Part shown: one piece after another, positions 1 through 64,000 of the stretch
Numbering within the stretch: position 1 is the stretch's first letter
Layout: each line of letters opens with the position of its first letter
Source of the DNA: Pegea sp. RAD2-039
Taxonomy: Eukaryota; Chordata; Thaliacea; Salpida; Salpidae
Direction: 5' to 3'
Assembly: GCA_034620365.1 (NCBI GenBank)
Contig: JAQGEQ010000345.1
Span: 434,001-498,000, forward strand
Length of the DNA: 64,000 nucleotides
Translations under genes and position numbers: made by a program
Notes under the pieces: generated by a model
What the model was told of the DNA's origin: nothing
What the model saw: the letters and a program-made list of their open reading frames with translations, nothing else
Databases searched by the model: none

Positions 1-1628
1 ATATTTAGAGAAGTCTTTCACTTTTTCAACAATCTTTTCACAAAACTTTCAGTAACTTGCTTATAAAGAGATTTACTTAAATAAGGAACTTTTAAAGAAA
101 TGCCAGTATAAGTTGAAGGCATAACTCAATATTGATTAGATAGTCAAAAATCATTTACGAATTTTCTAATATTTCAAAAATCATTTAAATAAATCTTTGA
201 ATTTATAATACATGGAGGAACAAGACTTTTAAAGGTCTTTAAATTTTGCCCGAATCAATCAATCGCGTGAGACTTTTTTGAGAGCTTCATAAAAAAGTTT
301 GTTTCAAAGCTAATAATCAAATTTCAGTTTTTTTGCAAACACTTGATTAGTTTGAATATTCTTAGCATCTAGTAAACAAAGTCTAGCAAAAAATTTCAGG
401 TGTGACACTAAAATAATACTTTAATTTTGTTTCAAATATTAGTTGTTAATATTTTTGACAAATTATTGAACCTCGTGAAAATTTGGTTGAATTTATATAG
501 TAATTTACATCTCTTGTTCTAAATGAAAAATATTTGTATTTTAATATCACCTAATTGTCGAAAATCTTTTCGTATTACAATTTATTCGATTTTTTAATCT
601 GATATAGTTTACTGAAACATCAAAAAGACAAATAGTTCATCTAATTGAAAAATTATTGATTATTAATTAAACTAGTGGAAGTTTTAAAACTTTACAAACA
701 GATAAAACCTGAGTAGATAAATCTCATCAACCCTGGTAATCAATTTAACTAGGACAGGAAATTCCGATATAAAAACTGTAATCTGATGACCTTAAGGTTA
801 CTGTCCAAGTTCACTGGACCGTATCACCGAACATCGGGCTTAAATAGTTGGGGTAATTCAGCCTACTGTTCTTCAAAGTTTCAATTAAGTTATAAAAGGT
901 CCAAGAGTACTGGTCCTCTTCGCTGTTGATGTGGAAACGACAGCAGCATCCGGTCACGTCTTGGAAGACGAGCAGACCTATTTAGGAGACTGCTTGCTCC
1001 ACTCAGAGAATTAACCTACTAAATATGATCTAAGAAGCACGTTCTTCTTCCCTAAGGGGCTTACCACAAATGGGCATCTTTTGTGAGCGGTTGAAAAATG
1101 CAGAAGTTTGATTTGGTTTAAATGCAGCGATTAAATATCAAACTTTTAAAAAATCTTAATTTGGTTATTACAAGTTCGGCAATTAATATCACAAAGTAAG
1201 TTACAAGTTCGTATCAATGAATTTATTATTATAATTTTGATTAATAGCTAAATTGCAGGAAATTAATCGATGATTTGTTTTAAAATGTATTTCATAGAAT
1301 AATTTTATCAGACTTTTAATTTCGAACTTTAGCAACGCATTTAATTAAGTTTGGTTATAAGGTTGAAAACGGAAGTTTGAAAGTAAAAAGTTTAAACAAA
1401 TACATCTACACTTTATTTACTCAATTAAAAAAAAAGTATTTTATACTATAATAATTTTGTTTACACTTCCAATTAATTTTGATTGTACTTTATTTCAGCA
1501 TGATTTGACATTTATTTTATTATATTTATTATATAAACTAATAGTTGTCCAGCTTAAACGTAAATTTATAGAGTGATTATTTGTTTAGTAAGATAAACGT
1601 ATTGGTTGAATGATACATTCATTTAACA
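1..1628. other. Intergenic AT-rich spacer with a GC-richer island at about 700-1100
   Basis: No intron-bearing gene could be assembled here. The stretch from about 700 to 1100 is visibly richer in G+C than its surroundings and has short open segments on both strands, for example a plus-strand run of about 28 codons near 927-1010. None is long or recognisable, so it may be a decayed repeat or an unannotated non-coding exon. The rest is AT-rich spacer. Confidence 0.4.
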
Positions 1629-2240
1629 TTTATTTATTTATTTAATACAATAAATGCAAAGAAGGGTACCTGAAGAGAGCACCTCTCGCTAACACACAAA
1701 ATATAGAAAGCAAAAGATGTAACACATGGTGTTTCGATAGCCCTCAAAGCATATAATAGTGAACAATTACATGGAATGTTATTAATATAAAAAAGAGAAA
1801 AAATCACAGTTTAGAAATGACAATGTTGGCAATATTATAACGGTTCAACTTCTTTTTGAACAACGCGAGCGGCTTCGAGATGACAATGTCTGATGGCAGC
1901 TGGTTCCATGTATTAATTGTGCGGTATGACAAAAAAATTTGCTCTGACCAATGTACCAGGTGATATAGGCTTATTAAGGTGTAATGTGTGTCGCCTGAGC
2001 TGATATAACTTGAAGGAAGTACTAATAGAAAAGAAATCATCAAACTGAATGTCAATTAAATTGTGGATAATTTAAAAAATAAGTTTTAAGTCGTATTTAA
2101 TTCGTCGAATTTCTAAAGTATCTAATTTGAAGAGACTGAGACGATGTTTATAACTATCATATTTAATATTAAGTTTCCTGCATAATAATCTCGTAAATGT
2201 GGCCTGAACATAATACTAAAAATTATATTACTTTAATAAA
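1629..2240 (-). mobile_element. Decayed non-LTR retrotransposon (LINE) 3' end
   Basis: Read on the minus strand, this encodes the C-terminal tail typical of CR1/Jockey-like LINE reverse transcriptase ORFs. A segment near 2090-2155 reads RLSLFKLDTLEIRRIKYDL, and a later one ends with the hallmark WNQLPSD followed by FKKKLNRY and a stop near 1815. The copy is dead: there is an in-frame stop near 2070, and the reading frame shifts by one at the A/T homopolymer at about 1930-1938. Downstream on the same strand is a short GC-richer 3' UTR and then a (TAAA)n-like tail at 1629-1642, which marks the probable insertion end. The 5' part of the element is not visible beyond about 2240, consistent with 5' truncation. 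Family assignment rests on motif pattern only. Confidence 0.72.
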
Positions 2241-3520
2241 GCAGTATATTAAAGTAATATTATTATTTTAATATCCTGCGTTAGTATTTATAATTCTTAT
2301 AAAAACTTTACGTATACGAAAAGTAATCTCTGTAAATTTTTTAATGAATTTTATGTCAAATTCTAACTACATATAGATGTGACTGACTAAAAACTATTTT
2401 GTCTCACTTGTAAAAATATTAAAAAATTTTAAAACCTTTGCATTTTCAATTTCACAAATGTCCTAAGGTATACTATGAAAAGTAATACTTAGAAATTATA
2501 CCGTTATAAATCTGTTTTTATTCCTATCAAGTATAAATAGAAAATATTAAAGATTTAACTGCTTTTATAAGGAAAAACAAAATTATAGGATATCAATCAG
2601 AAAAATTGCTAAGATTATTTTCAAGATATTTAAAGTTTTAATTTATTTTATTAAATTTTTACTAACTCTTTAAAGTTCTTGATGCAGATATTATATAGAG
2701 AGCACATATTTCCACATATTGACGTTTTACTCAAATTAGTTTCAATAATGTAATAAGACAGTTTAGACAAATCGTGGTAAAATTTATAACTGATAATTTG
2801 CCAATGCTTTTTCTGTTTTTATAAAATATAAATTGTTACTTTTATTTATTTTTATAATAATTTAAACTTTTATTTAGGTCTCTTACTATATTCATCCACA
2901 ATGTATTGTAGTCTTAAATAGATACTAATTCTTTTCAATATTTAATATGCCATTTAATTTATACAATGTTTAATTTCATTGTAAAGTTTTCTTAAAAAGA
3001 TTGTTTTGTTTTCAATTGTTAACTTGGTATATATTATATATATTATTATATATTATATAAATTTTGTATAATAATTATGAACTAAATTATATTTTGATAT
3101 TTAAGATTTTATATTCTCAAAATTAAGTTTTGTTATCTTGTTTTTTTAGTATAAAAATCATATGAAGAAATGAATGAACTAAATTTTTCATTTATTTTTT
3201 TATTTTCTTCAATTTTATGCAAATTTGAATTTTTTTAGATCTAGAAATTTTATTGTAGTTATAGGATTATAGCTATGATATACTAATTAATTTAAAATAT
3301 ATTTATATAATATAATAATATGAAATATATAATAATAAATATCTGTTGCCTTTTACCTGTTGAATAAATTCTTGATATCAAAATATATATTTTTTTATAT
3401 TGTTAAAATATTTAATTTATTAAATTAATTTATATCATCTTGTGAAAGTTATATAAATTCTATTAAAACATCAACATATTGAAACATCTTTATAGATTGA
3501 TAAATTTTATTATTTTTTAG
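2241..3520. other. AT-rich intergenic spacer upstream of DRG1
   Basis: No coding exon could be supported. A low-complexity TA-rich tract lies at 3029-3060. A polypyrimidine-AG acceptor ends at 3520, so transcribed DRG1 5' UTR probably starts at 3521. Confidence 0.5.
3029..3060. repeat. TA-rich low-complexity tract
   Basis: Imperfect (TA)n/(TAT)n run in the spacer upstream of DRG1. A second, purer (AT)7 run is in the last intron of the KY-like gene at 50371-50384. Both are simple repeats of no evident function. Confidence 0.7.
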
Positions 3521-3569
3521 GTTTTACTTTTTGCTGAGATAAAATTGTTCAATAAAATCATCAATAATA

Positions 3570-5826
3570 ATGTCAGTTGTTCAAAGGATTCAAGATATTG
3601 AAGCTGAGGTGAAAATATCTAATTTATTTTATTAATATTCATTACTTTTATTTGTAAATAATTTTACTTAAGACATATTTAGTTTTAAGATTTATTGATT
3701 TGAATGATTCAAGTTTAAACATTTTTTTTGGTTCTTAGATGGCTCGAACTCAGAAAAATAAAGCAACAGCGAGTCATTTAGGAATGTTGAAAGCAAGATT
3801 AGCTAAACTAAAACGTGAACTAATTACACCAAAAGGCGGTGGTGGTGGTGGTGCCGGTGAAGGTATGTTCAACTTCAAAACTTCATTTGTTATAAGATGA
3901 ATTTTCTAGTTTTTATTGTTATTATTTTTGTTGTTGATGAAATTATTTGTTTATGATTCCATTTATTTTTCTACAGGTTTTGATGTTGCAAAAACTGGAG
4001 ATGCTAGAATTGGTTTTGTTGGTTTTCCATCTGTTGGTAAATCTACTCTACTTAGTAACCTTGCTGGTGTTTATAGTGAAGTAGCATCTTATGAGTTTAC
4101 AACACTCACCACTGTCCCTGGTGTCATCAAATACAAAGGTACCATCTTCTTAATTGTATTGTTTAGTTTAATAATTGTTTTTTAGATTATATATAAAGTT
4201 ATTATTATTTTGTTTCTTTGTAGGAGCCAAGATTCAATTACTTGATCTTCCTGGTATTATCGAGGGAGCAAAAGATGGGAAAGGGAGAGGAAAACAAGTC
4301 ATTGCTGGTAATCACCAATTTTTACAAACTTCTTTTTCAGATTATCTAAAATTCAATTTATCAATTTGAATTGAATATAATTGAAATATGAATTTATCAA
4401 TTTTATCTTTAAATAAAACTTGTTTTCATAAGATCATGTTTAACTTCCTAGAAACATTTTCAATTAAGTGATTTCAACAACTTTGAATTTAAAAAAAACT
4501 ATCTTTGTATTTATCTGAAAACTTTCACTAATTTCTTAATCTGTTCAATCAATTTAAACTTGATTTTTTATACAAACAGTTGCTCGAACTTGTAGCTTAA
4601 TCTTTATCGTGTTGGATGTTCTAAAACCTTTGGGTGATAAACGTATCATTGAAAGAGAATTAGAAGGTTTTGGAATAAGATTAAACAAGAAACCTCCGAA
4701 TATTCATTACAAAATGAAAGAAAAAGGGGGGATTAACTTTCAAGCTATGGTGAGTGAAAACTGAAGTAATCTCCAACTTATTAGAAGTCTTCAATGATAG
4801 TTTCATGGTTTAGGTTCCACAGTCTGAACTAGACTCTGAAACCACAAAAAAGATTCTAGCTGAATATCGAATCCATAATGCGGATGTAATACTGAAAGAA
4901 GATTGTACTACAGATGATTTGATTGATGTAGTTGAAGGCAACAGAGTTTATATTCCCTGCATCTATCTTCTGAATAAGATTGATCAGGTTCATTTGCTTT
5001 ATTATCTTCGTATGTCTTTTGAAGTATCTTTTTGTAGATTTCAATTGAAGAGTTAGATATTATTTACAAAGTACCTCACTGTTTACCAATATCAGCCCAT
5101 CACAAATGGAATTTTGATGATTTACTTGAGATGTTGTGGGAATATCTAAAACTTGTTCGAATGTAAGTTTTATTTTTGACAAGATTTTAGTTTCAAAGAT
5201 CTTTTTAAATATTATTAAAGTTTTGATGATAATTAATTATTCTCAAATTTGCTTTTCTTTATTTACTACTAACTTTTTTCATATATTTAGAATTATATAT
5301 TATAGAAAACTAACTTGTGTCATTTTGATATGCAGTTACACGAAACCAAAAGGGCAATTACCTGATTATCAAGCACCAGTTGTTTTAGCAACCTCTAGAC
5401 CTACTGTTGAAGATTTCTGTAACAAAATCCACCGGACTTTAATGAAAGATTTTAAGCAGTAAGTTTTTCTTCACTTGATAAATTTGTGGTTTAAAAAAAG
5501 TAAAAATAATCTTTTTAATAATCTTTAAATGTTTCATGTCAAGTTCTTTTTCTAATTCTTTTATTTAGCGCTCTTGTGTGGGGAACTTCTGTTAAACATA
5601 ACCCTCAAAGTGTTGGAAAAGATCATCTCTTAAATGATGAAGACGTAGTCCAAATCATTAAACGGTATTTTTTTAAAACATGAATTTCTGAATTTATATA
5701 ATTTTGTAAATAACAATTTTTGGAATTTTTATTTATTGCTTATAAAAGTATAATTGTAGAAAATTATTTTTTTATTTATTACTAATTGACAAGTTTAATT
5801 GAATGTTCAATTCATGCAGAGTATAA
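3570..5826 (+). CDS. DRG1: Developmentally regulated GTP-binding protein 1 (DRG1)
   Basis: Cytoplasmic Obg-family GTPase; in animals it acts with the DFRP1 partner and is linked to translation. Ten exons: 3570-3608, 3739-3862, 3977-4138, 4224-4307, 4580-4749, 4814-4987, 5038-5162, 5336-5458, 5569-5664, 5820-5826. They join in phase to 367 aa, the same length as the human protein as I recall it. The N-terminal helix and basic region are followed by a glycine run and [20 protein letters not shown], continuing into GKST (G1, about residue 70). [16 protein letters not shown] (G3), NKID (G4) and a SAH motif (G5) follow, then a C-terminal TGS-like domain ending near VQIIKR. The start matches the family N-terminus ([13 protein letters not shown] then [10 protein letters not shown]). 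The last coding exon would be only 7 nt; reading through its donor instead gives a slightly longer KRYFFKT tail. A strong acceptor ending at 3520 suggests a spliced 5' UTR. AATAAA at 6044-6049 is a candidate polyadenylation signal. Confidence 0.97.
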
Positions 5827-8800
5827 GACTTCTGAAGTCAAAGAAATCTACTTTTGATGTTGAATATTTGGAGTTTTATTGATGCCATGTCTACAAATTT
5901 ATCTATTTCTAAATTCGTAAAAATTTAAATTTTTTTTTTCTATAAATTTAACTGATAATTATGAGATGTTCGTCAATACTAACTGAAAACTGATAAATGG
6001 AATTTTTCGATAAACTGCACCTGTGTTATAGGAATATATATTCAATAAAAGCTAAAATATAAATTCAATTTTCGAACCAATCAAATTATTTGCCTCCAGC
6101 AGTAGGCGCCATGTCTCAGCAAAGTCCTTTTTCAGTTTCTTTTTCAGTTTTTTAAATCATTTGAAAAGATTTTCTTGTTTCAACTTACAAAAATTTATTT
6201 GTTTATTTCTCAGTCAAGATATTTTTTCATAATTTTAGGTTCGATTTGATGTTTCCAGAGATGGTTTAGTTGGAGTTGAAACAGATTTTTTTTACATTTA
6301 GCTTCATTTTTAAGGTCGATATTTGTTTATTAGAACCAAAAATTTAGAAATTAATTTGATCATTTCAAAGATTTAAAAGTTTATATTAAGTTGTTGAAAC
6401 TTTAATTTTTATTGATGAGTTTACTTCAGTAGTAAATAGTTATTAAGAGATGCTAGAAGTTTGTTTATAAAATCGCGCGTAGTAAACCTCCTAAAACTTG
6501 ACTCACTTGATGAGGACTACTTTGTATTAAACAGTTTACTCTAACATCAATTGTATAGATTTAAACCAATTAAATTATTTCGAAAAGATCTCAATACACT
6601 TTAGATTTAAATTAGTTAAAAAAGTTTTAATTGTTAAAATGATTAGAACAAATTTTTATAAAACTTCTTAGACTGAATTCCAAACTCTTTTAAGACTTTG
6701 ATGAAGATGAAGTCAGACTTAAAAAGAGCTTCGAAGTAAGTCCGGTCGTACCAGTTTCATTTCACTGTTTTTTTAATGATACATTGTAAACAGTGTTTTG
6801 TGTGATATACTTGGCTGTTAATTTTGAATACCTTCAAGGATATGACATCAGTTATTTGATATAATTTACAATAAATTCATGTTTGTTATTAAAAAATAAA
6901 GCCTACTCTTTCTATTAGAAAAATGTTGAGATATAGTATACAGATGAGCCATCCAAATTGTCGGAAGAAATCATTTTTACATTTTCAGTAAATTTGAACA
7001 AAAGGCAGAAATGGAAAAATATTATTAGGAAGTTTATAGTTGGAAATAACTTTTCTATAAGTTATTTATTTATTCTGTAAATTGAGTTATAAACAAAAAA
7101 ACAATATTAAATCGATTTCAAACTAAGATATCTGCCAGAAAAAGTCTTCATCTATTTAAATCAATGATTTTCATCTTGAAAATAATTAGTTTGAATTCAG
7201 ATAATTTAAAGATGAAGAAATTTTAGAAAATGAATTTGTAAATTTTTATTTACAAATGCTTTAAAATAATTTCAACATTAAAGGTGTATAAAAACTTTTT
7301 TTGAATAAAACGCAATAAACCATTTATTAATAGAGTAAATAGCTATTATTGTACATATGAGAAATGTAAACAAGATATAAATTGCAATTTTCTTATTTGA
7401 GGTTAGCTGAGATCAAAAGTTCTATGACTAAAAAGCTTTAATTTGTAATAACTTTTTAGTCAGGCAAAGAAGATAACTATTGCTTAAATAATTGTTTGAG
7501 GTATTTACTATTTAAGGTATTTTTTGATGAGTTATTTTAGCTGAAAAAGAAAAGTTTAGAATAAAAATCTAGTTTTAATCCTACTCCATAAGTTTTTCAT
7601 AAGTTTTTCAAACCTCAATATAAGTTTTTGTGCTTCTAAACTTTTAGTGTTATTGTTGAATCATATATATACTCGTTAAAAAAAACTTTTTCAAAAATCA
7701 TTTATTTTGTTTAATCATCTTAAAACTATTTGACTGCTAGAAACACTCTATATAATTAAACTTTCTTAAATTAAAGTGATGCTATGTCATAAAATCATTA
7801 GTTTTTATATAATTTAAATATAAATACTTAACTTTAAAAACTATAATCGTCATAATACTGAAATACTTGCTTAGCTATTGACCACAATTACAACAGAAAT
7901 ATTTGGAAGTTAACTATATTTTAACTTTTAGTCGAATATCAACAATGTTTTGTAAGTTTCTCATAACTAAGAACACTGTAAGATATTAACAGCACTTTTA
8001 TTTTAAGTAATTTATTAGATAATATTTGTTAACACTCTTATAAATATTATTTACAACAATTTGGTAGCTGTTTAATAAACGTTTTTATTTGCTATATGTA
8101 AAAATAATAAGTTTTAGAATTTTTACAGTTCTATACAATTTTAAATGAATAATTACAGGAAATGTCCTAACACAAATTAATTTACTTTAAAACTTCAAAC
8201 AAAATATGAATGGATTAAAGATAAAAGTCGAACAATCTTACACTTTCATGCTAAATGAAAATGTTTTTAGTAAATAAATACAACAAAAATGTTTACATAT
8301 ATGCTATTTAGACTGAGTAAATAATTTATTTCTTATCTAACAATTTATAATATAACTTTTTTTAGCCACAGCTGATTTTAAGTTGAACTGATAATAGATC
8401 TTGGGTTTTTATTCTTGTAAATGAGTTGATTTTGTTTTTCAGTTATATCGACTTCTATAAAATAAGTATCAGTGCTTTGATAACAATTTATTTAGTCAAA
8501 TAGATAGTTGCAGAATCATGTGTTTCAAAATTAAAAGAATTTAAAAAAGTTGAAAAAGTTGCAAATCACTGAAAATAAATAACTTAAAAAGCTTACCTTA
8601 TATATCAGAAGATGAATACTATATATTTTTTCTGCATCATTGTTTATTTTAGGGTTTTAATGATGATTGAAACCAAATGTTTAATATTTGTGTTGAAAAC
8701 TTTAAGCTGTTTTGTATTTAACAAATTGTTTTCTTTCAAAGTGTTTTTAGATATATTCGATTTATCTAACTTTTAAATTATTGTGGTTTATAGTCAGTAT

Positions 8801-11800
8801 TTACGTATTCTTATTTAATTTCATTTATATAGTAAATATTTATGACAATTAGGTTATATATTATTACATAATATATAATAATTCATATAAAAATTATTTA
8901 TTATAAAACAAGAAATCTATTTAATATTATTGGTCCAAGTAACTTTGTTAATGTTTACAATAAACAAACAACTTAGATAACTAGACTTTCTAAAAAAAGG
9001 CCAAATCATTATGTTCAAATTGATTTTAATGATTTTTTCACTTTTAAAACAATTCTTTCAGATATATAGTTTTATTTTTCAAATACTTTAATTCTATTTG
9101 AAATAAATATCTTATGTTGGAAATATATCAGTAAGTTCAACATGTTTTTTATAATTTAAAGCAAGAAGTTAGATATATAAGATTTTTATTTGCTTGTACA
9201 GTTCCACTGTAAGTTACTAGTTTGAACTTTTAGATTTACACTTATAGTAAATTAAAAAATTGATGTTTATCAAAGTTATCATTGTAAACTGGCGGCCAGA
9301 AATGACATTTTTGTTTATGTTATGCTTTATAATAAGTTTTTAACGTTTACTTTATTGCAGGCTTTGCTAACTTACATTTAATATTTTTTCTGATATGACT
9401 AATTTTACTTTAAGGGGGATATGAATCACACTACTGACTGAAGCTACGTTAATTTTTAAACTAAATTATTATAAGTCTAAACGAGACTATCAGTTATACG
9501 TAGAATTCTTAATAAGCTTTTTTATTTTTGTTTGGAATATCATTATGTCAATTTATAGGACATAATTATTATTATTGTTGTAACTGATCAGTTCTATTGA
9601 TTTTTTTAGTTTTTAGATTCTTGTTTTAAATAGCAATTTATCTGAAATTTATCCTAAAGTATTTCAAAAAATCAAAAAAATTTAAAAACTTTACTAATTT
9701 GAAGAATTTTTTGATTAAAGTAATTTATAAAATTAAAACTAATTTGAACTTCATTTTTGAAAAGTAGAGATTGATTTATCTAAAAATCGAATTACTTTTG
9801 ATAATCTAGTTTTAATCTTGCTAGTTTTAATCTTTTAAGATTTTCTGATTCAAGTAAACAGTTGTTTGAATTGAGTATTCTCTGTTTAGTTAAATAAGTA
9901 TTCTATCTCTTTTTATGTCTCGTTTTTTCATCCTTTATAATTAAATCATAATTAGTCATAGTTGTACTTGATACTGATGATAATCTGCGCGACTGTATGA
10001 AATAACATTTCGATTTCTTTTAAAGCTTATATAGTCTGGAATTACATTTATTGATCTTGTTTATATTTTTAATGAATATTTAAAGTTAAAAAACTATTTT
10101 ATTAACATCAACACGGCTTATGTGTTGTCTGATGCTTGTTATGGTTGTTATCAGTTTATATTTCATTTTTTAATTACATTTTTAAGATATGCTCAAAGGT
10201 TACTTATATAAAGATCTTCCATATATCACTAACAAATTATTAATTTGATCATTAAAAAATAAAACGTATAGCTTTAATTAAAAAACCCTAAATAAAGCCC
10301 TAAATTAAAAAGCTTTACTATATTCCAAACTGGCTTCTTTCTAAAAAACTTTCTATTATAAATAAAAATGATAGATAACGAGAAAAAGTTGCTCAGTGCA
10401 AAATGCAATACAAGTTATTTATGTTATACTTATATAGAAATAATAAATATGCATTTTTTTTGTCGTTTAATAACATACTAGGAATTATTGTGTGTATTCA
10501 TTACATGGAAATAAATTAATAATCTTTTACATGCGTACACCAGAGTAACTATTAAGTTGTTTTCAAGTTTAATAACATAGGAAAAAGCTAGAGTTTTGTA
10601 AAAAAAACCAAATGCATTGTGCTATAATTCATTTTTAAAACGGAAAATGATATTAGTAGCTTATGAGTAATACACTATCAAATAAATGTATTATTTTGAT
10701 AGAAATTTTATATAATGTCAATTTAATTTTTTCATAGAAATAAATTATTAACTTTGTGGTACTTGTTATAGACTATGTTTTCATTATTATGTTTTTCTTA
10801 AAGTTTATTTAAAAAGCTTTAGTATTACGTAAGTGTTTATAGTATAATATTTAAACAATACTATGAAATAAAAATATGATTAATTTGCTTGCTAAAACTT
10901 ATATAAAAACTTTATAAGTTTGTTGAACTTTTATAGCTTTTAGTTCTATTTTAATTATGCCAAATAAAAAAGTTATATTTATCCATTCTTTAATTTTTCT
11001 ATTTTAAATCAAATAAAATTTAGTAATACTTTTTTGTTTCAAATTGAATTTAAAATGTAATATTTTGAGCTTTTTAAGAAAACAGTAATAAAACTAAACT
11101 TGAAATAGGGTACAGAGTATTTTTGCAAAACTTTTTTTAATGTTTACATTTTTGAAATATTACTTAAATATTTGAGTCTATTAAAAAATAATGAAATTAA
11201 TAAATTGAAAAACTGTTGAGTTTTGGTGATAATTCATTAATAGTTTTAGTATAATAGATAATATTTAAATTTTATATGTTATTAGAAATTAAAGGAAAGT
11301 TTGATAGATTTTATTTATTATTATTTGTAAATTATTAGAAGTTTCTAGATGAAAAACTTTGAAAATTACAAATAAGAGGTTTATTTTACAAATTAATCCA
11401 AACGAAATTTTATTAGGTAGGTATTGTCTAAAAAAGGTCTTTTGGTTAGATTTTTTCAAACTTTTCAGATATCATTTCAACTCTTATAATAAAAATTATC
11501 TTTTGAAATATTTTATCTTTTTTATAAGATTATCATCAATCTTAAAATAGTATTTAGCTCTTTTTAACACATAATTTTCTTGTTGTGACGGACTTGAACA
11601 TATTTTCATTTCAGAATACAGCTTACAACAAGATCTGTTGTTATAAGGTTTATGATCAAAAGAATTATATTTTAGTGAATGCTTAAAATATATTTCTATA
11701 TAAAACGTTTGCAGGTTCAGTTTATTTTTAGTTTAATTAAATAAAGTTATTATTTTTAGTTAAAAGTGTCAAGTCTTTAAATGTTTTGAACGTTTTCTAA

Positions 11801-14800
11801 GCTTGTGAGTAAAACTGAGTTTTAGTAGCAAGCTGACTTGATAGAGAAAATTGTTTATTTTATGGTAGCTATTTATAGCTTGGTATCAATACTGATTATT
11901 TTTGCTCAGAATAGTCTGTTGTTGTTTTATGTAAACAAGTAGAAGTTGAAAATAATTGCTTAAGTTACTATTACTACTTTCAAGTAACAGCAAGCAAGTA
12001 ACCAGTTAATAATCTATTTTATGCTTTATATTCTTTATTTTTTGTAACTAATTACAGCAGAATTAATAGCCGATGACGTCATGATAAAAAGAATTTTCAG
12101 TTTGTAGCTTTGAAAGTGTAGCATTTAGAAAATATTGAACTTTGAATTCATTGACTTTAAACAGAAATTCTTATTTTGATAAAAAGTTGTGACATCATTT
12201 ATTAGTTGCTTATTTTAGTTGGATTAGCATCTCAGCAGCACAAACTCCTTTATAGTTTGTGATGAAAAAATATGTTTCATTAGGTTAAGTATAAAAACTT
12301 TTAATTCTTTTAAAGAAATTGTGAAGGTTTAAAAAATGATAAGTCACTTTAATGAGTTTTGGTTGGATGAATTTAAAACAGTAATCTATAATAATTTTTA
12401 AAAACTCAGCCATTAAAGTTTATCATGAAATTTTGCTTCTTATAGTGAAAATTGAAAGTAACAATAGATTGAATTTGTTATTGTTCATCTTTATACATAG
12501 ATACTAAAGAACAATAAAAGTGAAAAAGGTTTACTTTAGCACATTTAATTCAAAAAAATCAGAAAGAAAATTATACAGTTCTTGCTGATTACTTAACCCT
12601 TACTCTTTCACAAGAGAAACTGTTTAGTAAAGAAGTAGAAAAGATATAAAGAGTTATAGTGTTCTTGTAAGGCTTCAAATTTACTTAAGTAGTTCCAATT
12701 ATATCAATATACTTTGTATTTTTCCAACTAAACAGTCTTGTTGATAGAGGTTGGTGCAGTTGTGTTAGATTGAAGATTTAGTTAGCTATAAGGAGGTTTG
12801 TGTTTTAACGTCTTGACTTGTACATCAATTTCAGTCCTAGCAACTTCATCTGTATTTTTGTTTTTGAATTTGTTTCTGTGCGTCAGTAAATTTTCTTGAA
12901 CGATTTTTCTAAATAATTTCAATTGATGAAATAGTTTTAGATGTACTTATTTTTTCATGCAAGTTACTTTGCAAAACAAACCAATAGTTTGAATGAAAAT
13001 AATAAAAAAGTCATTTGAAATTAAAGACTTAAGTAATAAACATTTATAGATATTATAGAATATAGTAAACATTTCTAAAATGCAAAGTTTTTGGTAATAA
13101 AAGTAGTTTCTTTTGAAATGCTTCTTGTGTACTTTAGTTATGGAATTAGATGTAATATGTATTTGTAATATATTCGCTTGAAAGAAGGAAACTTAAGTAG
13201 TATAAGTGACTATACGTTTTAAAAGATTACAAAAGGAAATGCTGCTATAAGATTTTAGAGTTATATGAGCTTAGTAACATTAAAAAGTTTTCTGAAGAAT
13301 CCATCTAATTTAAAAAAGAAACAATTGAACCTTGAACTATTTGTTTATTATTTCAGAGTTTATTTTTTCAATAGAATTAATAAAAGACTTAAACCTACAA
13401 CTGAAACAGAAAATGAATCTAAGAATATTTGCTTGTCAAGTTTATTGTAGATATCTGCGAACTAATTGATAAATACTTTAAGGTTTGTTTTGATAATGGG
13501 TTTATGGATAAAACCAAAAGTTGGGCAAACCACCGGATACTGAAATGCGTAATCAATATAGTCATGGCTCTCAGCACACGTGTTCCATGCTGACTTAATA
13601 TTTCTAATCAAATTTACTTTACTATTTTGATTTGAACTTCTAGTACAGGTCTGAAGGTTTTTGTTTTTAATTTCAGTCTCCAAAAATTTAAGAAGATTTG
13701 AAAAGATATTTATTAATAAGTAGTTAGAAGCAATTTTATTATAAGAAACATTCAGTTTGTCATCCAAGTATTTTGTTTACTAATTTACTTGTTTCAATTT
13801 GATAGTTTTAAACGAAAAAATTGTCAATATGTTATCAAACATTCTGGTCGATTTTAATTTGGAATATCTTGAAAACAGTGAACATCATAATAAAGATCAC
13901 AACTTAGTTTTCAACCAAATTTTTAGTTACTATTAGAGTTGTATTTACAAGTTAAAACTTTGTTTTATAAATGATTAGTCATATGAAGTTGAATTATGAA
14001 ATAACTGTTTGTCTTTATTGTATAAAAACAAAAATACTTAAAATAACAAAAATGTACTTTAGACTTTTTTATTCATTCATTTTTAGTTTAAGCTGTTAAA
14101 AATGCATAGAAATGTAAATTGGTGAAAGCTGTTTTGTCATATAAATATCATATGATAGAAATTCTATAAGCTTGAAAAAGTATTGATAAACAAAAAGTTA
14201 TTAGTTTCTGTAGTAAGTCAATACACTTATACAACTTTTGATACACTTTTGCGTGAATAACTGATCTGATTCCAAAATGTTCTTTTCTTGAAATCTTGAA
14301 AAGGGAAATTGGAGAAATTAAAAAAATTGAATAAAATCTTTTTAATCTTATTTTTTTTATATATCGTTGAAGCATTTCATTTTGTTATTTAGTTATATTT
14401 CTAATAGTAGAAGTTTGTAAACATATTTCATCATATATTTAATATTAGATAGTTAAAAAATAAAACTTTTTAAGTTCTTATAGACATTATTTGAGACTTG
14501 AAATTCAACAGCTTCTGATTTTTATCATTTATATTCGTATATTCGTAAAAAAGCATCATATATTTGAAAGTTTTTTATTCTTAGCTATTTCTTAAGATCT
14601 AAACCAAACTTTGTTTGAGTAATTGTCAATTTGAATTTTAGAAAAACTAGAAAAGTAATTATATTCTACTTCATAAGTCGCTGAGACTGGTTTCAGTTTG
14701 AATTATATCAAAACTTTTACTGTTACAAGTAATGTTCAAGAATTATTTAAGTGAAAAAGTAGCAGCATTAGTTTCAACTTTACATGTTGAACCTAGTTCA

Positions 14801-17022
14801 GTATCTGGCGGCTTAAAGTTCAACAGAGTTCATTAGAATTATGTTCAACATACTTCGCTATAAAAACTCTTTTATTTATCAGTAATAAACTAAGATGCTT
14901 AAAAACTGATTTAGATACGTTTGAGATGAATATTGAATTGATTATTGATCTACTTAACTAACATTTGGGAATTAACTTTATTAAAAATGTGTTCAATTAT
15001 TTGCATAATACAGTAGTAAATAAATATTATAACTAATAGACTTGGTCAAATTTTATTCGAACGAAAACTGTAAAATAAGTTTTTAATTAAATATGTATTA
15101 ACAGTAATAAGACTATATAATAAATGATTATTTGTTCTAAATGAAATTTTTATTTATAAAGTTAATAAAAATGGAAATTTGTTCTAAATAAAAAACAATT
15201 TTTCTTTTATAAAAAGAATTAGTTAAGTTTATTTATTTATAAAAAATCATTCTAACATAGCCTGGAAATATATTTTTTTCTTTGACTAGTTCAATATCAA
15301 TTGAAAGAAGCTGGTACTAATATATTTTAGTTGAATGTATGTTACTGTTTGTAAAAATAATAAACATTTCAAGTCTACATTGCAGCTTATATCAGTTTTT
15401 GCAACTTATTCAATCTTATGATTTAATTTGAACGAACCAAACGTAATTTTGAATAGTTTAAAGTTTTTTTTGAAAGATTTTGTAAAAATTACAAAGAAAC
15501 CTATAATATGATCAAACCCTTTTATTACATATACAATAAAATTTTTGATTTACTTGAAGACAAAATTATTTGCATTTTTATTTAGATTTGTTTTTTTATC
15601 TTTTACAAGGTTAAAAGTTTAAGATCATTTTAAAGTTAGCTTTTGTTTTTGTTAAATATTTCAAAAAAAAAATCAAACTTTTTAATTTTAGATCATTTGA
15701 AAGGTTTTTTTATCAAACATTTTTAGAATTTGTGACTTTTAAAAATACTCACAAATTTTTTTCTATTTTTGTTCTTAAAGATTTTTTACCTAAAAAATAA
15801 TTTTTTGTCAAGTTGAGATCAGTTTTTAAATCTTCATGTTGCTGGCAATATTTTTTATTAATTTGAAAAAAAAGTTTACAAATATTGAAGAAAGTAATTA
15901 ATTGTTTTGTTTATTTCAATAAATCAGTGTTTCCAAATATTTTTTGTTTGTTGATAACAATCAAATTAGTTAAAAAAAATATTCAACTAAAATTAAAATT
16001 TATTAACTTAATATTATTTTTATAATTAATGATGACTAAATTATAAAAATATTAATTTATTTTCTTTGCACCAAAGAAAATATTTTGATCAAAAACAAAT
16101 CTCTTGCTTCAGACTATTATTGTTTTGTTTTATTTTTTTATTAATTTGTTACAACTAGAATCAAAAAGCTTTTTTTTTGTTTAAACTTATCTTGGTTACC
16201 TTTAAAAGTCGATTAATTTCTAGAAATGTGAGAAACACTAAAAGAATTTATATTTGGAAACTTTTTTGAGATAAACAATTATTTGGAGATATCTTATTAT
16301 TAATTTATTTTAATTTTTCTATTCTACAAGATTATCATTAGACATTATTGCATAATTACGTATATACAAAATAAGGCTTTAAGGTTTTTATCTATAAAAA
16401 ACATGAAGAAATATTTCAAAGTGAAATAAAGTTGACCGCTAGGTGACGATAGATAGCATATCTAAAGTTTGTAGCCTATAAGCCTATTAATCACTTACAA
16501 CTGAAATTAGAATTCTATTGAAAGCTAAATTACTTTCCTAGAATACGAGTACAGAATGATTTTTTAGAACTTTGACAGTGTATGTTGCATTTTCATTACA
16601 AAGTCATCATTGTTGAACCTTTTAATGCAAAACTTTCTTTGAATTTGCTTTAAATACTTTGTTATCTGAAGCCACGCAAAGGGTGAATAAATATTCATCT
16701 GTTGCTTATATATGCTTGACTTACTTAACATTTTCCAAACATAAAACATTACAGTTCTTTTAAATATTTCAGTTATCAATAATAGTTTACAAAAAATCAG
16801 ACAAACCAAGAAATTCTTTCATATCAAAACTAAACACAACGTTTTGAATTATTTGAAATTTGAAAACTTACAAATTATTGCAAGCTAAAAGTACTCAATT
16901 ATTAGATGGTAAAAATTGACAAAATGTTATTTCGTTTGGTCATATAGTTGAAATAAGAAACTGAATTTCTCTAACTACGTCTTATTTGAAATTTCACAAT
17001 GTTATTAAAAATGATTTTTTAG
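5827..17022. other. 11 kb gene desert
   Basis: After the DRG1 3' UTR, about 11 kb of very AT-rich sequence yields no chain of exons with matching phases on either strand. The open frames present (for example minus strand 13462-13767, 101 codons from a TTG; minus strand 14148-14375) have AT-driven composition, no motif and no convincing neighbours. A lone TGACGTCA occurs at 12074-12081. I see no RNA gene or intact mobile element. Confidence 0.5.
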
Positions 17023-17052
17023 GTTAATGCATTTAGGTCAATTGTTAAAAGA

Positions 17053-20000
17053 ATGTGTGATGAAAAAAATGATTTAATTTCGGATTTAACTCAATCCTTT
17101 GATTCAAAAGAAAATCTTAAGCTCACAAACAAATTAAGGTAAAGTTTAGATGGTACAAACCTGAACAAATTAACAAATTTTTTTATTTTTAGCTGTTCAA
17201 AGAAGAAGACGAGTTTATTATTAAAAAAACATTCCTATAAATTACAAAAAAATGATTCTGTAATAAAAGTTACAATTTCGACAAAGCAACCTAGAAAAAA
17301 ACACAAAGTGAAATACAGAAAAAAGAAAACAAAAAGTAAACACACAGAGTCCCATTCCATGCTATATGATTTAATACCAGATACAATGATAGAAAAATTA
17401 ACAAAAACAGAAGAAGCCATCGAATTCCATCATAGACACAAACAAATGATGAAAGACTCTAATATATTACATGACAGTTGTGAAGAACCAGTAGCTTTTG
17501 TAAGTGAAATAGAACTACCTACAAATAATGGAAGATCAGATCCGATGTTTTCTTCTACGATGATTGATTCAAATGATGAATCTTGTTTCAATTCTGACAA
17601 AGAAGGTGAAATTATCGTGTTTTATATTTCAATAGTTTCCATAAAGATATCAATTTACGTCATAAAGTTGATTGCTATCGGCAGCTTAATGCAAATGTGT
17701 TTTTTGTCACTTATTGTTTCAAGGTGGCCTTTTTCTTTTTTTTCTTCACACTCGACTTATAGAGGGTGTCGACCCTTCTCTTTATTCAAAACTGTCACAG
17801 TAGTAGGTAGTTCTAATCTCCTGTCTCATCTTACTTATTAAAGGTCATTTTAAAAGTAACTAAATTTATTTGCTTATTTGTTTAGCTTCATCAGTAGCTT
17901 TAGAAGTTGAAGACGATCTTCTACAAGTAAGCATGATTTATATTCTTGAATATTTTTAAAGTTTTTTTAACTTTTCGTTTCTGGTTTTAGTATCCATCAG
18001 AAGTTATGAACAGCGCTTTATCTTTTGATCTACCTTATCAAGGTAAGGACTCTTTTAATGAAACTAGTTCGAAAAAAACGAAATTATTATCGACTCTTAT
18101 AGCTTATTCTGCATTTAACTTGGTTTTTTGTAAGTTTTTAAGCATCACGTACTAAAGTTTTATGGAAATTTTTCTTTATTATTAAACCTTATCTGAAAAT
18201 AATAAATCGTGGAAGAAGCAATAGTTAAAAATAACAATTGTGAGATGGCTTCTCGCTATTCATTGATTCTTTAAATATTTTCCGGTGTTAAAAATCCTCG
18301 CTAAGATCTTAATCATTCTTCTGATCGGGTTGGAATAACAATAGCTAAGAAAACAAAAACAAACCAAAGTTGATACTTCGTAAACGTATCACTAAATTCT
18401 TTTTGATAAAACAACAACGGAGTCAATTAAAAAAGATTGAATATCCTGTTTTTTATCAAAATGTTTTTATATTATTATTTATGAGGTATCTAATGACATC
18501 TGTAACATTATAACCTAACTAAATGATGAATTTTAAATTTTACTTTCATAAAAAAACCTTTGTTTAATAACTTCATCATTTTTAGAGACAGTATCTCCTT
18601 CATACAACTGTAACTATGACATGTTGGAAACACCTAATCACCATCTAATGAGTTCTCACCTGTGTAACTCACGAATGCTCAATACCTGGTCAAATCCTTC
18701 GGATTATGGAACCTCATCTTACTTAACACCACCCAATCGTACCCCTCTAACTGTCCCAACTCAAAGTTTAGATATTAATCTAGGCAGCTCTATTGAACAA
18801 TCAGCTCGTCTTCGTTTCTATGAGAATCAGCAGAATGGAATGATACCGAAGCAACAGAATTACTACGAAACTGAAAATATGAGTTACCAATACCCATTAG
18901 ATTATCGACGTAATAATAGTGTGCATCCGATACATGAACATTATCAGAATCAGCAAGAGTACCACTACGCATTCAGCACACCAACATCAAATGATTTGCG
19001 TTTCCATTTTGGTGACCAAACTGCTACAAATAACATAACTTCGAAAGAAATGATCAGACATACTGATATAGACAGTGGTGTAAGCAGTCCCGGATCAAAT
19101 CTATCTCCTCTTAACTCTGATATACTTCATCATGAATACATCAATTCACCATTTGGCTCTTATGGACAAGTAAGATGACTTGATTAACATTTTAATGATT
19201 AATCTCTAACCTTCTTCTGTAATAGCTTCAGGAGATGTCTCCTTCAATTAGTTACAGACAGTATTCTTATGAAGAGAACCAAAAATGCAAAGGTTTGTTG
19301 AGAGTTTTAAAATGACTTATTCTAAAGATTTTCTTTAATTAAAGTTTTATTTCACCATAAAAACCGTGTTATTACAAGCTATTTTACAGACATTTAATTA
19401 TAGATATTACCCTGTGTGACTAAAAGTACAGTTGAATCAAATAACGAATTTAATCAATTTATAAACCAGCAGAGTTCAGACAGAAGCAGTTAGCTTTACC
19501 GTCATCTGAAAACTCATTTCGATACACAAATCTTGATGTGAATGATAATCAGGATGCCTTGAGTAAGGCAGCTGCCTGTATCCACCTTGAAGATAGTAAA
19601 GATTTTCAGCAAGACATCTACAGCTCACCGAACGTTTTAGTTGAAAGCATTGATAGAAATCCACCATTTTCGCCAATGAAGAAACGAAATTCATTGAACA
19701 AATGTGGCATCAAAAAAACGAAGAAAAACGGAGGTTAGTTTTCTTTTTTCCCCGATAATCTATCATATAAGAGTCGATATTTAACAGAGAAAAGTATCTA
19801 CCTCTGGGAGTTTCTCCGTAATACTCTTCTTGATCCTGAAACTAGTCCAAAGATCATTAGATGGGAAAACAGAGAAGAGGGTATATTTCGATTTGTTGAA
19901 AGCGACGCGATAGCGCGCTTATGGGGAAAGCATAAGTGCAACCCAAATATGACTTATGAGAAACTAAGTCGTGCCATGAGGTAACTTCAAACCCGCTGCC

Positions 20001-20556
20001 GTCTTTTTTTAGCATCTGTTTAATTTTTTGATTTAATGATGTATTAGCAGCAACTAAACGTGACAACTGTCGTTAATTTGCTTTTGAAATACTTTGAAAT
20101 GTTTCAAAAGTTTAAGATTATCAATTGAAATGTTTTTTAACAGATATTACTACGAGCGAAAGATACTGGACAGAGTTGCAGGTCGGAGATTGGTTTATAA
20201 ATTTGGTCCAGAGTCATACGGCTGGCGTTTGGGAAGTGAAAACACTGAAATAAGTAAGAGATGCTTGAGAACAAATTTTGGAAATCTATGAGTTACAATT
20301 AATGTTTTGTGTCGTTGCGCTTTTAACAGCTAATCAAATTAAAACTCTTCAATAAAATTTCATATTTTCTGAGATTAACTTTCAATTTTGTGCAGAAATG
20401 AAAACTTCTAGAAGTTTATCTTCGAGAGTAAGTACTCAGCAAGCTTTAGAATCGTCACCAGCGAGCGAGCAACCATTAGAAACTCCATGGATAATGGAAA
20501 ACGATAACATCAGCCTTCCCAGTGCCAATGTGCTTTTGCCTAATAATCAAATCTAA
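17053..20556 (+). CDS. ETS-domain transcription factor, ESE/ELF-like
   Basis: Nuclear sequence-specific DNA-binding protein (ETS family binds GGAA/T cores). Exons 17053-17138, 17193-17605, 17886-17926, 17991-18042, 18586-19169, 19226-19292, 19473-19733, 19788-19980, 20144-20253 and 20396-20556 are all in phase: 655 aa. The ETS winged helix is at about residues 502-593. It begins with IYLWEFLRNTLLDPE, then IRWENREEGIFRFVESDA and ARLWGKHKCNPNMTYEKLSR in helix 3. An intron splits the domain just before YYYERKILDRV, and it ends with GRRLVYKFGPESYGW. The rest is low complexity: a lysine-rich basic segment (KKHKVKYRKKKTKSKHTE), then Asn/Ser/Tyr/Gln-rich sequence. No Pointed/SAM domain is visible. 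Subfamily is uncertain; the end resembles ESE/EHF proteins (VYKFG..GW), the start ELF. The first exon follows an acceptor at 17022 and is open upstream of the chosen ATG, so a further 5' exon is possible. Joining of exons 1-4 to the ETS part rests on phase and spacing. Confidence 0.9.
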
Positions 20557-23200
20557 ATTAAAGCACACTGCTGCTAGATTTATTGTAACTTTATTTTATT
20601 CTATTTGACATTTTTCTTCGATAATATTCTTTCATTTAATCGAATTTGATCTACATGCGAAGCAAGCAAATATTCTTTGTATGTTTACCGAGATGAACTT
20701 TAGTAAATCATAATTGTTTTGTTTAAGGAAGCTAACTTATAATTATTGTTTTCATTTTTGATGATCAAAATCTTAAAATGAACAAATTATTTTGAATAGA
20801 AAAATCTTTTCTGAAGTCTAGAGATTATTTTATGTAAGAAGTTCCGATCTCATGATTACTTTCTAATGATTGAACAGTTTAAAATTATGTTTAGATTTTA
20901 CTTTCTCTTGTTTTTATATAGAACTTTGACGTGTATTTAAACTGTCACTAACTGATCTGTTGAGTTTTGAGCTGGAACTCAAGGTAGGTGAAACTCATGA
21001 TTGTTTCTCTCTGATACTTTTTTGGAAAATTGTAAAGAATAAATCGTTTTTTTTTCATAGTAAATTTCAAAGTCGATAATATTATCTGAATAAAATCATC
21101 TTAAAAATACTGTCTTATAGAAAAATGTACCCTAGAACAGATCTTCAGGGTTTTCCACTAACAATATCAAAGTTATCTGGTAAGGTTAAGTTTAACTTGA
21201 AAAACTCTTGGTTTGGAACGCAGAATCACTTTTATTTAATCGAAGTGGATTAACTTTGCGCCATGAAATCGGTTAAAATCTTATTTGCGTATTTCCTATG
21301 AAAAGTTAAACGTCATTTAATTAACGTCAAAACCGTATGAGCAATTTATGAAAAGACAAAAGTAATTAATCATGAGGTATTCAGAATCCCAGTTTTTTTA
21401 GCAAACTGGTTGCAAAATTCATTAAATAAAAAATTTCAAAACTGCCACACGGAAGTAAGCTACTTAACAATGAATGCATGTTGAGGTAGATAGATAGTCA
21501 CCCTCTTAAGCTGTTCTTTCAACAAAAATATGATTTAAAACGTGCTTTAGTGAGACTTTGACAGCTTTTCTCTGACATATATCCGGTAGTTTATTGTTCT
21601 AAACAGCTAATAAGACCTTGGAACTCTATGGGAGAATTGGCTTGCTATGGATAAACCAATTACAAATTATATTGAACGAAAGGCGACAAATTTTTAGCTA
21701 AATAAGTACTTTTTACTAGAAAATTGAAATCAAAGATTAAAAATAGGTTTTTTATTGGTTATAAAACTTTATTCATTACCAACATTCCATTTCTTTAAAT
21801 TATTTTCATGATACAATTACAAATGTTCTTTGTAAAGTCTTCATATGTTTGTATTAGATTGTCCTACATACTACGGATTTAAGATCTTTAAAAGAATTAG
21901 GATTGTAATCCATCGGTTTTTCATACGACCATGATACATTATTAAAACTATTAGTTACTACAACCAATAGAAAGATTTTTCTTAGAAATCGATTATTAGC
22001 TTGATTAATCTTAAGGAAGTAAAAGATACTTGGTTTATCTTAACTACTTCCTCCTTATAATTTAACTTCCTCTTCAAGAGAGAGATTACTCTTCAACATA
22101 TAGCCCTTCAACATATAGATGAAACTTATTAATTTTTTTCTTTTGATTAAGAAATTCCACAAATCTTGGGTTTCAGTTCCCATTTTTGAATATTTAGCTT
22201 CTCAAATTACTATTGTTTTTATTGTAATATGGTGGTTTCAATAAAAAGAGTATAACAATACACTGATCCATCCAAACTAATGGAATGAGTTTTTAACTTT
22301 ACGCACGTTCTCTTACCCGCCTGTAAGCTTGCTTGTATGACAACAGAGTATCTTAGATTTAAAAATGTGTTCTCTATACAGATCTGACTCATGTGTGTCC
22401 TGAATAATCATTAGGATCAAACAATCTTGTTCTGCTTTTATAAAAAGTTAAAAAAACTTTATAAAAAACCAAAAGTATGCTAACAAATAACTTCTCACTT
22501 TTATTGTCTTCAAGAAGTTAGCTTCAGTGATTTTTAAAGTGACTTTTTTAATGTTTAGAAATTTAAAAAAGTTTTTAAAGATATCTTTTTTTTATGTTGG
22601 AAATTTTGTTGTGCAAATTTTTTTAACCCTTTCAATTAAGTTAGTTATAGGATAGTTTCTGGTTACTACTTCATTGTATTTCCTCATTGAGTTTATTTTT
22701 TGATTTTATTCATGAAAAGTTTTAGAAGCTTTTAATATTTCAACATCTCCTTTCATTAGGATTATTTTCTGACCTTTTCACCCAATTACTTCCTTAAAAA
22801 CTTGGTTTTTAATTAGGCAGAAGAACAAAATTAAAAGCGCCTATTTTTTCCGCATTAAATTTTTATTTTACCGGGAAGTAAATAATTTAACTTAGAAAGG
22901 AATTAAAAATTAAACTTATTTATAGTATAAATTAAGTTCTATCAATTATTTGAAGCTAATGTTAAGGAAATGATAATGTGCCTTTATTTGTATTGCAAAG
23001 ATAAATACTCTTTAAAAAATCCATCATTTGCTTGAAAGTTTATGAACTCACCAAAAGAATCTTTCAGATAACTTTTAAATAGATATAAAACTTTGATTGA
23101 TTTTGGAAATTTGTTTAAACTAAGGCTAGGTTGCCTTAAAGTCCTTTTCAGTTCTTTCGAGTCATGTTCAAAGCGTGTTCTACTTTTAAAAGAGTTTGCT
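20557..23200. other. Intergenic spacer downstream of the ETS gene
   Basis: AT-rich sequence presumably including the ETS gene 3' UTR. No further exon is supportable. A small direct duplication of CTTCAACATATAG occurs at about 22091-22119. Confidence 0.45.
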
Positions 23201-23206
23201 ATTTAG

Positions 23207-23568
23207 TTATGTTTTTAAAAATCTTTTAAATAAACGACGTTGCTTACATTGTTTTAGATTTTTTGTAAAAGGCTTTTGTGAATGATAATGTTGTAGCACC
23301 GTATTGAGTTTTTCACAAAGCTCAACGATTGCAGATTGAAAAGTAACTCGACCAAGTAAATCAACCTGCTGTTGACTTCCGCGTTTGTTGAGTAAATTAG
23401 TTGCTGGTTGATTTGTAAACAGGAAATTGCAGTGAAACTGTTTAAAGCACAAGAAAGTAAGTAAATAACAAATGGTAGATAAAAGCTTGCTTCACAGTAG
23501 CAAATTGCTTCCGCGTTCATCGTCCCTTTACAACTTGTTATAGTCACCAGAATGATAATGCTTGACAA
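23207..23568 (-). other. Unassigned open reading frames, possible small gene
   Basis: Two overlapping minus-strand frames are open here. The first is open from 23568; an ATG near 23520 gives MNAEAICYCEASF followed by a hydrophobic stretch that could be a signal anchor. The second frame (from about 23452 to 23207) encodes a hydrophilic, helical-looking tail with a dibasic KR, three cysteines and a KQRRLFKRFLKT C-terminus. A splice or frame change between them could make a small secreted protein, but no donor/acceptor pair is compelling. I do not recognise the sequence. It may be chance or a relic. Confidence 0.2.
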
Positions 23569-24179
23569 AGTTTTTATCTACTACAGACTAGCAACTGACG
23601 TCTGGATTATTACTGATCAAATTGATGAGCTTGTAATAGGAACGTACTAAGAATAAATTTGTATAAAAATGTAAATTGAAAAATATCCTGCATAAAAAAC
23701 TAACATAACAACAAATTATTTTATTCAATTCATAGATATAAATATTTTACTGTCTTCAAATTTCAAAAGAGTTTTATTCCAGTTTTAGATGAACTAAATT
23801 AAACCAACAAAACCTTGATCTATGGTACTCTACGAAAAGATTGCATAAAAACTAAATTAAATCTTTTTCTTAAAAAGTTAAAGGATAAAAAGACTTCTTT
23901 TTATAAGTGCAAACATCTAAAATAAGTTTGATAAGCTAAGCTTGCTTTAATAGCGTTTCTACATCATATTTCTACAATATTTTGCAGTCTTTCTACCTAA
24001 GAAGTTTGTAACTATACAAGCTGTGGAGAAAGTCTCTAACCAATTTTCCTTTTTGAATAAAAATCGTATATTTACTGACTTATCAATTTATCTCTCATCT
24101 TCTTTCTATGATACTTTAATGTCCTTGGCTTACATTTAAATGCGGCTAATATTCAGTTACATAATACGTTAAACCCAAA

Positions 24180-24900
24180 GGTTATTAAGCTGGGAGATTA
24201 AGAAGGGATGCTCTTTAACGAGTGAGCACATTGTCCTGACTAAAGTCAAGTCCTGCAGGAAACGGAAAAGAAGAAAACCGAAGCGAAACATGATAAGATG
24301 ATTGAGGATAACTACAAAAAGATTATGAGAACTTTCATCAAAATATTTTAGCTCTTTTCAAAATGACAAACAAAGGCAGTATCTTTCGGACTTGCAGAGG
24401 AGGCTGGAAAGATCAAAACAATTTTCGAATTTAATTAAAAGTGACACGTAGACCGGTAAAATTGTCTTTTCCGGTAAAACAATGTTTAGAGAGATTCAAC
24501 TCGTAACGTCAAATTTAATTGTAAAGACACTAAATTTCGTCACTAAATCCACTGTGATAGTCTAAGCTGAGAGTTTGAGATCTCTCTTTCTTATCGTCAA
24601 ATAAGACGCTAAAAATCTCTCAAAATCTTTAATTAAGAATATTTTGACTCCAATTAAGATGAAGAATTGCTTAAGGACATACTTTTTCGTGAGTTTTGGA
24701 CGAAGGAAGAGGGACCTCTTTCATTGTCGGACCTACACGTCCTGGATCTTTGTGGGACTACATGGTCCATCTTGGAGTATAAAGCGTGAGCCACAGCTCA
24801 TGATTGGACAAAATATGAAAAAGTCCCTAACCCGAAAAAACATTTTATATCTTTTTGTAAATAAAGAGAGAAATTGCTACCGGTGGCGGTTATATTAAAA
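24180..24900 (+). pseudogene. Decayed coding relic (transposon-derived or pseudogene)
   Basis: This stretch is richer in G+C than its flanks and has protein-like segments in shifting frames. One reads KKTEAKHDKMIEDNYKKIM near 24270-24330. A neighbouring frame reads QYLSDLQRRLERSKQF near 24375-24428 before a stop. A later open frame covers about 24644-24898. The frames do not join by plausible splicing, and stops separate them, so this looks like a degenerate gene or mobile-element ORF. No family could be named. Confidence 0.3.
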
Positions 24901-26540
24901 AATCTCTGATAGATCTTTCAAATAGGCTTCTTGTAAGACAAGTTTTATTTCATTTATTACAACCGATTAATTTAACATTTTTATATGATAGGACTTCTTC
25001 CGCAACATATTACTTAAACTTGTTCAATACTTTTATCAATTCTGAAGTCAACTTTTTAGTAGAACTAAGATGACTGATTCGAAGTTTTTGATTATTTTTT
25101 TCATTTAAACACATTTATAACGAAAATCTTCTAAAATACATACAATATTCTGATTGTAATTGGCATTACAATTTTTCCATATACTTTTTTGAGCAGGATT
25201 TGGTTTTTACTACGACTTACAGTCAATTACTACTATACTATCAATGGCTTTGTAAGCTAGAAGCATTTTTGAACATTTCAAAAGCATTTCTTAACTTATT
25301 ATTTGTATTGAGTTGTTTAAATAAACTTTTGTAAGACTTGGTGTTATCAAATCATATTTGTTTATGCATACAAATCATAACAATAAGAAAAAACATTGAT
25401 TTAAGCACTATAATTAAAGCAGCTTGTTTAGTAAGAGCTAAGAATATAATCTTTGGTATAAAATGATATGAACACATTTTCTGTCTACTAAATAAATAGA
25501 ATTAAAGCTAAAAAACCAACTTTTTGGTAAAAATGAAATTGTTAATACTAATAAAAGCATTCATTAAGTACAAAATTAAATGAGAACAGATTCTATTTAA
25601 CTTCTATCCAAGTAACTTAACTTTACTGCTTGACTTGCTCTTCTAAATTTCATAAAAATCAACTATATTTATAATTCCATCAAAGATATACTTCAAATTC
25701 AAAATTGGTTATCCGTTTCTGAGGAACGATTAAACTCATAAATTTTACTACAAACGAGTGGAATGTTATTTTTTGATTAGATAAGAAATTAATCATTTTT
25801 TCAAAAAAAAATGTTTTAATAATTCGATATTATCACAAAAAATAATTTGATAAAGCAGAAAAGTTAAACAAAAAAGTTGTAAAAATACTTTTGTTGATGG
25901 AATCTTCTTTACCAACAAATATTACATTTCTTGATGAGAACTTCATGTTATTTAGGAAGCAATAAAATACTTACTTTGATAGTGGCAAGTACTACAAAAT
26001 AGTACCAAATTTAAGATACTAAATTGACTTTATGGATACATTTGCCTTTATTTAAACTATTTCAACAAAAACAATAATAAATGTTAACTAGGGAAGTTAC
26101 TAATCTATCACTAATCTAGTTAATTACCTTTAAACTTGCTTAATAAGAAATTGATGAAAAATTAAAATAAATTTTTAAACGTTATTAGTTACAAACAGCT
26201 GAACGATTATTAGATGTTAAAAATGATCCAATTTGAGCATTTTGAATTTCTTTATATACTGACACAAAGGTCTGACCGAAAATCTACAAGAATATTTTTC
26301 AAAAGAAACCTAAAAGTTAGAATGAATTTCTAAAAGTACTATATATCATGTAAGTATCCCCGTATATATCTATCTTAAGAATACACTTGTTTTTCTCTGG
26401 CAAACATTCTTCTTATATTATTTTATCGTAATTGAAAAGTGGAAAACAGATAGGCTAAAGTTCAAGTATGTTCGTTCAAATCTTTTGATAACTCAGCTAT
26501 ACTATATTTTCTCATATAACTAAACTTTCATTCCCCCAAG

Positions 26541-26935
26541 TTAATTGCATAACAAAGGAGTATTGTTACTTTAAAAAGAATTTTGAAGTATTTGAAACTG
26601 GAACCACAGGAAACTTATCAAGGTATATGCAAATTTATTTCTTAATCTTATAGCTACAGTTTCTTATAAAATATTTTATAGTAATTATCCTTCAAGTGTT
26701 TTATCTTCTCTTACCTTCAATATCCAACAGGCTCATAGAATATATGATAGAAATAACAACTTCTCTAATTCTTTTGCACTTCAATGTGTTTTTGACCACA
26801 TTTCTAGAGGGCACCTGTTCTTTCCCAAAGCAGGTCATCACAGCAGAAGAAGCTACTAAAAAAGTTCAAGACATTTTAAAAGACTGGAATTTTTTCATAA
26901 TGGTTACATTATTATATCCTATTTTTGTGGATTAA
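26541..26935 (+). CDS. Possible 3' end of an unidentified gene (three phase-matched exons)
   Basis: A tentative model: exon 26541-26622 after a CCCCAAG acceptor, a 14-nt microexon 26682-26695, and a terminal exon 26808-26935 ending in TAA. The phases agree (2, then 1). The peptide reads NCITKEYCYFKKNFEVFETG, later GTCSFPKQVITAEEATKKVQ and a short hydrophobic end. The middle microexon has an acceptor TTTTATAG and donor GTGTTT. No upstream exon was found and I do not recognise the protein. A simpler two-exon join in another frame also stays open, so the model is weak. Treat it as a candidate only. Confidence 0.25.
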
Positions 26936-28459
26936 AATAATTTTTAAATTGATGGAAATAAAAGGTTTATTATATGTTTTGTATATTGTTTCATTCTAAT
27001 ACTTAAATTCAAAAATCTGTGTTTTACCTGCAAGACTTTTTATTAAAATGAGATTACAATAACTTCTTTCTTCAGTTTATTTTTGGTGCATGAAGTAGAA
27101 TGAATAGTTTTTCTGAATTTTTAAATTATTTTAAGCTTGTATAACTGTCCTAATCCTCTATTAGCAAAGTTTAGTGTAAATTCAAAAATATTCGCACACA
27201 TTTAAATAGGTTCTGAATAATAGTAATAATATCTAAAAATCTAAGATTTCCTTTCTTGTACAATTTATATAAAACAAATCAATTAAAAGTTTGTTAATTA
27301 TTTGATTGTAAAGCCAGGTATACAATTTATATATTATGGAGAAGTTTATATTATTATAATTTTACGAGTATAAAGTTGTAATAGCTGTAAATCGCATTTA
27401 AAAGTTTTATCAACACTTAAATTAAATTAAGAATAAATATAAAAAATATTTAGATTTTTGTTAAGTTTCTTATTTTCAAAATATTTGATTTAACCGTTTA
27501 TGATTACTAGCGTGCATTTTAAAAGCATTTTATGTACACTTAAATTAGTTACTATTTATTGTCATTTAAAATCTATTACTAAATAAAAATCAATTATTTT
27601 ATACACGACAAGTAATTTATAATTTTAAATTTATCTAAGCATACTAGAAATTTTTATGTAAGAGTAATAAAGTTATGTTTACTCTTACTTTTGGGGCTTA
27701 CCCAAGATTTCATTTAAATTTTTTTTATTTGATCACGTTTTTAAAATTAACTGATAAAAATATTTATTTTGATAAATTCACTTTTTAAAGATTAATTTAA
27801 TTCAATACTGAAGTTGTTACTTTTATTAAGTTAATCCACCATTCTATTATTAATTATAGATGTTACTTTTGATCAATATATTTTTAATTCTCATGTTATC
27901 AGTCACTAAATTATGTTTAATGTTATAATGACCAAGCTTTATTAAATATTTTAAAAATAATATTTTAAACATGTATGTAATTAGCGTAAAAATCATTTTT
28001 ATTCTTTGAAATTATGTTTGTTAAAATATTATTGCATATATTAAAAAATAAAGTTTTATATTTAAGTATTACACAATTAAATTTTGTGGTGGTATATACT
28101 AAGAATACAATTTTTCAAATTAATTTTTAGTTAATTAGGTTACAATTAAATTAGTTCATAAATAATTATTCTCTGAGATCTTTAAGTTTCTTACAATCTT
28201 CAAAATTATTGGATGTAAAAAATTGATATCATTTTTGATATTCAATTTTTTTGAAGTCATCTGATTTATAAAGTCTGTATAATAATACCATGATTTAAGT
28301 TGCAGTCTGACATAAAATTGAAAGTGATAGTATGATAAATATTTACTCAAAAAGCTAAAAATACAACAACAAAGTTGGGAAAAGCAAATAGATTAAAATT
28401 TTCTTTTTTTATTTCTTAATATTATCATTTTATTAATAATCTACTCAATAAATTAACAG
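26936..28459. other. AT-rich spacer upstream of the EF-hand gene
   Basis: No coding exon, RNA gene or repeat is supportable. It may contain the promoter and 5' UTR exons of the downstream EF-hand gene, whose first recognised exon begins after an AACAG acceptor at 28459. Confidence 0.4.
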
Positions 28460-28483
28460 TACACAGATTTGGATGACTGCAAG

Positions 28484-31400
28484 ATGACTTTTTCTGATGA
28501 AGATGATCAAGATTTTTATTTAAATCTTTTTAATCTTTATGATGAAGATAAATCAGGTGAACTGTCTTGTTATCAGCTACATGACATGTTCAGCACAATC
28601 AGAACTGGAAATTTGAGCCTACAGCAAGTAAATAAATCTTTTATTTTAATTATTTATAAACCAAGTGAGTGATTGAATTAATAATTATCTTTTTTCACAC
28701 AACATTTTACATAAGTTTTTTACGTTTTTATAAGTTTTTATATACATGTTATGAGGATCAAACAGGGTTTCACCTAATATAATTTTATAAAAATTCATAT
28801 TCTTTTAATCATAAATGTTCTTATCATATTTCTGTATGCTTCAGATTTCTGCAAGTTTAAATAAAATTTGTGGTTATCATGTCTGTCTGTCTTCTAAGGA
28901 TTTGTGTGAAGTCTTACAGGTGAAACTTAACTGATTAGTAATCAACTTAGTTAACAATGAATGTTCTCGTTTAATATTGGATTTATGATTCCATAAAATT
29001 AACTTTGTTTTATATATTTACTTTAATAGAGAGAACCTTGAAAATGAAAAGAATTTGATAACCAACTAAAGTTGCTAACAAGTTTTCATCAATATGTTTG
29101 ATAAACCCTAACTTTTGTTTACCTTAATCAGTAATTACTGACAATATAATCATTGATTAGTAGCAATTTTAAACTATGAAAACCAAGCCGAGTTTCTGGT
29201 CTATTTTCACATGACACTTTTAAATAGCTAACAGATTCATTAAACTAAAGTTACAGTAAATGAATAAAACAATTATAACCACAAAAATATTATAAAATCT
29301 AGTTTACTTCAGAAAGCTAGTAAATTCAATGAGCTTGACCATTAAAAAACCCTCTGCCTAAATTTAGGAAAAAAATGTTTTACAGAAAATTTTGGGTTTT
29401 GATTTTAGCATTCTAGAAGTTAATTTTTAGAACCTTATCTATCAAGATACAAGTGATTTATATTAATAGATGAATAATTATTATCATTAACCAGGAAATG
29501 GATCGGAGATATTCAATAATGCAGAATGTTGAATGGGAATTTAAATTGCTTGATGGAAATAACGATGGGTTTATAAGTGTGGAAAGCACCAAGTAAGATC
29601 TTTAATATAAATTGTTGATAAAGTATTTTAACTGCAGTCGTTGTTCTACATATCACAAAATCATAGAAAATCTTTTTTATTTGAAGTTATTAACGTAAAT
29701 ACACAAAAATTATTTCCTGATATACTTCTTAAGATAACAGAATAAATTTCAGTTTTTATTTTTATTTGTAGAAAGTTCAAGTTGCATTTAACAAAAGTGT
29801 TTGTACATTTGTAAATACTAAAGCAACTTTTTTAAAATGACGTTTTCAATTTGTTGTTTTTAGGGTTGAATTTTTCCTTTTAAAAAATGTAGCTGTTTTA
29901 AAAAAGACTACATTTTGGTTAAATTTATTTTATAAAAATACTTAAAAACGTTAATAAAATATATTTGATTTCGACTTTAAAGGTTATAAAGTTAATATAA
30001 TAATAATTTTGTCGAAATAATATCAAATATACAACTTGAAATTTCAGTGTAATTGTGATAAGTCTTTTCGTACAAAATCTTAAATGCTTTTTTCCTTTCT
30101 TTTTGGTGTCTTACTGTTTGTTCAATGAAATTTTATCACATTTATACGAGAAGAATTTGTTGTAAAAAGCTCTTTAAATCTTTTATCTCGTTTAAAAAAA
30201 GATAAAAAATAAGTTTTGTTTAACCAATTTTTACTTACTTACAAATAAATAATTCTGAAGAGAGTTACTGGCCCAATATAACCACAGTTTTTGTTGCATT
30301 ATACAAATTTCATGAAATCAATTTTCATCTAATGCTACAAAAGCTGCGGATATAATGGAGTCAGAAAAATTGTAGATATAAAACCTTTTGTTTATTAACA
30401 TGTACCTCATAAGTCTACAAAAGTCACCTTCTAGCATATAACGGTTATAAAAGTAACATTTTTCTAAACTTTTTTTTGATATTTTCCACTGTAATTAAAT
30501 CATTTTAAAGTCACTTAAGACATTGCTAACATTATAGATTAAAGTCAATGAAGAAGCTTATCTTATAACTCATCTTGTATGCGTCATCATTATTTTTTTT
30601 AGTAAAATGTTGTCGTCTGCTTTTTCATTTCCTTTTCTTATTCAGTGGTTTCAGTGGAATAATCCGTTTTAAGTTATTTGAAGAACTGAAAATTTAATTT
30701 TGATCAATGTATTTTCTAATTTCATTTTTGAATGTTTCAAATTTTACATTAAGTATATAAACTTTTTAATTTTCCAGAATAAAGAACACTACTTTTATTT
30801 TCAAATCTTTTTTAAATTTGTTGATAGTCGAATTTAAAGCTATAATTAAATAAAAATAGTAACAAATGTAGTTTCCTGATATTTTTAACAGCATAACTGC
30901 TTGCTGCTAGCAGAATTATCTAAAATTAGACAACTTAAAGTCTATTTTGTGACATAAATTTAAAAAGCAAAACTGATATGCTAAGAAAATTTATTTGAAG
31001 TCACAAAACTGATTATTATCATTTAAAGACTTTTATGTTAAAAACAAATAAGCTTATTACTTATACTTACAGATGTTTGTTTCGTTTTGCTCATGGTACC
31101 TTGTTTAGTGAAGAAAAATGGAATGATTTTCTGAACCAACGCCCTATAAGCAATGCACCTGTATTTCTAAGTGAAATTGAAGTCCTAATTTGTGACTTCT
31201 CTACCCTTTCTTTCAACTCTAATAAAAGTAATTATTTTGAATTTTTTATCATCAGAAAGTTCTTTAAGTATTATTTTGAATATCTAATTTTTTGGGGTTT
31301 GTAATAATAAAGGATTCCTTGTCTAGGTGTAAAGCTATCTTTGAAGTCAGAAATTGAAAAAGAAAATACAAAAGTATGTAGCTTTTTTTTTCTAGTTATT

Positions 31401-34400
31401 CTTTCAATTAGAGTAAATTTTTTTAATACAATTAAAAACAGACCAACTTTTTAGTTAGCTTTAAAACAATGTTAGCAGAGTTTTAAAACAATCAAAGTTA
31501 GGTGCGGTATCCTGAAAAGATGATATATCAAAGATTTCCTTTTAAATTTATACAATTTACTGTAGCGGCAATAATTTTTACAATTTCAATCGATTAAAAC
31601 CTAAGTCAGCGATTAAGTTTGAAAATCAAGCATTTAGGAAATGTTTTATCATCTGTTGACTACAAAAAGATTACTCCGAATTTTTGGTTTACTCAAAGAT
31701 TGCAAAATTAAACATAATCTTGCATCGTTTTAAGAACTTTAGTTGTATCTACGAAACTCTAGTCTTAATCTCATAACGCGCAAAACTGTTTTAAACAATT
31801 TGGTTTATAAACCTTTTGACAAAAGTTGTTTTAAGATAGATCTTCAGCTGGTGGTTTAAGGTGTTAAGAACTCATTATGCAAGAATTATTCTTGTTATCT
31901 GTATACACCCCCAAAATATTTATTTAATGTTATCTATACTCTGTTTGATTTAGTCTTTGAAAGTCAGGTATTGTTTGATGTGATTTCTAATAAATTTGTG
32001 TCTTAAATTTATTCTATCAAAATTGTCTCGACACGTTTACAGCAACTGCTTTTTGGTTCGATCATTTTACAATTGGTTCAAGAATTGACATCCATTTAAG
32101 GATATGAATCATTCTTGTTATGATCATTCTACAAAGTCTATAATCTGAAGATAATTGCAGCTTACTTATAATAGAACTATTTATTCAACTTATATTTATC
32201 TAATCATCAAATCTTTAAATAAAGACACACTTTTTTTCAGGGTTTATCTTCTGACGAAAAATCAACATCCAATTTAAGTACTGAATTGTTTTAATTACAA
32301 GAATAGTTTTAAATTATCAATAGACTACTATCAGAGAACCTTTCTCATTGTTAGTTTTATTGAAACTGTTCATAACACTTTTGACAGTTTAAGTAAGAAA
32401 GAAAAGTTTTTAACAATGATTTTGTAAATCTTTGCGCAATCATTGATTTTTCTCTTGTTCACTATAGTTTTATAGTTAAAATTGTTTATTGTTTTATGTT
32501 AAGCATCTATTATGATAAACAGACAATAGTGTCGAAATTGGAGCTGAAAACCTAGTGATTGGCATGACAATAGAGGAGCATCACAAGGATGTCTCTACCC
32601 GTTCTAATAGAGCTTTGTCAGTAAAGGTCAGGATGTTTGCAATAACTTTGTTCTCGAATTTATTTCCTATTAGTAAATAGCTGTTAGATCTTAATCACTA
32701 CTACCATAAACTTTGAAAAATCATTTTAAAACGAGCAAGATAAACTTTAATTTTTTAATTATCTCATCAAGAATTTTTAAAAGATAAGATTGCTTAAATA
32801 TTTACAAATCCTAATAAAAATTTGTTTTTTTTTTCTATAATTTGAAGATTTAGTTAATTGTCTTTTTCTGTTAGTTGTAGAACTTCCATGAAAACTTGTT
32901 TACAATATTTCGAAATTCAAAATCTAAATTTAAAATATAAAAACTCAATTTCTTATGTAATTTAACAATATTAAAACATTTAAACTGAAAATTACCTCAA
33001 ATATAATTTGTAAAAATGAAGTTTTGAAACACTTATACTTAACTGAAATTCAGAAATCAATAACTTTCAAAGAAAACAAACTAAATATTGACAAATTTGT
33101 GTTTTTCTTGTTATTATTCATTTAAAGTATTTTTTATAAAATGTAAAAATCTATCTACAGTTTAGATAACTTGTTTGATTTTCAAAATTAAATTGTTTGT
33201 TTGTTTTATTCAAATTCAACTCAAATTGTCTAAATTCCAACCTTCAAGTAATTTCTTTAAACTAAATCTTTAAATATTATTTTTTTAGTTGATTAATTAT
33301 TTGATTTTAGAGTTTCAGGAACAAACCAGCGACTTCTGGATCAATAAACAAAGGTATTTTTTACTTTGCTGCTTTTTAATATCTACTATTACCTAAGAAA
33401 TAATCATTTAAATATTGATTTATCAATTTCTGCTTAAATTTAATAAGAAAAATTGAATTTATAAAACTGATATTTGTAAATATAAAAATCAATATTTGTG
33501 GCATCTTCTTTGACAATTAGTTTGCGGATTTCTAACTAAAATTAGTCAATCTCTTCAAATTGTTTTGAGAAAACAGTTTTAAAAACATTTTACTAGGTTA
33601 AATATTTATTTTCACTAATTATTTACTTAAAGGATGAAAATAATCTCTAAATTTTATTTAGTTGAAAAAGGTATGAACGAAGATGATGAAGAAATAAAAG
33701 TACCAGAAGAAAAGAAACAGAAAAATGTTAACTCAAAGGAAACTGCGAATTTATTTAGCTGTTTAAAAGGTTTTTTTTTTCAATTTATATCTTGTGTAGT
33801 CACGTGATAATTCAGTAGGCTTTTACAGAAATTATTTTTAAGTGTTAATTTCGATATCTTCATCTATTCTTTAATAATTTATTTTCTATTTAACCAACTT
33901 AAGTTTGGTGTTTGGAGATAACTGCATGTTGTAAATATTTGTTGGAAATTTTAATTTTGATCAAAACGTTTTCCACTGAACGACTTGAGCATGACAATTA
34001 TCAAAGTATTTATAAAATATGATTCTGCATGTGCTTACAGAATATTTTTTAATGTAATTTTATAAGATGGCCAGATAACTAACAAGTTTTGAGATTAAAA
34101 CAATTGAAGCAGTATTAAAAAGTATTAAATACTTTTCAAGAATCAAGGATCTTTCTAATTCTGCTTATAATCATTTTTATTGAAGTTGAAAATGTAGCAG
34201 TATTTTTAGTTTAAACTTCAAAAAATTAGTAGCAGCTTTTGTACTTTCATCAAATCAAATTGAATATTTGCAAACTAAATTATAACCTTCTAGATGTCAC
34301 TTAAAAATTACTAGGATCCATAGATGTTTTCACTTTTATCTTCTAAATCACTGCATAAAATCTAAAGATTTGCTCCAAATTAATAATATTAGTCGTCCAA

Positions 34401-37400
34401 CGTTTTAATATATAGATCTTGATGAAGCAAAAGCTAAGTTTAAAATTGAGAAACTTGAAAAAGCAATTTCAAAAACTCAAAAGTTTGGATTTGATCAGAA
34501 TGAATTAAAATCAGAGACATTAGAATGTCAGGAATTGCTACAACGTTTAAAACGATTAGAACGACTTAGAAAGGAGGTAATTTACTGAAATATTTCTATA
34601 ACAGAATAAAAATATTTGTTCCAAATTACATTAAAATTTGCGATTAGTTATTAAATTTCAATTACTCAAGTATAGATATCTGTAATTATAACTTCTTTTA
34701 TTAGCAAAAATTAATAGTTTTTATTACTTTTATTTGCTAGTCATAACAACACCCAATAAATAAAATTTGTTTAATTTTTAACTACTTTTAAAACTAATTA
34801 AAATTTTATAATTCTTTTTAAACCATCAAATTTTAACAAGATTTTGTATAAACTTTTAGAAAAGATAGATTTTCAAAAAACCCAATCTTGTTAAAGAACA
34901 TTTTCGACCACTTTGGTTTAAGAAATGTAATACTTCTCGGAAAACTTACTAAAAATAATCAGAAATACATTTTTAAGACGCTAAAAGTAGACTTATCACT
35001 ATTTTAAAATAATTTATTTTGGCTAATTACGTTGAAGCTGCAAATTAAACTTTAGATATTTCTGTAATCACCTATAATAGTATCAAAAAAAAAATAATTT
35101 TTGTAAATTATTTATATTTCTTCATAATACTTTTAAACCAAAACTAACTTTATGGAGTTTTGAAAATATCAGATATTTTAATCTAGAATTTGTAGAAACT
35201 TAATAATAGAAATAAATTAATCAATAGGTTCTTGATCTAAAGCAAAGTACTATTGCTGAGTTAAGAAGTTATAACAAACCTCATGAAACTGTTCATAAAG
35301 TAATGATAGCAACTTACCTACTTCTTGGCACAAATGAAAATAAGACACAGGTTTGCATAAGCTTTTCCTACATTAGTTTAATCACAATCTAAGTAATATT
35401 TTTACTTTTAGACTTACAGATAAAATTACTCCAATTTTATTGATTATTTACTAAAGTCTTGTTTAAAGTTATTTTAAAACAACTTAAAATAATATCAACA
35501 ACAAAAAAAGGCTGACGAATTGCAGATTACAATGTTTAAACTAATTATGTTTAAATTAATCGTTAATTGAATGAATATATAGTTGCATTATAAGGTAAGG
35601 TTGTATAACAAGTTATGTAATTCATTCCTTGATCTGATAACAAATTAACGATTATAGGAAACAAAGTCAACGCTATTTTCAACTTGTTTTGTAGCTTTTT
35701 AATCATTTTTGTTCACTACATTTTGAATAAAAAGTTCTTTTCAGAGCTTTTTGGCAGATTGAACATGTTTTTCTGTTAGTTATTAGACATTCGATTTTGA
35801 ATGAAGTAAAAGGACTTATTATGATTAATTTACTCAGCATTTTTTAGTTTGAATTTCTATTTTTAACAAAACCTGTGTTATTTACAAGAATTTAAACAAA
35901 ATTAGTTTAATTTTTTGAGAATAAAGGCTGTAAAGAAAATTCTTGTTTGATTTTCAAATTTGATATCTAATTAAATTACATAACAGTTTTATACAAAATT
36001 AATGAGAAAATAGTTTAAAAAATCTTAGAACACATAAGTGAGACTGTCACATGCTTTTGCTTTTAACATTAATCTTACATTTTTATTTCATATTGTTTAA
36101 ATGATTAAAGATTATTCATTTCAAACAACTGGTTTACTTAAACTAAGTGATTAAACCTTATTTAGTTCTCAATATATTTTCATCAGATATTGTAGTTATA
36201 TTTTTACAACATAATCATTCAAACTAGAGGACTGAAAATTAGCCCGGGCTATTTTAAATTTTATAATTATTTGATATCTTAAAAAATTTTAAGCATGTTA
36301 GTGATATTGTATTTGAAAAAATCTTATACTGGACAAAGCCTTTAGAAATTCTTAAACAGTTTTTTTCTGGTCTTTATTTTGAGATTAAAAAACACTTACA
36401 GTCATTTACTTAAAGAACATCATTTAAAACATAAAAATATATCTAATGAGACAAAAACATTCTTGTAGATACATTTTCTCATATAATATTAATATTTGTA
36501 TTTTTCTGTAATTTTAATTCTTTAAATTAAAATAAAATTGGTGGATAAACCCTTTTTTTTGAAATTGTATTGTTAAATATATAAGTAACTTATTTCTGAT
36601 TGAAATAAATAATTTTTTGTAAAAATTTTCTTTTAAACTTCAGCACTTTTTAGTAGGTTTAAAATTGATTTCTAAATTTTGGAAAACTTCAAAGGTTTAT
36701 TTGGTTGATATTTTTATGAATTTTTTAGCTCTGTGTATTTTGAATATTAAATTTTGATTTTTTCAGTATTTGATAATCAAACTTTGAAAAATATTTGCTT
36801 TAATCTCTATTGAAATCCTGGAGAGAGTAGCATTTTATTTCTACTCTGAAAGTCAAAGATTAAAATACTTATTACAGTTAATAGTTTAAAGACTTTATAA
36901 TTATCAATCTTCAAACTTAAACTTTATAAGAATTTAAAAGAGATAAAAAGATAAGACTTAAAATCATTCAGTGATTTGTTATTGAGACAAATTACATCTT
37001 TCAATTAAAATTTTGTTCACAATCTTGCTTTTTAGTGTCTTAAAATTCAATAAAGAGCCAGATACCAGCAAGATTTGTTTTTTTGACTTATCTTTTTATA
37101 CTTAATGCATATGCAACCTTTAATAAGTATCTAGTAAGCTTGATGTTAAGTATAAGACTTATTTTGAAATAATCTAGGTCAATAAATCTATTTTTTAAAT
37201 AAAAATACCAAAATGCATTAAACTTGAAGGTAAGATTAAAAACTAAAAAAGAAATTGATTTTGCAGCAAAGTTTTTAGTCTAAAAGAGCAAACAAACCAG
37301 TTTTTAACAGATTTTAAAATTAATCCTAATCCAAAGTAAGACAAACAAGTGAAGCTGCTTACGTAGAGCAAGGCAACAAATTAATTTGTAAGTTTTCACG

Positions 37401-40400
37401 ACAGGAACGTGTAAAGGTTGAGTCTGACTTCAGTATTTTCACTTCTATGATATTTGTGCCAAAACTGATTCTATATTTACTGAGATGAATAAACTCAAAG
37501 TTATCAACAACATCAATTTACAAAACAAATTTTAATTGGAATAAACATTTTTTTTACAACGCAATGAAACGCTAAAAATCTTTTACGTTAAAAAAAATCC
37601 AATCAAAAAAAGGTGAAAGTTTTGATGATATCTGTTTCATCTGTTAAAGTCAGTTGGTTTGTTCCAGAGATACAACAGGCTCTGGGTTCAATTAATCCAT
37701 GTTCTTTTGTTAGTAGTGTTCCAATGTAATCACCGTTTGAGCTATACACTAATAGTCTTACTGTTTCTTTATCCACCACAAGCAAGTTGTCATGACTATC
37801 AACACAAATTCCACGTGGGTCTAGAGGAACATTTTTGTCATGTACTTTTATGGCTTCTTCAACTTCTGATTGCGCTCTTTTTAAGCTGAAATATAAAAAT
37901 TGGGCGAAATTGGATTACTGGCGGCAATTTTGTAGCCTACCTTTGTTTTTGTTCTGCTTTTCGTTTCACTTCAGATGAAGAATTTCTCGACTTCTGCTGA
38001 TTATTTTCAGATATTTCCATGGCAACCAATGAGCAACTACTTCCAGCCATCACAAGCAGCTCAGTTAAGCTCTTATTTGAAGTATTCCTCCGAAGATTCT
38101 TCATCAACTTTTTACATTTTATTCCCCCGTTTCCAAACAACATGCTCCTCTTCCACTTTAGTGTGTCTTCCATCGAACCAATCTTTCCAATTTTCGAAGT
38201 CTTCTGGGACTCAGACGCGAAAGTGATCATTGACATCGCTCTAGTGCGCCGTGACGCCGCTGTAGATAATGATGACGTCATTCAGTCAAGCTTCAGTGAT
38301 TTTACCTTCTTTGATGAGTTGAAGTTCATCAGGTTGATCTGGAACAATTGAAGCCGGGTTCCCGATGCGGAAGATGACTGATCCGTCGCGATCAAAAGCG
38401 ATCACGCATCTTTCGGAGGTATCAGTGACGATGATCTGGATGAAGATCAGATCAGAAGGAGTTTTTTGTCTCAGAAGAACCTCACCTGGTTCTTGTTGTT
38501 ACAAGCTATATAACGTGGAGCAGTTAGTTTAATCTTCTCCAGTTCAGGGTTATTTTGGAAGATCTCGATCCACGGGATCTCTTCACCACGTGATCTGAAA
38601 GAAGATTTAATTGTTGATAACTTAGGGATCGTTGTAAGAAATAGCAGCAAGGACTTTGAAAGATCTATTTAATTTTTATTGATTTTTAATGGAGCTCGTT
38701 AAAAGATTCATAAATTATTTTGACAGTAAAAAGCAGTTTGAAAAATTATCTAGAAAACGTATCTTGTATTATCTTCTAGTTGTTTGTTAAAGAAGAAATT
38801 GAAACTGACTTAAAAGTAAAAAGAAGTTTTTTTTTTCAAATCACCATACGTAAATATTTACGTGAACTTCAAACTTCAAGTAAACATCCTAAATAATTTA
38901 CATTTTACTTTCACATCTTAAAGTTCAAGTCAACAGTTTTTTAGTCATTTGAAATATTTTTAAACGATTATCTTTCTAATCTTTGAAAGTTACAAGTAAC
39001 TTGAGGTTATGGCTCGCAAGTCAATTTCATATTTTTACGTCGTTGGCCTGCGTCTGACCATAAATTGATTTACACGCTTTCCGCAAAGTTACCCTTTCTT
39101 AGATCGGTCTTTACGTTCTGTGCTAGAGTATCGTGTAATGATAGCTCCAGTTCTTGAATCTATTATACTTATAATTCCATGTTTGCTTTCAGTTATTGCG
39201 TAGTTTCCTGAAAAAAGGTGATGGGTTATCTAACTTGTGTTTCTAGTAAAGGATCGTTGTTTTGATCTTTAAAGAAAACTTATAGGAAGACATATAGATA
39301 ATACGACAAGTGTGTAATTTGTGTAAATCAATATTTCACGTATTAGTGGATTTCATCTATAAATCAGAACAAAATATTTAAAAAAGGGTTTTTATTCTTC
39401 ATACAATTAAATATTCAGATGACAATTCATAAAGTTAGTAAAATTTGTTTAGTAAGATGTTAAGTCTTTTTAGATTTAAAAGTAGTTTAAGGCAGACTAA
39501 TTTGTAAGGTAATTTATCTTAGTTGAGCTGCAAGCTTTCTTGTTGTTGTCCTGAGTAACAACTGCTGTTAATTGACAACAAACAGGAAGTAGAAACTAAT
39601 TTGTTGTAACTTGAAAATGAATTTTTTGTTATATATTCAATTGTTAACTTAATATGTGTTAAATGCTTAACTTTTATATTTCTTACTTGGTATCATAAAT
39701 TTTCTAATATTTTGTGCTCTTAGAATAAGAAAATTGAGTTAAATGAAAATAATTACTGCGGTTAGAGAGAGAATTTCCTATCTTGCCACATTCAAATTTT
39801 TCTATCTACAACATGAATTATTCAACACAGCATATTCGTGTAGTACAACCAGCTATAAGTAATTTCAAATTTCTTATTGATTTATGTGGTCTAAATCTCA
39901 GGACTTAGATTACAGCAAACTACAATTGAATATCTTAAAGTAAATCAATGAAGAAATACCTTTTTTATCACATGTAATTCCCCAACAAGAACCAAAAGTA
40001 TCATCATCAAAACGCCGTTTCAACTTTCCATTTAAATCGTAAATACAAACCTAAAAAAAAGTATCTTCAACTGATCTTCTTTGCAAGGAGTCTTACTCAC
40101 CTCTGTTAAATGACACACTGCTAATGATCGTTGATCTTTACTAACAGTAATCCCTCGTCCACATCTAGGCCACGTGGGCGCTCTGAACGTCACTTTTTCG
40201 TTGTTATCAATCAAGTTGATCTGTAGAGGTGGATTTTGATTTATTTTGGGAGCTTTTAGACATCATTGAGACTTACTTTGACTTTTCGTGCATCAGTAGC
40301 TGCTAGAGTGGGTTTATTTTTAAATCCAGCTACATCATGAGCTTCATGAGTTATTATCGATGTCTTAAGTCTTCCGTTTCGAGCAGATTTAATCCACTGA

Positions 40401-43400
40401 TTAAAATCAACCTGAAAATTAAGTCACTGACTTGAAAATATATCAAACTTTCCAAAGTCTAGAGATTAAAATCATAAAATAAGTTCTTACAGTTTTTAAG
40501 CAGTTGAAGTCAGAAGCTTGGCTGGTTGATCTCGTGTTGCAGTTGTTGTTTGTTAGCGAGTCTGTTGAACTCGTAGATGTGCTGCTTGTTGACAAATGAG
40601 TATTCCTAACGTCAGGATAAGAAGCTACTCGACGCTCAGCCAACGCTTTTATTTCTACTAGTTTTGATTTTGGAACCGTTGATTCAACAGACGACTGCTA
40701 ACAGGAATAAATTACAACTGTTTGATTTGAAAATATAATCAGCTTACTCGTCCACTACTCAACATATCATGTGAGTTAAATCGAGTAATTGAGAGTTCGT
40801 TTAAGACATCGTTTTTCAAGGTCTCATTTTCGAGTATCTTGTAAAGCTGTTTACTTACATTCTCACAACTAACTGTTGAAGATATGAAAAGTTGTATTAT
40901 TATTGAATAAACTTCTTTGATCAACCTGATCTTGATTCCTTAGGAGATCTACGTGATGTACAACTCGAGTTTTTCATGTCACAACAGTAATATGATGAGC
41001 TTAGTGAAGAAAGCTTTTGATAGAAATTAGGCGAAGAGCTAGTCACGTGACAACCAGAGTCCTTCTCTAAATTTTGAAGAGTAACATTGCATCTATGACA
41101 ACAAAGTTATAATATTAGAATTCAGCGGTTAATAGGTTAACTAAATCAATATTTCACAAAAAATAAATTTTTTTGTTAACAATTTAGAAATGTAAAAACC
41201 TGTGACAATATAAACTTGTCTGTTGAAACGAACCAATAGTCACGTAGTCAACTGTTTGGCAGCTAACATTTCTGGTTGCCGGCATCGTATCTTTGGGACT
41301 TACATTGATCGTGATAGTTACATCTCTACAATCGGTACTCATTTGCTTCAAAACTAAATTAGTTTGTGATACTTTTTGTTCTTTTGTTGCAAACGGAAGA
41401 TTGCCTTTGACATTTGATTCACCATTTCTAAATATTTGTAGAAAATATGAAAAATTTTGTTCTATTCACAAATAAAGAAAACATTTTTTATTGTTTTTAA
41501 AATTGTCAAAATCAATAATTTTAAGTTTATATTTTGTTGGGAGAAAATCTTTTAAAGTAAAAACATTTTTTTAATTTTAGAATGATTAATATCTGCAAGA
41601 CGAACATTAAAAGATTTAAATAATTTAATCTAGAATTAATTTTCTTATTTATTATTCTAATAAATTATTATTTATTAAAAAATATTATTCTTTTATAAAC
41701 GAATTTTTCTAGATTTAATCAATTAGATATCACATTTTGTTTTCTACCTGTCACTTAACTAAATATTATACTCTGAATAGTTGTTTAAAGTTAAAAGTTT
41801 TAAAATTCAATATTCGAAAATCGATAAAAAATATATTAAATTTAAAAAACTCATATAAAAAATAAAGTTAGAATCGACTTTCTATATGAGATTACAATTA
41901 TCGTAAATATAGCTTCTCAAAAATTTTAATTCATTTAAAACTTAACAAAATTTAATTTACAAACTGTTATTGAATTTGTAAAAAATTTAAAAACAATGTT
42001 AGGCTTGTAGTAAACATTTTGCATGTTTACTTATTAAAGTAGTAAATTACTCACTTAGTATTCATGAGGGAATTCACATTTTTTTCTATATCTTCCAAAG
42101 GAATATTACTTCTGTTGTTTGTAGACATATCCAAATAAGAATTATTTCTACAAAATTATTAAATATTTATTTATTACCACTTAGATTTAAAAAATAATAA
42201 ATATTGATAAAAATATCAACAATAAAGGAACAACAAATGATTTGATAACGTTTCTACTATAAAATATATAAAAAAAAATGACCAAAAAAGTATTTTTATC
42301 ACATTTATACTCAAGTGTAAACAAACTTTACTAATTTTTTATCTATATTTAAGATTATTTTTATATAAATTGTTACTTACTTGTTCAATTGAATATCAAG
42401 ACTCATCATGTTCAATCTGAAAAAAAAACTAATTAATTGATATTAATAAAATATATTATTTACAGAAATGGACAAGCATACAGACACTTTTAGGTAAAAC
42501 AGGAAAAGAAGGCTTGAAAAGACGAATTGGACAAATTAAGATTACTGATATTGATAGTACAACTGCTAAACGTGCATCATCTTTGTTAAGTGATGTCGAT
42601 CTTGAATTTATTAGAGATATTAGTGCTGGAGCAGCAACGTTTTATGTTTGGGTAAGAAGGAGCTAATGGCGGTTTTAAAAATCATTCTAAATTGCTTTTG
42701 CAATTTAAACATTTGTATAAAAACAAAAGTTATAATAAGATTAATTAACAACTAAAATAAGCAAAAGTAATGACTACAATTTTAAAATTAGATTAATTAA
42801 AGTAATATGAATTACTTACCAATAATTGTAAGTATTAAAAGATTTGAAAGTCTTTGTTTAAAGAATTCACTGCTTTCAAAGTACAAGCTCAGTCCCAAAT
42901 GGTTGAAACAGAAAAAAGATTGGACTTTTATACTAGCTTTTTAACTTGGTCACCAAAAAACAAGAGTTTTCTTTTTTCTGTCTCACTTTAAAAAATGTTA
43001 AAAAAAATTTGGTTGTTTTTAGCTAGATGTAGAGGTTGCGACTGAATTTTCGTTCTTCTATTTTCTTTATTTTGATTTTTTAAGCTTTTAAAACATTATT
43101 ATTTTTTATTAATAAATTTTTGAAAAATAATGAAAACTTTAAAATGTCAAAAATGATTTTTAATTTTTAATCTAAATACACAGAATATTTTTCTTAAACT
43201 TTAAAAGTGATAATTTGCAACGATTCTTAATAAAATTCATCTTTAAACAGATTCTTCTAAATATTTCAATTTTGAGTCTTCAGAACTTTTACATTTCAAA
43301 TATTTTTCTCAACTCTTCTTATTTATGTTTATGAACAACTATTATCAACTTTAACAAGAATTCTGATTCATTCTTAAATGTTAAGAAATAGTTTACAAAA

Positions 43401-43678
43401 TTTGAGATTATTTTATGTCAACTTTATTTATTTTTGAATAAGAAATAATATATCTTTACTATTAAATTAATATATATATAATTATATCCAATATCTTATG
43501 GATATTTTACATCTATAGTAAATATGGTTTTTACTTTTTGCTATGATCTAGTTTTAACTTCATAATATTCTTTGATTACTTTGCTATAAGTATTGACAGA
43601 AATTCAACAATAAAACGTAGAAAATTGCTCTATTTTCAGGTAAAAGGAATAATTGATGAACCAATATGTGATGTTTGA
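28484..43678 (+). CDS. EF-hand, coiled-coil protein with a dynein microtubule-binding-domain-like C-terminus
   Basis: Thirteen phase-matched exons give 439 aa: 28484-28627, 28845-28919, 29495-29592, 31073-31227, 31327-31373, 32241-32277, 32523-32626, 33311-33353, 33662-33769, 34416-34576, 35228-35350, 42466-42651, 43640-43678. An EF-hand loop is at residues 20-31 (DEDKSGELSCYQ) and another at 93-104 (DGNNDGFISVES). Both lack the usual Glu at position 12, and degenerate partners follow each, a calmodulin-like four-hand layout. A linker rich in charged residues leads to a coiled coil (about 271-324, ending LLQRLKRLERLRKE). The end (about 330-439) follows the dynein heavy-chain stalk-tip pattern: STIAELRSYNKPHETVHKVM, LLLG, a W about eight residues on, and SAGAATFYVW near the end. 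There are no AAA+ motor motifs. Intron 11 is 7.1 kb and holds an antisense gene. Calcium-sensitive microtubule or axonemal binding is inference. A non-coding 5' exon is likely. Confidence 0.85.
35351..37602 (+). other. First part of the long host intron, no exon seen
   Basis: Donor GTTTGC at 35351. This 2.2 kb is AT-rich and has no exon in phase with the flanking exons on the plus strand, nor minus-strand coding until the end of the nested NHL gene. It probably includes the 3' UTR of that gene. Confidence 0.5.
37603..42409 (-). CDS. NHL-repeat beta-propeller protein nested in an intron on the opposite strand
   Basis: Fourteen exons read from high to low coordinates: 42409-42381, 42147-42055, 41427-41200, 41092-40926, 40872-40748, 40697-40491, 40411-40277, 40220-40101, 40050-39960, 39207-39093, 38594-38486, 38435-38306, 38259-37941, 37885-37603. 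All phases agree: 716 aa. Residues 1-280 are polar, Ser/Thr/Asn-rich and lack a RING, B-box or other recognised domain. From about residue 290, strand-turn repeats of the NHL type appear: GRGITVSKDQRSLAVCHL, VCIYDLNGKLKRRF, WGITCDKKGNYAITES, IIVTDTSERCVIAFDRDGS and, at the end, GICVDSHDNLLVVDKE. Exon 13 adds about 105 mostly basic, Ser-rich residues between propeller repeats, an unusual insertion. NHL domains in TRIM/LIN-41/Brat proteins bind RNA or proteins; without the N-terminal RING this one could be Brat-like or a plain propeller. The start ATGATG lies 7 bases after a TTTTTTTTCAG acceptor. Confidence 0.88.
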
Positions 43679-45318
43679 ATATTAAACACAAATGTTTGTA
43701 CAGATGAAACAAAGAATATATTCTTACTAGGTTTATATGCTGTAGACTTTCAATTAAGTAAATATCCTGATTTAGATACTGTGAATAAGAATTTGACAAT
43801 TAATTGCAACACATCGTTTAATAATCTTTTAAATGCAATAAAAAATGATACTTTAAACATTAGTCGTGTTTACTTTTACTAGCTTGTTTTCAGGTTATGT
43901 AAACGTGGTATTTGACATTTTATTTAATTTTTAATATTTTAACTATTTTTTAGAGCAGTAAAAGTACAAAAAACGTATTTATAAGAAAATAAGATCTATT
44001 CAGAAAAATACAACTTTTTTTTTAATATATAATTATTCGTCAAGTTTCTTGAAGTTAGTATTTTACTTAATTCACAAAATATAACCACTATTCATCACTT
44101 GATCTCTCAATATATCTAATTTCATTGCAATTTAGGATTCTTCACATGTTTAGTTTCTATGGGACACTTTTCAAAGCTTTGCTTGACTAAGGTACAGGCT
44201 TTTCATATAAATTTTACATTATTAAAAATACTTGGAAAAGTTATTTGAAGTCAGTTGTTACTTACTGTATACAAAAGATAAACTTAATCTATATATGATA
44301 TTTTACTTGTTGTAAATACGGTTGTAGTTTTTTTGTAGTTTTCTTTTAGGAGGATTAGAAAACTTACCTTTATAAAATTTACTTAACAATTATATTTCTA
44401 TCTTAACTTTTACTTAAATTATTTGTTATTTATATTATTATTTTATTAAATTATATTAACGTTTATACCTAAAAATAGATTTATAAATTGTACCAATTTA
44501 AAAAAAAGAATAATTCTAATAAAAACATTTATTTTATTTAATAACAAATCTAAAGAAAACTTTAAGCTTAAAAGTTTGATAAATTGGACTAATATTAGTT
44601 GGTAAGTACCTAACTTGAATATCTGTTTTTCAAAATTGTTTTTTCTATTTTAAACAATATTATTTTTAGGTATTTTTAATCACCATTAATCTTTAAAAGC
44701 ATATTTTGATCATTTTATTGAAAGTAACATTCTAATACATCACAATTTTCAAACACATCAATAAAGCTAAGTTCAATTGTAACTTTGAAATTGTTATTTT
44801 TAGTTTATGAAATCCAAGACTTTTAAAAAATAAATTGAAAATTCCAACAGTACTGCTTCTAATAATAATTGATTAAGTTTTATTTTGGTTTATAATAAAC
44901 ATTTTTTAATGGAACACTTTATAAAAATTTTTATCCAAAGATAATTGGCAAGATTTGGCTTATAGTATTTAAAAACTTGGCATGTATGATGCACTAAAAA
45001 GCCAAAACAAATTAAACTAAATTTAACTTCTCTTAAAACTTTTAAAATACCAACTTAATAATGTAGTTATAAAAACTGAACATTAAATTAAGTTTGATAA
45101 TAATACATACATGAAAAAATCTTACATTTAAAGAACAACAAAACATCTCAACTTTTAAAGAGCTTCTATAGTTCAAGCACCAGGCTTAACTGCTGGTGGT
45201 AAATTAAAGTAAGCAAACAAAGCATGACGTCATCATCGCCTGAGAAACAACCAACAAATAATTTTCAGAATATAAGCTCGCTTATTTCTGTTATCAGATT
45301 TTTGAAGAAGTTTTATAG
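43679..45318. other. Spacer between the EF-hand gene and the KY-like gene
   Basis: AT-rich 1.6 kb including the presumptive EF-hand gene 3' UTR. TGACGTCA occurs at 45225-45232, about 120 bases upstream of the KY-like start, and could be a CREB/ATF site in its promoter. An acceptor TTTTATAG ends at 45318. No coding exon seen. Confidence 0.45.
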
Positions 45319-45351
45319 ACTGTGATAGCATCAAAAATTACTTATTTTATT

Positions 45352-48300
45352 ATGGGCTCAATTTGCGTAAAACCTACTGAAATTTTGGTGAGTAATTAAA
45401 TGTAGTTTGTTTTTGGTTATTATTTAATTATTAGGTTATTGAGGGTTTGTGTTTTAATTAGAGGTTGAAGCAAGTTTAATTGTAAAAAGTAAAAATTACT
45501 AACAGAGCTATCTCTACAACAAGTGGCTGCTAAAATATATTAAGAAATTTTACTAATCCTAATTAGTTAATGAGATAAATGCCATGAAAGTTTGTTGTTT
45601 AATCTCTTAATGAACTTTATTTCATTTAGGATATAATTTTTTAATCTTTTTATAAGCATGCGTCATAATGCTAAGAAATTATTATTCCTATCGATAAAAT
45701 ACTCTCATAAATCATTAGAGAACAGTAATTATGGGATTTAATTTCTATACAAATAGAAAATAAACTGAAAAGGAAGTTCACATTCATTTACGAGTAGTCT
45801 TTGTATACAGAAAATATTAAATTCAAAGTTAAAGTCAAACAAAACACTTGTAATAAACCTTTAGTTTGATAAAGATATTAAAATTTGTTGAATTGTAAAG
45901 TGGAATAAGGATGAGTTATTGAAAAAGGATGGTGCCTTTTAATATAAATGTTTGGCTTGATAACCTGAAAGTTGATTTTTTAAACACTTATGCTCAAAAC
46001 CAAATAAAAAGAAGTGACATTTTCAATAAGGTCCACTTTATACAGACTTACTTCAAAGTTACTTTCTTTGTTTGAGTTATTTTAAAACTAATAATAAACT
46101 TTTATGCTTATACTAATTGATCATATTAAAATGTAAATTTAGGAATTTGTTTTACTTTTTAGTAAATCAAAAAACAAATTACCATTTAAAGGTTTACAAT
46201 AGCTCAAATTATCGCCAATTAAAATTGTTTTTTTAAATTATTTGAAATAAAAAAAACATTTCAGACTGTGGATAATATGAACAGCAAATATGATGACAAG
46301 GAAAAGGACATTGATAACACTTCTAAGAATTCTTATGAGGTTGAGAATAAGTTTAAATCTGTGTCCTTTAAATACATTTAGTTGATCATCAACATGAGTA
46401 AAAACTTCTGAAAATTCACAATGTTTAAAAAAATCTATTACAGTGTGAAGTACTAACGTCTGAAAGCGAGACTTCAATATCTTCCACCTTGTCAGGTATT
46501 TGTTTGATGGGTAAACATTTACATAATATCAAATACATCATATTTAAAAGTTGAAACTTTTTTGAAACAATATTGTATTGAAATTATTTAATCTAAACTT
46601 TTACTTTGTTGATAGTAAGTAGAAACTTAAGATTGGATGAAGAACTTTGTTTTATTTGGCAAATAAAAGATTTTTTGTGATAAAATAGAAAAACATAAGC
46701 CTGGAAATAAATTGCAACAAAACAATGAAGAAATGGCAACAAAGGCAGAAAGTTTAAATGATTGTTCTTCTACGACAACTGGAACCAACAAAATAAAACT
46801 ATCAAGACCTACAACTTCAATTCCGGTACCTAAAACTAAAACAAATACATCTGAGATGCTACGGAGAATTGAGCAGTTTAAACTTCAAACAGAGATGTAT
46901 CTTTTATATCAGTTGTTATTTCTGGCAAATATTTGATTTAATATATCGCAATTTAGCTTAAATTTAAATTCAACATTTTGAAAGAACGTTTATGATTTTA
47001 TTATTAATATTAGGCGTAGAAAAGCTAGAGAAGAAGATAGAGTAAGACAAAAAGAGAATCTTGAAGAGATACTAAAAAGACGGAAACAGAATCATTCAAC
47101 AGTAAGCTAATAAATGATTCTCATGATTAATTCAATTTATTAAAAAGTTGATTCAATTTCTTGAGAAATTTTGTGATATGAAATAATTTTCTAATAATAT
47201 TTATTAGTTTATGTAAATATAAACATAAATATCACATGGAATGTTGAAAGAAAAATATTAACTTCTTACAATTTTATTTAAAAGGAAAAAAATATTATTT
47301 CTAAAAGAATAAAATCAGCAAACAGCCAATCAAAAGTGAGTTTAGTTGATAGCGCAGAGGAGTTCCCAGATGTCCCATCAACGAAAAAAGAAGATGTTTA
47401 CAAGTAGGAGAAATTATCTATTTTAATAATTTAATATTTTATAAACAAACGAATCTTTATTAATAGGCAGTGAGTTCTTAATAAAGTTTAGAATATAATT
47501 GTAACAACTTCTATGTATACATCTAAATACAAGATGGTTTATGAACCTGTTTGTAAGATCTTATATTTTAAAAACAATTATATCTGTTGTATGTCTTCTG
47601 AGGTTTTTAATATAATAAATGATCTCAATGTGTTTGATGTTTAAAGAAAAGAAGATATTTCTATCTTCAAACAGTTAGAAGAATATGCTTTATTGAAAAG
47701 ATTATTAAAGTCAGATGATATGACATTTGAACAGTTGATGAAGGAACTACTCATCGATCAAATGACAGATGTCGAAAAGGTGATTTCAAGTAAATTTTAC
47801 AAGAAAAACATCCTGTACACTACATTACTTATAATAGCTTATTTATAACTCTTAGGCTTTGTTCCAAGTTATCTTTTTATAGAAATAAATAATTTTCAAA
47901 GTATTTTTTAGAATATTTCTGGAATAATCATTAACAGTTTTTATTTGTAAACTGTACTACCATTTTGAAATCCACTAATTGTACAAACTAGTTTTTCAGT
48001 TCTACAAATCTATAAATTATCTGGTTTATATCACCGACTAGCTGTTCTTAGCTTAATTTTGTTGGTTAAGCTTTTAAATTATTCGGATTAGGTTTTAAGA
48101 AAATATTTCTCATCAGTTATAAGCTTCAATTACCTTTGTTGATATTACAATGATTTAAATTTACTACTAGACGACCATATCCTGTTTACAACAATTTGCA
48201 TTTAATTTTATTTTCAACCTAAATGTAAATTAAATGTTTTTTATGAATAACCGTTTTAGGCCCGTATTCTGTTTCATTGGACAAGCGCCCAGAACCTGAA

Positions 48301-51300
48301 TATAATTGATTTCCCAAAGAATATATCTGAAGATACTCCACTGGGTTATTTATACGATATAAAGATGGAAAAGAAAAGATATGCTGCTTTGTACATGCGT
48401 CTTTGCCAGTAAGTTTTTTGTTATTATATTCTAAGACAAGAAGTTAATTTTTTTTACAAATTTTATCAAGATTTTCTATTTATAAAATGATCATACTTTA
48501 TACATACTTATTTTTTAATTGAATATTTTGTAGTTGCTTAAACACTTTCTAATAGTTCAATTTTTAATTATTTTGTTCTAAAGTAATCTACAGAACCACC
48601 TTGCGCTACACCTGTTAACATTAAAACAGTGATTGTAAAAATTGCGTAACAATTCTATAAAAGAATTCTTATTTCATTTAACAATCGATAAAAGTTTATT
48701 TTTGAATACTGTCATAAAATAGAATAAAATAGTTTACTGAAGAAATGTATAAAATATTCATTAAATTTGTCTTTTTTAAGTAACGGATATTTCAAAATTT
48801 TGTTTTTCTTATAAAACAATGTATAAAGATATCAGCTTACATAATTGAAGCAAGTTGATTTTAAAAAGATAATATTTTTTACTAAGAAACAGCAAGTGTG
48901 AAAAAGTTGACTTAAAATAATATTTTTTCTCACAGATATTTCTTTTTTATAAATAATAGATACAAAAAGTATTCAAAAAAAATAATTTAATTTCATCAAT
49001 TTTTCCTTTTACAAAATTTCCATTCGATTTTTTACTCTTTCGCAGAGCAGCTCAACTACCAGCAAAAGAAGTAACAGGTTATCTTAAAGGCGTAGGATAT
49101 CTTCCAGAATATGAGTTTCAAAATAAAGAAATAGATGTCTTCAGAGGTAGTTGGAACGCTGTGAGAATAAACAATGAATGGAGATTGGTAGACACACATT
49201 GGGGAGCGAGACATGTAATAGGTAAACTCCTTGAATAATTGACGAATTTATTACTAGTTTAGTCGAAATCAGATGTTGTCGATTTCCATTCTCTAAAAAC
49301 TGATTTGATCTTAGGTTTTCAAGAGACTTGTTTTCAATTTATTATCACAAATCATTTAATTTAAATAAAACTTCTTTCAAAGTATTGATCTTTTAATAAA
49401 TAATTTTTTAATGATGAATTATGTATTGAAATAAGTTATTTGAAGTTTGTTGTTGAGCTGAATCTTATCAACAAATTATCTTCCTACCTTTCATCTTTTT
49501 ATGCTTGTACAATAGATGGTTGCATAAAAACATCTCCTAAAACCATTTTACTGTAAAAAAGGGAGTAATTGATTACTTATAAGCCTTGTTTAATAATAAA
49601 ATGACAAATTCTAAGAAACCTTTTAAAATCACGTGTAATAAGCTTCCTAGATAAAAAGTCAGTAAATTATTTTTCAATCTAATGTTTTTTATCAAGATTT
49701 TCATCTTTTCTTAGAAACTGATGACGTTTTACAAGATTTTGAGATTAAAACGGTGTACAAATACGAAGACCATTACTTTCTTACTAATCCTGAAGATTTA
49801 ATCAGCACTCATTTTCCAGATGAACCTTGCTGGCAGCTTCTTTCTAAACCCAAATCACTTGAGCAGTTTCAGGTCAAAGTTTATATTTTTAATGATTTCA
49901 ATTTGACTTACATCAGAACAAGCTAAAAAGGCAATATTTCAAAAACTTCGATTCAAAACCTTTCTACATTTAGGTTTTTTATTCGCAACCTTCTAAATAT
50001 TTATAAATTTTGATTTTGCAGAAAATTCCGAAGCAATGGCCTTTGTTCTACAAGCTTGGTTTGAAACTGATCTCTCATAAAGAAGGGATCATTGACACAG
50101 ATAAGCGTGGAAGAGTTCAGATTCAAATTGAGATGCCAAGTGACATGAGAGTTGATAGTAGGATAAAAGCTGAACTTGGATTTATTGATAAGATGAAAAG
50201 AAAACAGAATGATATTTTGTGTTCTTCACTATTTCATAATACAGTGGAAACTATAGAAGTAAGTCACTAGTTAATTTATTTACTTTATTTAGATGTATTA
50301 TATCTCTAGACACAATATGATTTTGTTAATTGTTTAGCATCATACTTGTTGTTTAAAAAACATTTTTGAGATATATATATATATAAACCAATCAGGTGTC
50401 TACCTAGAAGTTCTAACTCTAAAAATTTTGTTGGCAAATTAGTTCATTCTAAAAAAATACTCATCTAACTTAACTCACGAATTTTACAACTGAATATGAT
50501 CTTCAAAACATCTTAAAATTATTTTAATAATTGTTATATTTATTAAATGTTCTCGAAAAACAGCTATCTGTAGTAAATGCTAAAGACTCACACCTCCAAA
50601 GATCTACTCTTGATGGTTCTGTTTGTTGCTCTAAACGATCTAGATTTCCAGAATCATTTTATTTTATTTTAATCTTTAGATAATTCAAGAGATTGAAATA
50701 ATCAAAAAAATTTTTTTTTTAAGCTGATTAATGTGTTTTTACCGGAAACGGGATCTTATTTACTGAGGATCTTCGGAAGATCAAAAAGATTTAGTGAAGA
50801 TGAAGACACACTTACAAGTGTTTGTCTCTTCCAAATAAATTGGTTTGAGACTTCTAAAAGTGATACTTTGAAGCTTTCAAGGTTCAATCCGCCTTTTCCT
50901 AAATCTTCTTCATACTTCGGACTTTTAGTGGATTCTTACGAAATAGGGATCCGAAAATGGGAGCCGAACAACGCGATTGTTGAGTGTGATTCGAACGGCG
51001 AAGCAGAAGTTCGAATCCTTGTTGAGAATCATCCTTACATCGAGTTTTCGCACGAGTTAGAAACCTATGATGGTCTGGTCCTTAACTCAAGGTGCTTGCA
51101 GTTCTCTAAGATTATAAGATGGAATCCAACTAAAGAAGATTTATTGTCGTTGACGTGTACAGTAAGAGTCCCTAGGAATGGTAACTATTTATTCACACTT
51201 TTCGAGAATCGTACAAAGGAATCAGATTCACTAAAAGCTTTTCTCAGCTTTTTAATTATATCACAAAATATAGGGGCGGGTGACATTGCCCCATTTCCAT

Positions 51301-52406
51301 CTCTAAACAGCGGACCAACTAACAAGTTAGGGTTCCGTTCAACAAGTAATTTTCTTATCAGTTTGAAACAAGTTTATCCAAAACAAATCAACAAGACTGG
51401 GATGTATTACTCTGATGATCAGGGCGAAGTGGTTTTAGTTTTTAATCATTCAGAAGAGTTAAAGGTTGTAACTGAAATTGATAATTCAAAGATGTCTTGT
51501 ATCTTGAGTGTTTTGAATCATCAAACTATTGTAGCAATTCGAGCTAATACTATTGGTGAATATTTCTTTAAAATGTTTGCAAGTTCAGTTAAAGGAGAAA
51601 ATAATTTGCCTCTTGTGTTTACTTGCTTGATAAAAACTATTCAGCTAACTGGCGTATATCAACCATACCCCAAATCATCTACAAACTGGGGATTACAGGT
51701 CAACTCTTCTATTAATGAAAAAGTCACTCTTTGCAGCTCCAAAAATTGTGTCTCTTTTATCAACAGTCGTTTTAACCTACAACTGGATGAAAAACAACCA
51801 GTGTTATTATATAATGGTGGTAAAGATATAGAGTTTAAATTTTCATCCAATCAATCACTAGCTTATCAAGCAACTCTAAAACAGTTAAATACAGATGATG
51901 AAGCAAACCAATTTTCATTTGTTTCAAATGCAAGTTTAAATGAGTGCCATGTGATTGTACGAATACCAAAAGTGGATTCATACCATCTAAACCTTTTCAT
52001 AAGTGAAAAAATCGAAGATAGACCTTCAATTGTTTTTAGTATACTTATATATGCAACTAAAATTAGCTTTAATGTACGACCATTTCCAATTTCCTTCCCT
52101 CTTTGGCATATAAGTCCGCATCAACTTGCTTCCTCCCTTCAAAAAGACCTACATTCTTTAAAAGACAACAAAATTAAGTTATTTTTAGGTCAGTATCTTC
52201 AAATTGTGGATCAAATTATAGTTGAACCTTATTATAAAGTAATACTTGCAGTTGATAAACGACATTTAGTTTTACCGACTAAATGTAAAGATTGTTTGTA
52301 TGAATGGAACTATTTCCCCGCTGCAGTTGAAAAGGAAGCTTCAATCTTTGTTCAGAAAGATAAAAATAGCGGATCAGTTGAATTACTTCGTTATTTGATC
52401 TTATAA
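45352..52406 (+). CDS. KY/hillarin-like transglutaminase-fold protein, probably catalytically dead
   Basis: Twelve phase-matched exons: 45352-45387, 46265-46339, 46444-46495, 46689-46896, 47014-47101, 47285-47403, 47647-47779, 48260-48408, 49046-49221, 49715-49872, 50022-50258, 50724-52406; 1037 aa. The start MGSIC fits N-myristoylation with an adjacent palmitoylatable Cys and is encoded by its own 12-codon exon. Residues to about 235 are disordered, then basic and helical. The KY/transglutaminase core spans about 238-345 (ARILFHWTSAQN, YAALYMRLC, SWNAVRINNEWRLVDTHWG). YFLTNPEDLISTHFPDEPCW follows, a hallmark of this family. By alignment from memory the catalytic Cys falls on Lys275 and the His on Gly321, with Asp336 kept. 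The large last exon carries four copies of a beta unit, each with a P.PFP/PYP-like lead and a G.Y.L.lF strand (GSYLLRIF, GNYLFTLF, GEYFFKMF, DSYHLNLF). KY and hillarin are linked to muscle and cytokinetic actin scaffolds. AATAAA at 52530-52535. Confidence 0.93.
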
Positions 52407-55130
52407 TTTTATGATTTGAAACTTTTTGTTAGATTTTTTAGATACAAAAAGGTCTGAGAACTTCAGTTGAGAAATTTAGCTAATTAAGTTTATTCGAATT
52501 AATTTATATTTAATTCAAAATATTTCGAAAATAAATGCTTCTTAAATATTTGTTCTTTTCAACTTTTATGAAAAATCTGACATGAAAGTATTTACACAAA
52601 TCAAACGTTTTATGTTTACTTGTGGTACTAGAGTTTTTGAGCAGCCCCTTGTTTTCAATAAACTAAAAAACCATTTGAACTATTTTCAATACTTCAGTCT
52701 TTAAAATTCTTTGACCAGCTTAAGTAAGTAAAGAAATGTGATAAGTCTTGTGCTTGGTGGATAAAGTGATGATCACACTCGTAACAAAAACAACTCTAAT
52801 ACAATGTGTCTTCTAAATACGCTGTAAATACCTCAAGTTAATGTCTTAATAAGGAAATATTTTTACAATTATTTTTAGAATTGTGGAAAAAGTACCGTTT
52901 TATCATCATGATAAGTTTTAAGATTTTTCTGATAAACCAAAGTAGAGAGATAAAGAACTCTCAACTTATCTTTAAATAATCTTAAATAAGATGAATATAG
53001 ATTCAAAATGAAAGTTTCTTATAATAAATAAAGAATAAATTGAATATTTTAAAAGTTAAAATATTTTTAAAACTTCTATAATTAGAATTAAATTGTATAT
53101 TCATCAAATTTAACTTTTAATTTTAATATTTTATCTTTAAGCTTAAGCGCCCAAAAAAATATAAATTATAATAATATTTTACAAAAATTATTTTACTTCT
53201 ATATCAATATAAAAAAGAAAACGTTACCAATTTTTTTGATATTTATTTGAAATGCCAAAATCAAATCGTGCAGATAGTTTAAGCTGGTAGTTTATTGGAT
53301 TCTATATTCATGGTATACAATGCAAAAAGTTTTGTAAAAATCATAAGCCCTATTGTGGTTTTGTACAAGTAATAAAAAGTCTTCGATTTCGGCAATTTGT
53401 ATAAAGTAGAATTAGTTTATTTTAAAAGATTCAAGGCTTAAAGTAATACAAAAAATAAATAAAAGTTTATTGAAACTAATATCCTGGAAAAAAAAGCTTT
53501 AATGCTTACTTAACACTTTATTTTTATCAAATCTTTTAGAAGTACAAAAAAGAAAATTTAAATTGCTTTTTAATCACTACTTAGTTGTTTTTTTTTTATT
53601 TTTTAGTAATCACAAACTCTTATATAAGCAACAAGCTCATAACTTTTCATTTTTTTATGAAAACAAAAACCGAAAAGCAGTTTAAAGAAAATCTTTCTAT
53701 ATCTCGACAACCAATCTATTAGTTAATCATTTAGAAGTTTCATAAATTTCAAATCCACAAAAATGTCTTTTCTTTGAAGAGTTTATATATTCCTTCTTTT
53801 GTTTAAATAAATTTATCCGTTTTCAATTTGCTCTTAGTTGCATCAGTTCAATTTTTACGCTGATATTTTGCTTTCTGTGTCTGATAATCATTTTACATTA
53901 TAAAGACATTATTTATGTTTAAAAAACTTAATCTATAAAATGTCTAAAATTGATTAATTCGTAAAATTTAATCTTTTCATTTACTAATCGTAATACTATT
54001 TACAAGATATAATAAATAAAGTCTTTTTTTGAAGAGTTAAAACTGATAAATTACAGCGAGTCTAAACTTTTGGATACTTAGCAAAATAAAAATATTGATT
54101 TTAACAATTTTGATTTTAAATCGATATATATGGAAAAATATTTATTTGAGTTTTATTTAAGTTTTTATATAATGATGAGAAACTGATTAGATATCTTAAA
54201 TATATTTTGATTATTTAAAGACAACTTTTTTATCTGAAGTTTTATATATTTTTATTTGTTTTGATGTTTTAATTAATTTTAGATAAGTAAATACTTTTCT
54301 TACTAAGTTTTAAAAATGAAAATTTTCTAATCAGCAATAAGATACTTTTTTCATGAATAATTTAAACTTTGATCAAAACATTTTTTACTTCTTTAAAAAG
54401 TTTCTTGAACAAATATGAGATACATAAAAATGAATACTTTAAAGCTTTTAATACATAAGAACAATAATATTTATAAATATAGTATTTGGTTGAGTGAGTT
54501 CTTTATAATCTTTGCTCAAAGAAACATCAATTTTTAGTTTTTAAAGTTCTTTATTTTTCAAGTTTGTATTTAAAAAGTTTAAGAAATAATTTTAGATAAA
54601 AATAATTTTTTAAATCACAAAAGTTAATGATAAATTACCCAGATAATTCTTCAGAACAAGTCCGGTTTCTTGTCTCATTTAATTGAATTCTTTTTTAAAT
54701 CAGTTGTTATTAGTATTCAATCTTACCAAGTGTTTTATAATTGATATTTGTTTTCAAAGTAATGAGTCTTATTTCAACATAGTTTTTATATCAGTTATCT
54801 TACGCAGTTATTTCAAAAAAATCTTTTAAACTTTTAGCTTTAGAAGTTTTGATATAAATTCAAGCTGCATACAAATAACTACAAAAAGTTTATATTTAAG
54901 AAAAGTAGAGAAAAACAACAAGTAAAATTTGAGTTGGATCATATACTGTAAGATCTTAATTTTTAAGGTTCCTCAATTTTATTTTTAAATGAACTATAGT
55001 GATAATAATGGCCTGCTTTGGCAGAGTATGACCATACTGGTTGTGCTCCAAAAACAGTATCAAAAATAAAACATGAAAAATTTAAAAAAATTTTTATCTT
55101 TGATTTTATTTTTATTCTTTATTCGATATC

Positions 55131-55229
55131 AGTGAATGGAAAGATGTGGCAGCAGATCGCTCCAAATGGTGCTCTCTACTCCGCAAACAACTAAAGGATA
55201 GAGAAGAAAAACTTTATTTGATAGTTTAA
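55131..55229 (+). mobile_element. LINE ORF2 C-terminal fragment
   Basis: An open run of 32 codons ends in a stop and contains EWKDVAADRSKWCSLLRKQ. This matches the pattern W..lA.DR..WR that follows the reverse transcriptase region in some non-LTR retrotransposon ORFs. Nothing upstream can be read as the rest of the element, so this is an isolated, probably very old, truncated copy. Confidence 0.5.
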
Positions 55230-55435
55230 AAACTCAATAAATATGATTTTTATTTTCTTTGAAGCAATCAATATTTTTAATCAAATTTCAGGAGAATTTT
55301 TGAAAGATAAGAAGATTGATTTGAAATATCAATACTATTAATCATCATTAAAAAATTATTTGTAGAAATAATAAAGGAAAGTACCTCACTTGAAAGTGAA
55401 TTGAAAATAATTGAATGAGATCCAAACCTGTTCAA

Positions 55436-55469
55436 TTGAGATCCAACAACTTAATCAGTTGGATCTCAA
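55436..55469. repeat. Perfect 12-bp inverted repeat with 10-nt loop
   Basis: Left arm TTGAGATCCAAC (55436-55447) and right arm GTTGGATCTCAA (55458-55469) are exact reverse complements around a 10-nt loop. A further partial copy of the arm, TGAGATCCAAAC, lies just upstream at about 55415-55426. It could be a small hairpin RNA, a MITE-like terminal inverted repeat remnant or a protein-binding palindrome. Confidence 0.6.
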
Positions 55470-57092
55470 ATACGAAAAAACAAAACTGTATTGTTAAGAT
55501 ATCAAAAGAAGATAACTTTGACTAGTAAACAAAATGAATAGCAATAATATAATTGCAGATTATAATGAGAATTAAGTTTTAAGACATTATCATGTTTACT
55601 CACTAAATTAAATCTCTTGTATATGATAATTCAAAGTTTTCAAGAATATTTTTATCAATTAAAACTAGACTGAATAGTTTTAGAAAACATTTAAACTAGA
55701 ACATGAGGTTGTTTTCTATGAGCAAACTTTCTTGATATTATCCCCAAGGTAAAACCAATTACTTGATGGCTTTTGTATTTATAATGTGATCTTAAAAAAC
55801 TTTTTTAAGTAAGCTGCTTACAAATACATCTATGATTAAAATGCTACTCCCTAGAGGGTGTCCCTATATATCAAATTTAAAACAGTGCCAGATGCTTAAA
55901 TTCCACAAATGTTTTATAAAACTTATAATAAAATAGAAGCAACATAAGTCACTTAAAAGATTTTTGTAGAAAAGTTCTTATTAAGTGTTTAAATAAAAAA
56001 TTTAAGTATTTACAGATAACTTAAGTCAATATAATTGTTTCTACTTTAATAAAAAGAAATCTAAAACATTTTGAAGTTCATTATAAGTACTTTAGAAGCA
56101 TTTAAAAGTTTTAACAAACCTACAATTAGTAGATTTTTTAAATATATAAATTTAAACTTAAACAGTTTTACTTCGATTAGATCTTTTTTGAAAAGTAAAT
56201 CTACATTTGTTGGTAGTGAACATGAAACTAAATGCAAATTAGTAAAACTTCAACTAATAATTTTGCTCAAACCACTTTCAACTACCTAACAGTTGCTTAT
56301 TTTGTCAACTACAATTTCAATCTTACTCGTTTTACTTTTTAAAAATTTGTTATTTTTCAAAACAACTTATTGAAGATGAAGATGACAGAAATAAAACCTT
56401 CGTATTCTATATCACTTTCTCTTACTACTAAACATACTTATAGACGCCAACAAAACTTTTAAAGTGCTTCCTTGCGCTGATAACAATTTTCAAAAGCTTT
56501 AAATTACTGTGAGCTCACTGTTATGGAAATAAAAACTTTTTTTTAGCTTTGTACTTTATTATAAGAAAAACAACAAGTAATTGCTCACAACAAAGTCATT
56601 AATATTGGCTTACAATTAAACGTTTAAAATACGATACAATAAAGTTTTTAAACAAGTAGTTTACACCTCGTCTCGTAGTAGTTATCAGTGTACAATACCA
56701 GACTTTATAATCAAATTATCTGTACCATGTATATATACGAGGGTTTAGTCAATCAAAATATGAAAATAACTTTTTTATACTACATGCTCGAAATATTTTT
56801 AAAAAGACAAAATGTTGAAGTATTCACATTCAAGAAATGAGTTGTTTTTATAAACTATAGTAAATAGGAAGCCTATTTGATAGTCACAACTTAACCTTTC
56901 TGTCACAGTAAAAATTACAAAAAAGATAACAAACGTTACAAAGTCAAATGAAGATGTCAAAAAAAAGTACATTAAGTCAGACTGCTGATACAAGAAGCAA
57001 ATTGTTGTGAAATATATCAATCAAAATATCCATCACCACCTTTTCTATTTCATAAGAAAAAGTAGTATCAAAAAATATGAGAAGAAAGCTCC

Positions 57093-57978
57093 TTACATAA
57101 TAGAACAACCAATAAAACAACAACATGGCTTCGCTGGAATAGGTGCCGGTGGGTTTGATATGTGAAGATTCTTGTTCTTTAGACTATTAGCATCATAAAA
57201 GATACGAATCACTGTGAATCGGTATTCCATTGAACTTTGGGCCCAGGCTGCCACAAAGTCCTCCTTATTGTAGGTCCGACTTGTTATTTTGTCCCGCGGG
57301 ACATCACTATTTGTCCATTTTTCGATATTATCAGTTTCAACGAAGAGTACGTCTACATCTGAAATAAAAAATCAATTAAATATTGAGATTTACTCGATGA
57401 ATTATTGATGAAGATTTTTTGTACTTGATATTTGGAGCCAGTTTTCTGCTCGTCTCCATAAATCGCGGCTTGTTTCGAAGATTGCCTTTCTCATACCACA
57501 GCAACCAGACGTGGTCAGTTGGTAGGGAATAAAACACTTCATCGTCACCGAAACTTCTCGCTTTTGTGTCTTCGGTGCCAATGGAAGCATACAACGTGTC
57601 CTAATAGGACCGTAAGTACAATACCATACACGAATACATCTTAAAGTGTTCCAATGAACACTACTTCTCACGGCATCAAATGAACATGAATCACTTTCAA
57701 TTTTAGCTTTTTTATGAACTGTGAAAAATATTCAGTTAAAAATTTGATTCCAAATTAATTTTTGAAACAAATAAAATAAAAGTACCTAAACAGTACTCAC
57801 CTAAAGTTTTCGAGTGAAATGGTATTTCAATGCTTTGCAAACCAACAATATTAGTTAGCTGAGCTTGCTTCAACCATCTATTTAAGTTGACTAGTAATTT
57901 TTCATAAGATTGAAACTCTGTTGCTGCTGGGGGTAAGCTTAATGGAGCAGGAATAAAATCTTTATAACCTGCATTCAT
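57093..57978 (-). CDS. Two-module WL/RVW protein with CaaX-like C-terminus (family not recognised)
   Basis: Exons 57978-57801, 57718-57425 and 57358-57093 join in phase to 245 aa. The start MNAGYKDFIPAPLSLPP reads like a natural N-terminus. Module 1 has LNRWLKQAQLTNIVGLQSIE and closes with RCIRVWYC. Module 2 has RRAENWLQISNVDVLFVETD, spanning the second splice, and closes with YRFTVIRIFYD. The C-terminus is Cys-rich, KPCCCFIGCSIM; CSIM fits a CaaX box, and the CCC could be palmitoylated, so membrane anchoring is inferred. An overlapping minus frame at 57594-57376 is open too, but only the chosen frame fits the phase of the last exon and keeps both module ends. The neighbouring gene 0.6 kb upstream is a paralogue. 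A splice from it into the GT at 57968 would fuse the two; I prefer separate genes because each already has a complete module pair. Confidence 0.78.
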
Positions 57979-58540
57979 AAAAATATAATTTATAATCTAA
58001 AGTAATCTTAAAGTATAAATATTGATTCCTCAAAGGTTTCCACTTGATTTATAACAGCGCTTCATATTACCCGATAATATTATAGCCACTTTAACAGCTG
58101 TCTAATGTAAGGCTATGTAAACAAGACAGCGCTGATGTTTAGAAGATAAAGACACACTGCATCACGTTTACTGGTATTTTAAGAAATCGAAGCTGGAACC
58201 TTTCTTAATTGTGGTATTTTTAGATAGGTTATCAGATTTCATGAGATAGTGAAGCCAGTTAAGCTTATGAATCCTCTATAATAGCAAAAAACATTAATAA
58301 GATTTTTTAGTTTGAGAGATTTCGTCAGATTTTGATCGATATATTTGAAACAGATTAATATTTTAAGGATTTTTTTTTAGATATTATAATGATAAAATAT
58401 TTTTCAATCAAATTATGTCATTTTATTTTTAAATTGGCAGTTTATATAAACTATCATATGAAGGCAAGAAAATTTGAAAGAATCGTCAAACGAATCAATC
58501 ATACTTGATCTTAAGAACGATCTTCACAATTGTGAAGAAT

Positions 58541-60992
58541 TTAATCAAGATTCAGGATCAGATGAAGATCTATTTGATCAAATGATTGCAACTGAAAGTT
58601 TAATTTCAACATAGCTTGCTTAATAATTAAATTTTTTTGTTTGAAAATCTGAAAGTAAATATTTAAACTATTCAAGGATTCTGAAGAATCAGAAATTAAC
58701 AGTTTGTTTTACAAGCTGCAAGATATTTAATTTGTATTTCAGCTTACATTAACATCAAATTTATAATTTAATTTAGTAAAAAAGGAGAAAGATTTTTATA
58801 AAAAACTAAAAAATTTCATCACAAAGAAAACAAAAGTCGAGAAAAATCTCAAGTTGGTTTTAGAAATAAATCTTTGTAAAGTTAGATGAAGAAACGAACT
58901 TAATTGAATCTTTTGTCCGACTTTAGAGCATTTAGATGGGTCTTGTAGGAAGAATAAACGAGTGATAAGAATATTACATCTTCCTTGGAAGTCAAGACAC
59001 ACATAAGTAGCATCTGCATCAATCTCTCCGAGATTGCTTCGATGGATTGCTGCATAGTTTAGAAGAACATTTTCAACATTTATCACTTCACCTGAAAAAT
59101 AAAATTCAGAAATTAGTTGATGAAATTAATTATTATTTTCGAGTTAAATACTAGAATTGTCGAGTAATCATCTATCTGATAATTTTCTAAATTATTTCAA
59201 ATTCTTATTTCGTGAAAACAAACTTTTTCCTAAAAAATAAAAAAAACTTTACACTCGTGACGTCATCAAACCTTTCATGGTTCCGTCACTACGATTCCAA
59301 TTATTGATGACGTCACGCAGCGGAAGGAAGCGCGGACAGTCCTTTGATTTCCATTTTCCGTTTTTATTGCGATATTCAGGTATGATGTTGCAGTAATCAA
59401 TTGTGATGACGTCATCACGTGACGTAGCAAGTTTTGAAACCCAAACTCTGCGAGAAGTGTGATGACGTCATTTTAGGTTTTTATTATTTGAAGAAGATGA
59501 CGAAATAGCAGCTGTTAGCATAAAAGTCAACTAATTAGTAATTTAGAAAAAGTTTTATAAAAAAAATCACAAAATTAAAAGAAAGTAAATAGTTAGAGGT
59601 TTATTTTCCACTTTTAAACTGATTTTAATTTTATTTTCGACTAACTCAGGTGTTGTCATGAATTATTTAACTCAAATGCAACCACGTGACATTCTATTTC
59701 CCATAGCAACCGTTACTAATTGTTGAATCGTTCGAACAACACGATTTAAACTCAACGAAAAATAAGTTTAAGCGAAACCTTTAATTAAGGGTCAGATTTC
59801 CGCTAAAGTCAGATTTTAATTTGTAAAAAATTTTTGATCTTTGAAAAAAGATCTTTGAATTACGAAAGATATAAACTCAGTTATGACGAAATGAAATAAC
59901 AGATATATTTAAAGTTGACATTGACAAATTCAAAAGTCTTCATGCTTGATTGATGACGTCATATAAGTGGATATATCACATCAAGCGTGACGTTTTAATG
60001 ACATATTATGTAACAAATTTGATTGGACGTCACAGATTAGATGAAAGTGAAAAGAAAAGACACAAACTTTTAAAAAACATCCAGGAACAAGCTATAAATC
60101 AACAGCCTGTTATTTTTCATGTTTATCAATGATAAAATCGATAATTAGATTCAATGAAATGGTGCTTTGATGACAAGCGCTCAAGTTACTAGACAACTAC
60201 AATAACGATCAATGATGTGGAACGAGCTGCTCACTCAAGCGTGACCGATGCTACCCACCTTAAACCAATAACATAGGAGCGATCGTCGGTACTGGTCGAC
60301 TCGGGATTAATCCGGTGGTAATGGTCGAAACGATGACGTATGCTCTCACATTTAATGACGTCAACATTACGATTTTCCAGTAGCCAATCATTACACTGTT
60401 TCACGCAAGTACTATAAGATATATTTGAGTTAAAAGTGTTGACGACAACTCTGATTTTTGTAGTGAATTATGAAACTTACTAGAATGGATCATATGCGCT
60501 GACTGAAATTCCAATCCCTTTTACAAGTGATCTTGCAGGCAAGAAATCGATATAAGAGAGGTTTTTATTGCTACACGACTCATCAGTATCTTGGAAGATT
60601 GTTTGTTTTGCAGCATTTCGTTGCAGAGTTGCATAAATCGAAGCATTCCTCACTTGATTGTAGTTTTGTTTCATCAACCAAGGTGGTGATTGAATGGTTT
60701 GTCGTTCCATCACCACTGAATCTTTGTTTTTAAGTGAGCGGTTAGGAAGAGTAGATGACTGATGTAAGGAGTTGGAAATAGAAGAAGATCCCTTTTTTGA
60801 TTGTAATTTTGTTAAATCTTCTGATGATGTTGAATCAGAATTAGATTTAATTTCCATGATTTGAGATGATTGTTGGATTTGAAGATGACTCTCTTGATGA
60901 TTAAATGATTCTTCATTTAATAGTTTGGATTTTAAAGTAAAGTTTTCAGAATCTATCAATGTCTTGTCTTCATCTACAACAGAAGACTCCAT
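58541..60992 (-). CDS. Two-module WL/RVW protein with long polar N-terminus (paralogue of the downstream gene)
   Basis: Exons 60992-60481, 60411-60259, 59447-59272 and 59091-58922 agree in phase. A tentative last exon 58591-58541 adds 16 codons and a stop (353 aa in all); without it the frame runs on to a stop at 58796. Exon 1 encodes about 170 residues rich in Ser, Gln and Asn, with no domain. Module 1 has CNDWLLENRNVDVIKCESI and closes with YVIGLRVWVS. A spacer has YCNIIPEYRNKNGKW. Module 2 has INNWNRSDGTMKGEVINVEN and closes with NILITRLFF. The same WL...E...RVW layout occurs in the downstream gene, so they are tandem paralogues. Exon 1 is open upstream of the ATG to an acceptor at 61051, so a further 5' exon may exist. 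Exons 2-4 contain several GACGTC codon pairs that form TGACGTCA palindromes. Function unknown. Confidence 0.76.
59258..60363. promoter_or_regulatory. Cluster of six TGACGTCA (CRE-like) palindromes
   Basis: Exact TGACGTCA at 59258-59265, 59308-59315, 59407-59414, 59463-59470, 59954-59961 and 60356-60363. In animals this octamer is the CREB/ATF full site. Three copies (59308, 59407, 60356) lie in exons, as Asp-Val-Ile codons; the others are intronic. Only three more exact copies occur in the rest of the window (12074, 38273, 45225). Regulatory function is inferred from clustering alone. Confidence 0.35.
59953..60132 (+). other. Small ORF antisense within an intron
   Basis: An ATG-initiated frame of 59 codons lies inside the 811-base intron 2 of the minus-strand WL-module gene, on the opposite strand. 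It starts MTSYKWIYHIKRDVLM and ends with a charged, helix-like DESEKKRHKLLKNIQEQ segment. The first codons overlap a TGACGTCA palindrome. No homology is recognised; it may be chance. Confidence 0.2.
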
Positions 60993-61051
60993 TTGAAATG
61001 AAGATCTTTCACTTGAGGAGGATTCGACTTTATTATTGATTTCTTTGGTAC

Positions 61052-63233
61052 TAATGTAGAGATTTTATTAAAGTACGAAATATGAATCTAAATCAACAAA
61101 ACTACTTATTATTCCATCTTAACATATACTCAACAAATTATTAAATAATCTGCATCTACAACGAGTTACTTCTCTAATAAACTGATTCTTTTCTTATATT
61201 CAAAGTATTCGAAATAAATGCTAGCTACTTTTTAATTGAAAATAAAGATATAAGTTGTTAGGAAACATGTTTATTATCAAGTAGCAATTTGAAATTCAGT
61301 TAAAAAGCCTTTAAATCAATTTGCTGGTAACAACAAAAAGTCAGATTTTTTACTTTTATGAAGATTATAGATCTTATAGGTCAAGTTTTATCGACAAACA
61401 AAAGCTCTCTACTTCTTAATCCACTCATTTTATTATCCCTACAATTTTCTTTTATAAACTTTCATCTCATTAAGCTTTACACTGACTAAAAAACGCTGAA
61501 GTAAGATCTTTGTATGATAAATGAAAATCTGTTTAATGATCTAACACGACTCTCGAAGAACAACTTCGCTTACTAACCAATTTAAATCATAATAGAATGT
61601 AGAAGTTGAAACACTAATGTTAAACAGATGATGACTAAGCACGTGATTATCTGTAGTGAAATATTAGGCTTGCTGTAGTGCGGATAAGAACAGTTGTAAT
61701 GATCAACATTCCACCCTTAGTAAGACCAAAGTGAAAAAGAAGAGAATAAGATGAGAGATTTAAAAAAAAGTTATCGAAATGAGAGAAGTAAAAAAAAGAA
61801 GTTAAATCTGTTTCGATCTTTATTCTTAAATGATCTGTTTTTAGCTGGATCTTTGATTGTTCTTGGGATTTTTTTACAATGTTTTTGAAGAATCTTAACA
61901 AATATTACAAATCCACAAAAAGTTGAATTCGAAACAAAAGGTTCCTAACATCACCTTTATAGGTCTTCACTAAAACCTTTAACATTTTAAACTGAGGAAG
62001 CTCGTGTAAAGATCATGTAGAAAAGATGTCCATCAAACCTCATAAACAGGGCGATGTACATCTGCTTGGGTTAGAAAAGGGACAAGATACTGAAATGACC
62101 TTTCCCCTTACCAAACATGTGATTTTTACATCAGTCCTTTTCTCCCAACTTTGATCCTTGATGACAAGGACACAGTCTATGTTTAAACTTGAAGTGGGCC
62201 CTAAAAAGACGGATGTTGGTGACCAGCTTAGGTTATTATGGCCCTTTACACTCCTTCAACAGACTTTTGTAGGACTTCAAATACTTTGATTACATAATAT
62301 CATTTGAGGTCAACATTTAGAGAGAAGTAAACAAGAGATTAGCGAAGATTAAGGAATTGGGACCTTCAATTGATTATCGAAAGAGTTTAGAGTAATTAGA
62401 TAGACAGATCAACGACCACATTTTCTTATGGATCTAAATCTTGGGTCTTTTTAGGTCATCTCGTGGTTTTGAATTATTTTCATCAACGCTACCTTCTATT
62501 AGTGGAGTTTCATCTCTAATTCCACTGTAATTGATGGAATCATTCATGAAATAGAGTTGTTGATTCGATTACATCTTCAGAATGTTCATTTTCTCAAAAC
62601 TTTTCGAGCAAATTACAAAACTATTAAATGTCTTCTACTTAAGAAGTCTTTCGTTTTGATTCTGATAGATTCTTTGCTGTGAGATGATTCTAAAGACCCT
62701 TAACTGCTAAACACAAGAAGCGATCTTTGTAAGCTAAATAGAACTTTTTATTAGAAATGATAAATAGACCAAAATGGCTTTTAACATTTTATGTTTTGAT
62801 TGAATTAGGATAAAAATGAGTTTGTGAGAGACAAGTTTTAGTGGAAGTCTTCAATTTGAGTATTGATCAACTAATTCATCAAGATTTGATTCAAATAACA
62901 CAAGTACATCAGAAGCATATAACTAAATCTTATTTTATGCAATTATTTAACTTGGATCTAAACACCAAATTTTAATAAAACAAGCAAACAAGCGAGCGAT
63001 TGAAGTTGGAGTTTGTTTCAACTTTTAATCAAGCAACAAGCTACATCAAGTACGAACATAGTAAATACCACCAAGTTGATTTTCAATAAGTCTAGATGCT
63101 ACATCAAGCAGTTCCAACATTTTTATTTACAGCAAATCAAATACCTTGAAAATGAAATCGAAAAAGTTTGATGAGAGAGAGGCCAAGGACACTAAAAACA
63201 CTTTGAATGATATTTACAAGATCGTTTGAAAGA
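61052..63233. other. Spacer between RNF10 and the WL-module gene
   Basis: About 2.2 kb, part of which must be the RNF10 3' UTR and the 5' flank of the downstream gene. The stretch around 62020-62260 is richer in G+C and repeats short purine/pyrimidine words, but no coding chain could be built on either strand. The open frame 61647-61901 (minus) is low complexity and unsupported. Confidence 0.4.
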
Positions 63234-64000
63234 TCAACGAGGTCTACATCCTGTACTAAATAATACTTTCTTCGCGCTTTTCTTGTTCTTCTTCTTCATC
63301 TTCTTCTGATCTAATTGATTTGTTGAAGGGGTAGGAAGATCAAATGAAAGATTGAAGGAAGACTTGAATGAAGGAGCAGTGTAAGCAGGATCAATCTCAT
63401 CATCTTCATCTTCATCAAACCGATAAGATGGAAGTCTACTAGTTGGGACTTTTTGGTTGGAAGCCACTTTCGGCCACGCTACTTTCTGTGTAGCGCCACC
63501 TAGCGGCGGTCGCATTATCTGTTGAAATTCTGAAGATTAAAAGAAGTTTTGATGATCGCAGCTTGTACCTGAGCAAAGGAGGGAGCTTGAAGAGGATCCT
63601 GTGCCTGATAAAGAGGATCTAATGAAAGATTTTCAAGAAGAGATGATTGCTGATCAATTGATGTTGATGATGAAGAGGTGGAAGATGGAGTGACGAGCAC
63701 AGAATAAGAAGCACAATCTTGTGTTTGAATCCCTGGAAATTGTTGCTCGTTGCTCAACTGATAATTAGCAGGAAGATCTGTAAGAGATGAAATCAGTGAA
63801 GCGGAACGAACCAATCAAATCAGTTCACGTTTCCCGCTTCTTCTCATAGCTTCCTTCTTAGCTTTACGAGCTTGTTGCTTCTCTTCTCGCTCACGTTTGA
63901 TGCGGAGTTGCTTCCGGGTAGAGAGGATCTTCTCGAAGAAGTTTAATGTGTCTTCAGATACAATTGGAGGAAGAAGATCTAACTCAACCACGAGAAACTT
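63234..64000 (-). CDS. RNF10: RING finger protein 10, C-terminal part (cut by the window edge)
   Basis: RNF10 is a RING E3 ubiquitin ligase implicated in ribosomal protein (uS3/uS5) ubiquitination. Exons 64000-63829 (5' part outside the window), 63777-63569 and 63518-63234 are in phase, separated by introns of 51 and 50 bases; 188 codons plus stop are visible. The sequence follows the C-terminal half of vertebrate RNF10 as I recall it. ELDLLPPIVSEDTLNFFEK is followed by a charged helix RKQLRIKREREEKQQ. Then come NEQQFPGI, APSFAQ joined to IMRPPLGGATQKVAWPK, an acidic DEDEDDEIDP stretch, PSFKSSFNLSF, and a final lysine-rich tract before KKVLFSTG. The RING domain lies upstream, outside the window. 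The ordering of FAQ, WPK, PSF..SF and LFST motifs is what makes the assignment firm. Confidence 0.9.

Follow-up and report, generated by a model that had tools for sequence, protein, structure and literature searches.

A salp gene predicted to end in a homologue of the dynein microtubule-binding domain without the dynein motor

The dynein microtubule-binding domain (MTBD) is described as part of a motor, with an affinity set by the register between CC1 and CC2. A locus of the salp Pegea sp. RAD2-039 raises the question of whether this stalk-tip domain also occurs in a protein that has no motor. The window examined here is the whole 64,000-nucleotide stretch C257:434001-498000 (within a 105.7-Mb, 387-contig assembly; AT-rich). 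A preliminary description of this DNA had proposed a protein of 439 aa that joins an EF-hand calcium sensor to a dynein stalk-tip-like module and has no AAA+ ring, and had doubted one of its splices. Its length and end were reproduced by 13 plus-strand exons (28484-43678) that join with GT/AG sites and matching phases into 439 codons ending at 43678 (Table 1).

Table 1. Exons and the longest intron of the predicted gene, in window positions
Feature	Coordinates	Strand	Content
Exon 1	28484..28627	+	Start codon, first EF-hand motif (loop DEDKSGELSCYQ)
Exon 2	28845..28919	+	
Exon 3	29495..29592	+	Second EF-hand motif (loop DGNNDGFISVES)
Exon 4	31073..31227	+	Remainder of EF-hand region
Exon 5	31327..31373	+	Linker; basis is phase consistency only
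Exon 6	32241..32277	+	Linker; basis is phase consistency only
Exon 7	32523..32626	+	Linker
Exon 8	33311..33353	+	Linker; ambiguous codon score
Exon 9	33662..33769	+	Charged linker
Exon 10	34416..34576	+	Helical stretch; aligned to dynein CC1 by sub-threshold Pfam MT match
Exon 11	35228..35350	+	MTBD start (AELRSYNKPHETVHKVM...YLLLG)
Intron 11	35351..42465	+	7.1 kb; contains a minus-strand gene
Exon 12	42466..42651	+	Remaining MTBD, first Trp to terminal Trp
Exon 13	43640..43678	+	Final 12 residues and stop; no CC2

Several other features were observed in the window. The minus-strand gene at about 37603-42410 (start near 42410, placed by eye) seemingly lies wholly within intron 11, and its open frame at 37603-37914 matches an NHL repeat (E 3.1e-4, barely above the cut-off). 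A 569-aa open frame at 50697-52406 (+) carries four KY-type immunoglobulin-like stretches (Ig-like_KY, 6.5e-28). Searches for Rfam families and tRNA found none. As a hint of ciliary function, RFX X-boxes with up to 3 mismatches were also sought; none lay upstream of the gene, and the window as a whole held 3, a number reached in 2 of 100 shuffles.

At the N-terminus, Pfam searches of the whole protein passed the cut-offs for EF-hand_6 (E 5.3e-8, 32.4 bits, cut-off 25) and EF-hand_1 (E 1.8e-6, 27.6 bits, cut-off 25.4), with EF-hand_7 narrowly below (29.9 bits versus 30). The EF-hand region described earlier is thus upheld by two models above cut-off, within the same in-phase gene model as the MTBD. 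Calcium coordination in EF loops is usually completed by Glu or Asp at position 12. This position is Q and S in loops DEDKSGELSCYQ and DGNNDGFISVES, which makes the proposed role of calcium sensor doubtful. The two motifs recognised by Pfam are a likeness to EF-hand modules such as those of calmodulin, centrin and NCS-1, but the loops here lack the acidic position 12 and the module is fused to an MTBD. Another contig also encodes a similar EF-hand module (C11, near 1940330, +; E 0.004, 29% identity, 30% in a separate alignment; Pfam EF-hand_7 4.8e-9 on a hand-joined reading), followed by long coiled-coil-like frames (fetched loci L036 and L042, plus strand); genome searches made with the MTBD gave no match there.

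For the C-terminal domain, Pfam MT (PF12777, cut-off 24 bits) remained sub-threshold, both for the C-terminal 184 aa (E 9.2e-4, 18.8 bits, profile positions 55-215) and for the last 115 aa (E 0.0049, 16.4 bits). The family was unlisted in the whole-protein search at E ≤10, and the 33 matches of a genome-wide PF12777 search did not include this locus or either of the two related loci on contigs C114 and C258 described below. A phmmer search of the PDB with an 11-exon, 411-aa version of the protein ranked a dynein heavy chain first, at E 0.0036 only; the last 115 aa retrieved no dynein, their sole match being an ATP synthase gamma chain (E 1.1). Because Pfam MT was sub-threshold and the last 115 aa had no dynein match, we built a profile from the MTBDs of 14 dynein loci in the same genome, read by hand and aligned (outside this set are the dynein locus C10, omitted when the sequences were aligned, and the loci C76 and C245, with AAA_9 matches). 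This profile scored the spliced 439-aa protein at 32.0 bits (domain 29.9), whereas 20,000 shuffled versions of the last 115 aa reached at most 11.4 bits; scored separately, exon 11 reached 18.5 bits and exon 12 reached 8.9. Hence, the likeness to the dynein stalk tip fell short in Pfam but was significant with the profile of the genome's own dyneins. A six-frame scan of the window with the same profile also yielded a minus-strand segment at 4859-5059 (14.3 bits), which was rejected, as its alignment is confined to the central part of the profile and lacks both the H1 Pro motif and the Trp positions; the minus-strand reading there looks antisense to a gene at about 3800-6200 (+), perhaps a DRG/Obg-type GTPase (by eye).

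The gene is not alone, since sequence searches indicate two further motorless MTBD genes in the same genome. One was found with the window MTBD at C114:140114-140514 (E 0.003 and 0.02), and the other, C258:1572405-1572593, entered through a chance-level match (E 5) and was later confirmed by the dynein profile. Their full MTBD readings are ISEIKSYVSPPVAVHDVIVCVYLLLG (C114) and VAEVGRYTNPPQMVKVVMGCVLILLG (C258), and the 14-dynein profile gave them 38.9 and 41.6 bits (best shuffles 16.2 and 12.0). With Pfam MT, the C114 reading scored 20.0 bits, below the cut-off, and the C258 reading was unlisted. Another candidate, C13:1052492 (E 0.23), was dropped because no dynein-like reading was present, and scans of viral and prokaryote contigs gave no relative. 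The C114 gene occupies about 6830-8570 of fetched locus L014 (plus strand). Its upstream exons resemble a degenerate EF-hand region in which no Pfam family was found; this EF-hand-like part is tentative, because no in-phase closure was reached on the gene's 5' side. The C258 MTBD is preceded by long helical, coiled-coil-like frames (loci L038 and L039, minus strand). An ankyrin-death-domain-like reading (by eye) lies upstream of it on the same strand, and probably belongs to another gene given the gap of ~4 kb.

Profiles built from these motorless sequences recovered dyneins. A two-gene profile had 28 PDB matches at E ≤10, of which 23 were dyneins (best 0.0051) and 5 were others. With all three genes, the profile had 46 matches at E ≤1 (best 4.3e-6), every one judged a dynein heavy chain by name, length and match position, although several carry other labels (MKIAA0325 protein, AAA+ ATPase domain-containing protein) and one counted as dynein is labelled "Radial spoke head protein 9 homolog" at 4583 residues. 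No non-dynein protein with an MTBD appeared in this search of the PDB, a database that includes axonemal dynein structures. Alignment of the three motorless genes against the 14 dyneins in hhalign gave a probability of 98.5 (E 2.8e-15), compared with 97.8 (E 1.3e-12) for the window gene and C114 only and 0.1 for an EF-hand control alignment. Compared with the dynein heavy chain MTBD (PF12777; PDB 6kio, 6kjn, 6kjo, 6rzb, 3j1t and 3err), H1 with its Pro motif is alike, and LLLG, the Trp pair and the full domain length also align, whereas extra residues with a shared GK precede H3 and a tubulin-contact position is altered. Together, these comparisons indicate that the predicted C-terminal domain is a homologue of the dynein MTBD.

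When the window gene, C114 and C258 were placed in a tree with the 14 dyneins (17 rows), the motorless genes grouped together with 97/96 support, a grouping to be read with the long branches of C114 and C202 in mind. Intron positions were also compared. A phase-0 intron lies one residue before the first conserved Trp in all three motorless genes (Q|KW in the window gene, K|TW in C114, E|DW in C258), and all 14 dyneins read through this place. Directly after the terminal Trp, the window gene and C258 have a second phase-0 intron; C114 has a possible donor there, although its last exon was looked for and not found. At this second place, 13 of the 14 dyneins read through by a string test, and the remaining one (C1b) has its intron elsewhere, a few residues upstream of the terminal Trp. 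As read from genomic sequence, the gene structure is therefore common to the relatives. The boundary between exons 11 and 12 in C114 and C258 moreover supports the 7.1-kb splice from 35350 to 42466 that had been doubted, as the two exons are seen to belong together.

A dynein heavy chain continues into CC2 and an AAA+ motor ring, whereas the predicted protein has neither, since its stop codon falls 12 residues past the last conserved Trp (the C258 protein ends 19 residues past its terminal Trp). Genome searches with AAA_9 (58 matches) and AAA_8 (66 matches) placed none on contigs C257, C114 or C258, in keeping with the earlier view, based on a length of 439 aa, that no ring is present. In these searches, C76 and C245 were matched by both AAA models; both are absent from the PF12777 list and represent divergent dyneins or dynein-like proteins.

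What could an MTBD do in such a protein? Without CC2 and the ATPase ring, switching by stalk register would be impossible, and fixed attachment is for this reason the simplest reading: the MTBD would attach to microtubules or tubulin with a fixed affinity, set in place or dimerised by the CC1-like helix, while at the N-terminus the EF-hand-like module would bring in a partner, with strong control by calcium improbable. Microtubule binding by the predicted protein is plausible. We regard as evenly balanced the overall proposal that this is a non-motor protein with a true dynein-MTBD homologue at its C-terminus, most likely attaching to microtubules.

A serious rival, although a less likely one, is that the fold has been kept while microtubule binding has been lost, leaving a docking module for another protein, for example in a cytoskeletal or ciliary complex. 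K3299 and R3337 are tubulin contacts of the mouse dynein MTBD (excerpted text of PMC6629372), and both equivalents in the window protein are Q (counted by hand on the 6rzb alignment). At the R3337 place, 12 of the 14 dyneins of this genome are basic, compared with one of the three motorless genes (Q, K and L; by eye), and the long tree branches of these genes also favour a repurposed domain. Nonetheless, the core motifs (P, LLLG, first and terminal Trp) are preserved in three divergent genes, and the net charge of the window MTBD (+3) is positive as in the dyneins (+1 to +9).

It is less probable still that the model fuses two genes, one with the EF-hands (exon 1 up to about exons 4-7) and one with the MTBD (starting at about exon 9-10). 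No conservation backs linker exons 5-9, and in the C114 gene, with its 5' side unclosed and no Pfam family there, the EF-hand-like part is tentative. Open frames of 100 codons or more, taken from 17 fetched loci, served to train a codon score, which ranked the annotated frame top in exons 1-7 and 9-13, with positive values in exons 1-7 and 9-12; exon 13 scored negative, although its annotated frame was still the best of three, and in exon 8 another frame outscored the annotated one, an ambiguity that suits a break in the linker. Against this stand the 13 exons chaining in phase and the preference for the annotated frame on both sides of exon 8 (exons 1-7 and 9-12).

It is very improbable that the resemblance arose by chance or from a coiled coil, or that the locus is a decayed piece of a dynein gene: the sub-threshold Pfam MT result and the unrelated 14.3-bit segment, which outscores exon 12 though not exon 11, would fit it, but the spliced score of 32.0 bits far exceeds that of any shuffle, the PDB matches of the three-gene profile were all judged dyneins, the hhalign and tree values agree, the reading contains no internal stop codons, and the introns are common to the motorless three and not to the 14 dyneins.

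The motorless genes may thus represent a distinct non-motor family, a reading to which we give slightly less than even confidence: a C-terminal dynein MTBD of single origin, with an exon structure of its own and three or more members here, would be combined with varied N-terminal parts (an EF-hand module, a degenerate EF-hand-like part and a long helical array), and the stalk tip would serve as a fixed microtubule anchor outside motors. In the excerpted open-licence PMC literature, no description of a motorless MTBD protein was found, and the excerpted text of PMC10105768 describes none; our comparison covered the PDB and this literature, and such a protein may already be annotated somewhere. 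If the reading is correct, a natural MTBD with neither CC2 nor ring would mean that the domain works, or was repurposed, outside the motor, and the motorless MTBD would offer a natural construct for studies of MTBD binding at fixed affinity.
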